Source: a virus | Reading direction: 5' to 3' (one strand) | Length of the DNA stretch: 47,776 nt | Virus record (IMG/VR): IMGVR_UViG_3300046492_000240 | Location: 1-47,776 of that record | Part shown: positions 1 to 47,776 of the stretch, piece after piece | How the letters are laid out: each line of letters opens with the position of its first letter | Numbering within the stretch: position 1 is the first letter of the stretch | The notes under the pieces: generated by a model | Databases searched by the model: none | What the model was told of the DNA's origin: nothing | What the model saw: only the letters and a program-made list of their open reading frames with translations | Program-made: the position numbers and the translations under genes

Positions 1-103
1 TGAAAATCTCCGAACAGAATCAAGCCTCCGAAAGTTCGGTGGCGAATAGGTTGGTGGTGGGCTATACGTGGTGACCGGCATGGGGCCGGGTCAAGGAGTA
101 GTG

Positions 104-607
104 TTGGAAAAGTCGAATGAAGGTGTCGGTCTATCCGGACGTTGTGGTTTCGCCTTGCTGGCCATAGCGATAATCGGGCTGCCGGTGGCGCTTTTTTTCC
201 ATGGAATCGGGCTTGATGTTTTCTCAGCTGTGTCCGTCGTCTGGCTTGTGGTATCCGGGTCGCTGATTTTCGGTGACGACATGACGGAGGTTACGCTTTG
301 GAAAGCATCAATAAAGCGCGATGCTAAAGCGACTCGCAAGGCTCGCGAGGAAGTGGAGCAAATCCAAGAGCACCTCCGAAAAATAGCCGCAGTATCAGTG
401 GAAAACACTTACATTATTTCTGGCGAAATATTGCTTGTGATCGACAAGCTGGCAGGATCCGAGAATGCTCAGATGATCAAAGAATCTCCCGGCATGGTCA
501 GGCTTATGAAGAATATGAACGAAGTCTGGCGGCTAGTTGAACCTGACGAGCTCAAAGCTGAGGAAGCTAGGAAGAAGTTCCAAAGGGAGATTGGCATTCC
601 GGCTTAA
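104..607 (+). CDS. Small two-helix membrane protein of unknown function
   Basis: I do not recognise this protein of about 167 residues. Two hydrophobic segments near the N terminus (about residues 14-33 and 38-58) form a hairpin anchor. A charged, helical, Lys/Glu-rich tail of about 100 residues follows and probably lies in the cytoplasm. The TTG start is chosen because AAGGAG lies five bases upstream; GTG codons at 68 and 71 lack such a site. Its 3' end overlaps the convergent minus-strand gene by about 40 bases. It lies at the left edge of the prophage or just outside it. Confidence 0.55.
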   Translation: MEKSNEGVGLSGRCGFALLAIAIIGLPVALFFHGIGLDVFSAVSVVWLVVSGSLIFGDDMTEVTLWKASIKRDAKATRKAREEVEQIQEHLRKIAAVSVENTYIISGEILLVIDKLAGSENAQMIKESPGMVRLMKNMNEVWRLVEPDELKAEEARKKFQREIGIPA

Positions 608-938
608 TGACTTCGTCGCCAGGATTCGAAGCCACTTCGGCGCTTGCTTTCGTAATGTACTGACGCGCGAGTTTCGGTGAAACGACAAATGCTGGCGCGT
701 CAGGCTTACGTAATCGCCGGGCCTGCTCTTCGCGCGGCATTGCCAAAAACGAAAGCGCCAGATCCTGCCAGAACTCCTGAACTTGGCTGTAACCATGTTC
801 AGCCATCGCAGTTTTTATTGCTGAGCGTACGCTCGCTGGCGCCTCGATTTTCAGTGTCTCGATGCCCATCCTTGCTTTGATCTCGGCCTGACGCTCTCGG
901 TACGCTGCCGAGTGCTTCGCGGCTGCTGTCTTTTCCAT
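567..938 (-). CDS. Small basic phage protein, possible DNA-binding regulator
   Basis: A 123-residue protein starting at ATG with AGAGG six bases upstream. Residues 1-70 are rich in Lys, Arg and Ala and contain two predicted helices around a short IEAPASVR strand. This resembles small ribbon-helix-helix or Arc-like regulators of pseudomonad phages and plasmids, but no diagnostic motif proves it. The C terminus is low in structure. It reads leftward like the other genes of this arm and overlaps the 3' end of the gene at 104-607 tail to tail. Confidence 0.6.
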   Translation of the reverse strand: MEKTAAAKHSAAYRERQAEIKARMGIETLKIEAPASVRSAIKTAMAEHGYSQVQEFWQDLALSFLAMPREEQARRLRKPDAPAFVVSPKLARQYITKASAEVASNPGDEVIKPECQSPFGTSS

Positions 939-1021
939 GGGATACCTCTTTGATCTGCTGCGCTGGCAAGTCCAGCCAGGCTTGCCGGCGGCGCTGGTGC
1001 ACGCGGTTGTTTATTTGCGCA

Positions 1022-1336
1022 TTAGGTAGGTTCGGCCAAGGCGATGCCGTGCTCTTTGGCTATGCGCCGGACGGTGCGGCTGTCGATGCCGATGGCAGTG
1101 GCGATTGCCGAGGCGGTGTTGCCCGCGGCTGCCAGCTCACGGACGCGAGGCTCGTGCCTGTCGCGCCGCGCCTTGAGATTCTTAGGGTGATTGCCAATCG
1201 CAGTGAACGGCACCTCACCGCTTACGCCAGATGGGATGTCCTGAACGCGCTTGCCGGTAGCTAGGTAGTGCTCGATTTGGGCGCTTAGGCTGGCGATGAT
1301 CTGTTGCCGGGGATCAGCCTGCGGCGAGAAATTCAC
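1022..1336 (-). CDS. Helix-turn-helix protein
   Basis: About 104 residues. The C-terminal 40 carry a resolvase-type helix-turn-helix: an Ala-rich helix, the turn around AIGIDSRTVRRIAKEHGI, then the end of the protein. The GTG start is chosen because it overlaps the TGA stop of the upstream gene as GTGA, the usual sign of translational coupling; an ATG nine codons upstream lies inside that gene. Expected role: DNA binding within the leftward operon. The target is unknown. Confidence 0.6.
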   Translation of the reverse strand: MNFSPQADPRQQIIASLSAQIEHYLATGKRVQDIPSGVSGEVPFTAIGNHPKNLKARRDRHEPRVRELAAAGNTASAIATAIGIDSRTVRRIAKEHGIALAEPT

Positions 1337-1668
1337 GACACCTGCCCCAGCGCGGCGAAGCAAGCAAGGATCGCGGTGAAGGCAGCCGTCCAGCGCAGCA
1401 TCAACCGTGCGAAGTTGCCGACAGTCAGTTGCGCGGCCTGCGTGAAGTCCGCCACGTTCTCGAAGCTCTGAGCGGCATGGCAGGCGCTGTTGTGGCCCGC
1501 GACCTCTGCGCGCTCTATGCCGGTTTCACGATCAACGATGCCGAACAGGTTGTTCTGGTGCGGGATGACCACGAAGCGCGGCTTTGCGTTGAATTCAGAG
1601 CGGGCCGCAGCGGTGCGCCGGAGCAGCACATCGAGAATTGCGCGCTGTTGTTGAATGGTCTGATTCAT
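1333..1668 (-). CDS. Hypothetical protein with C-terminal hydrophobic segment
   Basis: A 111-residue protein whose first half is polar and helical and whose last 25 residues (FARLMLRW through ILACFAALG) could form one membrane helix, suggesting a tail-anchored inner-membrane protein. AAAGGAC lies directly before the ATG. It is coupled to the helix-turn-helix gene through a GTGA overlap, so the two are made together. A terminator at 1768-1796 separates them from the lyase-like gene upstream, so they either have their own promoter or depend on read-through. Confidence 0.55.
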   Translation of the reverse strand: MNQTIQQQRAILDVLLRRTAAARSEFNAKPRFVVIPHQNNLFGIVDRETGIERAEVAGHNSACHAAQSFENVADFTQAAQLTVGNFARLMLRWTAAFTAILACFAALGQVS

Positions 1669-1699
1669 GTCCTTTCCTCAGATGGGTGCGTGTACTCGT

Positions 1700-1749
1700 C
1701 AGCGCTCTGACCGCCTGCTATTTGCCGTTTGGCGCAGGGGAGAGCGCTG
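1700..1749. repeat. Inverted repeat upstream of the 1333-1668 gene
   Basis: CAGCGCTC (1700-1707) pairs perfectly with GAGCGCTG (1742-1749), and weaker pairing continues inside the loop. It lies in the leader of the minus-strand gene pair at 1022-1668 and may be an RNA hairpin or an operator. Confidence 0.45.
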
Positions 1750-1767
1750 GCGGGTAAACGCCGTGTG

Positions 1768-1796
1768 AAAAAAAGCCCAGTCGAAACCGGGCTTTT
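1768..1796 (-). terminator. Intrinsic terminator after the lyase-like gene
   Basis: On the minus strand GCCC-GGTTTCGACT-GGGC is followed by a run of T residues. A shorter T run on the other side makes it partly bidirectional. It would stop leftward transcription coming from 2149-2823. Confidence 0.7.
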
Positions 1797-1807
1797 CTTT
1801 CATCCAG

Positions 1808-1834
1808 GGTTCAGTACGCCTCCGTACGTGAACC
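1808..1834. repeat. Strong 11-bp hairpin in the 1669-2148 gene-free stretch
   Basis: GGTTCA-GTACG pairs with CGTAC-G-TGAACC around a four-base loop with a single bulged G. On the minus transcript the loop reads GAGG. There is no T run, so it is not a simple terminator. I see no credible gene in 1669-2148: the stretch holds this hairpin, the terminator at 1768 and the inverted repeats at 1700 and 2035. Confidence 0.5.
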
Positions 1835-2034
1835 GATTCGCCTGGCGCTGCGTGAGGCAGTAGGCCGGGTTCAATGTCGTTTACATGACTGCAAATCCTC
1901 CGTGTTGTGCGCGCCGGATGATGGCGGGCGCTCGCCGTTCTTGAGTTCGTTGCACCTGATTGGGCTATGCGACTATTCGGTGCCACCCTTCGCGTGGGTG
2001 AATGCAGGTGGCCGGCGCCTCGCCGGGATGTTCT

Positions 2035-2110
2035 TCCGCATTGGTCAGATGCCAGGCACGGGTGACCAAACCCTGCCAACGACGACAGGCCTGGCATCTG
2101 CCGATGCGGA
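2035..2110. repeat. Long imperfect inverted repeat 3' of the lyase-like gene
   Basis: Arms at 2035-2057 and 2089-2110 share a perfect 12-bp core (CAGATGCCAGGC and its complement). They extend outward to about 22 bp with one substitution and a one-base length difference, around a loop of about 31 nt. On the leftward transcript it would form a large hairpin just after the stop codon at 2149. There is no T run. Confidence 0.6.
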
Positions 2111-2148
2111 CGGGACGAGGGTGCCGGTCTTTCCCGGCTGTCAGCTGG

Positions 2149-2823
2149 TTAGGCGTGGGAGATCACAAGATCACTGATGATGCAGATCGAGCCATCCTCC
2201 GCCGGGGTGGCGTCGGTGAAATCGATCTGGTTGTAGACACCGCCGTGGAAGTCGAACACTTGCGAGCTCCAAGAGGCATCGAGCTGCAGATCGCCCGATG
2301 TACCGATGTTGCCGTTGTAGTCCACAGTTACCCGCGCGACGCCGGACGACGCGACTCGAATAGTGACCTTGAACTTCGCGCCGAGCGGAACGCCCTTGAG
2401 CACCGTCGTGTTGACCGGGTCTGTCTGGTTGTAGCTCTGGCGAAAGCCCATAGTGATGTTCCCTTTTTGCCAGAACACCTTGATCGCTGGACTGTCGTCT
2501 CCCTTCACATGCATCTGTGAGATGACGACCTTCTGAGCAGAGTTGACCTTTGTCACGGTCATCTCTTGATAGTTGATGTGTTCGGAAGCACTGGCGAGCG
2601 ACCAGTAGATCGACTCTTTCCATTCGCACCGGGTCCGGTGTGTGCTTTTGCTGGAAGCGCCCTTGGTTGGCGCGGACAGTTGCAGCGAGCCGTCCGGGAG
2701 GACCGTCACAACGCTGGGGAACTGCGCGATGGCTTGGGCTCCGTTGAGCTCAAGTGCAACCGGGTTGGTTGCGGATGTTGCTACCGGTGTTGCGATCGTA
2801 AGATTGCTGATGTTTACAGTCAT
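2149..2823 (-). CDS. PL7 (alginate lyase 2)-like polysaccharide lyase
   Basis: A 224-residue protein with the three landmark segments of polysaccharide lyase family 7 in the right order: an RTRCEW-type version of the R(T/S)E(L/V)R strand (about residue 63), SQMH corresponding to the Q(I/V)H motif (about residue 102), and FHGGVYNQ corresponding to YFKxGxYxQ (about residue 193). The likely catalytic Gln, His and Tyr are present. PL7 enzymes cleave alginate or related polyuronates by beta-elimination. The arginine motif is divergent, so substrate and activity are uncertain. No signal peptide is visible, so it would act after release by lysis or as part of a particle. AGGAG lies upstream of the ATG. 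It follows hairpins at 2880-2921 and ends at a terminator. Confidence 0.7.
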   Translation of the reverse strand: MTVNISNLTIATPVATSATNPVALELNGAQAIAQFPSVVTVLPDGSLQLSAPTKGASSKSTHRTRCEWKESIYWSLASASEHINYQEMTVTKVNSAQKVVISQMHVKGDDSPAIKVFWQKGNITMGFRQSYNQTDPVNTTVLKGVPLGAKFKVTIRVASSGVARVTVDYNGNIGTSGDLQLDASWSSQVFDFHGGVYNQIDFTDATPAEDGSICIISDLVISHA

Positions 2824-2879
2824 GGTTACTACTCCTGACGATAAAGATCATTGGCCTGGCACGATTGCCTTCCAACGGT

Positions 2880-2921
2880 GATGCGTCTTCCGCATCCCAC
2901 TGCGCACTCTGTGAATGCGCA
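2880..2921 (-). other. Two tandem hairpins upstream of the lyase-like gene
   Basis: GATGCG-TCTTC-CGCATC (2880-2896) and TGCGCA-CTCTGTGAA-TGCGCA (2901-2921) lie between the 2932-3711 gene and the lyase-like gene. The second matches the hairpin at 3967-3989 in loop and flank, with compensatory stem changes, so a structured RNA is likely. Role unknown. Confidence 0.55.
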
Positions 2922-2931
2922 GGAGGATGGC

Positions 2932-3711
2932 TCAGTCAAATCCGTAGCTGAGATCATCAGGGTCACAGTCGATGACCAGCAGCGCGTTGCCGAAGTAGAG
3001 CGATGCAACCATGCGCTCCCACTCGCTTCTGATCTGCATGTTGATCGACACTTTTTTGTCGTCGAGCGAGGCCGAGTAAACCTCACCGAATTCGTCGCAT
3101 TTACGGAAGTGATCTTTGGTTTCGCGTGAACCTTTGATGAGCACATGAAGGTTGTGCTTCAGTTCGTAATCGGTTCTTGCGGATGATCGGTAGCCGCTGC
3201 GCGCCGACTCTTCCGACTGCGGATCGAAATAGATGTGTAGGAATTTCCTGTCCGTGCCGTAACTGTCGCCTTCGCTGATGCGAATTTCTGGCCGCTCCCA
3301 ATGTTCTTCTGCTGCTCGCTCTTTGTGGTCATCAATGAATGCGTTCAGAAGCTTGGTTAGCGAAACCTCTGCGGTGATCAGACCGCCTCCAGTGAGCAGC
3401 TCAGTGATCGTCTTGTCCGCCTGCTCAATGATCGATGAGTGCAGTGCAGCGGCTTCCCACCGCTGCCGAAGAGAGTTCGCAATCAGTGCGTTGTATCGTT
3501 GCAGCTCGAACATGTCGCTCACGTTCGCCGGCAGCGCAGATTTGACCGCCTCTTTGATCGCAGAGCCAAAGTCTCCGTAAGACCGGAAAGTGTCTTGCAC
3601 GACATCCTTGAACAGTTTGTCGACTCCCTCATCGATCAGCTCGCGGGGGCGATCGGATAGGGCATATGCGCTGACACGTTCGGCCAGCAGTTGTTGAAGG
3701 GTTTGTTCCAT
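2932..3711 (-). CDS. Hypothetical phage protein, 259 residues
   Basis: Not recognised. The sequence is mostly helical and hydrophilic in the first 150 residues, then a mixed region with several aromatic strands (KFLHIYFDP near 165, NLHVLIKG near 195) up to the acidic C terminus. No signal peptide, membrane segment or catalytic motif is visible. ATG is preceded by GGAG at seven bases. It sits in the leftward operon between the TAXI/membrane pair and the lyase-like gene, so it is probably an accessory gene acting on the host. Confidence 0.65.
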   Translation of the reverse strand: MEQTLQQLLAERVSAYALSDRPRELIDEGVDKLFKDVVQDTFRSYGDFGSAIKEAVKSALPANVSDMFELQRYNALIANSLRQRWEAAALHSSIIEQADKTITELLTGGGLITAEVSLTKLLNAFIDDHKERAAEEHWERPEIRISEGDSYGTDRKFLHIYFDPQSEESARSGYRSSARTDYELKHNLHVLIKGSRETKDHFRKCDEFGEVYSASLDDKKVSINMQIRSEWERMVASLYFGNALLVIDCDPDDLSYGFD

Positions 3712-3744
3712 AAAGATGCTCCGTGCGGATGGGTTTGTGTTGAA

Positions 3745-3857
3745 GCTGCATTGGAATGTCGGTCCTGACCAAGATGCCTAACTACGTCCGCCCGTTCGCA
3801 TACAAACAGTTGGCCTGGATCAGCTTTTTTCATGGGGCGCCGACATTCCGATGCAGC
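3745..3857. repeat. 18-bp inverted repeat around a 77-nt centre
   Basis: GCTGCATTGGAATGTCGG (3745-3762) and CCGACATTCCGATGCAGC (3840-3857) pair over 18 positions with one mismatch that would be a G-U wobble in RNA. The arm shares GCATTGG/CCGATGC with the repeat at 2035-2110. It lies just upstream of the 2932-3711 gene on the leftward transcript. The stretch 3712-3998 has no gene I can call firmly. Confidence 0.6.
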
Positions 3858-4002
3858 CTCTTTCGAGGTGATCGGGAAGGTCTCCAACCTTCTGACGGGG
3901 ACTCTGATTGTTTACATTGCCGTAGGCCCGTGAAGCGGCAATTCCGGTGAGGCTGACACCATCCCGCTGCCCACTCGCTGAATGGGCAGAAGTGATGCTC
4001 AC
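3820..4002 (-). CDS. Possible 60-residue protein coupled to the 49-residue membrane protein
   Basis: GTG overlaps the TGA of the preceding gene as GTGA, the same coupling seen elsewhere in this arm. The product is polar, Ser/Gly-rich and without motifs. Its codons run through the hairpin at 3967-3989, so the stretch may instead be untranslated structured RNA. Treat as tentative. Confidence 0.3.
   Translation of the reverse strand: MSITSAHSASGQRDGVSLTGIAASRAYGNVNNQSPRQKVGDLPDHLERGCIGMSAPHEKS
3967..3989 (-). other. Hairpin of the covarying pair
   Basis: CTGCCCA pairs with TGGGCAG around a CTCGCTGAA loop; on the minus strand GGGATG follows. Compared with 2901-2921 the loop and 3' flank are nearly the same while the stem has changed C-G pairs to G-C pairs, which argues for conserved RNA structure. 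Confidence 0.5.
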
Positions 4003-4148
4003 CGGCTGAACCGGAACCACATCACCATGCCCAGGAGCAGGCCAGACAGAACGCCTACCAGGTAGGCAATGGATACGATGTGTATAGCGCTGGCGGCGAC
4101 GAGAAGAGCGAAGCCGAGCAGGAGAACGGCAAGTAGGCGGCTGATCAC
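3999..4148 (-). CDS. 49-residue two-helix membrane protein coupled to the TAXI protein
   Basis: Starts MISRLLAV at a GTG that overlaps the TGA stop of the TAXI-like gene (GTGA), so it is translated by re-initiation. It contains two hydrophobic helices (about 4-21 and 24-43) and ends in basic residues WFRFSR. It is too small to be a TRAP transporter subunit. The strict coupling suggests it acts with the periplasmic protein encoded just before it, for instance as a membrane docking partner; that is inference. Coding is supported by the coupling and by uninterrupted hydrophobic composition. Confidence 0.6.
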   Translation of the reverse strand: MISRLLAVLLLGFALLVAASAIHIVSIAYLVGVLSGLLLGMVMWFRFSR

Positions 4149-5029
4149 CGCACCACCTTCACAACACTGTTGATCCCCTTGTCGACTGCTCGGCGAACCT
4201 TTTTCGCTTCTTCCGGCTGCATGCTTTTCAGGTAATCATTGTTGAACACGATCTGAGCGCGCAGGCAGTAGGTGTCAGGCTTGCCCATGGTCGATGTTTC
4301 CAGGCCGCTCTGGCCTTCCTTGTCGACGGCGCAGTGCGTGTACAGCGGATTGTTGTTGGCGTCCTTGGCATCCTCGAACGAGTTGTCGTTCACCTCGCCG
4401 ATCATGATCTGCTTACTGAAGTCGGCAGTGATGTCGCTCGGGATCTTCCCGGACCGGCCGATGTACAGCATTCCGGCGATTTCGATTCGCACGCCGGCCT
4501 TCGTGACGTAGCCCTGGGCGACCGCCTCAGCAGCGCTGTACCAGTCGTCAAACTCGACGATGCGCGCACCTTCATAGTCCTTGTCGGTCTTGATCCAGTT
4601 GCGCACCGTGACCAGGGCGCCGGAGCCGGACACCGCGGCGAACGCGTACTTGGCCGCCACGCTGTCCTTTTCCATCTTGCCGAAGTCGTCGACACCGGCC
4701 TTGCCGTGCAGCCAGTAGATCACCTCGGTGTGCGCGTCGCTGACCTTGAGGTCGGCGGGCATTGGCAGGCTGATCACCGCATCGTTTTGGATGACGGCGA
4801 TATCGCACACCCCATCCTTTAGCTTCTCGGCGTTCTCGACGCTGCCGCCGGTGTTGATCACCTTCACCACGCCGCCGTCCTGCTTGGCGATGGTGTTGCC
4901 GATGCTGGTGCCCAGGCTTTCATAGAAGCCGCCTTCGCCGCCGGTGCAGAAACGCAGGATTGGCGGTGCCGCGCTGGCGGCGGCTGATACACTCAGCAGC
5001 ACGGCCAGCAGTAACGCTTTCGATTTCAT
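4145..5029 (-). CDS. TAXI-family TRAP-type periplasmic solute-binding protein homologue
   Basis: A 294-residue precursor with a clear signal peptide (MKSKALLL, hydrophobic core, SAAASA followed by APP; cleavage near residue 20). The mature part opens with the pattern typical of TAXI proteins: ILRFCTGGEGGFYESLG, then VVKVINTGGSVENAEKL and a CDIAVIQND segment, all ligand-lobe elements of family NMT1/TAXI binding proteins. Three cysteines late in the protein may form disulfides. The ATG is placed by GAGGA six bases upstream; an ATG ten codons earlier has no site. No DctQ/DctM permease genes are nearby, so ordinary uptake is unlikely. A hairpin leader precedes it and a 49-residue membrane protein is coupled behind it. 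Confidence 0.75.
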   Translation of the reverse strand: MKSKALLLAVLLSVSAAASAAPPILRFCTGGEGGFYESLGTSIGNTIAKQDGGVVKVINTGGSVENAEKLKDGVCDIAVIQNDAVISLPMPADLKVSDAHTEVIYWLHGKAGVDDFGKMEKDSVAAKYAFAAVSGSGALVTVRNWIKTDKDYEGARIVEFDDWYSAAEAVAQGYVTKAGVRIEIAGMLYIGRSGKIPSDITADFSKQIMIGEVNDNSFEDAKDANNNPLYTHCAVDKEGQSGLETSTMGKPDTYCLRAQIVFNNDYLKSMQPEEAKKVRRAVDKGINSVVKVVR

Positions 5030-5058
5030 GGGTGTTCCTCGGGTTGGGGGATTTCCCA

Positions 5059-5090
5059 ATGCAGCCTGTCGCCAAGCTGCATCAGTGAAA
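5059..5090 (-). other. Hairpin leader element, copy 1 (before the TAXI gene)
   Basis: ATGCAGC (5059-5065) pairs with GCTGCAT (5076-5082) around a loop that reads TTGGCGACAG on the transcript, flanked by ACGATTTCACTG upstream and TTGGGAAATCC downstream. The element sits 30 bases before the start codon and recurs before the 5094-5279 gene. Confidence 0.55.
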
Positions 5091-5093
5091 TCG

Positions 5094-5279
5094 TCAGGCT
5101 GCAGCCTTGCAGTCAGCCGCCGTCATTCGTTGCCCATCTTCCAGCTCAACCACGCATACGCCGTTGCGATATGCGCGCTCAGTGCTGAGCCGGTTAGCCT
5201 CGCGAATGCAGGCGCCGAGGTCGCTATTGGTGAACACCTGCAGCTCGCCGCGGAGGTTGATGCGGATGACCTTGTTCAT
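5094..5279 (-). CDS. Small conserved-looking phage protein, 61 residues
   Basis: Starts MNKVIRINLRGELQVF; a compact alpha/beta small protein with no recognisable domain. ATG is preceded by GGAG at eight bases; an upstream in-frame start lies inside the hairpin leader and is less likely. It is the first gene of the leftward operon after the long structured leader, a position often taken by small host-takeover or regulatory proteins. Function unknown. Confidence 0.6.
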   Translation of the reverse strand: MNKVIRINLRGELQVFTNSDLGACIREANRLSTERAYRNGVCVVELEDGQRMTAADCKAAA

Positions 5280-5303
5280 GTCGTTTTCTCCAGTGGATTC
5301 CCA

Positions 5304-5332
5304 AAGCACCCGGTCGCCCAGGTGCTTCAGTG
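5304..5332 (-). other. Hairpin leader element, copy 2 (before the 61-residue gene)
   Basis: AAGCACC pairs with GGTGCTT (5321-5327); the transcript loop reads TGGGCGACCG. Upstream ACGATTCACTG and downstream TTGGGAATCC match copy 1 although the stem bases differ completely, which indicates that structure and flanks are what is conserved. Confidence 0.55.
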
Positions 5333-5469
5333 AATCGTTCTGGGTTGCACCGCGACCCGCTACTGGCGTCGGTCGCGGCTTGATGCGTCAGCCGTGTTGG
5401 CCCGTTGCCCGCTGCTGATTGCAGGGCTGGCCGGTCGTCTTCGGGGTGGCTACGGGGCTTCCTGTTCAC

Positions 5470-5760
5470 CCGGCTCGATCAGCGTTGTCGGGTGGTCATA
5501 GGTACTACAACATGCGACGTACAGCCCCTAGGCGCCTGGGTAAGTAGGCACATCGCATGAGGTCCGGCGCTCCTCATAGCCGAAGCTCGGAGCGCTAATT
5601 CTTCAAATCCTTTCCATTACCGCCGGAGTGGCGGCGCGCATTGCTTACCGGGTCATTCACACGGTCGGTAATCCTCGTCCGGCACAGGTTGCTGCCTGTG
5701 TTCTCTGGCCCCTCAATGGCTTCGAGACGAACGCCGGTCGCCGGTAGAGGCAATGCGGTC
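5470..5760 (-). other. Long structured leader of the leftward operon
   Basis: The stretch 5280-5937 has no gene I can support. From the promoter near 5850 the leftward transcript carries about 450 nt before the first start codon. It contains several nested pairings: GCGCTCC/GGAGCGC (5567-5573 with 5589-5595), ATGCGA/TCGCAT (5512-5517 with 5553-5558), TTACCG/CGGTAA (about 5645-5672), and a CACAGG/CCTGTG hairpin near 5685. It may hold an antitermination (nut-like) site or a small RNA. Confidence 0.4.
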
Positions 5761-5817
5761 TGTTAGTGGTTTGTCTTGGCTACGTTTTTAAAGAGCGGTA
5801 CCGCTACTTGTTTTTTG

Positions 5818-5879
5818 ATAACTCAAGTTATGAAGCTGATAATAACCTAGGTTTGTTTTGTGTCAATAACCAAGGTTAT
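5818..5879. promoter_or_regulatory. Left operator: three CI/Cro sites 24 bp apart
   Basis: Sites at 5818-5831 (ATAACTCAAGTTAT), 5842-5855 (ATAACCTAGGTTTG) and 5866-5879 (ATAACCAAGGTTAT) fit the palindrome ATAACNNNNGTTAT. Their starts are exactly 24 bp apart, so they lie on similar faces of the helix, and they cover the leftward promoter. The same consensus recurs at 7926-7985 beside the repressor gene, giving an OL/OR pair as in lambda. Confidence 0.8.
5839..5866 (-). promoter_or_regulatory. Leftward early promoter (PL-like)
   Basis: On the minus strand TTGACA (5866-5861), a 16-bp spacer and TATTAT (5844-5839) make a near-consensus sigma-70 promoter. Two of the operator sites overlap the -35 box and the spacer/-10 region, and the third lies at the start point, so repressor binding would shut it off. 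Confidence 0.75.
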
Positions 5880-5895
5880 TTATTTTTGAATAGGT

Positions 5896-5920
5896 GTAAA
5901 AAAGCCCGCGCATGGCGGGC
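5896..5920 (-). terminator. Terminator of the DUF1654 gene
   Basis: GCCCGC-CATGC-GCGGGC followed by a T run when read on the minus strand, directly after the DUF1654 stop. A 25-bp identical copy lies at 6285-6309. Confidence 0.75.
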
Positions 5921-5937
5921 AATGAGGGATTCGAATT

Positions 5938-6189
5938 TCAGTCTTCTTTCGGTACGGTCCAGAAGACCTGAACGTGACCGTCGTCACGGTGAGCGACGGT
6001 CACATTGTCATTCTCGGCAATCTCGTCCAGCAGTTGATCCCAGTCCTCTGGCCTGTCCGTAGGTAATCGCTCCAGCAGCGCGGCCTTGGCTTTCTGCGCT
6101 TTGGGAGAATTGATGATCGCCTGGACGCGCATGCCGAGCATGCCGTAAGTGGTCTGAGCTGCTGGGGGAATCGAGTTTGCCTTTGCCAT
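5938..6189 (-). CDS. DUF1654 family protein under LexA control
   Basis: An 83-residue protein recognised as DUF1654, a family found mainly in Pseudomonas: the segments YGMLGMRVQAIINSP, a Lys/Ala-rich helix, and RPEDWDQLLDEIAENDNV with a C-terminal strand pair are characteristic. Its function is not established. ATG has GGAGG six bases upstream. A perfect LexA box (6205-6220) lies just upstream, so it should be induced by DNA damage together with the prophage switch. It is monocistronic, with its own terminator. Confidence 0.8.
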   Translation of the reverse strand: MAKANSIPPAAQTTYGMLGMRVQAIINSPKAQKAKAALLERLPTDRPEDWDQLLDEIAENDNVTVAHRDDGHVQVFWTVPKED

Positions 6190-6204
6190 GTGTACCTCCG
6201 TTTA

Positions 6205-6220
6205 CTGTATGTGCATACAG
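6205..6220. promoter_or_regulatory. LexA box
   Basis: CTGTATGTGCATACAG is a perfect 16-bp palindrome matching the LexA consensus CTGTN8ACAG. A plausible minus-strand promoter (TTGCGA, 17 bp, TACTGT) overlaps it, so bound LexA would block the DUF1654 gene. Confidence 0.85.
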
Positions 6221-6284
6221 TATTTCAGGGCGGGAAATTTCGCAATACGGATGGAGTACAAATGTGCTCTTTTGGATCGCGGGC

Positions 6285-6309
6285 GTAAAAAAGCCCGCGC
6301 ATGGCGGGC
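6285..6309 (-). terminator. Terminator of the 6320-7204 gene
   Basis: Same hairpin and T run as at 5896-5920, identical over 25 bp. It lies just after the stop codon of the coiled-coil gene, separating it from the LexA-regulated gene. Confidence 0.75.
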
Positions 6310-6319
6310 TTGTTAGGGC

Positions 6320-7204
6320 TCAGCCCTGCTTGGGAGCAGGAGCTTGGGGGGCAGGGGCAGGGGCCGGTGCAGATTTTAGCTGCCTCAGCAGCTCCTGAGT
6401 GTCCTTCAAGACTTGTTCGTTCGCAGCTTGTGTCTTCTGCGCTTCTTGCCCCGAATTAAAAATTCCCGAAGCACTGCTGATGATCGTCGAATTCACGCCC
6501 CAGACACCAAGGACTATTGCGATGCCGATCGTCAGCATGCCACCAAGCGTCGCCCAATTTGAATGCCGCACCAGCTGAACGCTATCAGTCATCTTCGTTT
6601 CGAAGCCATCAACCTTCGTTTCGACGCCGGAGATCTTTGTAGCGATCGCGTCTAATTTCGAATCGATAACCTTGTCTCGATCGTCGATCCTAGACATCAC
6701 AGCGGCGCTTCTTTCGGCGTGTACGTTATCCCGCGCATCCAGCTCTCGCTGGAACGCCTCATGGCGAATGACGAGCTCTTTCCTCAAAAGCTCATCGCGG
6801 AGCTCAAGCTCCTTTCGGTAATTCGTGATCTCGGTCATAGCTTCAGTATTGTCCTGATCTGGTGCGCTGTCCACGGTTCGACCACCAGATCTGGTCCAGC
6901 CTTGAGCCTCTAGATCTTCAACTTTTACCCAGCCCTCAGGTGGTCCTAGGGACTCAATCCAGGCTAGTTGCTGTTCCCGTGCAGATGCTATCGACGCTTT
7001 GTAGCGCCTCATCGCCTCTTCAACGCTTAGCGGGGCCTCTGCGGCCGGCTCATTTTTATTGTCGAGGGCTCGAGTAATGCGACTCAAGGATTTGCCTAAG
7101 CGCCACTCTGCGCCGCGACCAGCTGGTTTTTCCGCATCTGTCTTGGCCGGACCATTTTGTTTTGCATGAGGCTTTCCTAGGGTGCCTTTAAACCGGGCCG
7201 CCAT
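6320..7204 (-). CDS. Membrane-anchored coiled-coil protein next to the repressor
   Basis: 294 residues in four parts: a basic N terminus (1-60), a helical region, a long charged coiled coil (about 125-210, with repeated ITKISGVETKVDGFETKM-type heptads), one transmembrane helix (about 218-238), and a Pro/Ala-rich tail of alternating AP. The start at ATG with GGAG eight bases upstream is preferred over an ATG ten codons earlier. It is read in the same direction as cI and directly after it, the place of rex genes in lambda, so expression in the lysogen and a role in superinfection exclusion are plausible. No homologue is recognised. Confidence 0.65.
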   Translation of the reverse strand: MAARFKGTLGKPHAKQNGPAKTDAEKPAGRGAEWRLGKSLSRITRALDNKNEPAAEAPLSVEEAMRRYKASIASAREQQLAWIESLGPPEGWVKVEDLEAQGWTRSGGRTVDSAPDQDNTEAMTEITNYRKELELRDELLRKELVIRHEAFQRELDARDNVHAERSAAVMSRIDDRDKVIDSKLDAIATKISGVETKVDGFETKMTDSVQLVRHSNWATLGGMLTIGIAIVLGVWGVNSTIISSASGIFNSGQEAQKTQAANEQVLKDTQELLRQLKSAPAPAPAPQAPAPKQG

Positions 7205-7235
7205 TTTGCGTTCTCCTGCTTTCTCAGGGCCCAAT

Positions 7236-7913
7236 TCAAATTCGACCTAAAACCTTGCTAGGCCCAAGAATGGCTCCAACATAGTGAATGGTCTGTATCT
7301 GCGTCCACGGGATCGTCACGCGCTCATATGCTGAATTGATCGACATCAGGCTTACGCCCTCATCGTTCTGAAACAGCAGCTCCTTGACCATGCTCTGCTC
7401 ATCAGCTGTCGTGACCATTACGTATTCGCCTGGCACGAGCCTGTGGTTTGGCTCGCACACAGCAACCCAGCCACTCCGGATCGCTGGTGCCATCGAGTCG
7501 CCGCGCAGCAGTAGAGCGTAAGCATCGGTGTCGCGGGACCAGGTCTCAACCCAGCCTCCAGCGTCCTCAAGGCCAACCCAGTGGCCGTCCGGGCCCATCT
7601 GTGCAGTGCCCATGATGTCGATCCTTCGAGCGGCTGTGGTGATAGGCGGGCCGGGTTCAACGTTGGATTCGTCAACGGCGGGTTTCGAGTGGTGTGCTCG
7701 GCCGTTTTCGCCCGTCGTCAACCATTCCGCTGTCACGCCTAGGGCGCGACCTATATCCACCATCTTCTTAGAGGTGGCGTTGCGGCCGCTTTCCAGGTGC
7801 TGGATTGTCACTTGGCTGACGCCCGCGCGCTCGGCCAGCTGCGCCTGACTCAGCTGCAGTTCCGTCCGCCTACCCAGTATTCGATCTTTGAGCGTTTCGA
7901 GCTTCGTATTCAT
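7236..7913 (-). CDS. CI-type S24 self-cleaving repressor
   Basis: 225 residues. The N-terminal helix-turn-helix (about 18-45, LSQAQLAERAGVSQVTIQHLESG) is of the XRE type. The C-terminal peptidase S24 domain has the LexA-like features: probable cleavage bond A118-G119 in LEDAGGW, nucleophile S140 in GDSM, and catalytic K177 in MVKEL. It should hold lysogeny by binding ATAACNNNNGTTAT sites and be inactivated by RecA-stimulated self-cleavage. The ATG is placed by homology; only a poor AAGG lies one base upstream, and an operator ends 12 bases upstream, so a leaderless or short-leader message is likely. Upstream in-frame codons would run through the operators. Confidence 0.9.
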   Translation of the reverse strand: MNTKLETLKDRILGRRTELQLSQAQLAERAGVSQVTIQHLESGRNATSKKMVDIGRALGVTAEWLTTGENGRAHHSKPAVDESNVEPGPPITTAARRIDIMGTAQMGPDGHWVGLEDAGGWVETWSRDTDAYALLLRGDSMAPAIRSGWVAVCEPNHRLVPGEYVMVTTADEQSMVKELLFQNDEGVSLMSINSAYERVTIPWTQIQTIHYVGAILGPSKVLGRI

Positions 7914-7925
7914 GCCTTGAAGGGT

Positions 7926-7985
7926 AAAACACACGTTATCGGCACTCAAATAACATATGTTTGCCTTGTCCATAACTTGAGTTAT
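7926..7985. promoter_or_regulatory. Right operator: three CI/Cro sites
   Basis: Sites at 7926-7939 (AAAACACACGTTAT), 7950-7963 (ATAACATATGTTTG) and 7972-7985 (ATAACTTGAGTTAT) fit the same palindrome as the left operator, with start spacings of 24 and 22 bp. They fill the gap between the divergent repressor and cro genes. Confidence 0.8.
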
Positions 7986-7988
7986 CAT
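7961..7988 (+). promoter_or_regulatory. Rightward early promoter (PR-like)
   Basis: TTGCCT (7961-7966), a 16-bp spacer and TATCAT (7983-7988), with the strongest operator lying across the spacer and -10 box. It would drive cro, the CII-type gene and replication genes. Confidence 0.65.
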
Positions 7989-8016
7989 TCCGTGTATGAC
8001 TCATAGGGGCACGAAT

Positions 8017-8259
8017 ATGCCGAAGAAAGAAAGACCCGTCGAAAGGGTGGTCCGTTTGGCGGGCGGTCAAGCAGAGCTGGCCCGCCGCTGCAACACAAGT
8101 CAGCCACGTATCTGGCAGTGCATTCATCGCAATCAGCGCGTTCCAGCGGATCTTGTGATCCCTTTCGAGCGCGCCGTGGCTGGCCAAGTAACCCGATACG
8201 AGCTGCGTCCCGATCTGTATCCGGACGACAAACCGTCGACTTCGGCCGTTGCCAGCTGA
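8017..8259 (+). CDS. Cro-like (YdaS-type) repressor
   Basis: 80 residues with a helix-turn-helix in the first 50: VVRLAGGQAELARRCNTSQPRIWQC is typical of the YdaS/Cro group of phage regulators. The ATG preceded by AGGGG at seven bases is preferred over one at 7996, which has no site. It is divergent from cI across the shared operators and is the first gene of the rightward operon. By position it is the lytic repressor that turns cI off. Confidence 0.8.
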   Translation: MPKKERPVERVVRLAGGQAELARRCNTSQPRIWQCIHRNQRVPADLVIPFERAVAGQVTRYELRPDLYPDDKPSTSAVAS

Positions 8260-8325
8260 GCCGGTAGAAACATTTTGCAACGCGTGATGGCACGCAGCCA
8301 CATAAACAAATTTGAGGTTTTAGGG

Positions 8326-8751
8326 ATGCAGGAATTTCTTAAAGCATGCCACGCGGTTGTTCATGACGCCGACACCAAGAATCTCGCGACCCTCATGGGG
8401 ATGCCTTCGGTCAGCTTGCTCCAGCGTGCGAACGCTGAGTACGACAATGCTTGGTTCAACGTGAAGCACCTTTACGCGCTGATGCTGCACACCGATGACA
8501 TGCGCCCGCTTGAAGCCTTGGCTGGCGAATTCGGCTACGTCATCACGAAAACCGTTGCTCCGGCAGCCATCGATGTTCATCAGGCGCTCGGACGAGTCGC
8601 TTTGGAGTTCGCCGAGTTGACCGTCGAGACGCATAACGCCATGAGCGATGGTCGGGTGGATCAAGTCGAGCGCGCTCGAATCATGAAAGAGATCGCGCAC
8701 GTCAAGGCAGCAATTGCCCAGTACGAAGCTTCGGTGAAGGTCGTCGCCTGA
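8326..8751 (+). CDS. Phage regulatory CII family protein
   Basis: 141 residues matching the Phage_CP76/CII type of regulators: an N-terminal helical DNA-binding part (MQEFLKACHAVVHDADTKNLATLMGM, then a PSVSLLQRANAEYD turn) and a helical C-terminal half. The ATG with GAGG eight bases upstream is preferred over upstream in-frame ATGs. It lies second in the rightward operon like lambda cII and is expected to activate lysogeny genes; direct homology to lambda CII is weak. Confidence 0.75.
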   Translation: MQEFLKACHAVVHDADTKNLATLMGMPSVSLLQRANAEYDNAWFNVKHLYALMLHTDDMRPLEALAGEFGYVITKTVAPAAIDVHQALGRVALEFAELTVETHNAMSDGRVDQVERARIMKEIAHVKAAIAQYEASVKVVA

Positions 8752-8767
8752 ATCGCAGGCAATAAAA

Positions 8768-8789
8768 AAGCCGGTGGCTAGACCGGCTT
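8768..8789 (+). terminator. Hairpin after the CII-type gene
   Basis: AAGCCGGT pairs with ACCGGCTT around a six-base loop. It is followed by only a broken T run (TT, CTT), so it is probably an attenuator, comparable in place to lambda tR1. Confidence 0.55.
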
Positions 8790-8816
8790 CTTCAACAACA
8801 CTTGTGAGGTCTGATT

Positions 8817-9554
8817 ATGCACACCACGACCACCCAGAGCAAGAGCCCGCCTGATTCGTCAGTTTTGGCAGGGGTACGCAATATGTCGCGTCAGGTTATG
8901 TCTTCTCGCGAGATCGCCGACCTGGTCGGTTCGCGCCACGACAGCGTAAAACGAACAATCGAACGTCTTGCCGAGCGCCGAACTGTGAGTGTTCCACCAT
9001 CGGTGGAATACCTCGATGGGTTGGGCCGCTCAGCCACTGAGTACCAGATCTGCAAGCGCGACAGCTTCGTGATCGTCGCTCAGCTTTCTCCCGAGTTTAC
9101 CGCCGCGCTTGTTGACCGGTGGGCTGAACTCGAATCGCAGAACATGCCATCGCTTCCAGACTTTTCGAATCCTGCAGCCGCCGCCCGGGCGTGGGCGGAG
9201 CAATTCGAACTCCAGCAAGCGGCAGCGCAAGAGTTGCGCATTGCGGCTCCAAAGGTGGCGTTCGTCGATCAGTACGTCGAGGCAGCTGGATCAATGAGCT
9301 TCCGCCAGGTGGCGAAGCTGTTGAACGCCAAAGAGCGCCAGTTCCGCCAGATGCTGCTGGACAAGGGCGTCATGTACTACCTCGGTGGCGTCCTTACCCC
9401 ATGCAGCCAGCACCAGGCCGCGAAACGTTTCGAACTCAAAACCGGCACCAGTGAAACCAACGGACACGCATTCGCTCAAGCGCGGTTTACCGCCAAAGGC
9501 GTGCAGTGGATCGCAAGTGTTTGGGCCGCGTATCAGCTGGAGCAAGGTATTTGA
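8817..9554 (+). CDS. Rha/KilAC-type antirepressor
   Basis: 245 residues in two domains. The N-terminal part (about 25-105) is of the Rha type: SSREIADLVGSRHDSVKRTIERL, then a YLDGLGRSATEYQICKRDS segment and a helical end. The C-terminal part (about 150-245, SFRQVAKLLNAKERQFRQMLLDKGVMY onward) is a KilAC/ANT domain as in phage antirepressors. Such proteins bind or antagonise phage repressors and help switch to lytic growth. ATG has GAGG at seven bases. Its stop overlaps the next start (TTGA). Confidence 0.85.
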   Translation: MHTTTTQSKSPPDSSVLAGVRNMSRQVMSSREIADLVGSRHDSVKRTIERLAERRTVSVPPSVEYLDGLGRSATEYQICKRDSFVIVAQLSPEFTAALVDRWAELESQNMPSLPDFSNPAAAARAWAEQFELQQAAAQELRIAAPKVAFVDQYVEAAGSMSFRQVAKLLNAKERQFRQMLLDKGVMYYLGGVLTPCSQHQAAKRFELKTGTSETNGHAFAQARFTAKGVQWIASVWAAYQLEQGI

Positions 9555-10255
9555 GCACTATCATCATGAGCGCCTGCTGGCCGTTGCAAGGCATGAGCGG
9601 GCCGCAAAAGGCTGTCCTGATCTCGCTGGCGGACAATGCCAACGATGAGGGCGTGTGCTGGCCGTCCGTGGCTCGTATTGCCCAACGCACATGCCTCGGC
9701 GAGCGCACCGTTCAGACCGCGATCAAGTGGCTTACGCAGGTTGGGCTGCTGGAAATCCGTGAGCGCATGGGCCGTTCGACGGTATACACCTTGACCCCTG
9801 CGTCTTATGCACCCCCGCAGGAGATGCACCCCGCACCAGACGCACCACCACCCCCGCAGCTCACGACAGAAACCCCCGCAGCAGCCGCACCCAGAACCGT
9901 AATAGAACCATCAAGTGAACCATCACCTCTTGGCGAAGGCTCGAAATCGGAAGCTCAGGCAAAACCGAAATGCTCGCCTCAAGCGATCGTCGACTTGTTC
10001 AACGAGAGGCTTCCTGAGTTCCCTCGTGTCGTGATGCTCACTCCAGATCGCATTGCCAAGATCACTGCTCGCTGGAACCAGAGCCCTGTTCACCAGGACA
10101 TGGGCTTCTGGTCGGATTTCTTCGATCTGGTCCGGGCAAGTCCGTTCTTGATGGGCGCCGTCACTGGCAAGGACAAGCCGTTTCGGTGCAACTTCGATTG
10201 GCTGGTACTGCCATCCAACTTCGTGAAAGTCGTCGAGGGCAACTACCGTGCGTGA
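9551..10255 (+). CDS. Helix-turn-helix replication initiator-like protein (O-type)
   Basis: 234 residues. A winged-helix domain (about 12-85: LADNANDEGVCWPSVARIAQRTCLGERTVQTAIKWL) is followed by a Pro/Ala-rich linker (about 95-140) and a C-terminal helical domain that could load the helicase. This matches lambda O in layout and order before a helicase gene. The start is the TTG that overlaps the antirepressor stop (TTGA) with AAGG just upstream; ATG at 9566 is an alternative. Short DNA repeats in the linker coding region (9811-9881) may be the origin. Its end overlaps the helicase start by eight bases. Confidence 0.75.
   Translation: MSTIIMSACWPLQGMSGPQKAVLISLADNANDEGVCWPSVARIAQRTCLGERTVQTAIKWLTQVGLLEIRERMGRSTVYTLTPASYAPPQEMHPAPDAPPPPQLTTETPAAAAPRTVIEPSSEPSPLGEGSKSEAQAKPKCSPQAIVDLFNERLPEFPRVVMLTPDRIAKITARWNQSPVHQDMGFWSDFFDLVRASPFLMGAVTGKDKPFRCNFDWLVLPSNFVKVVEGNYRA
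9811..9881. repeat. Three 10-bp direct repeats, candidate origin iterons
   Basis: ACCCCCGCAG occurs at 9811-9820, 9850-9859 and 9872-9881 inside the linker of the initiator-like gene, followed by a more A-rich stretch at about 9893-9930. Lambda's origin has the same placement inside O. The repeats also encode Pro-rich residues, so coding bias is a competing explanation. Confidence 0.4.
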
Positions 10256-11618
10256 TCCTTACAGCATCGAATCCGAGCAAAGCGTACTTGGCGCGATGAT
10301 GCTCCGGCCTGAACTCATCGACGTGCTATCCGCCGATCTTTCAGCCGAAGATTTCTACCTTGCGGACCACTCTGAGATATTCCGAGCCATCATGGCGCTG
10401 CACTCGGACAGCAAGCCTGTTGATGCGATCACTGTAGGCGCCCGAGTAGGCGACTTCAGCGAAGGCGGCAGCGCTTTGGCCTACGCCGCGGAGATTGTTC
10501 GGAATACGCCCAGCGTGGCGAATGCTCGGGCATACGCTGAGACGGTTCGTGAGCGGAGCCTCGACCGCGCACTTATCAGCTTGGGCGCACGAATCAACGA
10601 TATTGCATTCGGTGATCAGCCCACTGCGGACAAGATCGCGTATGCGCAGTCCGAAGCGCTGGCGCTCGAGGGCGAATCGGCGACCGCTGAGGTGATCAAG
10701 GCCGAGGACATCCTCGACGACTACATCGAAGTGCTTCAGACCCGTGCGGATCGTGGCGAAGGCATTGATGGGCTGTCGACCGGCATCGACGATCTGGACG
10801 CAAAGCTGCAGGGGCTCAAGCCTGAGCAGCTCCTGATCATTGCGGGGCGTCCGGCCATGGGTAAAACCACGCTGGCCATGAACATCGTTTCAGATGCTGC
10901 CATCCGGCAAAACAAAAGCGTGATGGTGTTCAGCCTGGAGATGAGCAAAACCCAGCTGATGGACCGATTCATGGCGTCCGAAGGCCGCATCCCATTACAG
11001 ATGATCAAGAACGGCACGGCGCCGCATGACTACGGCGCAAACCTGATGTCTGCCGCCGGCAAGCTCAAGAGCGCGAACCTGTTCATATCCGACCGATCTG
11101 GCATGACGATCAATCGCATCCGCTCAGCGGCCCGCCGGCACAAGCGCCGTTATGGCCTCGACCTGATCGCCATCGACTACCTGCAACTTTTGGATTCTGA
11201 CCTCACCGGCGCGATCCGGGAGCAGGAAATCAGCTACATGACCCGCAGCGCGAAGAATATGGCGCGCGAGCTTCAGGTGCCGGTTGTTCTGCTGAGCCAG
11301 CTCTCCCGTAAATGCGAAGAGCGCCCGAATAAGCGTCCGATCAACTCGGACCTGCGCGAATCAGGGGCTATCGAGCAAGACGCAGACATCATCCTCTTCG
11401 TGTACCGGGATGAGGTTTACAACGAAAACACCGAAGCCAAGGGCATTGCGGAAATCATCATCGGCAAGGGCCGGGATATCGAAACCGGCACCGTCCGCAC
11501 CGCATTCCTCGGGCAGTACAGCCGGTTTGAACAGCTTGCCGGCGGCTGGGTTGAACAGCCCAAGCAGGAAAAGGTGACCAGCCTTGCCGACCGCTACTCC
11601 AGAAAGGAGCGGATCTGA
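10248..11618 (+). CDS. dnaB-like: DnaB-type replicative helicase
   Basis: 456 residues, the usual size for DnaB. The N-terminal DnaB domain begins SIESEQSVLGAMML; the RecA-like motor has Walker A GRPAMGKT (about 200-207), Walker B DLIAIDYLQLL (about 305), and the later LSQLSR and DLRESGAIEQDAD motifs of the family. It unwinds DNA 5' to 3' at the phage origin, and the protein just upstream would recruit it. The GTG start overlaps the previous gene by eight bases with GAGG upstream. Because the phage has its own helicase, no lambda P-type loader is needed. Confidence 0.92.
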   Translation: MRDPYSIESEQSVLGAMMLRPELIDVLSADLSAEDFYLADHSEIFRAIMALHSDSKPVDAITVGARVGDFSEGGSALAYAAEIVRNTPSVANARAYAETVRERSLDRALISLGARINDIAFGDQPTADKIAYAQSEALALEGESATAEVIKAEDILDDYIEVLQTRADRGEGIDGLSTGIDDLDAKLQGLKPEQLLIIAGRPAMGKTTLAMNIVSDAAIRQNKSVMVFSLEMSKTQLMDRFMASEGRIPLQMIKNGTAPHDYGANLMSAAGKLKSANLFISDRSGMTINRIRSAARRHKRRYGLDLIAIDYLQLLDSDLTGAIREQEISYMTRSAKNMARELQVPVVLLSQLSRKCEERPNKRPINSDLRESGAIEQDADIILFVYRDEVYNENTEAKGIAEIIIGKGRDIETGTVRTAFLGQYSRFEQLAGGWVEQPKQEKVTSLADRYSRKERI

Positions 11619-12136
11619 TGGCGTTCACCGAATCCCGTATCCAGCAGCTGCTCGCGGGCCAGTCTTCAACCGCCCAGAAGATCTATCAGCACGTCCCGAT
11701 CCAGGAACCATGGAGCGCTCATGACATTCATCGCGCAGCGCTGAAGGTCAACGCAACCTGCGTTTCCGTCCATGCGGTGCGCCGTGCACTCGGCGAGCTG
11801 AAAGACGCCGGGATTATTCGCGAACCGGCTGGCAGCAAATTCCAGCGCGATGCCACCACCGCCAAACTCAGGATTGAAACGACCATGCCGAAGCCAGCAA
11901 TCGAAGTCGTCACCCCCATCAAAAAGGCCGAAATCAACGCGCTTGACGCCCTTGCGGGACTGTCGGCCGAGGTCGTGACCCTAGCCAATGAATTCAGCGC
12001 CCGAATGAAGGCCATGGCCACTCGCATTGAGGAAGTTGCTCTCTCTGTCGAGGCTGAGCGCGAGGGCAGTGCACAGGCTACGGCCAAGCTGAAACAGCTG
12101 CAGAGCCTACTAAAGGAAATCGGAGGTGCGGCGTAA
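11618..12136 (+). CDS. Winged-helix protein with coiled-coil tail
   Basis: 172 residues. Residues about 15-75 look like a winged helix used to sense or bind DNA (SAHDIHRAALKVNATCVSVHAVRRALGELKDAGIIRE). Residues about 105-165 form a coiled coil (LANEFSARMKAMATRIEEVA and on). ATG overlaps the helicase stop by one base (TGATG), so the two are co-translated. Probably a replication accessory or regulator; no named family is certain. Confidence 0.7.
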   Translation: MAFTESRIQQLLAGQSSTAQKIYQHVPIQEPWSAHDIHRAALKVNATCVSVHAVRRALGELKDAGIIREPAGSKFQRDATTAKLRIETTMPKPAIEVVTPIKKAEINALDALAGLSAEVVTLANEFSARMKAMATRIEEVALSVEAEREGSAQATAKLKQLQSLLKEIGGAA

Positions 12137-12354
12137 TGAGCGCACTCGACACGCAAGTAGCCGGCGGCCATTACAAGTCGCTGAGGATCCAGCCCATCGA
12201 ATACATCCATGCCAACGGCATTCCGTTCGCCGAGGGCAGCGTCATCAAGTACGTAACCCGCTGGCGCGAAAAGGGCGGCCTTGCTGACCTGGAGAAAGCA
12301 AAGCACTTCCTTGAACTGCTGATCGAGCTTGAATCGAAAAAGGAGTCCGCATGA
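12136..12354 (+). CDS. DUF3310 family protein
   Basis: 72 residues that are almost wholly the DUF3310 (SaV-like) motif: GGHYKSLRIQPIEYIHANGI, then SVIKYVTRWREKGGLADLEKAKHFLELLIE. The family is common in phage replication clusters and of unknown biochemical role. Overlaps the preceding stop (TAATG). Confidence 0.85.
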   Translation: MSALDTQVAGGHYKSLRIQPIEYIHANGIPFAEGSVIKYVTRWREKGGLADLEKAKHFLELLIELESKKESA

Positions 12355-12464
12355 AAACCCTTTTTGCGCTGATCGCCGTGGCCCGTTGCGCTTGCTCCCT
12401 TATGGAGTGCTCCTACTCCATCCAGGCGGTTCCGGTTGAATACCAGTTCGGGGGCGGCCTGTGA
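12351..12464 (+). CDS. Cysteine-rich 37-residue protein
   Basis: Starts MKTLFALIAVARCACS at an ATG overlapping the DUF3310 stop (ATGA) and ends by overlapping the next gene (GTGA). Hydrophobic N terminus and four candidate metal-binding or disulfide residues (C13, C15, C20 visible; one region only). Probably a real small gene because it is coupled on both sides; function unknown. Confidence 0.45.
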   Translation: MKTLFALIAVARCACSLMECSYSIQAVPVEYQFGGGL

Positions 12465-12616
12465 ACGCATCCAAAGTCTTCAAGATTGTTTGCGGCGCGA
12501 TCATGGTAATCGCTGCGACGGTTTACTCGCAGACCTCAGTCGTGCATGGCGCCGTCGTGTTCCTTTCCGCCGCCGCGACCTTCCTGGTTGGCTACTTTGC
12601 CGGTGAGGATATCTGA
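12461..12616 (+). CDS. 51-residue two-helix membrane protein
   Basis: GTG overlaps the previous stop (GTGA) and the TGA overlaps the next ATG (TGATG). Two hydrophobic helices (about 6-24 and 28-47) separated by a short polar turn; ends GEDI. A nin-region membrane miniprotein of unknown function. Confidence 0.55.
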   Translation: MNASKVFKIVCGAIMVIAATVYSQTSVVHGAVVFLSAAATFLVGYFAGEDI

Positions 12617-12921
12617 TGAGCAAACAGACGAAGCTCACCAAGGCTGCGCGCGGTCGTGACTGCCAGATCCGCGTGCCGGGCCTGTGCAATGGAAACCCAG
12701 AAACCACCGTGCTTGCCCACTTCCGCCTGGCAGGCACGCGCAGCGGCATAGGTCTCAAGCCGAACGACCTGCAGGCCGCTTGGGCATGCTCGGCTTGCCA
12801 TGACGCTGTTGATGCGCGCAGCCGGACCGAGTTCAGCCACGACGAACTGCGCCGAATGCACCTCGAAGGCATCATTCGAACGCTCGACATCCTCGTGGCG
12901 GAAGGGAAGGTGGCCGCGTGA
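12616..12921 (+). CDS. ybcO-like: YbcO-type (DUF1364) putative nuclease
   Basis: 101 residues closely following the pattern of YbcO of the E. coli DLP12 prophage: RDCQIRVPGLCNGNPETTVLAHFRLAG, then GIGLKPNDLQAAWACSACHDAVD. C16, C24, C58 and C61 with H35 and H62 form the metal-binding core of an HNH-like fold. Expected to be a nin-region recombination or DNA-processing nuclease. Coupled upstream and downstream by overlapping codons. Confidence 0.88.
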   Translation: MSKQTKLTKAARGRDCQIRVPGLCNGNPETTVLAHFRLAGTRSGIGLKPNDLQAAWACSACHDAVDARSRTEFSHDELRRMHLEGIIRTLDILVAEGKVAA

Positions 12922-13349
12922 TGCCGGTAAAGCTGAAACCGTTCAAAGCGAAGAAGCCTCGCAAGCCACGGATTGACCGGGAGGGGATGGAGCAAGCCGC
13001 GCTGATCATGGTGTTGAAACTGCGCCACCCCGAAGCCGCGAAGCTGATTTACCACGTTCCGAACGGCGGCCACCGGCACGTCAAGGTTGCGATGGACCTG
13101 AAGAACCAGGGTGTCCGCGCCGGTGTGCCTGACCTGGTGCTGCCGATGGCGCGCGGCGGGTACTTCGGTCTGTACATCGAGTTCAAGGCCGAGCCGCCAT
13201 ACGATGCCGATGTTTCCCCCGAACAGGATGCCTACCTGCACCTGCTGATCGAGCAGGGATATCTGGCGATCGTGTGTCGCGGGCAGGTCGACGCGCTCGA
13301 GGCGATTCGGTCCTACCTTCTCCAGCCACCAACGAGGGCCGCCGCATGA
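12921..13349 (+). CDS. VRR-NUC domain nuclease
   Basis: 142 residues. After a basic Lys/Pro-rich N terminus (1-17) comes a VRR-NUC PD-(D/E)XK fold: YHVPNGG, then AGVPDLVLP (D71) and YIEFKAE (E87, K89), and the PEQDAYLHLLIEQGY helix. VRR-NUC proteins of phages act as Holliday-junction or structure-specific endonucleases. ATG overlaps the YbcO stop (TGATG); GTG three bases earlier is possible. Its stop overlaps the integrase start. Confidence 0.88.
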   Translation: MPVKLKPFKAKKPRKPRIDREGMEQAALIMVLKLRHPEAAKLIYHVPNGGHRHVKVAMDLKNQGVRAGVPDLVLPMARGGYFGLYIEFKAEPPYDADVSPEQDAYLHLLIEQGYLAIVCRGQVDALEAIRSYLLQPPTRAAA

Positions 13350-14647
13350 GCAAAACCCGCGCTGTGAAACTGTCCGATGCTGAGATCCGTCGGCAGGCCT
13401 CCGACCTGGCCGTGCACGACCTCCGTGATCCGCGTCACCCGGGCCTGTACCTGCGCTTCGGGCAGGATCGCCAACGCGGGTCGTGGTATCTGGTGAAGGG
13501 CAAGGCGTGGAATCACATCGCCCGCTGGCCTGATCTGGGTGCCGCTGCTGTGGTGGCTGAGCTGCCTGCGCTGCGTCAGCGCCTGCTGCATGATCCGGAG
13601 GCGGCTGTCGCCGTCGGCGGCTTGGCTACGTGCGGCCAGTTGCTGGATTGGTACGGCGATCGGATGGGTAGGGACCGTTCGCTTTCCACCAAGCGCAAGA
13701 CCGGCGCACTGTCCGCGATCAAGTGCCACCTGAAACCACGGCTCGACTCGACGCCGATCCGTAGCTTGAATGCCGCCGTGCTCGACAAAGAGCTGATGTG
13801 GCCCGCGCAACAGGAGCTGTCCCTGTCCTACGTGCGGCAGCTGTTCGGACTGCTGGTGGTCGCGTTTCGCCAGGCGCAGAAACTCGGCCTGATCGACAGC
13901 AACCCGATGGCCGGACTGAAGTTTGTCGATTTCACCAAAGCGCGCATCGTGCCCAAGGCAGCCCGGCTGCGAGGCGTGCACCTGGTGGATGTGGTGCCGA
14001 TGCTGGCCGACCTGTTCGAGCAGACGCCGGGCGAGGCGATGCTGGCGCTGATGATGCTGTGTCACGGGACGCGCGTTGGCGAGACCCGACTGGCGCGCTG
14101 GAGCGACATCTCGATCACTAATGCAGAGTGGTTCATCCCCGCCGAGAACACGAAGACCCGAACCGAGCACCGGCTGCCACTGACCGCCCAGGCCAAGGAC
14201 ATGCTGAACCGGTACCGGGCCGCCCAACTCGCCCAGGGCTACGAAGGCATCTACCTGTTCCCGTCACGTCGCGGTCGGGCACTGAGCGAAGGGCAGGCCA
14301 GCAGCGTGTTCACCCGCATAGGGCAGGGCGAGTGGACCAGTCACGACCTGCGCAAGGTGGCCCGCACGGCATGGACCGATCTGGGCATCGACGGGCACAT
14401 CGGCGAGATGCTGCTGAACCACTCGCTGGGCAAAATCGCCAGCACCTACATCAATACGCAGGCTCGGGCGCAGCGTCTGGCAGCCCTGGAGAAGTGGCAC
14501 AACTGGTTAGATGAGCGTGGATTCAAAGCAATCCACAACCTGACAGACGCCCAATATGAAGATTCGCAAAACCCCGCGCAGGCCGCAAACGGCGCGGGCT
14601 GCGAGACCGTTTCTAACATTGTGAATGGCGAGGTTTCAAAAGCATGA
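13346..14647 (+). CDS. Tyrosine recombinase (integrase family) in the nin region
   Basis: 433 residues with a full set of catalytic residues: R243 in HGTRVGE, H333 and R336 in SHDLRK, H359 in LLNHSLGK, and nucleophile Y368 in STYINT. The N-terminal part has an arm-binding-like segment and a core-binding domain (about 95-195). It is translated by coupling (ATGA) in the middle of the early operon, far from either prophage end, so excision at the tRNA site is not its obvious job. It could be the phage integrase made from PR, or a dimer resolvase. It appears intact, unlike the remnant at 47129. Confidence 0.88.
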   Translation: MSKTRAVKLSDAEIRRQASDLAVHDLRDPRHPGLYLRFGQDRQRGSWYLVKGKAWNHIARWPDLGAAAVVAELPALRQRLLHDPEAAVAVGGLATCGQLLDWYGDRMGRDRSLSTKRKTGALSAIKCHLKPRLDSTPIRSLNAAVLDKELMWPAQQELSLSYVRQLFGLLVVAFRQAQKLGLIDSNPMAGLKFVDFTKARIVPKAARLRGVHLVDVVPMLADLFEQTPGEAMLALMMLCHGTRVGETRLARWSDISITNAEWFIPAENTKTRTEHRLPLTAQAKDMLNRYRAAQLAQGYEGIYLFPSRRGRALSEGQASSVFTRIGQGEWTSHDLRKVARTAWTDLGIDGHIGEMLLNHSLGKIASTYINTQARAQRLAALEKWHNWLDERGFKAIHNLTDAQYEDSQNPAQAANGAGCETVSNIVNGEVSKA

Positions 14648-14817
14648 AAAATGGTCGATCTGCACTTCTGCTGGCCTCGCTGGCGGTATCTCTTTCCGGG
14701 GCTGGCCTCGCTGCTTTAAGTGCTGGCCGTGCCGTTCAAGGCTGGAGCATTCCGCTCACCAGTGGCCCAGCCCCGCGGCCGTGGCTCAACAGAAAGAAAG
14801 GCCGAGGTGGGCAATGA
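14644..14817 (+). CDS. 57-residue protein with hydrophobic N terminus
   Basis: Begins MKNGRSALLLASLAVSLSGAG, a signal-peptide or membrane-anchor pattern, followed by a short Pro/Arg-rich tail. Both ends overlap neighbours as ATGA, supporting real translation. Function unknown. Confidence 0.5.
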   Translation: MKNGRSALLLASLAVSLSGAGLAALSAGRAVQGWSIPLTSGPAPRPWLNRKKGRGGQ

Positions 14818-15128
14818 AGAAGACTCACGGCCCGGCCTTCGGCAAGGAATTGAAGCCGCTGATGGAGTGCGGTGCCTGCCGTGGCACTGGCGTCATCAGT
14901 GGTGTGTTTCACCAGCTCGATTGCGCCAACTGTCATGCATCGGGCTGGGTATGTCAGGCGACCGGCGATGCGTTGCCGCTCGAGGACTTGGTGACACAGC
15001 TGAACATGAAGCTGCGCAACATGGCCGCCGAATTGAACCGTGCACGCCATGCCCAAGGCGGCGCGCACGAACAGTACGAACAGAATAACCGCCGCGGCGC
15101 CGGCGGCACGAATTGGACGGGTGATTGA
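14814..15128 (+). CDS. Zinc-ribbon small protein
   Basis: 104 residues with two CxxC pairs (C19/C22 in CGAC and C37/C40 in CANC), spaced as in DnaJ-type zinc ribbons, then a helical stretch and a polar tail. Likely binds one zinc and nucleic acid or protein. ATG overlaps the preceding stop; it ends four bases before the Q-position gene. Confidence 0.7.
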   Translation: MKKTHGPAFGKELKPLMECGACRGTGVISGVFHQLDCANCHASGWVCQATGDALPLEDLVTQLNMKLRNMAAELNRARHAQGGAHEQYEQNNRRGAGGTNWTGD

Positions 15129-15131
15129 TCG

Positions 15132-15695
15132 ATGGGCATCTATAAAGACGTGATGGGGACTTTGGTCCGGGTGCTGGCTGCTGACAACATCGACAACAGC
15201 ACGAAGCAGTCATGGCAAAAACTGATCGACGCAGACGCGCGCCAAGGTGGTACTGGAAGCACCATCTCGGTCCGCGACAAGTTCGACTATGACTGCTGCC
15301 TGTATGCGCTGCTGCATCGAGAGTTGGATCAGGCTCACTGGGATGTTCTGGTGGCCAGGTACTCGACGCACAAGGCGAACAAAGTCGCATCGATCGGCAG
15401 GCTTGTATCCCGCATGAGCTCGCCAGCGCCCCAGTTGTTCATCTATAAGGCGCTCACGGCTTGGGCGATCCCAAAGCTCAAAGGCGTGCAGACCGGCAAG
15501 CGCTCCACTGACATGATCGTGCTGCCCACCGAGTTCTACGACATGAACACCTGGGATCCGGCTGGTTCGCCTGAACGCACTCGTCGCAACTGGCGCACCG
15601 GCATTCATAAGCGCTTGGAAGCTCTGGAGGAAGCTGCCGTCATCCATGCCACCGAGATATTCGACGCAGAACAAATATTCGTGGACGCCGCTTGA
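15132..15695 (+). CDS. Candidate late antiterminator (Q position)
   Basis: 187 residues, hydrophilic and mostly helical, with an RTRRNWRTGIHKRLEALEE basic-helical stretch near 155-173. I do not recognise a Q family signature. The assignment rests on position: last gene of the early operon, with a promoter overlapping its stop codon and a strong terminator 80 bases on, then lysis and head genes. This copies the Q-pR'-tR' order of lambdoid phages. The many terminators in the late operon require some antiterminator, which adds weight. Confidence 0.5.
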   Translation: MGIYKDVMGTLVRVLAADNIDNSTKQSWQKLIDADARQGGTGSTISVRDKFDYDCCLYALLHRELDQAHWDVLVARYSTHKANKVASIGRLVSRMSSPAPQLFIYKALTAWAIPKLKGVQTGKRSTDMIVLPTEFYDMNTWDPAGSPERTRRNWRTGIHKRLEALEEAAVIHATEIFDAEQIFVDAA

Positions 15696-15721
15696 CCAAG
15701 ATGGCCGTTTGGCCGTAAATT
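15692..15721 (+). promoter_or_regulatory. Candidate late promoter (pR'-like)
   Basis: TTGACC (15692-15697), an 18-bp spacer containing the repeated GGCCGT, and TAAATT (15716-15721). It overlaps the stop codon of the Q-position gene and reads toward the late genes. Confidence 0.5.
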
Positions 15722-15778
15722 CCTTCCATCATGTCGATCTTGCGTGCGGTGATACGCGGCGACAGTCAAAACATACCG

Positions 15779-15803
15779 AACCCGGCCCTCGCGCCGGGTT
15801 TTT
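15779..15803 (+). terminator. Intrinsic terminator (tR'-like)
   Basis: AACCCGGC-CCTCGC-GCCGGGTT followed by a T run. It sits about 65 bases after the candidate late promoter, so late genes would be silent until antitermination. Confidence 0.8.
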
Positions 15804-15822
15804 CGTTTCTGGAGTTCTGCGA

Positions 15823-15906
15823 ATGACGCTGATCTCTACCGATCACCTGACGGTGTGCGGAACCACAGCCAGGGTGGGCCCTCGGGCAAGGCCTGGACGT
15901 CGATAG
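15823..15906 (+). CDS. Very short reading frame after the first late terminator
   Basis: 27 codons beginning MTLISTDHL with GGAG eight bases upstream, then a premature stop. The start resembles the opening of GH19-type phage endolysins, so it might be the stub of a lost gene, but nothing recognisable follows. The rest of 15907-16055 holds only the next terminator. Confidence 0.25.
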   Translation: MTLISTDHLTVCGTTARVGPRARPGRR

Positions 15907-16014
15907 CCGGAAGTGCGGCGAACGGAAATAACACCGGCAGTCAAAGCGCCCGCAGCTCTGATGCTCCGGGTGGCTTTGGCGGGCAGCGTGGGAAGACACG
16001 CAAACCATTTCGAG

Positions 16015-16038
16015 CCTCGGCATTTGCCGGGGCTTTTT
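16015..16038 (+). terminator. Intrinsic terminator before the tail-tip-like gene
   Basis: CCTCGGC-ATTT-GCCGGGG followed by CTTTTTC. A ribosome binding site (CTGGAG) follows within 20 bases. Confidence 0.7.
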
Positions 16039-16055
16039 CGTTTCTGGAGCACATC

Positions 16056-16922
16056 ATGCAGAAGACCGTTTCGATTGAAGTTGCCGACTACTCGGACTCC
16101 AGCCTGCCTACCAATGCAAGTGACCTTCTCGCGTTCTGGGAAGCGGAACTGCAGAAGGTTCCGGCTGAGTTTCGCGAGTCGGCAGAGATCAAGCGGTTCA
16201 ACGTGAGCTATGAAGGTGACTGGGACGAGTGGCGCACCACTTTGGAATACTCCCGCCTTGAAACGGCAGAGGAGCAATCTGAGCGTGAAGCGAAAGCCGC
16301 GAATGCGGGAACCCGAATCCTGTTCGGCAATGAGCAAATAGAGCTCTGGCGAGACGGCCATGTGGTGATCCGCATGGGCAATATCGATAAGCCTTTCGTT
16401 GTTTCGGGCGATCAGGTCTTCATCAACGATGCCTTGGTCAAGGATGCTGGCGTGACGGCACTGAGCAACACATTACCGGGTTATGCGGCAAAGATTGCGG
16501 TCTCTCCTGCCGGCCAAAGTTATGTCGCAGGTTTTGGGGTAGGCCTGGCCGGTGACGGCAAGTGTGCTGCACACGCTACGTCAGTGCTTACATCAAGGGT
16601 GACGGGCGAAAACAACGAGCCCGCCAGCGATTTCGAGAAGGCTCTGGCCGAGGGAGATGCCGGAAAGATCCTGGACATGCTCGCCGGAACCATCAGCGAA
16701 ACTGCACTTGGTAAAGAACTCACCGCCCAGATCGACAAAATTGAAAAGGCGGATTCAGCAACCGTGCAAGCTCTGGAAAGCCGAGTAGCCTCCTTGGAGG
16801 GCGTTGTAGCCGCTCGCCTTGCGAAGATCGATCAGCTTCAAAAAACGGTCGCGATACAGGATCAGATTCGAAGCGCCATCATCCGCGAGCTTCGCCCAGG
16901 CGGAATGCTGTATCGCCGCTGA
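16056..16922 (+). CDS. Stand-alone protein sharing segments with the J tail-tip C terminus
   Basis: 288 residues. Residues about 113-131 (FVVSGDQVFINDALVKDAG) and 145-165 (KIAVSPAGQSYVAGFGVGL) closely match two segments of the C-terminal DUF1983-type domain of the J protein (FIIENGQVFMADAVIKRA and RLQLAQNGLNYVAGFGIGL), but in the opposite order. The N-terminal 80 residues are unrelated and the last 60 form a coiled coil. ATG has GGAG six bases upstream. It may be a separately made tail-tip subunit or a permuted relative; it lies oddly between the late promoter and the holin. Confidence 0.65.
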   Translation: MQKTVSIEVADYSDSSLPTNASDLLAFWEAELQKVPAEFRESAEIKRFNVSYEGDWDEWRTTLEYSRLETAEEQSEREAKAANAGTRILFGNEQIELWRDGHVVIRMGNIDKPFVVSGDQVFINDALVKDAGVTALSNTLPGYAAKIAVSPAGQSYVAGFGVGLAGDGKCAAHATSVLTSRVTGENNEPASDFEKALAEGDAGKILDMLAGTISETALGKELTAQIDKIEKADSATVQALESRVASLEGVVAARLAKIDQLQKTVAIQDQIRSAIIRELRPGGMLYRR

Positions 16923-16943
16923 TCCGCTTACCGAATACCAATC

Positions 16944-16963
16944 CCCGCCAAGTGCGGGTTTTT
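16944..16963 (+). terminator. Intrinsic terminator before the holin
   Basis: CCCGC-CAAGT-GCGGG followed by TTTTTC. Confidence 0.65.
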
Positions 16964-16996
16964 CATTTTTCCGATCCCGAAAGGGTGGTCTGTCGG

Positions 16997-17326
16997 ATGT
17001 CGACGAACATGCCAGAAAAAACACCTGACTTCTGGGCGCACGTCTGGCTGATCCTCTCTACGCCGCTTTGGCAGGGGGCAATCATGGCCGCAACCATCTC
17101 GATGCTTCGTGTGCTCTATGAGGGCAAGGAAGCGAATAAGTGGCGCGTGCTGCTTGAGGCGTTGATGTGCGGTGGCCTGAGCCTGTCGGCCAGCAGCGTG
17201 ATTGAGTGGATGGCCTGGCCGTCCAGCCTGTCAGTCGGCGCCGGCGGTGCGATCGGTTTTATCGGCGTGACTGCGATCCGGGAACTGATCATCAAGTTCC
17301 TTGGACGCAAGGCAGAAACGCCATGA
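16997..17326 (+). CDS. Holin (lambda family type)
   Basis: 109 residues. MPEKTPDFWAHVWLILSTPLWQGAI marks the lambda-holin-type family common in pseudomonad phages. Hydrophobic segments lie at about 20-38, 58-75 and 80-98. It should accumulate in the inner membrane and open at a timed moment to trigger lysis. ATG at 16997 has GGGTGG eight bases upstream; ATG at 17009 is an alternative and the two could give holin and antiholin forms. The stop overlaps the Rz start. Confidence 0.82.
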   Translation: MSTNMPEKTPDFWAHVWLILSTPLWQGAIMAATISMLRVLYEGKEANKWRVLLEALMCGGLSLSASSVIEWMAWPSSLSVGAGGAIGFIGVTAIRELIIKFLGRKAETP

Positions 17327-17709
17327 AGGCCTTCGCTACCGCTGTGATCATCGCGTTGGTTGCATTGCTCCTTGTGGGCATCCAGCAGTACCGCGTTATC
17401 GCGCTGCGAGGCGAGGTGGCAATCGAGACCAAGGCGAAGACCGAAGCGCTTGCCGCCAACGTCGAAAGCCAAGCCACGATCACCACCTTGCGCGCCGAGG
17501 CTGCAAGAAACGTTGCCTACCAGGCTGACCTCAATAACCGGCTCAAGGCCAGCGAACAGAAAGCCCTGAAGGCGAGGAAAGACTTTGAAGACCTCAAGCG
17601 CAAAAGCCCGGCTGTTCGCAAGTGGGCTGATCAGCCTTTGCCTGACGGCCTGCGGGGCAAACCCGCCAGCACCGGTAAAGACAACAACGGTAAGGATCGA
17701 GCCCCCTGA
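17323..17709 (+). CDS. Rz-like: Rz-like inner-membrane spanin (first set)
   Basis: 128 residues: one N-terminal membrane anchor (about 4-20, AVIIALVALLLVGI), then a coiled coil rich in Ala, Lys and Glu (about 28-95), and a Pro/Gly-rich end. This is the layout of type II inner spanins that span the periplasm and bind Rz1. ATG overlaps the holin stop. The Rz1 gene is nested in its 3' third in another frame. Confidence 0.82.
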   Translation: MKAFATAVIIALVALLLVGIQQYRVIALRGEVAIETKAKTEALAANVESQATITTLRAEAARNVAYQADLNNRLKASEQKALKARKDFEDLKRKSPAVRKWADQPLPDGLRGKPASTGKDNNGKDRAP

Positions 17710-17857
17710 GCTTGTCCCGTGCGAGCGCATCAGCGACAGCGATAATGACCTGGCACTAAACGGTGACCTCTGGGCACTGAAGGATCGGGCGGTGAACCTG
17801 CTCGACACCTGCGCTGATCAGGTCGACGCGCAGATCCAGCGCAGCAAGAGCAAGTAG
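17585..17857 (+). CDS. Rz1-like: Rz1-like outer-membrane spanin lipoprotein (first set)
   Basis: 90 residues with lipobox LTAC (C23) after a hydrophobic signal, then a Pro-rich mature start. It starts at TTG with GAGGA six bases upstream inside the Rz gene, and runs 150 bases past the Rz stop. With Rz it fuses inner and outer membranes after endolysin action. No endolysin gene lies in this cluster; the endolysin is at 43653. Confidence 0.82.
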   Translation: MKTSSAKARLFASGLISLCLTACGANPPAPVKTTTVRIEPPELVPCERISDSDNDLALNGDLWALKDRAVNLLDTCADQVDAQIQRSKSK

Positions 17858-17869
17858 GCCGGACGGAGA

Positions 17870-18076
17870 TTAGCGATTCCGGCGCATCCATTCATCAGCA
17901 ACTTCACCCATGGTCAGGTTTTTATTGCCCTTGATCCATGCCATGAACGGCCGATCAAATTTGAATCCGTTCCCGCATTGCGAGATCAGGAATCGCCGGA
18001 CGTTTTGAGTGTTGCGGTAGTGCCCGTCGAGCGGGGTGCTGCGGGTGAGAGCGACCGAGTGCCAATCCAATGCCAT
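17870..18076 (-). CDS. DUF6434 domain protein, antisense moron
   Basis: 68 residues, starting MALDWHSVALTRSTPLDGHY and carrying the YRNTQNVRRFL and FMAWIKGNKNLTMGEVADEW segments of the DUF6434 family. These small proteins are found in many bacteria and phages; function unknown. ATG has AAGGA seven bases upstream. It reads against the late operon between Rz1 and the terminase region, so it is probably expressed in the lysogen. Confidence 0.75.
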   Translation of the reverse strand: MALDWHSVALTRSTPLDGHYRNTQNVRRFLISQCGNGFKFDRPFMAWIKGNKNLTMGEVADEWMRRNR

Positions 18077-18187
18077 AACGATTTCCTTAATGATGCCAAC
18101 CTCTCGATGTAGCGATGAGCATAGCAAGTCGCGTCACGTTTTCAGAGGCTCCCGTTTCATGGCGCGAGAACATAGTGAGTATCAGAC

Positions 18188-18391
18188 ATGCCAAGAAAAC
18201 CCAAAGAAATGTTGCCTCCGCCAGCCCCAGTCACGCCGCCCGCTGTAGATGTGAACGCTGAGGTCGGTCATCTCGACCGAGCCATCACCACCGCGCTCGA
18301 TGCAGCGAAGGCTGGCGGCCTACCCAACGGCTATATCGTCGCAGTGCTCCACGCTCACGCGCTGAAGCAGACGCAGCTGTTACTCGGTTAA
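18188..18391 (+). CDS. Small phage protein, 67 residues
   Basis: Pro-rich N terminus (MPRKPKEMLPPPAPVTPP) and a helical C-terminal half (LDRAITTALDAAKAGG). No domain recognised. A weak GAG precedes the ATG. Position just before the HNH gene suggests a packaging-region accessory protein. Confidence 0.55.
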   Translation: MPRKPKEMLPPPAPVTPPAVDVNAEVGHLDRAITTALDAAKAGGLPNGYIVAVLHAHALKQTQLLLG

Positions 18392-18402
18392 CTGAGGTTT
18401 TC

Positions 18403-18768
18403 ATGCCCCTGCGACCCCAGAAGCCCTGTAACGCCCAAGGGTGCAACACGCTGACCCGCAATGCGCGGTATTGCGATGAGCATGCCCACCTTGCCAAGCC
18501 GTGGTCGACTCGTAACGGTTCCGGTCGTGGTGGCAGGCCGTGGCGAAGGCTGCGTGACCAGGTACTGAAGCGCGACCATTACATCTGCCAATGCGAGGAG
18601 TGCAAATCGCTCGACCGAATCCGACCGGCGCATGAGGTGGACCATATCGTTCCGCTTGCGCAGGGTGGGACCGACACACCGTCGAACCTGCGCGCGATCA
18701 ATCACGATTGCCATGAGGCAAAGACCAAACGAGAGGCGCGCTTCGGCGCCGGCGGGAAACCGTCGTAA
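18403..18768 (+). CDS. HNH endonuclease
   Basis: 121 residues. A zinc-binding cysteine set (C9, C14, C24; then C62, C64, C67) and the HNH core HEVDHIVPLAQGGTD with N95 in PSNL and a final H. GAGG lies five bases before the ATG. HNH proteins next to terminase genes in HK97-type phages are needed with TerL for specific cutting at cos, which fits here. Confidence 0.88.
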   Translation: MPLRPQKPCNAQGCNTLTRNARYCDEHAHLAKPWSTRNGSGRGGRPWRRLRDQVLKRDHYICQCEECKSLDRIRPAHEVDHIVPLAQGGTDTPSNLRAINHDCHEAKTKREARFGAGGKPS

Positions 18769-18799
18769 CCCGAAGGGTGGCAACCTCTGGTCCGCAACC

Positions 18800-18950
18800 C
18801 GACGGAAACATGGCGCAGCTCGCACCGATATGGTGCGATAGGTGATGCCTATGGTGGGGGGCGGTCCAAAAGTTAGGGGCTATTCATACGGACACCGTCC
18901 CTCGAACCTGATTTTCACACCCGCGAAATTAAAAGTTCAGGAGTTGCGCG
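18800..18950. other. Candidate cos region
   Basis: The gap between the HNH and small terminase genes contains a six-G run (18856-18861) within ATGGTGGGGGGCGGTCC followed by AAAAGTTAGGGG. G-rich sequences in this place mark cos in many HNH-containing cos phages. The exact cut positions cannot be read from sequence alone. Confidence 0.4.
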
Positions 18951-19439
18951 ATGGGAGGCACCGCCACGGTCGCCGGCCGTGGTCGCAAACCCAAGCCGAC
19001 GGCCAAAAAAGCATTGGCCGGAAACCCCGGCAAACGGGCGTTGAATACGGCTGAACCGAAATTCTCTGAGGTAACCAAGGACATCGATCCGCCGGAGTGG
19101 CTGAGTGATCGCGCCGCCACGATGTGGAAAATGTTGGTGCCTGAATTGTTGCGGGAGCACGTCATCGCGCTTACCGATCTGCACAACGTCGAGGCGTTTT
19201 GCACGGCCTACGACAAGTGGCGCATGGCTGAAGAATCGGTGCAAGAGTTCGGCATCGTGGTCTCATCGTCCCAAGGCAGTCCGATGAAGAATCCAGCGCT
19301 GACCGCAGCCAATGAATCGATGCGGCAGATGGTGACGTTCGGCTCCATGCTCGGACTGGACCCCGCGAGTCGCTCACGCATCATCGGAGGAAACAAAGAG
19401 AAAGCCACGAACGAATTTGCCCAACTACTGAGCTCATAA
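18951..19439 (+). CDS. terS: Terminase small subunit (P27 family)
   Basis: 162 residues. The N terminus GRGRKPKPTAKKALAGNPGKRALN is the hallmark of P27-family small terminases, followed by the PPEWLSDRAATMWKMLVPEL helix. It recognises the packaging site and recruits TerL. AGGAG lies eight bases upstream of ATG. Confidence 0.9.
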   Translation: MGGTATVAGRGRKPKPTAKKALAGNPGKRALNTAEPKFSEVTKDIDPPEWLSDRAATMWKMLVPELLREHVIALTDLHNVEAFCTAYDKWRMAEESVQEFGIVVSSSQGSPMKNPALTAANESMRQMVTFGSMLGLDPASRSRIIGGNKEKATNEFAQLLSS

Positions 19440-21167
19440 ATGACCAAAGCCCTGCACCCCAACGTCGACCGGGCGATGGCGTGGGGTAGATCTGTGCTCA
19501 GGGGGAAAGTGCCCGCCTGCCGCTACATTCACCAGGCCATACAGCGGCATTTCGACGACCTTGCTGCCAGCCGCAAGCGCGGATATCGGTTCAAGTTCGA
19601 CCCGGCCAAGGCTGAGAAAAAGCTGAAGCTGATTCAGCTCCTGCCTCACACCAAAGGCGAATGGGCATTCAAGCGCCAGCTCATCACGCTTGAGCCGTGG
19701 CAGCTATTTGGGATGGCCGTCACCTTCGGCTGGGTGAAGAAGAAGGGCGGGCACCGTCGGTTCCGCGAAAGCTACTGGGAGGTGCCGCGCAAGAACGGCA
19801 AGTCGGTGATCGCGGCTGGCGTCGGCATCAGCATGTTCGTTGCCGATGGTGAATTTGGCGCTGAGGTCTATGCCGGCGCAACCACCGAGAAGCAGGCGTG
19901 GGAGGTGTTCCGCCCGGCCAAACTGATGGTGAGCAAGTCGCCCATGCTGATTCAGGCGGCGGGCATCGAGGTTAACGCCTCGAACATGAACATACCATCG
20001 GACTTCAGCCGGTTCGAGCCACTGATTGGTGACCCTGGCGATGGTGCTTCACCTAGTTGCGCGATAGTCGACGAGTACCATGAACATCGTACCTCTGCGC
20101 AGTACGACACCATGCTGACTGGCATGGGTGCAAGACGACAGCCGCTGATGTTCATCATCACAACGTCAGGCGCGGATATCGAGGGCCCTTGCTACGACAA
20201 GCGCCGCCAGGTCATCGAAATGCTCGAAGGCACGGTTCCCGATGACGAGTTGTTCGGATGGATCTGGACCCTGGATGAAGGGGACGACTGGACCGATCCA
20301 AAGATGTTGGCCAAGGCCAACCCAAATCATGGCGTCTCGGTGTTCCAGGAGTACTTGGAGAGCCAGCAGGCCAGGGCGATTCGATCTGCGCGCTTCACCA
20401 ACACTTTCAAGACCAAGCATCTGAACCTGTGGGTGAGTGCGAAGTCCGGCTTCTTCAACATGGAAAGCTGGAAATCCTGCGAAGACACCTCGCTGACCTT
20501 GGACCAGTTCGCGGGGCAAGAGTGGATCGCGGGCTTCGACCTGGCGCGCAAGCTCGATATGAACTCACGCGCTCGTTTGTTTTGGCGAGTCATTGATGGG
20601 CGGATTCACTACTACAGCGTCGGCCCAAAGTTTTGGGTCCCCGAGGATACTGCTTTCAACAGTGACAACAAGCGGATGAGCGAGCGGTTCCAAGCCTGGA
20701 TCAACTCCCAGCATCTTGATGTCACCGAAGGTGCCGAAGTCGATTATCGAGAAATCCTCGAAGACACCAAAGAAGCCAATCACCACGCGCCGCTCCGGGA
20801 ATCACCAATCGACCCATTCGGCGCGACGGGGTTGAGCCATGAACTCGACGATGAGGGGTTCAGTCCGATCACGATCACCCAGAACTACACCAACATGTCT
20901 GACCCGATGAAAGAGCTCGAAGCAGCGATAGAGTCGGGACGTTTCCATCATGACGGGAATCCGATCATGACCTGGTGCGTGGCAAATGTGATCGGCAAGA
21001 ACCTACCGGGCAACAACGACGTCGTCCGGCCAATCAAACAGGGCGACGACAACAAGATAGATGGCGCAGTGGCGCTGATTATGGCGATCGGTCGAGTGCT
21101 CATTGATGCAGCACAAAACACGACCGACTCATTCATGGACTCAATTCGGAATCCGATCATCGCATGA
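19440..21167 (+). CDS. terL: Terminase large subunit
   Basis: 575 residues of the Terminase_1 (HK97-like) family. The ATPase has Walker A VPRKNGKS (115-122) and Walker [11 protein letters not shown] (about 206-215). The nuclease half has [10 protein letters not shown] (about 364) and a late acidic [16 protein letters not shown] segment. It starts immediately after the TerS stop and its end overlaps the next gene. It cuts concatemers and pumps DNA into the prohead. Confidence 0.95.
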
Positions 21168-21328
21168 GCTTGCCACTGGCTTTTTTTATCCTCACTGCAT
21201 TGGGCGGGTTCGGCCTGCTTGTCGGTGGCGTGTTTACGCTGCTCGGCACCGGCTGGGCATTGATCGCTGCCGCAGCATCGCTGTTCATGATTTCCGGCTT
21301 CATCAAGAAAGGACTGGCAGGTGAATAA
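21164..21328 (+). CDS. 54-residue membrane protein between TerL and portal
   Basis: [15 protein letters not shown], with two hydrophobic helices (about 4-24 and 28-46) and a basic end. It overlaps both neighbours (ATGA with TerL; eight bases with portal), so it is translated in the packaging block. Function unknown; similar tiny membrane proteins occur at this place in related phages as far as I recall. Confidence 0.6.
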
Positions 21329-22622
21329 ATCTCTTTCGCTGGTTCTCGGTAGGGCTGCAGCCAAGCCGATGAAGTCGCTCGGCGACTGGACCGGAAAGGC
21401 CATACGCCTGAGCGACGGAGGTTTCTGGGGATCTTGGCTTGGTGGACAGTCGAGCTCCGGCAAAGCGGTAAACGTCGACAACGTGATGCGACTGTCCACT
21501 GTCTGGGCCTGCGTGCGCATTATTTCGACTTCGGTTGCCGGGTTGCCGCTGGGAATTTATCGGCGTAAGGGCGATGGCGATCGTGAAGATGCGCGTGATT
21601 TTTCGTTGTATGACGTCATCCACAACAGCCCCAATGAGGACATGACTGCGTTTCAGTTCTGGCAGGCCGTCGTTGCTTCGATGTTGCTTTGGGGCAACGC
21701 GTACTGCGAGATTCACCGCTCCGGCACCCGCGTCATCGCGCTGGACTTCCTGATGCCTTCCCGCGTCGATCTTGAGGTCGACGACGATGGGCGTCTTGAA
21801 TATTGGTACCGCCCGAAGAAAGGCGCCCGCAGGCAGATTGCTCGTGTGGATATGCTGCATATTCCGGCGTTTAGCATAGATGGTCGAGTAGGTATGTCGG
21901 CAATCCGCTTCGGTGCAGACGTGTTCGGCTCGGCGATGTCTGCCGATGATGCGGCGAACGGCACCTTCAAGAACGGATTGCTGCCCACGGTTGCTTTCAG
22001 CGTTGATCGCATCCTCAAGCCCGATCAGCGCGACGAGTTCCGCGAATACGTAAAAACCGTCTCCGGCGCCATGAACGCGGGTAAATCCCCGGTACTTGAG
22101 CAGGGCGTGAAAGCTGAAACGATCGGGATCAATCCAGTGGATGCGCAGTTGCTGGAGTCGCGGGGCCATAGCATCGAGGAAATTTGCCGGTGGTTCGGCG
22201 TTCCCCCTTGGATGGTGGGTAAGACCGACGCGGGCAGCAATTGGGGAACCGGGCTTGAGCAGCAGATGATTGCTTTCCTGACCTTCTGCATCAGTTCTGT
22301 CACCAGTCAGATCCAGCAATGCGTCAACAAGAGGCTGTTGAGTCCTGTTGATCGGCGCACGTATTACTCAGAGTTCTCTTTGGAAGCTTTCCTGAAGGCC
22401 GACAGCACCGGGCGCGCGGAGTGGTATAGCAAAATGACGCAGAACGGGATCATGACCCGTGACGAATGCCGCGTTAAGGAAAATCTCCCGCGCCACGGCG
22501 GCAATGCTTCGGTCCTCACCGTGCAAACCAACCTGGCGCCAATTGATCAACTCGGCCAGTCATCTGATGGGCAGGCCGCTCAAGCAGCCCTCAAAAACTG
22601 GCTTGGCCAGACGCAGGAGTAA
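21321..22622 (+). CDS. HK97-family portal protein
   Basis: 433 residues, normal for the family. Typical segments: VMRLSTVWACVRIISTSVAGL near 54-74, the MLLWGNAYCEI strand, and the IEEICRWFGVPPWMVG region near 290. GTG start with AAGGA seven bases upstream, overlapping the preceding small gene. Forms the dodecameric ring at one capsid vertex. Confidence 0.94.
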   Translation: MNKSLSLVLGRAAAKPMKSLGDWTGKAIRLSDGGFWGSWLGGQSSSGKAVNVDNVMRLSTVWACVRIISTSVAGLPLGIYRRKGDGDREDARDFSLYDVIHNSPNEDMTAFQFWQAVVASMLLWGNAYCEIHRSGTRVIALDFLMPSRVDLEVDDDGRLEYWYRPKKGARRQIARVDMLHIPAFSIDGRVGMSAIRFGADVFGSAMSADDAANGTFKNGLLPTVAFSVDRILKPDQRDEFREYVKTVSGAMNAGKSPVLEQGVKAETIGINPVDAQLLESRGHSIEEICRWFGVPPWMVGKTDAGSNWGTGLEQQMIAFLTFCISSVTSQIQQCVNKRLLSPVDRRTYYSEFSLEAFLKADSTGRAEWYSKMTQNGIMTRDECRVKENLPRHGGNASVLTVQTNLAPIDQLGQSSDGQAAQAALKNWLGQTQE

Positions 22623-22624
22623 CC

Positions 22625-23488
22625 ATGCCTCTGAATGTGAAAGCGCGCAGTTTCAACTGTGAGCTGAGCCCGCGTGCGCTCGATCTTTGGAACCCTGACC
22701 TGCGCGCGGCGCTGGAGGCAGGGACCAACACCATCACCATGTATGGGGTGATCGGCGAGGACTGGTATGGCGAGGGTGTGACTCTGAAGCGCGTCGACGC
22801 TGCATTACGGGCCATCGGCGATAATCCGCTCACTGTCTATATCAACTCCCCGGGTGGAGACATGTTCGAAGGCATCGCGATTTACAACCGCCTGCTGGAC
22901 CATTCCCAGGAGGTGACGGTCAAGGTTCTCGGTCTTGCCGCTTCGGCAGCTTCCGTCATTGCGATGGCGGGTGCTAAGCGTGAGGTTGCCAAGACAGCAT
23001 TCTTGATGATCCACAACTGCTGGACCTACTTTGCCGGTAACCGTCATGCGATTCGCGAACTGGCGGACACGATGGAAGAGTTCGACCGCGCCATGATCAG
23101 CCTGTATGCAGACACCAGCGGCCTGGACGAAGCGGCAGTGGAAAAGATGCTTGACGCCGAGACCTACATGAATGGATCGAACGCCGTCGAGAAGGGCTTC
23201 GCTACCGGCCTGATCTCTGCTGAGGAGATTGAGCAAGCTCCAAGCGAGGACGGAGCTCAGGCGCATTCCGCTCGCAGGCTAGACGCTGCGCTGGCCAAAT
23301 CCGGCATGCCCCGTAGCGAGCGCCGTAAGCTGATTTCTGAAATCAAGACCAGCACGCATAAAGCTGCTGGCGGCGACACGCTTCGCGCTGTCGTGCCGGG
23401 CATGCCTAGCGCTGCCCTTGATGTATCCGCGTTTGAAGAAACCGCAAACCAGGCGTCGGCACTCCGGGGACTTATCCCTAGCTGCTAA
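22625..23488 (+). CDS. ClpP-type (S14) head maturation protease
   Basis: 287 residues. ClpP fold with substrate-strand INSPGGDMFEG, catalytic S107 in GLAASAAS and H130 in LMIHNCW, and a helical C-terminal scaffold-like tail (about 200-287). It would cut the N-terminal delta domain of the capsid protein made next. Starts two bases after the portal stop. Confidence 0.92.
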   Translation: MPLNVKARSFNCELSPRALDLWNPDLRAALEAGTNTITMYGVIGEDWYGEGVTLKRVDAALRAIGDNPLTVYINSPGGDMFEGIAIYNRLLDHSQEVTVKVLGLAASAASVIAMAGAKREVAKTAFLMIHNCWTYFAGNRHAIRELADTMEEFDRAMISLYADTSGLDEAAVEKMLDAETYMNGSNAVEKGFATGLISAEEIEQAPSEDGAQAHSARRLDAALAKSGMPRSERRKLISEIKTSTHKAAGGDTLRAVVPGMPSAALDVSAFEETANQASALRGLIPSC

Positions 23489-23514
23489 ACGGCTGACAAC
23501 GCCACTGATCATCG

Positions 23515-23535
23515 ACCGCCTAATGGCGGTTTTTT
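23515..23535 (+). terminator. Intrinsic terminator before the capsid gene
   Basis: ACCGCC-TAAT-GGCGGT followed by six T residues; AAAGGA of the capsid gene follows 11 bases later. Confidence 0.75.
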
Positions 23536-23556
23536 CATTTCTGAAAGGACAAAACC

Positions 23557-24765
23557 ATGCCTCAAGATCTTTCTGCAATCGAAGCCTCGCAGAAGCAAAC
23601 CCAAGCCGATCTGAAAGCCGTCGGCGATCAGATCAAAACCTACGCCGAGCGCACCGAGAAGGAAATCAAGGCCTCGGGCGAAATGCAGGCTGAAACCCGT
23701 ACTAAGGTGGATGAACTTCTGAACAAGCAGGGCGAGCTACAGGCTCGTATGCTTGAAGCGGAGCAAAAGCTGCTCAACGCAAACTCTGGTCGTGATCGTG
23801 GTGAGCGGCAGCAATCTGCTGGTGAGCTGGTAGTGGCAAGCGAGCAGATGCAGGACGTAAATGCCTCGTTTCGTGGCTCCCGCCGAGTCTCCGTGCCGCG
23901 CGCCGCCATTACGTCCGTACCGGCCTCCGGTGGTTCTCTGGTTGCGCCTGATCGCCGGCAGGAAATCATCATGCCGCCTGAACGCCGCCTGACGATTCGG
24001 GACCTGATCGCACCAGGTACGACCACCAGCAACTCGTACGAGTACGTTCGCGAGACCGGTTTTACCAACAACGCCAAGTCGGTAGCGGAGAACACGGCCA
24101 AGCCGTATTCCGAACTCACGTTCGAACTGGTGAATGCGCCTGTCCGCACACTGGCGCACCTGTTCAAAGCGAGTCGTCAGATCCTCGACGATGCCGCTGC
24201 GTTGCAGAGCTACATCGATGCCCGTGCACGCTACGGTCTGCTGACTGTTGAAGAGGTCCAGCTGCTGTACGGAAACGGCACCGGTGCCAACCTGCAAGGG
24301 CTGATGACACTGGCCGAAGCCTACGCCGCCCCGGCAGGTATCGTCGTGGCTGGCGAGCAGCGTATTGACCGCATCCGCTTGGCACTCCTGCAAGCGGAAC
24401 TGTCCGAGTTCCCAGCCGACGGCATCGTTCTGAACCCGATTGACTGGGCGGCAATCGAGCTAACCAAAGACGGCGAAGGTCGCTACATCGTGGGTCAGCC
24501 GCAGGAGGGTACCGCCGCTCGTTTGTGGAATCGACCGGTCGTTTCGACTCAGGCCATGCAGCAGGACGACTTCCTCACCGGCGCTTTCCGCCTGGGCGCG
24601 CAGATCCTCGATCGTATGGAGATCGAAATCCTGATCTCGACCGAGAACGCCGACGACTTCGAGAAGAACATGGTCACCATCCGCGCGGAAGAGCGTCTAG
24701 CGTTCGCCGTGTATCGTCCAGAAGCGTTCGTCACCGGCTCGCTCACCGAAGCGGCTGGCGGTTAA
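23557..24765 (+). CDS. HK97-type major capsid protein
   Basis: 402 residues. The first 110 or so form a coiled-coil delta domain (repeated Gln/Lys/Glu heptads), to be removed by the protease at 22625. The mature part begins around the SRRVSVPRA region and has the E-loop-like NNAKSVAENTAKPYSELTF segment and the SYIDARARYGL spine-helix region of the HK97 fold. AAAGGA precedes ATG by eight bases. Confidence 0.94.
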   Translation: MPQDLSAIEASQKQTQADLKAVGDQIKTYAERTEKEIKASGEMQAETRTKVDELLNKQGELQARMLEAEQKLLNANSGRDRGERQQSAGELVVASEQMQDVNASFRGSRRVSVPRAAITSVPASGGSLVAPDRRQEIIMPPERRLTIRDLIAPGTTTSNSYEYVRETGFTNNAKSVAENTAKPYSELTFELVNAPVRTLAHLFKASRQILDDAAALQSYIDARARYGLLTVEEVQLLYGNGTGANLQGLMTLAEAYAAPAGIVVAGEQRIDRIRLALLQAELSEFPADGIVLNPIDWAAIELTKDGEGRYIVGQPQEGTAARLWNRPVVSTQAMQQDDFLTGAFRLGAQILDRMEIEILISTENADDFEKNMVTIRAEERLAFAVYRPEAFVTGSLTEAAGG

Positions 24766-24776
24766 CCCAACCACCT

Positions 24777-24798
24777 AGGCGCCCGAGTGGCGCCTTTT
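24777..24798 (+). terminator. Weak hairpin after the capsid gene
   Basis: AGGCGC pairs with GCGCCT around a seven-base loop, then four T. Probably trims the abundant capsid message. Confidence 0.5.
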
Positions 24799-24811
24799 GG
24801 AGAACTTGTTT

Positions 24812-25057
24812 ATGGCTACTGATACCGAAGAAAAGAAAGCAGCCGCCCGTCGCTCTGTTGCCAAGCCCGAGGACGAGCCGAAGAGTCAGCCCGCAGGGGA
24901 GCAGGCGGTCACGACAGTCGAAGTCTTTCCGCTGCGCTCGTACCAGGACGATGGCGAGATCAAGCGCCGAGGTGGGCCCGGCTACAGCGTTCCCAAACGT
25001 CATGCCGACCAGCTGATCCTTGCCAGCCTAGCTACGGACAAAAATCCAAAGGCCTGA
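24812..25057 (+). CDS. Small head-region protein, 81 residues
   Basis: Charged, disordered first half (Lys/Glu/Pro-rich), then a short folded part VEVFPLRSYQDDGEIKRRGG. GGAG lies nine bases before the chosen ATG. No family recognised; likely a head or neck accessory. Confidence 0.65.
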   Translation: MATDTEEKKAAARRSVAKPEDEPKSQPAGEQAVTTVEVFPLRSYQDDGEIKRRGGPGYSVPKRHADQLILASLATDKNPKA

Positions 25058-25058
25058 C

Positions 25059-25400
25059 ATGAACGCCATTCCTACTGATCAAGGCATGCAGCACCTGCGC
25101 GCTGATGATGATGACCGCGATTATGTGGAGTTGCTCCTTTCCGCCGCCGAGGATAGCGCCGCGCAGTTCATGAATCGCCGGTTCTATGCGGACCCTGATT
25201 TATTGGGCGAAGCCGTATTGGATGGAACTGCCGGCGTTGATCCGATCGTGATCAACCCCTCAGTCCGAGCAGCTTGCTTGCTCATCTTGGGCAGCCTTTA
25301 CTCGAACCGGGAGGATGTGGTGGTTGGTGCTGGCTCAACCGAACTGCCACTCGGGTCTCGGTCGCTGCTTACACCGTATCGAATCGGGATGGGTGTCTGA
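25059..25400 (+). CDS. Head-tail connector (gp6-like)
   Basis: 113 residues, helical, of the HK97 gp6/phage connector type: DRDYVELLLSAAEDSAAQFMNRRFY, then RAACLLILGSLYSNRED and a final PYRIGMGV typical of the family end. It forms the adaptor ring below the portal. Overlaps the next gene by one base (TGATG). Confidence 0.85.
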   Translation: MNAIPTDQGMQHLRADDDDRDYVELLLSAAEDSAAQFMNRRFYADPDLLGEAVLDGTAGVDPIVINPSVRAACLLILGSLYSNREDVVVGAGSTELPLGSRSLLTPYRIGMGV

Positions 25401-25720
25401 TGAGGGCCGGGGGGCTACGGCATCATCTCATGCGCCAGGCTGTTACCCGGTCGCCAAACGGTTCCGGCGGTTTCGCTGAAGGCTGGGAAGATGTCGGAAA
25501 GCTATGGGCTGAAATCACCCTACCAACCGGGCGTACGGCTCCAGTTGCCGAGTCGATTTCAGCCGTCATCACCGCTGAGATCAGAATCAGGACAAAGCGA
25601 GATCTTCTGGCGGGGCAGCGGCTTGTCGGTAAAGCGGTGACCTATCTCATCGAAGCCGTTCTGCCAGATAACGATCTGAGCATGACGCGGCTTCTCTGTT
25701 CAAATGTTCCTAACCCATAG
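25400..25720 (+). CDS. Head-tail adaptor/joining protein (SPP1 gp16-like)
   Basis: 106 residues. RHHLMRQAVTRSPNGSGGFAEGWEDVGKLWAEI and the later RIRTKRDLLAGQRLV segment follow the Phage_H_T_join pattern. The start is ATG overlapping the gp6-like stop. It is the stopper that closes the connector after packaging. Confidence 0.85.
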   Translation: MRAGGLRHHLMRQAVTRSPNGSGGFAEGWEDVGKLWAEITLPTGRTAPVAESISAVITAEIRIRTKRDLLAGQRLVGKAVTYLIEAVLPDNDLSMTRLLCSNVPNP

Positions 25721-25729
25721 GGGTATCAG

Positions 25730-25900
25730 ATGAAAGTAATTGCCAAAGCAAATCTTTCTGGCGCTGTCGGCGATCGTGTGCCTGGCGAGGAGTTCACGGT
25801 TGACGCTAAGACTGCCGACGACCTGGTTGGGCGCGGGCTGGTTGAAAAAGTAGAGCAGCCGAAGGAAACGAAGCCCGAGAAAACCCAAGAGAAGGGCTGA
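25730..25900 (+). CDS. Small protein, 56 residues, between connector genes
   Basis: MKVIAKANLSGAVGDRVPGE with a Lys/Glu-rich tail. A compact two-strand N-terminal part of a type often seen before gp10-like genes. No clear function. Its short gaps on both sides fit an operon member. Confidence 0.6.
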   Translation: MKVIAKANLSGAVGDRVPGEEFTVDAKTADDLVGRGLVEKVEQPKETKPEKTQEKG

Positions 25901-25902
25901 TC

Positions 25903-26394
25903 ATGGCGCGGCGATCCCGCCTCTCCGGCGATTTCAAGTTGCGAAAAACGCTTCGCGCCATTCACCAAACCATGGACAACCATCTCAAACCTGCCATGGA
26001 ACAGGCTGGACAGCGAGTGTTGGCCACGATGAAAGAACTGGTACCGCGCGATACTGGTGAGGCTGCTGCTGCACTTTCGGTTTTTGTCTCTCGAAGTGGT
26101 TTAAACGCCGAAATCGGACTGCGCGGGAAAAAGAATTACCGGCGCTTTTTCTACCTTCGGTTTCTTGAGTACGGAACGAAGGGATACATCGGCGGCAAGC
26201 GGGCGGGAAACCGCAATCAGCGAGACACTGTTAAAACAGACGGCTCTCATTGGTTCGGCAAGCATCCGGACATTCCCGCACGCCCGGCCCATCCATGGTT
26301 GCGGCCTGCCTATCAGGTAAACCGGGAGGTGGTCTTGGCTGACATCAGAGCCGCCGTGAATGAAACGTTGAGGAGGGCCACCAGCGATGCCTGA
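25903..26394 (+). CDS. HK97 gp10-family tail-completion protein
   Basis: 163 residues. LVPRDTGEAAAALSVFV and the RFLEYGTKGYIGGK loop, then IPARPAHPWLRPAY, are the signature of HK97 gp10. It joins the tail to the head connector. Overlaps the next gene by eight bases. Confidence 0.9.
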   Translation: MARRSRLSGDFKLRKTLRAIHQTMDNHLKPAMEQAGQRVLATMKELVPRDTGEAAAALSVFVSRSGLNAEIGLRGKKNYRRFFYLRFLEYGTKGYIGGKRAGNRNQRDTVKTDGSHWFGKHPDIPARPAHPWLRPAYQVNREVVLADIRAAVNETLRRATSDA

Positions 26395-26773
26395 TCCTTC
26401 GGTGGCCCTGCAGCAGGCGCTATACGAGCGCTTGACTGCTGAAGTTTCCGCTCCCGTCTACGACGGGGCACCCATGGATTCGCCAATGCCGTACGTTTCG
26501 ATTGATCGCGAAATCGCCACGAACGAGCGGCCCATTGCAGGCCGCAAGCGTGAGTCACGGCTGATTTACCTGAGCGTTTGGTCGGATGCCCATGGCCAGG
26601 CTGAGGCCAAACTCATTGTGGGGCAGGTCGTCGATGCTCTGGATGAGCGACCGATGGCACTCGCCATCGGTCGAGCCGTATCTGTCCGCGTTATCCAAGC
26701 AGGAACACAGAGAGAGCCAGATGGGGTGACTTATCAAGGCTCTGTGACCGTTCGCGTGATCACCACTCACTAA
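26387..26773 (+). CDS. DUF3168 tail terminator-like protein (gp17-like)
   Basis: 128 residues with the family pattern LQQALYERLTAEVSAPVYDGAP and PYVSIDREIAT, and the LIYLSVWSDAHGQAEAKLIV core. DUF3168 proteins cap the tail tube at the head end. Confidence 0.88.
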   Translation: MPDPSVALQQALYERLTAEVSAPVYDGAPMDSPMPYVSIDREIATNERPIAGRKRESRLIYLSVWSDAHGQAEAKLIVGQVVDALDERPMALAIGRAVSVRVIQAGTQREPDGVTYQGSVTVRVITTH

Positions 26774-26818
26774 CCCAGCCGATTTTGGCTTATCCAATGC
26801 GCCTTTGGAGGACTACCC

Positions 26819-27316
26819 ATGGCCGATGACAATCTGAACACAGCCGCCGGCTGCCGAATCTCGATTGGTGGCAAGACTGCTGCAACAACTGAGACCGAGT
26901 TCAAAGCTGACACCTATGTCGAGATCGGCGAGATCGAAGACCTTGGTGAGTTTGGCGACACGTTCAGCTCCGTTACGTTTACCTCCCTGCGTGACGGTCG
27001 CGTTCGCAAGTACAAGGGCACGGCCGATGCCGGCGACATGACTTTGGCTGTAGGCCTGGACAATGGTGACGCTGGCCAAAACGCGGTGAAGACTGCGCAC
27101 AAAGATCGAAGCAAGGGTGACTACAACTTCAAAATCACTCTGAACGATGGCGATCCAGCGGCAACCCCGGCGATTCTTCCTACCACCTACTACTACCGTG
27201 GGAAGGTCATGAACAATACTGTGGCAGCAGGTGCGGCCGACAACGTGGTGCGTCGCAACATCACCATCGGCATCAACTCGGATGTGCTGGAGATAGCAGC
27301 CGGTCCAGCCGCGTGA
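26819..27316 (+). CDS. Major tail tube protein
   Basis: 165 residues, beta-rich, opening AAGCRISIGGKTAATTE and including the IGEIEDLGEFG and MTLAVGLDNGDAG segments of tail-tube proteins (Phage_tail_2 type). GGAGG lies seven bases upstream of ATG. Placed between the terminator protein and the G/GT chaperones as expected. Confidence 0.9.
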   Translation: MADDNLNTAAGCRISIGGKTAATTETEFKADTYVEIGEIEDLGEFGDTFSSVTFTSLRDGRVRKYKGTADAGDMTLAVGLDNGDAGQNAVKTAHKDRSKGDYNFKITLNDGDPAATPAILPTTYYYRGKVMNNTVAAGAADNVVRRNITIGINSDVLEIAAGPAA

Positions 27317-27324
27317 GGTGATGC

Positions 27325-27636
27325 ATGAGCAAAACTCTTCATGGACACATTGACGTCGTCGTTGGCGACGTCACCTACGAGCTTCGCCCAACGCTGGCGG
27401 CCGTTCGGGCGATTGAGTCGCGCCTGAACGGCCTGCGCGGTGCGTCCGCCGCGCTGCATGCGGTGAGTGTCGACGCCGCCGCGATTGTCATCGCAGCTGG
27501 CGCGAATCTCGCCGTTGATAAGACGGAAGGGCTTCCTGAGGCCGTCTGGCAACACGGCGTAGCTGAGCTCACACCGCGACTGATTGAATTCCTCGGCGCC
27601 TTGTACAACCCGCGCGGCGGTAAGCTGGGAAAGTAG
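27325..27636 (+). CDS. Tail assembly chaperone G-equivalent
   Basis: 103 residues of the GTA gp10-like chaperone family: ELRPTLAAVRAIESRLNGLRG and the AAIVIAAGAN segment. It ends at a TAG placed directly after the slippery site GGGAAAG. Most ribosomes would end here; a minority slip back one base and make the G-T fusion. Confidence 0.85.
   Translation: MSKTLHGHIDVVVGDVTYELRPTLAAVRAIESRLNGLRGASAALHAVSVDAAAIVIAAGANLAVDKTEGLPEAVWQHGVAELTPRLIEFLGALYNPRGGKLGK
27627..27633 (+). promoter_or_regulatory. Programmed -1 frameshift site GGGAAAG
   Basis: Read as G GGA AAG in the G frame and immediately followed by TAG. It is the same heptamer, in the same phase, as the lambda G/GT site. Slipping joins residue 103 to the frame that continues to 27899. 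Confidence 0.9.
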
Positions 27637-27899
27637 CTGCCGAGGGCATCAGCGCCGTAGAGGAAGGGAGCTACGTTGATCGGTTGTACTCGGTGGCCAC
27701 CGGCTGGCTCGGCTGGACTCCTGATGTTGCTTGGCATACGCCTCTCCCTGAGTTGTTCATCGCGATGGACGCGAAGATTGAATGGGCGCGTATGACTAGC
27801 CCCTTTGCTAGTGCTTCCACACAACCCCCACCACCGCAGAAGCCTGTCGACGTGGCGCAAAAGCTGCGCGCCGCACTCACAGGTCGGCGCAACGGCTGA
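27633..27899 (+). CDS. T domain of the frameshifted G-T tail chaperone
   Basis: No start of its own is needed: after a -1 slip the frame continues VAAEGISAVEEGSYVDRLY, then ATGWLGWTPDVAWHTPLPELF, typical of T-domain proteins that bind the tape measure, to TGA at 27899. The fusion is 191 residues. It recruits tube subunits onto the tape measure; the G:GT ratio is set by frameshift frequency. Confidence 0.85.
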   Translation, partial: VAAEGISAVEEGSYVDRLYSVATGWLGWTPDVAWHTPLPELFIAMDAKIEWARMTSPFASASTQPPPPQKPVDVAQKLRAALTGRRNG

Positions 27900-27923
27900 T
27901 ATTTTTGATTGGAGGACCGATAG

Positions 27924-30900
27924 GTGGCGGATTCTGACGTCCAAGGCATGCTCGTTCGGATCGAGGCCACTACCGCGCAACTGCGGCAAGAGCTTTCTCG
28001 GTCGGAAAGTGCTGTTGCCAGCACGGCTCAAAAGATTGATCGCAGTCTTGCAGACGTTGATGGTGCTTTTGATCGGCTGAATAGCAGCGCAGATAAAGTT
28101 GGCGAAACCGTTTCATCGACTTTCGAGAAGATCGGCGCGGGTAACATTGCGGCTGCGGGATCGATTGCCGGTCTTGTAGCACTCACCAGTAGTACGATCG
28201 ACTACGCACGCGAGGTGAAAAATCTCGCACAGCTTTCAAATACTTCCGTCGAGGACTTTCAGCGCCTGGCATACGGTGCGAAATCAGTCGGTGTTGAACA
28301 GGAAAAGCTTTCTGACATCCTGAAGGACACGAACGACCGCGTCGGTGAATTCCTTCAGCGTGGCAGCGGTGAAATGGCCGATTTCTTCAAGGAAATCGCG
28401 CCTCAGATCGGGGTGACTGCGGGGCAGTTCGCCAATCTATCTGGTCCGCAGGCCTTGCAGCTGTACTACACCTCATTGGAAAAGGCAGGGCTGAATCAAC
28501 AGCAAGTCACGACCTATATGGAGTCGATGGCTGACGAGGCCACCGCCCTAATTCCGTTGCTTCGGAATAACGGCAAAGAGTTTCAGGCTCTTGGAGACCA
28601 GGCTGAAAATGCTGGCTCGGTAATCTCGGAGTTCAACATCAACCGCTTGGTAACGGCCGGGCAGGCGATCTCAGGGCTAAAAGCGACATTTGCCGGTGTG
28701 ACCAACCAAATCACCATCGGCCTTCTGCCGGGTATCGAGCAGGCTACTGACAGCCTGCAAAAAATGCGGGACAACGGTGGTGCGAAGCAGCTCGGCGAAA
28801 CGATAAGTTTCCTCGCAGAAAATGTCGACGTACTGGTGGCTGCACTGGGCGGAAAGCTGGCGGCCGCATTTGCGAAGTTCGCTATTGATGCTGTGACGTC
28901 TGCTGGCGTGGCCACCAAGGCCATGCTAACCAACATCGCAGCAACCAAAGCGTCGGCCATCGCGAAAGCGGAAGAAACAGCAGCCTCGGCCAGTTCGGCT
29001 GCGGCCAAGCTGAAAGAGTCGGTCGCCGCATACAGTGCTGCACAGGCTATCGAGGCTGAGGCCGCTGCACGGCTTGCAAGCCTACAGGTGGCGCAGCAGC
29101 AGATTGGTTACCAGGCACGATTGGCAGTTGGTACCGCCGAGGAGACTCGCTTTTCGGCAGCGCTGGCGGCCATCGAACGTGACTTGGCTGCGGCAAAGGC
29201 CGCGGCCGCCACCGCATCGAACCAGCTCGCTGCGGCGACAGCCGCTTCCAGTGCTGCAATGGCCCGCGATACTGCGGCTACAACTGCAAACGCGGCTGCT
29301 CAGACACAGGCAGCGGCGGCCAAAAACGTTCTGGCCCGCGCCGGTGCTTCTCTGTTGTCGCTGTTAGGCGGCCCTGCCGGTATTGCCGCGCTTGCCATCG
29401 GCGTCGGCGTCGCATTCCTGACCATGGGGTCGCACGCCCAGGCAGCCCGTGCGGACATCAACGACCTGAAACGGTCGGTGGAAGAAGTTCGCAAGGAATT
29501 CAACCAGCTCACGCGCGACCAGCAGCAAGGGGCTTTGATTCGTGTAACCGAGCAGCAGAGGGACTCAGCGAAGCGCGCAAGTGATGCGTTTGGTGATTTG
29601 CGAACGTCGATGCAACGGGCCCTGATTGGCCCTCGCTCCAGCGAGACAGGATCGAAACAGTTCACCGCGCTGGCGGACAGCCTCGACAAGGCCAGATCCG
29701 CCGGTAAGCCATTGTCGGACACCATCCTGCAGGTCGGCAGGCAACTGAATATTCCCCAGTCCACTCTGGATGGGTGGGTGAAGCAAGCCGACAGCGTCAG
29801 CAGCCTCGATGTCGAAACCAAGTTGCTGACAGATCGTCAGGACCTGTATCGCAAGCAACTGGACGGCAGCACCAAGTCGACCACGGGAAAGACCGACGCT
29901 GATATTGCCGCCGAGAACGCAGCGAAAAACTACCAGCAGACCTTGGACAAACAGCTCAATACGCTGAAAGACAAGACCAAGCTGGAGGAAGCTGACCGGT
30001 TCATCACCGAAAACAAAATTGATCCCCAGAGCGAGTTAGCGCAGCAGATCCGCGAAACCGCCAAGGCCGTCGACGCTCAGAAGCAAGCCGACAAGGATGC
30101 CACTGATGCGACTCAGAAGAGCAAGGAGGCGCAGAGTAAGCTAGAGCAGCAACTCAAGGCGTCCGCTGACGGCTATGCCAAGCTGAAAGAGCAATTCGAC
30201 CCTATTGGCGCGGCAGCAGACGAGCAAGCGAAGAAGATCGCGGAGCTTCGGCTGCTCTACCAAAACGGGAAGGTGTCGACGGAAGAGTACGGCCAAGGCC
30301 TCAACTGGCTGCAGAAGCAGTACGACCAGGCTGTTGCTTCTGCCAACGGCATGGCGGAAGCGTTGAAATATGAAGCCGACTTGCAGCGGCAACTCGCCAA
30401 TGCGCAAGCATCTTACGATCAGCTGGTCGCATCTGTCGGGATGGGCAGCAAGGAATCCGAAAGGGCCCAGGCACGGCTCGCGCTGGAAAAAGAAACCAAC
30501 GACAAGGTCCTGAGCCTGCGCACGGAGTTGGCCACGGCTACCACGGACAAGCAGCAAAAGGAGCTGGAGAATCAGATTGCGCTGACGCAGAAGTATGGTG
30601 CGTTGCAGGTCGACGCGATGGTGGAAGGCTATCAGAAAGTCGATGAGGCGCAGGGCGACTGGAGACTGGGGGCGAGGTCAGCATTTCAGGACTACGCCGA
30701 TGCTGCGAGAGATGTCGCAGGACAAACAAAATCTGCGTTTACTTCGGCGTTCAGCTCCATGGATGACGCCATCGATACTTTCGTGACGACGGGTAAATTC
30801 AGCTTCAGTGATTTCACTCGCTCGATCCTGGCCGACATGGCCAAAATCGCCGCACGACAAGCATCGAGTTCTTTGCTCAGTTCATTATTCGGGGCAGGTC

Positions 30901-31415
30901 TCAACTACTTCACCGGTGGGGGCGGTAACGGACTGGCGGCCGGGTCTGCTGGGGCTACGTCGTCTAATTTGGGCGCCTCCCAAGCAGGTTACTCATCTAC
31001 CTACTTTCAGCAGGCCGACGGCGGCGCCTGGCTCAACGGCATACAGATGTTCGCCAACGGCGCGGCGTTCACCAACGGCATCGTAAACACGCCAACGGCG
31101 TTCGGTATGGCTGGAGGCGGCACTGGAGTCATGGGCGAGGCCGGGCCCGAGGCGATCATGCCTTTGGTGCGATCTTCGGACGGGTCCCTAGGCGTGCGTA
31201 TGGTTGGTGGGGCTACCGCCAGCGGAACGGTAGTACAGGTCGATGCGCCGTTGTACCTCACGGTGCCGGATCGAAGTTCTGATGGGATGGAGCTGGATCC
31301 CGCTGCGCTTCAACAAAATATGCAGAAGCAAATGGTGGCCACTGCTCAAAAGGCGATTGCCGATTCCTGGCGTCCCGGCGGTACCAGCCACCGAAATAGT
31401 ATCGGGAGAGGCTGA
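27924..31415 (+). CDS. Tail tape measure protein
   Basis: 1163 residues. Long Ala/Gln/Lys-rich helices, hydrophobic segments near 65-85 and 473-497, and a C-terminal Tape_meas_lam_C domain (YADAARDVAGQTKSAFTSAF, then TTGKFSFSDFTRSILADMA, near 915-975), followed by a Gly-rich end. GTG start with GGAGG eight bases upstream. At about 1.5 A per residue it predicts a tail near 170 nm. Confidence 0.93.
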   Translation: MADSDVQGMLVRIEATTAQLRQELSRSESAVASTAQKIDRSLADVDGAFDRLNSSADKVGETVSSTFEKIGAGNIAAAGSIAGLVALTSSTIDYAREVKNLAQLSNTSVEDFQRLAYGAKSVGVEQEKLSDILKDTNDRVGEFLQRGSGEMADFFKEIAPQIGVTAGQFANLSGPQALQLYYTSLEKAGLNQQQVTTYMESMADEATALIPLLRNNGKEFQALGDQAENAGSVISEFNINRLVTAGQAISGLKATFAGVTNQITIGLLPGIEQATDSLQKMRDNGGAKQLGETISFLAENVDVLVAALGGKLAAAFAKFAIDAVTSAGVATKAMLTNIAATKASAIAKAEETAASASSAAAKLKESVAAYSAAQAIEAEAAARLASLQVAQQQIGYQARLAVGTAEETRFSAALAAIERDLAAAKAAAATASNQLAAATAASSAAMARDTAATTANAAAQTQAAAAKNVLARAGASLLSLLGGPAGIAALAIGVGVAFLTMGSHAQAARADINDLKRSVEEVRKEFNQLTRDQQQGALIRVTEQQRDSAKRASDAFGDLRTSMQRALIGPRSSETGSKQFTALADSLDKARSAGKPLSDTILQVGRQLNIPQSTLDGWVKQADSVSSLDVETKLLTDRQDLYRKQLDGSTKSTTGKTDADIAAENAAKNYQQTLDKQLNTLKDKTKLEEADRFITENKIDPQSELAQQIRETAKAVDAQKQADKDATDATQKSKEAQSKLEQQLKASADGYAKLKEQFDPIGAAADEQAKKIAELRLLYQNGKVSTEEYGQGLNWLQKQYDQAVASANGMAEALKYEADLQRQLANAQASYDQLVASVGMGSKESERAQARLALEKETNDKVLSLRTELATATTDKQQKELENQIALTQKYGALQVDAMVEGYQKVDEAQGDWRLGARSAFQDYADAARDVAGQTKSAFTSAFSSMDDAIDTFVTTGKFSFSDFTRSILADMAKIAARQASSSLLSSLFGAGLNYFTGGGGNGLAAGSAGATSSNLGASQAGYSSTYFQQADGGAWLNGIQMFANGAAFTNGIVNTPTAFGMAGGGTGVMGEAGPEAIMPLVRSSDGSLGVRMVGGATASGTVVQVDAPLYLTVPDRSSDGMELDPAALQQNMQKQMVATAQKAIADSWRPGGTSHRNSIGRG

Positions 31416-31753
31416 TGGCTATCGAGACATTCACCTGGTCGCCCGACGATGAGCCCAGCAGCGACACCACTCTCAAGACAAGGAAGTCTCAATTCGGCGA
31501 CGGATACGTTCAAGTTTCAACTGATGGACTGAACAGCGAGCAAGAGAGCTGGGATCTGACCTTTGGGGGGGTAAGCGATGAGGTCGTCCCCATTCTCGCT
31601 TTTATACGGCGGCATGGCGGTGCCAAGTCGTTTCTCTGGACCACGCCTGAGGGCGTGCTGGGGATGTACCGCTGCGAGACATTCCGGCAACAGCGTAAAC
31701 CCGGCGGGATCGTTGCGCTCACGGCAACCTTTGAAAGGGCGTATCACCCATGA
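31415..31753 (+). CDS. M: Minor tail protein M
   Basis: 112 residues, family Phage_min_tail: KTRKSQFGDGYVQVSTDGLN, then HGGAKSFLWTTPEG and a final ATFERAYHP. ATG overlaps the tape measure stop by one base (GATGG), and its own stop overlaps L (ATGA). A tail-tip hub component. Confidence 0.93.
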   Translation: MAIETFTWSPDDEPSSDTTLKTRKSQFGDGYVQVSTDGLNSEQESWDLTFGGVSDEVVPILAFIRRHGGAKSFLWTTPEGVLGMYRCETFRQQRKPGGIVALTATFERAYHP

Positions 31754-32499
31754 GCTTGATCACTGAACTGCAGCAGTTAGAGCCTGGTGCCGAAATCCTT
31801 CTTTTTGAACTGGATGGGTCTGACTACGGAGCCGATGTGCTCCGTTTCCACGGCCATGCGATCCCGTACACCGCAGCAGAGCTGCTCGCCGCTGGTGCCG
31901 ATGCCGACCAAATGCCGGCGAAATCAATCTGGTGGCAGGGAGAAGAATACGGCGCCTGGCCGATGCAGATCGACGGCATCGAGGCAAACGGCGATGGGAC
32001 CGCAGTGCGTCCCACGTTGTCAGTTGGCAACGTGAATGGCCGAATTACTGCGCTGTGCCTGGCTTTCGAGGACTTGCTTGAGTTCAAGTTGACCATGCGG
32101 CACACGTTGGCTCGCTACATCGACGCGGCCAACTTCCCCGCAGGCAATGCTGAGGCTGACCCAACTCAGGAATCCATCGAAGTCTGGTACTTGGACCAGA
32201 AGACCAACGAGGACGGCGAAACTGTTTCGTGGGAGCTCGCCAGCCCGGGTGATGTGGGTGGCGAATCGATCGGGCGCCAGATGACCACGCTATGCCATTG
32301 GTGCCTCACCGGCGGATATCGTGGGCCAAACTGCGGCTACACCGGTCCGTACGTCGACAAGGACGGTAATCCGACTGGCGACCCTGAACTCGATGAGTGC
32401 AATGGGTTGCTCACCACCGGCTGTGAACCGCGCTGGGGCGCCAACAACGAATTGCCCTTCGGCGGCTTCCCGGCTGTCTCGCTGATTGCGCGGAGTTGA
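31750..32499 (+). CDS. L: Minor tail protein L
   Basis: 249 residues. The C-terminal part carries C182, C185, C195, C217 and C225; lambda L is known to hold an iron-sulfur cluster through C-terminal cysteines, so the same is likely here. The N-terminal TELQQLEPGAEILLFELDG and middle RPTLSVGNVNG segments fit the family. Overlaps both neighbours by four bases. Confidence 0.93.
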   Translation: MSLITELQQLEPGAEILLFELDGSDYGADVLRFHGHAIPYTAAELLAAGADADQMPAKSIWWQGEEYGAWPMQIDGIEANGDGTAVRPTLSVGNVNGRITALCLAFEDLLEFKLTMRHTLARYIDAANFPAGNAEADPTQESIEVWYLDQKTNEDGETVSWELASPGDVGGESIGRQMTTLCHWCLTGGYRGPNCGYTGPYVDKDGNPTGDPELDECNGLLTTGCEPRWGANNELPFGGFPAVSLIARS

Positions 32500-33260
32500 T
32501 TATGCTCAAACACATTCTTAAAGCGGTGCAGACACATGCTACCGCAGAATATCCGCGCGAGAGCTGCGGACTGCTGATCAGCATTGGCCGCAAGCAGCAA
32601 TACATACCATGCGCCAATACCGCTACCGACCCGAACGAAGAGTTCCGGATCGCTGCCGAAGACTACGCAGCAGCGGAAGACCAAGGCGAGGTGATCGGTA
32701 TCGTTCACTCGCACCCGGACGCGACCAGCAGGCCGTCACCGCGCGATCTCGCAATGTGTGAGGCGACCGAGCTGCCTTGGCACATTCTGAGCTGGCCGGA
32801 AGGTGATCTGCGCACCATCTTGCCCACTGGTCACACACCGCTGCTAGGGCGTCCCTTCGTGCACGGCGCTTGGGACTGCTGGCAGGTTTGCGCTGACTGG
32901 TATAAGCGCGAATGGGGGCTGGAGTTCGATGCCTTCAAGCGTGAGGACGGTTGGTGGGAGCAGGCCGATGGGCCGAGTCTTTATGAACAGGCCTATGAGG
33001 CAGCGGGCTTCGAGCGTGTTGGCACGCCACGGCGCGGCGACATGGTCGTGATGGAAGTAGGGCGGACGAAGCACCCGAACCATGCCGGTATCTATCTGGG
33101 TTCTGATCCGGGGCTGCCAGGCGAGTCAGCGGCAGTGCACGGCGCTGGACCATTTCTGCTTCACCACATGTACGGCAAGCCGTCCGAGGTTATCGTCTTT
33201 GGCGGACCCTGGCATGATCGAACACGCCTGATCCTCAGGCACAAAGACGCGAAACAGTAA
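32496..33260 (+). CDS. K: Tail protein K (JAMM peptidase plus NlpC/P60)
   Basis: 254 residues, two enzymes fused. The N-terminal JAMM/MPN domain has E22 and the HSHPDATSRPSPRD zinc motif (H71, H73, D84). The C-terminal NlpC/P60 domain has C128 in GAWDCWQ and H in PNHAGIYLG (about 203). It processes tail-tip components and may cut peptidoglycan. Next in lambda would be I, but an insertion of about 900 bases follows. Confidence 0.92.
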   Translation: MIMLKHILKAVQTHATAEYPRESCGLLISIGRKQQYIPCANTATDPNEEFRIAAEDYAAAEDQGEVIGIVHSHPDATSRPSPRDLAMCEATELPWHILSWPEGDLRTILPTGHTPLLGRPFVHGAWDCWQVCADWYKREWGLEFDAFKREDGWWEQADGPSLYEQAYEAAGFERVGTPRRGDMVVMEVGRTKHPNHAGIYLGSDPGLPGESAAVHGAGPFLLHHMYGKPSEVIVFGGPWHDRTRLILRHKDAKQ

Positions 33261-33351
33261 GCGGCGAGGCCGCGGAGGTTCTAAATGAGCATCCAGACTC
33301 AAACGGTTCAGCTCGGATTTCGAGCTGGACCTGTAGCCTATTTCTCGAATC

Positions 33352-33633
33352 CTATTTGTGATGCTGAAAGCTCGCCATCACTTCAGTCACGTTTGAGAAA
33401 AATCTTTCTATCTCTCCGACGACTAATGGCTGGAGCTTGAGGGTATGGTCCGCGTGAGCCTCGGTCGCACCTTCAGGCAGGCGCCAGTTGAATTTCACGG
33501 TGTTTATGATCCCGGCTTTGGCCGGTGCCATGTTCTGCGGCTGCATGGCATACATGTTGGCATACACATCTTGGAGCAGAAGATTCAATGCGTTGATCTG
33601 CGCTTCAAGCTGGAGTTGTGACTTTTCTGACAC
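33352..33633 (-). CDS. Small antisense protein inserted between K and I
   Basis: 93 residues, starting at GTG with a perfect AGGAGG five bases upstream. N-terminal helix rich in Gln and Leu (LQLEAQINALNLLLQDVYANMYAMQ) then a WRLPEGATEAHADH segment. Not recognised. It reads against the tail operon, so it is a moron probably expressed in the lysogen. Convergent with K. Confidence 0.7.
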   Translation of the reverse strand: MSEKSQLQLEAQINALNLLLQDVYANMYAMQPQNMAPAKAGIINTVKFNWRLPEGATEAHADHTLKLQPLVVGEIERFFSNVTEVMASFQHHK

Positions 33634-33812
33634 ATCGACCTCCTAGGTCATGGTGCCCCGGTCCATGGGCTTGCACGCAAACGGACCGACGCGGCTCGTT
33701 GGAGGCGCAACGCTACTACGGGCTGTATCATTTCTGTTACTGGCCTTTTGTCCACACTGGATGGGTAGACAGGCCGGTGCTACCCTCGGCCCTTTCTCAA
33801 TGAGGGATCATC

Positions 33813-34157
33813 ATGCGAATTTTGATAGGGGCGCTGGCTGTTGCCCTGCTGGCTGGCTGCGTCGGCCCGGGCGATCTGGTGCAAAACGAGCCAAGCATCA
33901 CAGCCTCCACCAGGAAAGATCCGAAGCGTTACGCCCTTTGCGTATTCCCCAAGTGGCAGAACGCTCGAACCGATTCAACGATGTCTGAGACCGAAAACGG
34001 ATACCGACTGCTTGTAGCCAGTAACAACATGGCAGACGAGATGCTCGACATCACCAAGACCTCAACCGGTAGTTCAGTTGTTCTCCACCAGCGTATGGCT
34101 TGGTCCATGATGCCGGGACGCAGCGCGGTCGAATCGGCAGTGCGATCCTGTCTTTAA
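33813..34157 (+). CDS. Small lipoprotein inserted between K and I
   Basis: 114 residues with signal and lipobox LLAGC (C16). The mature part has LCVFPKWQN and GYRLLVASNNMADEMLDI segments and a late Cys that could pair with C43. GAGG precedes ATG by seven bases, and a terminator follows. Prophage lipoproteins of this size often block receptors against superinfecting phages; here that is inference. It shares the inserted block with the antisense gene at 33352. Confidence 0.8.
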   Translation: MRILIGALAVALLAGCVGPGDLVQNEPSITASTRKDPKRYALCVFPKWQNARTDSTMSETENGYRLLVASNNMADEMLDITKTSTGSSVVLHQRMAWSMMPGRSAVESAVRSCL

Positions 34158-34170
34158 ACGAATTTTAAAC

Positions 34171-34193
34171 AGCCGCCTCAGGGCGGTTTTTTT
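34171..34193 (+). terminator. Intrinsic terminator after the lipoprotein
   Basis: GCCGCC-TCAG-GGCGGT followed by seven T; the CCGGAG site of gene I follows at once. Confidence 0.75.
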
Positions 34194-34208
34194 ATGTCCG
34201 GAGCAAAC

Positions 34209-34793
34209 ATGGCCGCAACAGCTGCGCAGTTCGACCCAGTCACCACAATCATTCTCACCGGTCCGCTCCGAAAGAAGTTTGGGCGCATGCACCGCCGTCA
34301 GCTTGACAGCGGGCGCGCGTGGGAGGCCCTTAAAGCTTTAAATTGCACGCTTGAGGGCTTCGAGGAGGAGATTAAGCGACTCGCCAGACTAGGGATGAGG
34401 TTTGCTGTTTTCCGGAATGGGCAGAACGTTGGGGTCGACAGCTTAAATATGGGCGGCACCAGGGAAGTTAAGATCGCCCCAGTGCTTGAGGGCAGTAAGC
34501 GAGCAGGCATTCTGCAAACTGTTTTGGGTGCAGTGCTGCTTGTGGCAAGTATCTGGTTTCCTTCTTTGGCTCCTGCTGGTGTCGCTCTTGTAGCTGGCGG
34601 CGTGATCCAGATGCTTAGCCCTCAGGCATCAGGGCTTCGTCAGAGTGCCGCGCCGGAAAATCTCCCGTCCTACGCCTTCGGCTCTGCCAAGAACACTACG
34701 GCCAGCGGCAACCCGGTTCCGATCTGCATCGGCCGCCGGCGATGGGGTGGCGCGATCATTTCCGCATCGATCTACGCCGAAGACAAAACCTGA
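34209..34793 (+). CDS. I: Tail assembly protein I
   Basis: 194 residues. TTIILTGPLRKKFGRMHRRQLDSGRAWEALKAL and the later VGGTREVKIAPVLEG-like strand, a hydrophobic hairpin (about 105-135), and the PIPICIGRRRWG-like end fit the lambda I family. The ATG with GGAG five bases upstream is preferred over one at 34194, which abuts the T run. Confidence 0.88.
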   Translation: MAATAAQFDPVTTIILTGPLRKKFGRMHRRQLDSGRAWEALKALNCTLEGFEEEIKRLARLGMRFAVFRNGQNVGVDSLNMGGTREVKIAPVLEGSKRAGILQTVLGAVLLVASIWFPSLAPAGVALVAGGVIQMLSPQASGLRQSAAPENLPSYAFGSAKNTTASGNPVPICIGRRRWGGAIISASIYAEDKT

Positions 34794-34812
34794 TTCTGAA
34801 CTGGATTACCCG

Positions 34813-34834
34813 ACCGCCGACTGGCGGTTTTTTT
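34813..34834 (+). terminator. Intrinsic terminator before J
   Basis: ACCGCC-GACT-GGCGGT followed by seven T; CTGGAG of gene J follows. Confidence 0.78.
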
Positions 34835-34850
34835 ATGCCTGGAGAAAAGC

Positions 34851-37800
34851 ATGGGCGCAGTTGAACAAATCGACATCCGTGGCGCCAAGGGCGGCAGCAG
34901 CAGCCCCAAAACTCCCACCGAGGCTGCGGATAGCCTGCGCTCGACTAACCTCGCCAAACTCCTGATCGCTGTGGGCGAAGGTGAGTTCGACGGAACGCCG
35001 ACAGCTGCGAACCTCTATTTGGACAACACGCCGATCAACGATGCCAGCGGCAACGTCAATTTCCCGAACGTGAAGTGGGAATGGCGTACCGGCGCGGTGG
35101 ACCAATCCTATATTCCAGGCATCCCGTCGGTCGAGAATGAAACGACGGTGAACGTCGAGCTGCGCAGCGACACCTCTTGGGTCCGCTCACTAACCAATAC
35201 CCAGCTTTCCGCCGTACGCTTGCGTTTCGCTTGGCCAGCTCTCCAGCAGCAGGATGAAAATGGGAACGTGGGTGGCTACCGAATCGAATACGCGGTCGAT
35301 GTTGCCACGGACGGCGGCGCTTATCAGCAGGTCCTGGACGAGGCGGTCGACGGCAAGACGACCACCCGTTATGAGCGGTCGCGCCGCATCGATTTACCAG
35401 CGGCTATGTCCGGCTGGCAGATCCGCGTCCGCCGCATCACGCCAAACCAGAACACCAACAAGATCGCCGATACCATGCTGGTCGCCGGCTACACAGAAGT
35501 TATCGACGCGAAACTGCGTTACCCGAACACGGCACTCCTCTACATCGAGTTCGACGCCGAGCAGTTCACAAACATTCCGGCCGTGACGGTGGACTGCAAC
35601 GGGCGCAAATGGCAGGTTCCAAGCAACTATGACCCTGTCGCGCGCAGCTATTCAGGCGTGTGGGATGGCACCTTCAAGTCGGCGTGGACCAACAATCCCG
35701 CGTGGGCGACATTCGGGGTCTGTACGGTAGATCGTTTCGGCCTGGGTAAGCGCATCAAGCCGTTTATGGTCGACAAGTGGGAGCTTTATCGAATCGCCCA
35801 GTATTGTGATCAGTTGGTGCCGAATGGCATCGGCGGACTAGAGCCGCGCTTTCTCTGCGATATGAACCTGCAAGGTAAGGCCGAGGCCTGGACGCTGCTG
35901 CGCGACATCTCGGCGATATACCGTGGGATGACGTACTGGGCGCAAGGCCAACTTGTGATGCAGGCCGACATGCCGCGCGCGCAAGACTTCGACTACGTCT
36001 TCACGCGTGCCAATGTCATCGACGGTAAGTTTTCCTATGGCAGCGCCTCGTCGCAGACTCGCTATACCCGGGCGATCGTCAGCTACGACAATCCAGCGAA
36101 CAACTACGACACCGACGTGACGGCCTATGCCGACCCGGTCTTGCAGCGTCGGTTTGGTGACAAGCCTGTCGAAATCAGCGCCATCGGTTGCACCCGCGCG
36201 TCTGAAGCCCAGCGCCGCGGTAAGTGGGCGGTGATGAGCAACAACCAGGATCGCACCGTTACGTTCAAGACCGGGATGGAAGGTGCAATCCCCCTGCCTG
36301 GCTACATCATTCCGGTTGCGGACTCGTTGCTTGCGGGCCGAGAAATCGGCGGACGTATCTCCACTGCGGCTGGCCGAGTTGTGACACTGGATCGTGACAC
36401 TCAAGCCAAGGCCGGAGATCGGCTGATCATCAACCTGGCGAGCGGCAAGGCCGAAGGGCGCACCGTACAGTCGGTCGCTGGACGCGCGGTTACTGTGACC
36501 ACGGCCTACAGCGAAGCCCCGAGTCCGCAATTGCAGTGGGCGCTCGACGCAGATGATTTGGCGATCCCGCTTTATCGCGTGCTGAGCACCAAACGCACAA
36601 CCGATGGCGATTATGAAGTCTCGGCGCTGCAATACGAGCCGAGCAAGTTCGCTTACATCGACACCGGCGCTCGACTGGAAGAGCGGCCGATCAGCGTTAT
36701 TCCGATCACCGTCGTTCCGGCGCCTGCCAGCGTTACGCTGACTTCTAACTCGGCAATCGATCAGGGTATCGCTGTCACCACCATGACCATCACCTGGCCT
36801 GCCGTAAACGGCGCTGTCGGGTACGACGTCGAATGGCGGAAGGACAACGGTAACTGGATCAAGGTACAGCGCACTGGTAACACGAGCGTCGATATCACCG
36901 GCATCTACTCGGGCGGGTACCTGGCTCGCGTACGAGCGGTCAGCGCTTACGACATTTCGTCGATATGGCGCTCGTCGGTGCTGACCCAGTTGAACGGTAA
37001 GGAAGGCTTGCCGCCGGCGGTGACTTCGTTGACGACGGAAAGTCTGATCTTCGGTATCGGTCTGAAATGGACTTTTCCAGCTGGTGCGGAGGACACCCAG
37101 CGGACAGAAATCTGGTACAGCGAAGCGCCGCAGCTAGATAGCGCGACCAAGCTTGCCGATCTGGCCTACCCACAATCCGACTACACCATGCAGGGCCTGC
37201 GCGCGGGTCAGTCGTTCTTTTTCTGGGCGCGCCTCGTCGACCGCACCGGCAACGTCGGCCCGTGGTATCCAGAAGCTCCAACTGCCGTGAACGGCCAGGC
37301 CAGCGCCGATGCCGATGACATCCTCGACTACCTGACCGGCGAGATCACCGAAAGCCAGCTGGGTCAGGAACTGCTGGGGGAGATTGGCAAGATCGGCGGC
37401 GACGGCCCGGGTTCGGTGAACGAACGTCTTGACCAGGTGAGAACCGATCTGAGCGATCAGATCACCGACGTCAGCAACACCGTGACCGAGGTGCAGAACG
37501 AGCTGCAGGCGCAGATCGATCAGATCGCGGATCTGGCTGACTCGATGCCGTACAAGGCGGATGAGACCTACACGGCTGGGCAGGGCGTGCTCGGCGCTGA
37601 CGGGGTCATCTATCAGGCGACCCAGAACGTACCGCTCAACACGCCACCGCCGAACGCCACCTACTGGCTGAACGTTGGCCAGGCAGTGCAGACAGCAAAC
37701 GGCCTTGCCGCGCGCGTCACCACCGCTGAAACCAAGATCACCAGCATTGAGGGCGTGAACACCGCCCAGGCGAACCAGATCACCGGCCTGCAAACCTCGC

Positions 37801-40800
37801 TGGACGGCAAAGCGTCTTCGACCGCAGTTCAGAGCCTGACGACCCGTGTCACCACTGCCGAGAACACCCTCAGCAGCCAGGGCACGGCGATCACCGGCCT
37901 GAACAGCAGCCTGACGACCACCAACCAGAACGTGACCGCCGCGCAGAATGCGGCGAATGCGGCGAACACACTGGCGGGAGGAAAGGGCAAGGTCATGGTT
38001 CAGTCGGCGACGCCGGCCGCTGCCGATCAGTTGGCGCAGAACCTGTGGATCGACACCACCAACAACGCGAACACCCCAAAACGCTGGACGGGGAGCAAGT
38101 GGGACGCGGTTACAGACAAGGCGGCGACGGATGCTGCTGCGGCTGCTGCCAGCGCTCTGGCGCAGGTGGCGACCAAGGCTGAGGCTTCAACTGTCCAGGC
38201 ACTGAGCAATACCGTTACCCAGCAGGGTACCGATCTGACGGCGGCGGGAAGTGCGATCACTACGATCAACGCTTCGCTGAGTCAGATGGGGGCGGCCGGC
38301 ACAAACCTGCTGCCCGCTGAAATGTCGGTATTTGGTGTAACCCCTCCGGACATGACAGCCAACGGCGGTGCAACAAAGGTGACTACTGCTGATGCGGCAG
38401 CCTTGAAAGGCTACGCGTTGAGCACTTCGTGGAGCACTGCCACAGGCCAGGCACTTCTGTTGGCGAAGGACTTCACCCTGGCTTCCTGCAACATGTCGTT
38501 CAAGCGTCAGAAGTACATCGTTTCATTCTGGGCAAAAGCCGATGTTGCTGGGCATCAGGTGGGCTGCTACCTGCGAACCTTCCTCGCTGACAACGTGACC
38601 ACTCTGACCGGGCCAGCACCCCTGTTCACGCTGACCACGGACTGGGTTCGCTATTCCGCTGTGCTCGACATGACGTCGGCTGCCTTCACTGGTAACCGCA
38701 TGGCCATGGTGATGCAGCAGAACAGGTCGGGCGTTGCCGGGCGCACTGTCTGGTACGACCGAATCATGCTTGAATCGGTAGTAGGCAGCGTTACCGAGCC
38801 GTCGACCTTTGTGATCGGGAACAGCTTCGATCAGATCTCTGCACAAGCCTCGGCAACCTCAGCGCTGACCGCGCGAGTAACCCAGACTGAAACCGGCCTG
38901 ACGAGCGTGAGTGGTCAGCTGACGACGCTGAACAACAGCATCGGAGATATGGGCGGACAAAACCTGATCTACAACCCGTCGTTCGACAGGCAGGGATCAG
39001 GCGGCGCGAGCGGATTTGCAGATGGGTGGAGCGGGAGCGTAACGGGAGGCGCAGCCCGAACGATTTCCGTGGTTCAGTCAACGCTTGACCCTGCCGGATT
39101 GGCACAACGTTTTGACATGACTGGCCTGACGTCATCCGTCGCCAACTATGTGCAGTTGTACATGCTGTCGACAAAACTTCCCCCTTGTTCGTCCGGGCAG
39201 TCGATGACGGGATCGGTCTATTTCCGGGCAACCGCCGGGCTGCGGCTATACATGGCGCTAGAGTTTTGGGACGCAGGCGTGGCCAACCTGCTATTGAGAA
39301 CTGCCTTTGTAATCGTCAACGCCACAGGGGACTGGCAGCGCGTATCCGTTTCCGGAGTGGCTCCGGCTGGGACCGCAGGGGTCGAGATGCTGATGCGCAC
39401 CAACACCACCGGTACTCCCAGTGCTGGGTTCGTAGAGTACGACCGGGCGCAGATGCAGAGTGGATCTGTGCTTAGCGGATGGCAGGACAACAGCGGCGTG
39501 CTTGCGAGTGATCAAGCGGCAACTTCCAGTGCAGTGCAGTCGCTTCAATCAACGGTAACTCAACAAGGAACCACGCTCTCCAGCATCGGGACGCGCACCA
39601 CCACCCTGGAGAATGCGGTTAACAGCACTACCAGCGGGCTGGCGACGAAGGCGAGTGCTTCGGCCGTTGATACGTTGACCAACCGTGTGACCGCTGCCGA
39701 GGGCAACATCACCAGTACATCTGGTGCTGTAACCCAGCTGCAGAACACAGTGGGCGCTATTGGCGGATCGGGCTCAAACATCCTACCGGTAGAGTTCACA
39801 ACCTTCGGAGCTACGCTGCCAACTATGGCGGCAGGCAGCGGCGCAGTGTTGAGCGCAATCGCCCTAGCAACGTCGACAGGCGGCTACCTGGTCAAGGCCT
39901 CGGTGGCGACGTCAGCAACCGGCTACCTTTACCTTGGGTCGTCCACCACTGACTACAACCTCAGACTCAAGCCGAACGGTAAATACATCCTGTCCTTTTG
40001 GGCGTATGGATCGGTAGCGCACAGCGTCGGACTGCGCATCAAGTACGTGACATCGGCAGGCGGAACCACCGAGGTTGAAGTGGGCCAGCAAGCCATCACC
40101 ACGATACTGACGCGATACAGCGTGGCGTTCACTGCGCCTGCCGCGCTGGTTGACCGTTGCGTGATCGTGATCTTCCCCAACCGCACTGCGGCAGTGGCTG
40201 ACACGTTCTTTGACGGTTTCATGCTGGAAACCCAGATCGGCAATGCGACGGCGGCCAGTGACTTTGTACCGGGGCAGGCTGCTCGCCAGCTCTCGGCACA
40301 GGCTACCGGCCTGAGCTCGCTGACGACGACCGTTACTCAGCAGGGAAACTCTATCTCATCGCAGGCGCAGTCCATCACCGGGTTACAAACGTCGGTGGGG
40401 AACAACACGGCCCAGCTTCAGCAGCAGGCCACGACGATTGCTGACTCTGCCGGGAAGATTTCGGCCGCCTACAGCGTCCGGCTCCAACTGGCTCAGAACG
40501 GCCTTAACTACGTCGCCGGTTTCGGCATTGGTCTGGATAACAGCTCTGGTGTCCTGCAATCGCAGTTCATCGTTGCTGCTGACCGGTTTGCGGTGATTCG
40601 AGACGTCGCGGGCAACGTGTCGTCACCTTTCATCATCGAGAACGGCCAGGTGTTTATGGCTGATGCGGTGATCAAAAGGGCGACTATTGCGAACGGCATC
40701 ATCGGTCAATCGATCAGCTCGTCAACTCTGACGAATTACGGCGTGCCCGTGATGATCATCGACTACAACACCGGCGCAATTGCCATCAACAACAAGGCCA

Positions 40801-40883
40801 CCAATGGCAAGTCGATCATCTTGCGGGAGGACGGCCTGTTCGCGACCTCCGGAGGCGTGACCATCCTTGAACTGAAGGTGTGA
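34851..40883 (+). CDS. J: Tail tip central fibre protein J (host specificity)
   Basis: 2010 residues, nearly twice lambda J (1132). Order: the conserved J hub (about 1-600, opening IDIRGAKGGSSSPKTPTEA); two fibronectin-III-like domains (about 622-712 and 720-806); a coiled-coil stalk (about 830-1140); three carbohydrate-binding-like modules (about 1146-1324, 1367-1546 and 1637-1810) separated by short coiled coils; and a DUF1983-type C terminus (about 1873-2010, SVRLQLAQNGLNYVAGFGIGL). Modules 1 and 3 are clearly related to each other. It contacts the host receptor and governs host range. GGAG lies six bases before ATG. Confidence 0.95.
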   Translation: MGAVEQIDIRGAKGGSSSPKTPTEAADSLRSTNLAKLLIAVGEGEFDGTPTAANLYLDNTPINDASGNVNFPNVKWEWRTGAVDQSYIPGIPSVENETTVNVELRSDTSWVRSLTNTQLSAVRLRFAWPALQQQDENGNVGGYRIEYAVDVATDGGAYQQVLDEAVDGKTTTRYERSRRIDLPAAMSGWQIRVRRITPNQNTNKIADTMLVAGYTEVIDAKLRYPNTALLYIEFDAEQFTNIPAVTVDCNGRKWQVPSNYDPVARSYSGVWDGTFKSAWTNNPAWATFGVCTVDRFGLGKRIKPFMVDKWELYRIAQYCDQLVPNGIGGLEPRFLCDMNLQGKAEAWTLLRDISAIYRGMTYWAQGQLVMQADMPRAQDFDYVFTRANVIDGKFSYGSASSQTRYTRAIVSYDNPANNYDTDVTAYADPVLQRRFGDKPVEISAIGCTRASEAQRRGKWAVMSNNQDRTVTFKTGMEGAIPLPGYIIPVADSLLAGREIGGRISTAAGRVVTLDRDTQAKAGDRLIINLASGKAEGRTVQSVAGRAVTVTTAYSEAPSPQLQWALDADDLAIPLYRVLSTKRTTDGDYEVSALQYEPSKFAYIDTGARLEERPISVIPITVVPAPASVTLTSNSAIDQGIAVTTMTITWPAVNGAVGYDVEWRKDNGNWIKVQRTGNTSVDITGIYSGGYLARVRAVSAYDISSIWRSSVLTQLNGKEGLPPAVTSLTTESLIFGIGLKWTFPAGAEDTQRTEIWYSEAPQLDSATKLADLAYPQSDYTMQGLRAGQSFFFWARLVDRTGNVGPWYPEAPTAVNGQASADADDILDYLTGEITESQLGQELLGEIGKIGGDGPGSVNERLDQVRTDLSDQITDVSNTVTEVQNELQAQIDQIADLADSMPYKADETYTAGQGVLGADGVIYQATQNVPLNTPPPNATYWLNVGQAVQTANGLAARVTTAETKITSIEGVNTAQANQITGLQTSLDGKASSTAVQSLTTRVTTAENTLSSQGTAITGLNSSLTTTNQNVTAAQNAANAANTLAGGKGKVMVQSATPAAADQLAQNLWIDTTNNANTPKRWTGSKWDAVTDKAATDAAAAAASALAQVATKAEASTVQALSNTVTQQGTDLTAAGSAITTINASLSQMGAAGTNLLPAEMSVFGVTPPDMTANGGATKVTTADAAALKGYALSTSWSTATGQALLLAKDFTLASCNMSFKRQKYIVSFWAKADVAGHQVGCYLRTFLADNVTTLTGPAPLFTLTTDWVRYSAVLDMTSAAFTGNRMAMVMQQNRSGVAGRTVWYDRIMLESVVGSVTEPSTFVIGNSFDQISAQASATSALTARVTQTETGLTSVSGQLTTLNNSIGDMGGQNLIYNPSFDRQGSGGASGFADGWSGSVTGGAARTISVVQSTLDPAGLAQRFDMTGLTSSVANYVQLYMLSTKLPPCSSGQSMTGSVYFRATAGLRLYMALEFWDAGVANLLLRTAFVIVNATGDWQRVSVSGVAPAGTAGVEMLMRTNTTGTPSAGFVEYDRAQMQSGSVLSGWQDNSGVLASDQAATSSAVQSLQSTVTQQGTTLSSIGTRTTTLENAVNSTTSGLATKASASAVDTLTNRVTAAEGNITSTSGAVTQLQNTVGAIGGSGSNILPVEFTTFGATLPTMAAGSGAVLSAIALATSTGGYLVKASVATSATGYLYLGSSTTDYNLRLKPNGKYILSFWAYGSVAHSVGLRIKYVTSAGGTTEVEVGQQAITTILTRYSVAFTAPAALVDRCVIVIFPNRTAAVADTFFDGFMLETQIGNATAASDFVPGQAARQLSAQATGLSSLTTTVTQQGNSISSQAQSITGLQTSVGNNTAQLQQQATTIADSAGKISAAYSVRLQLAQNGLNYVAGFGIGLDNSSGVLQSQFIVAADRFAVIRDVAGNVSSPFIIENGQVFMADAVIKRATIANGIIGQSISSSTLTNYGVPVMIIDYNTGAIAINNKATNGKSIILREDGLFATSGGVTILELKV

Positions 40884-40887
40884 AAAA

Positions 40888-41190
40888 ATGACCGGTCTGA
40901 TCATTCGAAACCCGGCGGGGCAAGAAATCCTTAACATGACGATGCGGCTCAGCCAGAACATAGGTTGGGTCGATACCAACGGCGCCAACGGCAGTGCAAC
41001 GCTGCCGTCGCCCCCGGCGGGTAAGCAGCTCTACTATGTCGTCGTCCCCCTAGTGGATCTTCAGCGCGAGAAAGGAAAGAGGCCTGCTGTAGCGCTCAAC
41101 GGCACGGCGCTGAGCTGGGCCTACTCCTACAACACCAATGGCTGGGGATACTTCTCCGCAAACTGTCGAATCTTCTACGGATATTACTGA
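40888..41190 (+). CDS. Small tail-fibre-associated protein (DUF6453-like, tentative)
   Basis: 100 residues, beta-rich, starting MTGLIIRNPAGQEILNM. The opening resembles that of the next protein (MAGLLVRKEDGTLLFDT), so both may attach to the same site on the tail tip. Ends YGYY. Family assignment is uncertain. Four bases after J; its TGA overlaps the next ATG. Confidence 0.65.
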   Translation: MTGLIIRNPAGQEILNMTMRLSQNIGWVDTNGANGSATLPSPPAGKQLYYVVVPLVDLQREKGKRPAVALNGTALSWAYSYNTNGWGYFSANCRIFYGYY

Positions 41191-42056
41191 TGGCTGGACT
41201 GCTCGTAAGAAAGGAAGACGGAACCCTTTTATTCGACACTCAATACATAACCCATGGGTTGGTAAAAAGCGGGTACCTGCAAGCGGATGAATCATGGGGA
41301 CGATATTACCTGCGGTCGGCAAACCTTGACCCCAATGACGGCGCGAGCTACACGCAGTCCAGCGGGGGCGACCAGATGTTCTCGATCACGGTGGGAAATG
41401 CGGTCAACCCCATCTGCTTCATAGTTGGCAAGGGATGCCTGCAAGGAACCGCCAGATCAGGGAACACCGTGAAGTTTTTTTACAACGGTGGCGACACAAA
41501 CACGAAGGCCTACGTTTTCGACCTGATGAACGACAATGTTCCGGGAAATCCGCCGTGGCTCAAAACACGGAGGGCTGACGGTTCGATCTCGTTCAATTCG
41601 CTCCAGGTGCCGCTAAATATCCTTTATACGATCCAGACTCCAGCCCCGGCAGAGCTCGACCAATATGGGAGATACAAGGGTCCTTATGTGGGCGGCGCGT
41701 GGCAGTCAATAGTTCTACAGTCACAACAAAGCCCATTAGCCATCGCGCATTACGTAGTCGACGTCGCATTGCCAGCAGGCGTCGAGTATGCGGCATTCCT
41801 GAACTACTCAAGAGGCGCCACCGGGTACTGGTCTCCAGACCTTACCGGCGTCAACCCTCAAATCGTGAGCATGTCCGAGGGGGCATACGGGAGGGTGGAC
41901 GGCATGAGCTTTATGTTCGGTCCAGCCGGCGGCGGAACAAACATGAACAACGGCGGGTTGATGAGCGTCCCCGGATCTATGGGACCACTGATCACAGACA
42001 GATACCCGCTGGCTTTGGTAATCGCAACAACCGTCCTGCCTTTCCCGTACGGGTGA
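41190..42056 (+). CDS. Putative tail fibre or receptor-binding accessory protein
   Basis: 288 residues, Gly/Asn/Tyr-rich and beta-rich throughout, without coiled coil or enzyme motif. The first 35 residues resemble those of the 40888 protein, then a longer body diverges; this looks like a shared attachment head with different tips. It overlaps the preceding stop by one base. Probable role: side fibre or receptor contact. Confidence 0.65.
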   Translation: MAGLLVRKEDGTLLFDTQYITHGLVKSGYLQADESWGRYYLRSANLDPNDGASYTQSSGGDQMFSITVGNAVNPICFIVGKGCLQGTARSGNTVKFFYNGGDTNTKAYVFDLMNDNVPGNPPWLKTRRADGSISFNSLQVPLNILYTIQTPAPAELDQYGRYKGPYVGGAWQSIVLQSQQSPLAIAHYVVDVALPAGVEYAAFLNYSRGATGYWSPDLTGVNPQIVSMSEGAYGRVDGMSFMFGPAGGGTNMNNGGLMSVPGSMGPLITDRYPLALVIATTVLPFPYG

Positions 42057-42108
42057 GGCGCGGCTTTCTGCTTCACCACTCAAACCAAACCAAATGATGG
42101 AGATTCAT

Positions 42109-42321
42109 ATGCCTTTTATCGTGATCAATGGCAGCAACTCGTTCGACCCTAACAACCAGGTCGAGTACGCATCCGAAGCAGAGGCTGATGCCAAAGCGCG
42201 CGAGATTCTCGGCGCCTTCCCCCAGTCGCTGATTCGTACCGCGCAACTGATGAAGACGTACCGCGCCCAGGTGACGATCACGGCAGAAGACGTTCCTGAG
42301 CAGGGCCTGGCACCTAACTGA
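42109..42321 (+). CDS. Small protein of 70 residues after the fibre genes
   Basis: MPFIVINGSNSFDPNNQVEYASEAEADAKAREIL; beta then helical, acidic. GGAG lies six bases before ATG. It could be a fibre chaperone by position, but no motif supports this. Its end overlaps the convergent acyltransferase by eight bases. Confidence 0.6.
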   Translation: MPFIVINGSNSFDPNNQVEYASEAEADAKAREILGAFPQSLIRTAQLMKTYRAQVTITAEDVPEQGLAPN

Positions 42322-43498
42322 CGGTTGTTCTGCCGATCACAGAATCAGGTCGAGTTCTGAATGCAAGGCGGCCGAACTTGTTCGCGAGTTTCACTGCGTT
42401 GTCATCTACGAATCTGGCGAACGGAATCGCCACCACAATCGAAACCAGCAGCACCGCCAATGTTGCCGCCCCCGCGCGGTAAAACAAGTTAAATGCCTGT
42501 AAGTGGGTGAAGACGAACACGCCTACCGATGAGAGGACGACTGTGTGAAGCAAATAAAGAGAGAACGACTTTGCTCCCAACCACACGAAGGGCTTGAACG
42601 AGAAGAATCTTGATACGCTATTGTCAGCCACTGCTACCCAGACTACAAGCAGTGCGCCAAGCGCCGTCGGAGCGTAATACATGGCACCAATATTCTGTTC
42701 AATTCCAATGATGAAATTATATGCGGAGGTGCAGGGTCTTGCCCCACCCAAGAACAGACCGATAACCATGGCCGATGTGTGCGTCACAGGGTTGCGGAAT
42801 TTTTCACCCGCTTTATTCAAATAGGCGCCTGCAAAGAACAAAGCATAGAACGCAGCATTAGCATGGTCGATTCTTAGGATGATATAGACGACCGGAATGG
42901 TGTAGACCCATCCGAAGTTAGACCTTCCGAAAAGTGCTAAGTAAGCGAAAAGTAGCATCGAACCTAAGAATTCGATACGAATAGTCCATAACACATAATT
43001 GTAAGTCTGGTTGCCTTCTATCAAAGACTTCCAAACTCCATCTACTAGAGCATTTGCAAGCACGGGCTCGCCTTGGTAAGCCTGAGTTATGAACCCCGGT
43101 AATTCGTTGGTCTCGATCTTCAGCAGCCCCATCTTCATCATGGCGTAGCAGACAAGTATCGAAGCGGCCACAGGTATAACGAGCCTTATGTAGCGTTTGA
43201 CTGCAGCGATTTCTAAACTTTTGCCATTGCCTGAAAAGTAAGATTTCGACAAGACGTAACCGCTCATGGCGAAGAAAATGCAGACAGCGAATCCCCCGTT
43301 GTAAAGGGTACGAGGAAAGTGAACTGCAATTGTTTCCCAGTGCTGTTTTATGAATTCCGGATTGCAGTTCTGCAAGTACGGGTAAAAGGTAAACACGCAG
43401 TGTGAGAGGACGACCATCAACGCCGCTAGGCCTCGGAGCCCTTCGAGTGCATTGTTTTTTCCGGCGGACTGCGTCAAAAGACCTGTCTTGATGGTCAA
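42314..43498 (-). CDS. Acyltransferase 3 family membrane protein (OafA/YrhL-like)
   Basis: 394 residues with about ten membrane helices and the family opening ALEGLRGLAALMVVLSHCVF, where the His is the expected catalytic residue, then IFFAMSGYVLSKSYF. Such enzymes acetylate O-antigen or other surface glycans. Phage-borne copies change the LPS receptor of the lysogen (lysogenic conversion). TTG start with GGAAGG eight bases upstream. The gene is visibly less GC-rich than its neighbours and reads against the late operon, both signs of a recently gained moron. Confidence 0.88.
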   Translation of the reverse strand: MTIKTGLLTQSAGKNNALEGLRGLAALMVVLSHCVFTFYPYLQNCNPEFIKQHWETIAVHFPRTLYNGGFAVCIFFAMSGYVLSKSYFSGNGKSLEIAAVKRYIRLVIPVAASILVCYAMMKMGLLKIETNELPGFITQAYQGEPVLANALVDGVWKSLIEGNQTYNYVLWTIRIEFLGSMLLFAYLALFGRSNFGWVYTIPVVYIILRIDHANAAFYALFFAGAYLNKAGEKFRNPVTHTSAMVIGLFLGGARPCTSAYNFIIGIEQNIGAMYYAPTALGALLVVWVAVADNSVSRFFSFKPFVWLGAKSFSLYLLHTVVLSSVGVFVFTHLQAFNLFYRAGAATLAVLLVSIVVAIPFARFVDDNAVKLANKFGRLAFRTRPDSVIGRTTVS

Positions 43499-43613
43499 GG
43501 TTTTTGCCTTCCCTGGTACATGTTGTTGTTTGATTTTCGAATTGTATCAGAGGACACACATTCACAGCACTATGAAAGAACCGCGGCTTCATGACGTGTG
43601 CTTGGATTATTTC

Positions 43614-43637
43614 GCCCGCTCAGTGCGGGCTTTTTTT
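43614..43637 (+). terminator. Intrinsic terminator before the endolysin
   Basis: GCCCGC-TCAGT-GCGGGC followed by seven T; CTGGAG of the endolysin follows. Confidence 0.78.
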
Positions 43638-43652
43638 CGTCTGGAGAAATTG

Positions 43653-44078
43653 ATGTACGTCCCTGAAAAAGATCGTGATGTGCTTGCGCGCACCCTGTGG
43701 GGCGAAGCGCGCGGGGAGGGGCTGGCGGGTATGGTGGCCGTGGCCTGGTCGATCCGCAACCGTGTCGACGACGGCAAGGACAAATCATGGTGGGGCGAGG
43801 GTTACACCGGTGTCTGCCAGAAGCCGTACCAGTTCAGCTGCTGGAACAAGAACGACCCGAACTATCCATACCTGAGTGGCGCGAAGCCGATCCCCGCGGC
43901 TGAGTTCACGATGTGTCGTCTCGCTGCCGAGCAGGTCATTGGTGGGCTGAAGCCTGACCCAACCGGCGGCGCGACTCACTATTACGCGACCACCATGCCG
44001 AAGCCACCGGCCTGGGCTGCGAAGGCGAAGCAGACGCTGAAGCTCGGGCACCACATCTTCTTCAGGGACGTGCCATGA
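43653..44078 (+). CDS. Endolysin, SleB-type cell wall hydrolase (Hydrolase_2)
   Basis: 141 residues. ARTLWGEARGEGLAGMVAVAWSIRNRV with catalytic E18 is the Hydrolase_2/SleB lytic transglycosylase core; YQFSCWNKNDPN and GATHYYATTMPKPPAW are the other family segments. No signal peptide, so it needs the holin at 16997 to reach the murein. ATG has GGAG eight bases upstream. Coupled to the second spanin gene by ATGA. Confidence 0.9.
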   Translation: MYVPEKDRDVLARTLWGEARGEGLAGMVAVAWSIRNRVDDGKDKSWWGEGYTGVCQKPYQFSCWNKNDPNYPYLSGAKPIPAAEFTMCRLAAEQVIGGLKPDPTGGATHYYATTMPKPPAWAAKAKQTLKLGHHIFFRDVP

Positions 44079-44683
44079 GCCCAGCCGCTGCGCTTTACCT
44101 GAAGATCGGCGGAGTGCTGGCGGTCCTGCTCATCATCGCGTCGGTTCTCTACGGTGCCTATCACCACGGCGAATCGGTGGCCGATGCGCGCTGGCAGCTG
44201 AAGTGGGCTGATCAGCAGACGCTACAGGCGAAAGGTCTCGCCGCCGCCACGACCGAAAACCGAACCGAAGAACAGCGCCGCCAGACGGTGGTCAACCAGG
44301 TGGGAAATGATGCGAGACAACAAAAGGCTGTTGCGACTGCTGACGCTGTCAGTGCTGATGCTGCTGGCGACCGGGTGCGCGACCAGGCAGGAAAACTGGC
44401 TGCCAGCGCAAGTTGCACCACCGGCGATCCCGGCGCTTCCCAGCGAAGCGAAACAGCCACTCGCGCCGCAATGGTGCTCTCCGACCTGTTCCAGCGCGCT
44501 GACAAAAGAGCGGGAGAACTGGCAAAAGCTTATGACGCCGCCCGAATAGCGGGATGGGCCTGCGAGCAATCTTACAAGTCAGTAGCGGGCGATCGTGGCG
44601 GGCAACAGAGATTGAACAGCCTCTATCAGCGTATTGATAGGCCATGGCTTCTGAAGGTAGGTCACGCCCTCCGGAATGGATGA
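44075..44683 (+). CDS. DUF2514/Rz-like inner-membrane spanin (second set)
   Basis: 202 residues: N-terminal anchor (about 8-28), then a long Ala/Gln-rich coiled coil typical of DUF2514 proteins, and a GWACEQSY segment near 160 where such proteins usually end. The last 35 codons run into sequence antisense to the response regulator, so the natural C terminus may have been replaced near the prophage's right end. The Rz1 gene is wholly nested inside. Confidence 0.8.
   Translation: MSPAAALYLKIGGVLAVLLIIASVLYGAYHHGESVADARWQLKWADQQTLQAKGLAAATTENRTEEQRRQTVVNQVGNDARQQKAVATADAVSADAAGDRVRDQAGKLAASASCTTGDPGASQRSETATRAAMVLSDLFQRADKRAGELAKAYDAARIAGWACEQSYKSVAGDRGGQQRLNSLYQRIDRPWLLKVGHALRNG
44307..44549 (+). 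CDS. Rz1-like spanin lipoprotein nested in the DUF2514 gene
   Basis: 80 residues with lipobox ATGC (C24) after a leucine-rich signal, then a Pro/Ala-rich stretch (QVAPPAIPALP) and ALTKERENWQKLM at the end. Read in the +1 frame relative to the surrounding gene. Gives a second complete spanin pair. Confidence 0.8.
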   Translation: MMRDNKRLLRLLTLSVLMLLATGCATRQENWLPAQVAPPAIPALPSEAKQPLAPQWCSPTCSSALTKERENWQKLMTPPE

Positions 44684-44983
44684 CGTATCAAGTTCGTAGC
44701 CGCTGGTGAGAATGACCGGTACGTCAGGCCATTTATGTCGAACCATAGACGCGAGCTCCGCACCTTTAATCTGGCCCGGAACGCCATGGTCTGTGATGAG
44801 CAGTGAGCATTTTCCGCGGGATTCCACGACATGCATCAATGCATCGTCCGCTGTAACAAACGTCACAGTTTCTGCCTCAACGTCCACGAGGAGCTCAGTC
44901 ATCAGCGTTCGTAGAAGGGGGTCGTCTTCGACAATCACGATCTCCCTGGCCGGGGGAAAAGTCTCCGTTCGGTCCGGTTTCAC
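44579..44983 (-). CDS. Single-domain response regulator (REC)
   Basis: 134 residues, a receiver domain and nothing else: acidic pocket E19-D20-D21 in VEDDP, phospho-acceptor D65 in ITDHG, T93 in LTSGY and K112 in LQKPW. No output domain, so it would act as a CheY- or FixJ-receiver-like relay or phosphate sink. GTG with GGAGG five bases upstream is preferred. No kinase gene is in the window. It lies between the second spanin set and the att site, so it is prophage cargo. Confidence 0.85.
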   Translation of the reverse strand: MKPDRTETFPPAREIVIVEDDPLLRTLMTELLVDVEAETVTFVTADDALMHVVESRGKCSLLITDHGVPGQIKGAELASMVRHKWPDVPVILTSGYELDTSSIPEGVTYLQKPWPINTLIEAVQSLLPATIARY

Positions 44984-45101
44984 GACGTCCTCCAAACATG
45001 TGTGCCAGGCTGATTCAAAGCTCGCAGGGAGAAAAATAGCAGCCTTTCAGACGGTCAGCTACCGATGTTGCCGACAAATAATCTGTGCTAGTTAGGGCTT
45101 T

Positions 45102-45368
45102 TCACCAAATCAGCTTCTGCGGCTCAGTGCATGCCGTGCAACTCAGCTCCCCTAATCGTAAATTCACGGCGTTTTCGAATAGCACATACAGCGCTTCAAT
45201 CTCAAAATCATACAACCCGCTTAAAACCTCAAAGCCCCGCACGACACCTTCGGCGAGCAAGCCAGACTGAACGACAGTATTGTTATCACTGGCGTCATTT
45301 ATTAACTTTAAAATCCGGAGACACTCAGCCTTCACTGAACCTGGCAGGTCATCTTGATCTAGGATCAT
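45102..45368 (-). CDS. Hypothetical protein, 88 residues
   Basis: MILDQDDLPGSVKAECLRILKLI, acidic and helical, with a C-terminal half (GFEVLSGLYDFEIEALYVLFENAV) that could form a helical hairpin. ATG has GGAGG five bases upstream. It reads in the same direction as the response regulator 120 bases on and may share its transcript. No family recognised. Confidence 0.65.
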   Translation of the reverse strand: MILDQDDLPGSVKAECLRILKLINDASDNNTVVQSGLLAEGVVRGFEVLSGLYDFEIEALYVLFENAVNLRLGELSCTACTEPQKLIW

Positions 45369-45537
45369 CGCTGCCTCCGTTTGAAGGAATCGAGTTGTAC
45401 TGTGGGTATAGGCTATTTGGAGCGCTTTGCGGTTACCACTCGGCATATCGGGCACTCTGCTATCGCGCCCATATTGCCAGCATTGCCGTCACGATCCATA
45501 CACATAAAATGCCGCCCACACGGATTTGGGCGAAACC

Positions 45538-45624
45538 ATGGACCTTCGACTTGCTGGGTTATCCTTTCTGCTGACCCTCACCTGGGTAGGCATCGTCCTG
45601 AGCCTGTTCTGGATCTACGTCTGA
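45538..45624 (+). CDS. Possible 28-residue membrane peptide
   Basis: MDLRLAGLSFLLTLTWVGI: a single hydrophobic helix with a short basic start. The ribosome site is poor. Apart from this, 45369-45713 holds only the repeats and the LexA-like box before the next gene. Confidence 0.3.
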   Translation: MDLRLAGLSFLLTLTWVGIVLSLFWIYV

Positions 45625-45646
45625 TCCCTCCGTCGCAAATCACCTC

Positions 45647-45704
45647 ATACAGTATTGACCCGTGCCCTGTGATTCTCATTAACTGGACGCATATACAGTA
45701 TTGA
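45647..45704. promoter_or_regulatory. LexA-like box and duplicated 12-mer
   Basis: ATACAGTATTGA occurs at 45647-45658 and again at 45693-45704. The second copy overlaps CTGGACGCATATACAG (45683-45698), which matches the LexA palindrome at 12 of 16 positions. It lies just before the start codon at 45714, where it would control that gene pair. Confidence 0.5.
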
Positions 45705-45713
45705 GCGACCGCC

Positions 45714-46007
45714 ATGCATTTTCTTGTAACCCCTCGCCGACGCCTTGGCGTGGCGCTGACTGCCAAAGAGGTCAGAGACGCCACACCTATAAAGGGTGAC
45801 GTCCAGATGAATGAATCAGGCAACAGCACCCTGGGCCGCGGAACGGTCGAGGCATTCATCATGAGGACAGGAGCAGGACCTGACATTCTTCCGCGACTGC
45901 TCGACGCGAAGGTCACCGGGCTGGGGACGACTGGCTTAAACATCACGGGTGTTGAGGAAGTCGACGGTGCTTTCTATTTCCAGTCGTGGTGGTGTCGGTT
46001 TGGTTGA
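45714..46007 (+). CDS. Hypothetical protein, possibly SOS-regulated
   Basis: 97 residues starting MHFLVTPRRRLGVALTAKEV. Contains a Gly-rich middle (RTGAGPDILPRLLDAKVTGLGTTG) and ends FYFQSWWCRFG. No domain recognised. The ATG lies 16 bases after a LexA-like box; there is no good ribosome site, so a short or leaderless message is possible. Its stop overlaps the start region of the next gene. Confidence 0.6.
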   Translation: MHFLVTPRRRLGVALTAKEVRDATPIKGDVQMNESGNSTLGRGTVEAFIMRTGAGPDILPRLLDAKVTGLGTTGLNITGVEEVDGAFYFQSWWCRFG

Positions 46008-46281
46008 GAATCCTCTGGCTGATTGGCGGGTCGCAATCAAGGCTCGCGATGATTTGGTCACCGATCCGGAGGCTCATCGGCGAAAGCTTGTCGAACTGGC
46101 CATGCTCGCGCGCCGCCGGAACCAGGTCAGCGCCGAAGAGCTGAACGAAATGCTCGAGCGTTCCGATGCCGCCAGACTCTGGGGATTGCTCGAATGGGAA
46201 GAGGCCTATCTGATCGGCCTGTTCGCCCCGGAGGGTACGGTACACGATGAGGGCCTGCAGCAGTTTGTGGGAAAAGGGTGA
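46000..46281 (+). CDS. Hypothetical helical protein coupled to the 45714 gene
   Basis: 93 residues from a TTG that lies within the end of the previous gene: MVENPLADWRVAIKARDDLV, then AMLARRRNQVSAEELNEMLERSDAARLWGLLEWEEAYL. Hydrophilic and helical. The overlap implies coupling. From 46282 to 46556 I see no gene, only a hairpin at 46379-46407 (GCCAGA/TCTGGC) and a tandem repeat. Confidence 0.6.
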   Translation: MVENPLADWRVAIKARDDLVTDPEAHRRKLVELAMLARRRNQVSAEELNEMLERSDAARLWGLLEWEEAYLIGLFAPEGTVHDEGLQQFVGKG

Positions 46282-46440
46282 AAGTCGGCAGAACGCCTCG
46301 GAAGGGGGGGGTAAATCTCGTACCACTTTTTGTACCAATTGACGGGGAAAGCAGGGGGAAACAGTGCCTTTCAGGAGCGCCAGACGCCCATTAGAGGCGC
46401 ATCTGGCATACACCAGCTAATCCGCACATGCCCGGGCTGA

Positions 46441-46474
46441 CTGGGATCTGGGATCTGGGATCTGGGATCTGGGA
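46441..46474. repeat. Tandem 7-bp repeat, about 4.9 copies of CTGGGAT
   Basis: Perfect head-to-tail copies with no coding role visible. Slippage during replication would make the copy number variable between strains. Confidence 0.85.
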
Positions 46475-46556
46475 GGCTATATCATCCTCCGGCGGGTAAC
46501 GAGATTGAATCCTTCGATTACCTCGCAGCCTGCATACCTGACCCCAAGGAAAATTC

Positions 46557-46874
46557 ATGACTGTGATTAAGGCTCTTAATCTTTCGTCGTATCTGCTCCA
46601 GGCCTTAGCGCTCTGCCTAGCCACCAGAATCGATTTGTAGGATTTGGCGATTGAGAGAGCACAAGAAGCTCTGCCGGAGGAGATATTCGTTAAATACTTC
46701 GAGGCTGCTACGGAAGGTAAGCCGCACCGACCAAGCGCTGAGGAGGAGACATTAAGAGAGCTTGAAAAAAGTGTCGACGGAAAACGTAACGCCGCTCTCT
46801 TGAGGTGGTCAATTGCGCTGGTATTTTTCTCTATTGGGTTGCAAGGCATCGCGACATGCCTTTCACCAGACTGA
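46557..46874 (+). pseudogene. Two short reading frames, possible remnant of one gene
   Basis: ATG at 46557, with AAGGA six bases upstream, opens 27 codons that stop at TAG 46638. Four bases on, a TTG opens a 76-codon frame (46644-46874), rich in Glu/Lys with one C-terminal hydrophobic helix (about 52-70). The good ribosome site belongs to the first frame while the sensible protein is in the second, so one gene may have been broken by a small change. Alternatively the two are coupled small genes. Confidence 0.35.
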
Positions 46875-47029
46875 TAAATCGACATTGCCAGTGAAAGGGG
46901 GCAGGGTGCGCAAAACCTCCTCTGGAGGCCACGTGTTTCCGTTTGCAAAATCACCGGAAACGCCGTATTTTGCAGGCTCTGATACGGGCTGTTTTCTATA
47001 TGAATCAGATGGTTGCGTGTGTACAGGCC

Positions 47030-47079
47030 CCAGCATGGGGTGCTAGGGGTCGAGTGTTCGAATCACTCCGTCCCGACCA
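47030..47079 (+). tRNA. 3' half of tRNA-Pro(GGG): prophage attachment site remnant
   Basis: Anticodon loop ATGGGGT (47035-47041, anticodon GGG), variable region, T arm GAGTG-TTCGAAT-CACTC, acceptor strand CGTCCCG, discriminator A and encoded CCA (47077-47079) are all present. No 5' half can be found upstream: the D arm and acceptor 5' strand are missing. This is the usual footprint of integration into a tRNA 3' end, with the whole gene rebuilt at the other end of the element. Confidence 0.75.
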
Positions 47080-47095
47080 TATAATTCAATGACTT

Positions 47096-47123
47096 AGCCC
47101 AACCTTCTCAGGTTGGGCTTTTT
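47096..47123 (+). terminator. Terminator downstream of the tRNA remnant
   Basis: AGCCCAACC-TTCTCA-GGTTGGGCT followed by five T. Probably the original terminator of the tRNA gene carried along with its 3' end. Confidence 0.8.
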
Positions 47124-47128
47124 CATGC

Positions 47129-47653
47129 TTAGCGACTTTTGCGGGGAATCATCCCGTTTTCCTTTTCAAGATCGTCAGCGCCGGTCCCCGCGAATCGGTT
47201 GCCGATACTTTGTTGGCCTCCTCGATCAACTGCCCCAAGCTCTGCGATAGAGTAATGGCTGGTGATGCCGCCGTTCTTGTGCCCGAGTAAAGCCTTGCGG
47301 TCTTCCTCTGGGACACCCGCTGCCCGGGTGCTGAGGTCCGGTACCGGTATCTCGCAGCCCCACCTCAATTTGCACACCTCCTCCTCGCGACAGCCCTTGC
47401 TCACCTTGAACAAAGCCATCGTTTGTAAGTGCGCCGGCAACTCCCCGAACAGAATCGACTGCTTATCCCGTGACATTGGGTAAGGCTTGCGGCTCGACTT
47501 CTTGTCCTCCAGCTTGGTGAGCATCCGGGACCAGTGTGTGGCGAGTATTTGATTAGGACGATTGGCAGAGATATAGGCGTTCCGCGCCCGTAGTCGAATA
47601 CGGGATATAGTTGCAGATGATGTGACCGCTCGTCGGAACCCGAGCACTATCAA
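47129..47653 (-). pseudogene. Internally deleted tyrosine integrase
   Basis: The C-terminal part is clearly integrase: LPAHLQTMALFKVSKGCREEEVCKLRW (catalytic Arg region), then AAGVPEEDRKALLGHK and SHYSIAEL (catalytic His and Tyr). Between them the protein jumps from EIPVPDLSTR straight to AAGV, losing the stretch of roughly 80-100 residues that normally carries the HxxR motif. The first 40 residues do not look like integrase, so the N terminus is also damaged. It lies next to the tRNA-Pro remnant, pointing toward it, as a functional integrase would. Confidence 0.75.
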
Positions 47654-47695
47654 GAGGTTGGCTACTCAATGGGATAGCCAAAGGAAATGGAATTT

Positions 47696-47776
47696 ATGCG
47701 ACCGAAAGTTTGTGATGCACCTAACGCGCTCGACCTCGTCAAAGAACTGGATGACGCAACCGAGCAGATGATGGCC
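47696..47776 (+). CDS. Start of a gene cut by the window edge
   Basis: MRPKVCDAPNALDLVKELDD, 27 codons without a stop to the window end. AAAGGAAATGG lies upstream. Acidic and helical; function cannot be told. Confidence 0.5.
   Translation, partial: MRPKVCDAPNALDLVKELDDATEQMMA

Follow-up and report, generated by a model that had tools for sequence, protein, structure and literature searches.

The 47,776-nt viral sequence analysed here (the window, meaning this whole stretch of DNA) codes for a PL7 alginate-lyase-like protein that belongs to a discrete, largely phage-borne subfamily under purifying selection, found here only in Pseudomonas and its phages. The novelty of this subfamily is its life style, as it is phage-borne, placed in an early operon and not part of the virion. 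The reading that we favour, and consider reasonably probable, is that of a soluble non-virion enzyme that would be made early in infection, be released at lysis and cleave an alginate-like matrix; we infer its activity, substrate, timing, release and benefit from the features described below. The subfamily comprises at least 100 copies and is no one-off, a breadth slightly understated in the earlier note, which had been made from the sequence alone.

An intact ORF encoding 224 aa occupies the interval 2149–2823 on the minus strand, a strand that the earlier note had left unstated, and starts at 2823, directly downstream of a purine-rich ribosome-binding stretch. The plus strand of the same interval carries no equivalent ORF.

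2149–2823, minus strand: PL7 (Alginate_lyase2) protein, 224 aa, single domain, without signal peptide

The earlier note had called the product PL7 alginate-lyase-like, and both profile comparison and structure prediction bear this out. The Pfam profile Alginate_lyase2 (PF08787) matches the protein with E=8.6e-46 and 157 bits (cut-off 29.7) along its positions 1–225 of 225, which spans the catalytic domain and is a homology far beyond chance. The profile of PHROG 31475 matches over the whole PHROG length (E=1.3e-115); this family is catalogued without function, and the present analysis adds to it the PL7 assignment, the subfamily motif and the place in the early operon. Among solved structures, PL7 lyases are nearest in a phmmer search, with PA1167 of P. 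aeruginosa first (E=9e-9). The AlphaFold2 model, built from 21 aligned sequences that comprise the window protein and its relatives, has a mean pLDDT of 94 and a pTM of 0.90 and is a beta-jelly-roll like that of PL7 crystal structures. A Foldseek search with the model ranks PL7 lyases first, with E=1.6e-17 to PA1167 (PDB 1vav), and VIA-align superposes it on PA1167 with Z 29.2 and an rmsd of 1.7 Å over 207 residues, covering residues 3–224. The best viral matches in a BFVD fold search are giant-virus alginate lyases, which is uninformative on function.

PL7 enzymes share the consensus segments QI(V)H, RXEL(V)R and YFKXGXYXQ, in which Gln neutralises the carboxylate, His is the base and Tyr the acid, while Arg146 of Sphingomonas A1-II' binds the substrate (PMC9345997). 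All three segments, already noticed in the ORF by the earlier note, could be aligned residue by residue: R65-C-E67-W-K69-E stands for RXELR-E, Q103-M-H105 for Q[IV]H and F192-H-G-G-V-Y197-N-Q199 for FKAGxYxQ. Set against the consensus wording, QMH, RCEWK and FHGGVYNQ of the window keep the key residues with changed flanks, and many relatives have QIH. R65, Q103, H105 and Y197 are the equivalents of A1-II' Arg146, Gln189, His191 and Tyr284 and, together with E67 and Q199, are invariant in 97/97 relatives (83 viral and 14 genome copies). The departures from the consensus affect secondary positions only and are K69 at the Arg150 equivalent (RXELR to RCEWK) and H193 at the Lys280 equivalent (FK to FH); in the same 83 viral and 14 genome copies position 69 is Lys in most relatives and Ser, Thr or Met in a few, whereas H193 is invariant. 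The arginine motif had been described as diverged, which holds for its second Arg, replaced by Lys, but not for the first Arg and the Glu, which are invariant, the substrate-binding Arg thereby being kept. Sequence, fold and catalytic residues all place the window ORF in PL7. As far as superposition on PL7 crystal structures shows, neither of the refuting outcomes named in the earlier note, the lack of a jelly roll and a scattered catalytic site, has come up: the Gln/His/Arg/Tyr site, whose residues are all kept, is predicted to come together in space. The protein is an intact PL7 catalytic domain, predicted to be catalytically competent. Since K69 and H193 depart from the consensus, its substrate preference may differ; the beta-glucuronan lyase 7nde shares the same fold, and with its changed subsite residues the window protein may act on a different uronate polymer.

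Two bacterial enzymes are among the closest known counterparts. PA1167 has the same single-domain fold, a similar length and the catalytic Q/H/Y/R, but it is encoded by a chromosomal gene, is only 24% identical and has a second Arg and FK where the window protein has Lys and FH. A1-II' (PDB 2cws and relatives) superposes with Z 26.9 and has the same catalytic residues, R65 being aligned to Arg146; it is likewise 24% identical, but is made as a larger precursor and is a bacterial enzyme used to degrade alginate.

The protein has no signal peptide, as had been claimed: a hydrophobicity scan finds no hydrophobic core in the first 40 residues (the best 15-mer averages only 1.0 on the Kyte-Doolittle scale), in agreement with the model, where residues 8–27 form two strands of the domain. 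Its presentation as an oddity was overstated. Most other PL7s encoded in the same Pseudomonas genomes start directly with the domain (e.g. MIDLATWNLSVPVG...), and PA1167 aligns from its residue 2 with its N-terminus already within the fold. Because chromosomal Pseudomonas PL7s also lack a signal peptide, its absence is typical of the family and no phage peculiarity, and a phage adaptation was rejected as its explanation.

Phage depolymerases are normally sought among tail proteins. The description of this one as a small free protein stands, as it is a single domain of 224 aa that carries no anchoring domain and is encoded outside the tail module, the tail-tip gene lying ~32 kb away in opposite orientation. 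Almost all relatives (94/99) are 223–224 aa long and without tail domain. Neither location in the tail module nor a tail-anchoring fusion, the marks of a tail-spike or virion depolymerase, is found, and a tail-spike origin was rejected on the missing anchoring domain and the wrong module. It is very improbable, given this build and a gene placed in a CI-linked operon, that the enzyme is attached to the virion in spite of its gene location. That reading draws on a review of phage carbohydrate depolymerases, alginate lyases included, that treats them as virion-associated (PMC5380687), and on the putida jumbo phages (PpuM), where the gene next to the distant PL7 (38% identity) codes for a minor tail protein but is read from the other strand.

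The region upstream of the PL7 gene is organised as follows.

7972–7985, no strand assigned: right operator ATAACTTGAGTTAT, between CI and the rightward genes
7236–7988, minus strand: CI-like repressor (HTH and peptidase S24)
5818–5880, no strand assigned: left operator region with ATAACTCAAGTTAT, ATAACCTAGGTTTG (imperfect) and ATAACCAAGGTTAT, palindromes overlapping the promoter
5839–5866, minus strand: pL-like leftward promoter, TTGACA-16-TATTAT, 11/12 consensus positions
5094–5309, minus strand: uncharacterised small ORF of 71 aa that opens the leftward operon
4145–5059, minus strand: operon gene, phrog_6856 / NMT1-like periplasmic-binding family
2932–3711, minus strand: operon gene preceding PL7, phrog_2600, weak HamA-like match

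The promoter is the best sigma-70-like one in the first 9 kb and lies between the CI repressor and the PL7 operon. The operator pattern ATAACNNNNGTTAT occurs five times in the window with at most one mismatch, against 0.3 occurrences expected, and the arrangement of operators and promoter has the same layout as OL/pL and OR of lambda. The three ORFs of at least 70 aa between pL and PL7 (the last three entries above) all point leftward, and no promoter-like site was found on the PL7 strand between 2823 and 5839. The same order recurs in relatives. A profile-guided scan of IMG/VR gave 103 of them, of which 80 were kept; in the 62 viral sequences (window included) where CI was found within the fetched stretch, it is upstream of PL7 on the same strand in 62/62, at a distance of 521 to 5248 bp, many of these contigs coming from related soil samples and being non-independent, with PL7 identities to the window of about 58 to 97%. 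In Pseudomonas genomes 14/14 loci with CI have the same arrangement, within the same range of 0.5–5.2 kb. Several contigs have PL7 as roughly the first gene behind CI, and RecT/RecE follow it in some. The early-operon placement read from the window alone is thus upheld: a CI-linked, operator-covered leftward promoter lies upstream on the same strand, as in a lambda-type pL operon, and supports that PL7 sits in a CI-controlled leftward early operon, from which it would be expressed early in vivo.

Some features of this operon deserve mention on their own. The product of 4145–5059 is an NMT1/TRAP-type substrate-binding-like protein (Pfam NMT1_3), an unusual early-operon cargo for a phage. The HamA-like match of the phrog_2600 protein (E=0.004) is below the Pfam cut-off, and its gene is possibly one of defence or exclusion. 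Between two operon genes lies an inverted repeat of 21 nt (3742–3762 / 3840–3860, spacer 77 nt) that is similar in style to the stem-loop behind PL7.

In lambdoid phages the same operon region typically carries exclusion and anti-defence or anti-restriction genes that act in the cell. The 62/62 placement there, the lack of a secretion signal and the weak HamA-like match of the preceding gene are compatible with an intracellular early function, either as a lyase or as a repurposed sugar-binding jelly roll, that would act on envelope glycan synthesis, superinfection exclusion or defence. Such a role is rather improbable, since none of the catalytic residues is lost, signal peptides are missing from chromosomal PL7s as well, and the inner membrane is where alginate is polymerised, no polymer of it being known in the cytoplasm. 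PADLOC gave no match for the gene, and its assignment as a defence gene was rejected on that ground. A narrower version is less probable still, namely that temperate Pseudomonas phages have retained the subfamily (RTRCEW / Q[IMLV]H / FHGGxYNQ) in their leftward early operon for intracellular action on a uronate-containing glycan or a defence target, rather than as a matrix lyase released by lysis.

The PL7 gene also appears to be mobile, to judge by its immediate surroundings.

2035–2110, minus strand: long stem-loop just 3' of PL7, inverted repeats I7 and I14, fold z=-3.7

Five of the near-identical relatives (L002, L004, L006, L007 and L008) have as their largest block in common with the window ~900 bp at 2036–2937; this block, bounded by the upstream leader and the downstream stem-loop, is common to otherwise different phages and looks like a single-gene module, flanked by stem-loops, that has been exchanged. 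Across 199 Pseudomonas species the matches to the window PL7, among those listed, split into a group of at least 56% identity (about 38) and one of at most 37% that corresponds to ordinary PL7s. The species-wide genome collection yielded 14 relatives, all from Pseudomonas, and the homologues with a named organism are all from Pseudomonas or Pseudomonas phages, except for one unassigned faecal phage. The window virus is a virus of Pseudomonas. Some close copies (83–89% identity) are located on Pseudomonas chromosomes, where MFS transporters and other ordinary genes are their neighbours and neither CI, RecT nor a prophage marker is nearby, which indicates that the gene is useful to bacteria too. 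In a quick tree with SH-aLRT support, phage and chromosomal copies fall into several mixed clades and the jumbo-phage group is separate; this topology requires several moves between phages and chromosomes.

The mobility of the block, which enters phages with differing neighbouring DNA together with its own leader and downstream hairpin, the chromosomal copies and the repeated moves in the tree are what one would expect of a moron, a cargo expressed in the lysogen that would help the host, e.g. by matrix turnover in cell death or dispersal. This explanation is possible but unlikely: PL7 is downstream of a promoter covered by CI operators, with no promoter-like site of its own strand closer than pL, and every CI-bearing relative examined has it behind CI in the same orientation, hence in the leftward operon. 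Mobility, with motif drift at two PL7 consensus positions, could also befit a decaying, non-functional passenger gene. That is hardly credible, as the catalytic residues are invariant, the length is intact in nearly all copies and dN/dS is 0.05–0.16 among closer pairs of relatives (reaching 0.24 in the most distant computable pairs, where dS is saturating). The low values in closer relatives indicate that PL7 function is maintained, and decay of the gene was rejected on them.

The favoured reading, early synthesis followed by release at lysis, brings in the lysis genes at the other end of the window.

43515–44078, plus strand: endolysin-like cell wall hydrolase (PF07486), likely lysis route
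44075–44683, plus strand: spanin-like DUF2514 protein, its putative spanin role resting on position and an N-terminal membrane segment

In the lysogen CI would repress the PL7 gene. Upon induction or infection it would be transcribed from the pL-like promoter within the leftward early operon, and its product would build up in the cytoplasm, where no polymerised alginate is expected. As the protein is no part of the virus particle and would be switched on early, it most likely accumulates in the cell and spills out at the burst, when the endolysin/spanin cassette would set it free together with the progeny. Once outside, it would act by beta-elimination on alginate, or on a Pseudomonas exopolysaccharide that is likewise rich in uronate, with Gln103 and Arg65 holding the C5 carboxylates, His105 as the base and Tyr197 as the acid, and the thinning of the matrix around neighbouring cells would let the progeny spread. 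Pseudomonas is a classic alginate producer. Against this reading, early genes are often shut down late in infection, and one would not obviously choose an early promoter for a protein needed only at lysis. The tail genes are separated from the lysis genes by an oppositely oriented gene (42314–43498, minus) for a membrane acyltransferase (PF01757), a possible O-antigen-modifying lysogenic conversion gene.

PL7 genes occur in other settings in further phages. The jumbo phage Psa21 codes a free 224-aa protein with 52% identity to the window PL7 and the same motifs; it differs in being a jumbo phage whose PL7 gene lies among tRNA genes, without CI or pL context, and the enzyme is unmentioned in the Psa21 genome paper. 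A distant PL7 of phage AH02 (26% identity) is encoded shortly before a holin gene: at 5998–8286 of this phage (L024), PL7 with a C-terminal extension is followed by a gene annotated as esterase, which Pfam does not recognise as such, directly ahead of the holin. This lyase-esterase pair would suit acetylated alginate. Alginate lyase activity was tied to Pseudomonas phage PT-6 and to an unsequenced Azotobacter vinelandii phage with no gene given (PMC5380687, PMC12772287), both phages of the same bacterial family as the host of the window virus. The masses reported, 37 and 30–35 kDa, exceed the ~24 kDa calculated to be likely for the window PL7, so identity with it is not implied. Phages of Pseudomonas and Azotobacter have been linked with this activity for decades without a gene. 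A well-defined, phage-borne PL7 subfamily that is not part of the virion and whose place in the genome can be predicted makes matrix enzymes released by phages a testable question and, if active on acetylated Pseudomonas alginate, would be a source of biofilm enzymes.

The leftward operon carries in addition a repeated leader hairpin.

5297–5335, minus strand: copy 1, covariance model E=4.3e-14
5052–5090, minus strand: copy 2, E=1.2e-14
3960–3997, minus strand: copy 3, E=4.5e-12
2893–2929, minus strand: copy 4, about 70 nt upstream of the PL7 start, E=3.7e-11

The hairpin is 37–39 nt long and has the form NNUC-ACU-11-bp stem-GG-GANN, with a near-invariant U-G pair and a covarying outer stem. 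All four copies are on the minus strand in the leftward operon, with none elsewhere in the 47.8 kb. Its covariance model hits 78 viral loci with 98 matches on the plus strand, every one of which shares the strand of PL7 and nearly every one precedes it; five weak matches on the minus strand mirror strong matches on the plus strand. Chromosomal PL7 loci and sequenced jumbo phages gave no convincing match. Pairing shows strong covariation: in the alignment, which was fitted to the model, 94% of cells are paired, 13/15 pairs are changed on both sides and the score is 0.675 versus 0.176 when shuffled. Seed collection set no identity requirement on the outer two pairs, which in the 13 seeds switch between CA/UG and UU/AA types and are always paired. 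The hairpin has no match in an Rfam search, and it is present in many phages without nearby PL7, only 8 of the 80 pattern-matched stretches holding that gene. It is probably a cis-acting RNA control element of this phage group, e.g. an antitermination site or a protein-binding leader. Elsewhere in the window Rfam recognises a Proteo-phage-1 RNA at 15863–15942 on the plus strand (82 bits, E=1.3e-13). A second hairpin follows the CAUC-type leader hairpin in the window (2913–2872, minus strand; GAUGCG-GAAGA-CGCAUC) and in L002, L007 and L105; it shares the GAUG of the first, and the two could therefore be alternative, switch-like structures.

Follow-up and report, generated by a model that had tools for sequence, protein, structure and literature searches.

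Relation to described systems

For periplasmic binding proteins encoded by phages, the known role is mainly that of a nutrient helper, as with PstS. We know of no coupled mini-protein for the cyanophage PstS. This protein is thought to serve phosphate uptake by the host (PMC3429862). In VcGluP (VC0430), a TAXI protein of a TRAP transporter, the glutamate contacts include Y45, S75, Q93, H123, and E125. The Y45 and Q93 residues are decisive; the Y45A and Q93A variants lose affinity 213- and 990-fold, respectively (PMC11574862). In Bordetella pertussis, the TAXI protein of the TAXI-GltS system (BP0403) is translationally coupled to a membrane protein outside the TRAP family (PMC12344293). The Spackle protein of phage T4 is a periplasmic exclusion protein, which is made right after infection and acts along with Imm (PMC7677548).

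The window analyzed here is the whole stretch of 47,776 nucleotides of the IMG/VR record IMGVR_UViG_3300046492_000240. It is a lambda-like phage genome containing genes for integrase, DnaB, terminase, portal, capsid, tape measure, endolysin, and Rz, with the lysis genes at 43.6-44.7 kb. A gene pair at 3999-5029 encodes a TAXI-type protein and a membrane mini-protein. These two genes, an upstream neighbour, and the repressor gene are as follows:

3999..4148, minus strand: two-helix membrane mini-protein of 49 aa; the GTG start overlaps the TAXI stop (GTGA)
4145..5029, minus strand: TAXI-type periplasmic binding protein of 294 aa, with a predicted Sec signal peptide; PHROG_6856
5094..5279, minus strand: ORF of unknown function, 61 aa, in the same operon, upstream of the TAXI
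7239..7988, minus strand: CI-like repressor with HTH and S24 peptidase; the ORF as given probably extends some codons upstream of the true start

The phage protein shares the fold, the TGG..G.Y and TGGS signatures, and the Gln and Glu of the glutamate site with VcGluP/VC0430 and TtGluBP of the TRAP transporters (PMC11574862). It differs from them in lacking a TRAP permease and the 11-residue element after the Gln, and in having a phage-specific region with two invariant cysteines and a place in an apparent phage early operon. The B. pertussis system is similar in its translational coupling (PMC12344293); however, its partner is a complete symporter, and its binding protein has extra domains and a lipid anchor. 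The phage partner has 45-55 aa in most loci, and the coupled ORF in the window is a 49-aa frame, not a GltS symporter. T4 Spackle is likewise an early periplasmic protein of a phage that works with a second exclusion protein (PMC7677548), but it is a small helical bundle inhibiting the gp5 lysozyme, with no ligand pocket described; the model of the phage TAXI has two lobes and is not such a bundle. Cyanophage PstS is also a phage-encoded periplasmic binding protein (PMC3429862), although it is part of phosphate uptake and is not a TAXI. The phage TAXI belongs to PHROG_6856, a family whose only annotation is unknown function. The literature searched did not describe any phage TAXI.

The TAXI protein and its membrane partner

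The TAXI gene on the minus strand begins with ATG at 5029 and ends with TGA at 4147-4145. The 49-aa ORF begins with GTG at 4148-4146, sharing GTGA with the TAXI stop, and ends at 3999. A Sec-type signal with an AxA site (MKSKALLLAVLLSVSAAASA-APP) was read from the N-terminal sequence of the TAXI, and the relatives keep the signal; no lipobox was found there by inspection. The TAXI is periplasmic by this predicted Sec export. Pfam NMT1_3 matched the protein above the cut-off (E 1.3e-7), and PHROG_6856 matched at 1.5e-42. The AlphaFold model (mean pLDDT 88.8) showed a two-lobed TAXI fold. Its best seven matches in the PDB were all TAXI structures, with the glutamate-bound VcGluP at the top (9ibo, E 2.6e-14). 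By sequence and modelled fold, the 4145-5029 product is a TAXI-type binding protein.

The initial annotation described a secreted TAXI protein in a leftward operon, with no TRAP permease, whose stop overlaps the start of a two-helix mini-protein by GTGA. The signal, the fold, the Pfam match, and the exact coordinates bear this out, and no permease-sized membrane ORF adjoins the TAXI gene among the ORFs of the window. No cognate DctQM or fused permease of a TRAP system was found in the window or in the annotated neighbours.

The mini-protein has two hydrophobic helices. Conserved features of the Pseudomonas mini-protein among the relatives compared are an Arg close to either end, the LHIxS loop, and the GxxxG of helix 2. 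Pfam and PHROG profile searches gave no family match above the cut-off. A role as holin is unsupported on this ground, and because the endolysin and Rz are encoded elsewhere; a truncated DctQ was rejected because no Pfam match was obtained. Compared with relatives at least 84% identical, the TAXI has dN/dS values of 0.02-0.15, which indicate strong purifying selection, and the mini-protein has values below 0.5 in 16 of 21 comparisons. On these values, the open frames of the pair are not due to chance.

The TAXI also contains a conserved phage-specific region, KDANNNPLYTHC...TYCLRAQ, with D223, N225, L229, Y230, C233, T253, and C255. C233 and C255, which are likely disulfide cysteines, are invariant in 26 phage TAXI proteins. 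This region may be an interaction surface.

The ligand pocket

N-lobe residues were matched by HMM alignment to two solved TAXIs (9oz4 and 1us4), and pocket residues outside the N-lobe were matched by alignment and spacing, not by superposition; Y45, S75, Q93, and E125 of VcGluP then correspond to Y36, S63, Q81, and E102 of the phage protein, and H123 corresponds to H100. The first four residues are invariant in 26 diverse phage proteins, down to about 41% identity, and H100 is nearly invariant. The S-to-Q spacing is 18 in both the phage TAXI and VcGluP. The Q-to-H spacings differ by exactly 11 residues, the length of the gap found relative to cellular TAXIs. The aligned chromosomal TAXIs of Pseudomonas do not have the pocket Gln. 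At the sequence level, the Tyr, Ser, Gln, and Glu of the glutamate site are all present in the phage TAXI. Because the glutamate-contact residues of VcGluP are invariant, the phage TAXI probably still binds an acidic ligand.

Distribution and conservation of the pair

Using tblastn, a TAXI homologue was identified in 303 records of annotated phages: 294 are of Vibrio, and the others are the Pseudomonas phages Lana and Noxifer, together with phages of rhizobia. The Vibrio carriers are mostly T5-like phages of about 114 kb (~290 phages). The Pseudomonas carriers of PHROG_6856 comprise temperate phages, lytic Lana-like phages, and Noxifer jumbo phages. In IMG/VR, 44 TAXI loci were found, including jumbo phages of 267-284 kb. 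The gene had been regarded as a prophage gene; since lytic phages also carry the family, it is not specific to prophages.

The plasmid search gave no TAXI homologue (0 matches). A close homologue is present in 3 of 400 Pseudomonas genomes, and the remaining matches in these genomes are chromosomal TAXIs with ~33% identity over the first lobe (roughly residues 6-86). On these results, a recent capture from a chromosomal transporter was rejected. By the criterion named beforehand, simple capture would leave the phage gene nearly identical to a chromosomal one that has its permease; the host TAXIs, similar over one lobe, show no such identity.

The joint conservation of the two genes, which the initial annotation had proposed to check, was found in the close loci. 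In 26 of the 29 close loci that have intact sequence downstream of the TAXI, the start of a small ORF is at, or within a few nucleotides of, the TAXI stop, and this ORF encodes one or more strong hydrophobic helices. As background, 5 of 46 small phage CDS have a TM helix. In locus L011, the TAXI frame stops a few codons early and the mini-ORF stays in place. In loci L025 and L026, the partner is a single-helix protein of 68 aa from a different family. At the partner position, two-helix ORFs of 45-57 aa are present in the Lana-like lytic phages and in Rhizobium phage RHph_I1_18; their sequences show no visible relation to the Pseudomonas mini-protein. Homologous single-TM secreted proteins of phrog_301 adjoin the TAXI in the Vibrio T5-like phages (upstream) and in Enterovibrio phage 1.121.O (downstream). 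The jumbo phages and loci L016, L032, L034, L062, L073, and L076 have no adjacent small membrane ORF; the partner is therefore usual, not obligatory. The mini-proteins change fast in sequence, and the TAXI is the slow-evolving part of the pair.

Proteins of phrog_301 were located at L005:5544-5849 and L004:6831-7175, on opposite sides of the TAXI. Their relatives are common in mycobacteriophages too.

Promoter, operators, and timing

The following elements were identified upstream of the TAXI and in the cI/cro region:

5839..5866, minus strand: PL-type promoter TTGACA-16-TATTAT, 11/12 consensus, directed at the TAXI
5866..5879, minus strand: operator-like palindrome ATAACCTTGGTTAT, next to the -35 element and overlapping it
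5844..5853, minus strand: operator-like palindrome AACCTAGGTT, extending to the -10 element; layout repeated in loci L006 and L007
5818..5831, minus strand: operator-like palindrome ATAACTTGAGTTAT, identical to the cI/cro site
7972..7985, plus strand: second site of palindrome ATAACTTGAGTTAT (OR-like), in the cI/cro region

With a promoter overlapped by operators as at cI/cro, the sequence has the layout of a lambda-type PL early operon. The promoter/operator layout repeats upstream of the TAXI in loci L006, L007, L008, L010, L020, L024, L026, and L035. The operator sequences differ between loci, as would be expected for different immunities. Terminator-like hairpins follow the two genes between cI and the PL-type promoter and fit a separate transcription. 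By analogy with lambda PL, a promoter of this type overlapped by repressor operators should keep the TAXI operon silent in the lysogen and allow its expression early in lytic growth. A lysogen-expressed moron was rejected on this layout. The suggestion of an envelope device of the prophage is unlikely to hold as a protective function in the resting lysogen, since the layout is that of a repressor-controlled early lytic promoter.

The leader hairpin

A strongly covarying hairpin precedes the TAXI and is repeated one gene upstream:

5050..5092, minus strand: two-helix leader hairpin of 43 nt (model R1), directly 5' of the TAXI Shine-Dalgarno
5295..5337, minus strand: second copy, likewise directly before the Shine-Dalgarno of the upstream 61-aa ORF

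In an alignment of 22 sequences, 96.4% of cells pair, and compensatory changes were found at 11 of 15 pairs. The covariation score of this set is 0.531; shuffles gave 0.155, and sliding gave no more than 0.094. The 65 distinct model matches, aligned by fitting to the model, agree with the hairpin. The covariance model found it in most close TAXI loci, often as 2-3 copies one gene apart, and in 49 of 100 Pseudomonas genomes; under strict filters, it was found in 0 of 184 other genomes drawn from the class. Between the end of the hairpin and the start codon there are usually 13-23 nt. The genes that follow are small and varied, and CsrA, LuxR-type HTH, and Arc-like proteins are among their products; many of these early genes of Pseudomonas phages and prophages are unrelated to each other. 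No Rfam family matches it, and the near-hits mir-2067 and DUF3800-V were rejected as far under their gathering scores. No description was found in the literature searched. It may be a so far undescribed element of translation or RNA control that belongs to early operons in Pseudomonas phages and prophages.

Homologues of CsrA/RsmA lie right behind the leader hairpin in the phage early operons of loci L020, L022, and L035, around 4.2-4.9 kb.

Possible functions of the pair

The pair is tentatively interpreted as a two-part envelope module of early lytic growth, in which the TAXI is docked by the mini-protein on a host inner-membrane protein. Ligand binding is proposed because the pocket is retained, an inner-membrane location because a membrane ORF is coupled, and a role in infection itself because the promoter is early and the carriers include lytic phages. 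The Sec-exported TAXI would close on a glutamate-like acidic ligand in the periplasm. The mini-protein is predicted to be N-in/C-in, with its short conserved LHIxS loop facing the periplasm and a GxxxG packing helix. It might anchor the TAXI to the inner membrane and adapt it to a host membrane protein other than a TAXI-TRAP permease. The phage may thus redirect the ligand uptake or the ligand-dependent signalling of the infected cell. Beyond export and membrane insertion, we infer every step. The exchangeable partner sequences count against an adaptor, and the partner could have a separate function.

This adaptor-type ligand module is ranked first. An early superinfection exclusion like that by T4 Spackle and Imm is ranked second, as somewhat unlikely but a serious rival. 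The periplasmic protein would block an envelope-penetration or injection protein of an incoming phage, and the membrane protein would block DNA entry at the inner membrane. The layout is the same, with an early periplasmic protein (likely disulfide C233, C255) and a small membrane protein, and T4 Spackle is itself early, periplasmic, and active along with Imm (PMC7677548). The spread of the TAXI family over unrelated lytic and temperate phages and the fast variation of the mini-proteins are also consistent with exclusion. However, a steric blocker needs no ligand pocket, yet the residues of the pocket do not vary, and it is the TAXI that evolves slowly. The TAXI fold also differs from the Spackle fold, and control by an early promoter would leave a resting lysogen unprotected. 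Of the envelope device originally proposed, the two-part pair is kept; the retained pocket points to a ligand-dependent role and argues against a plain steric block.

It is unlikely that the pair is a ligand-gated envelope switch, formed by a repurposed glutamate-binding protein and a minimal two-helix partner, through which the virus, early in infection, would read the state of periplasmic metabolites in the host or alter it. Small membrane proteins of unrelated sequence would then have repeatedly taken the place of the membrane partner, in phages with different life styles.

An auxiliary metabolic gene, which is more doubtful still, would supply glutamate or another organic acid to a host TAXI-TRAP or GltS carrier, much as cyanophage PstS may serve host phosphate uptake. 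The glutamate-type pocket is retained, TAXI proteins can serve non-TRAP carriers, as in TAXI-GltS (PMC12344293), and cyanophages do carry PstS (PMC3429862). The host carriers argue against it. The TAXI-type fused permease (TIGR02123) was above the cut-off in one of five lysogen genomes and GltS was present in three, although these genomes may be incomplete, one being a MAG, and the absence of a permease is only indicative. Classical TRAP uptake is unlikely, because most of the lysogen genomes examined (4 of 5) have no TAXI-type TRAP permease above the cut-off. The initial annotation had set nutrient uptake aside, and this stands for the classical TRAP form. With GltS missing in two of the five, no carrier is common to the lysogens, which weakens a simple uptake model. 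Since 29 of 100 Pseudomonas genomes have the TIGR02123 permease, it is not enriched in the TAXI carriers. Moreover, uptake leaves the coupled membrane protein unexplained, and the host TAXIs are distant from the phage TAXI.

Least of all should a ligand-gated timing switch be expected, in which the TAXI would sense a periplasmic metabolite released by lysing neighbours and the mini-protein would relay it to lysis/lysogeny control with a logic like T4 lysis inhibition: a ligand pocket with a small membrane partner under an early promoter and the conserved GxxxG packing helix would suit it, but the TAXI is not linked to the lysis genes (43.6-44.7 kb), there is no known signalling partner, and the proposal is purely inferential.

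The phage TAXI proteins are widespread, transporterless, apparently early, and paired with tiny membrane proteins, and they keep the ligand-site residues. This suggests that, early in infection, TAXI-carrying phages influence the cell envelope of the host by means of a protein that binds small molecules. If the adaptor proposal is true, small-molecule binding would be a way for phages to act on the inner membrane of the host.

Other features of the phage genome

An alginate lyase family protein (PF08787, E 8.6e-46; PHROG_31475) is encoded downstream of the TAXI pair at 2149-2823 on the minus strand and lacks an obvious signal peptide. The minus-strand gene at 2932-3711 encodes a 258-aa protein of PHROG_2600, which has a weak, sub-threshold match to HamA (Hachiman). 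Just upstream of this gene is an inverted repeat of 21 nt with 90% identity (3742-3762 / 3840-3860). The integrase gene (13346-14647, plus strand) is downstream of the replication genes, not at the end of the leftward operon. An O-acetyltransferase of PHROG_3333 (42314-43498, minus strand) adjoins the lysis genes, and is possibly an O-antigen modification gene. A Proteo-phage-1 RNA, a known phage RNA family, was found at 15863-15942 on the plus strand (RF03044, 82.4 bits).
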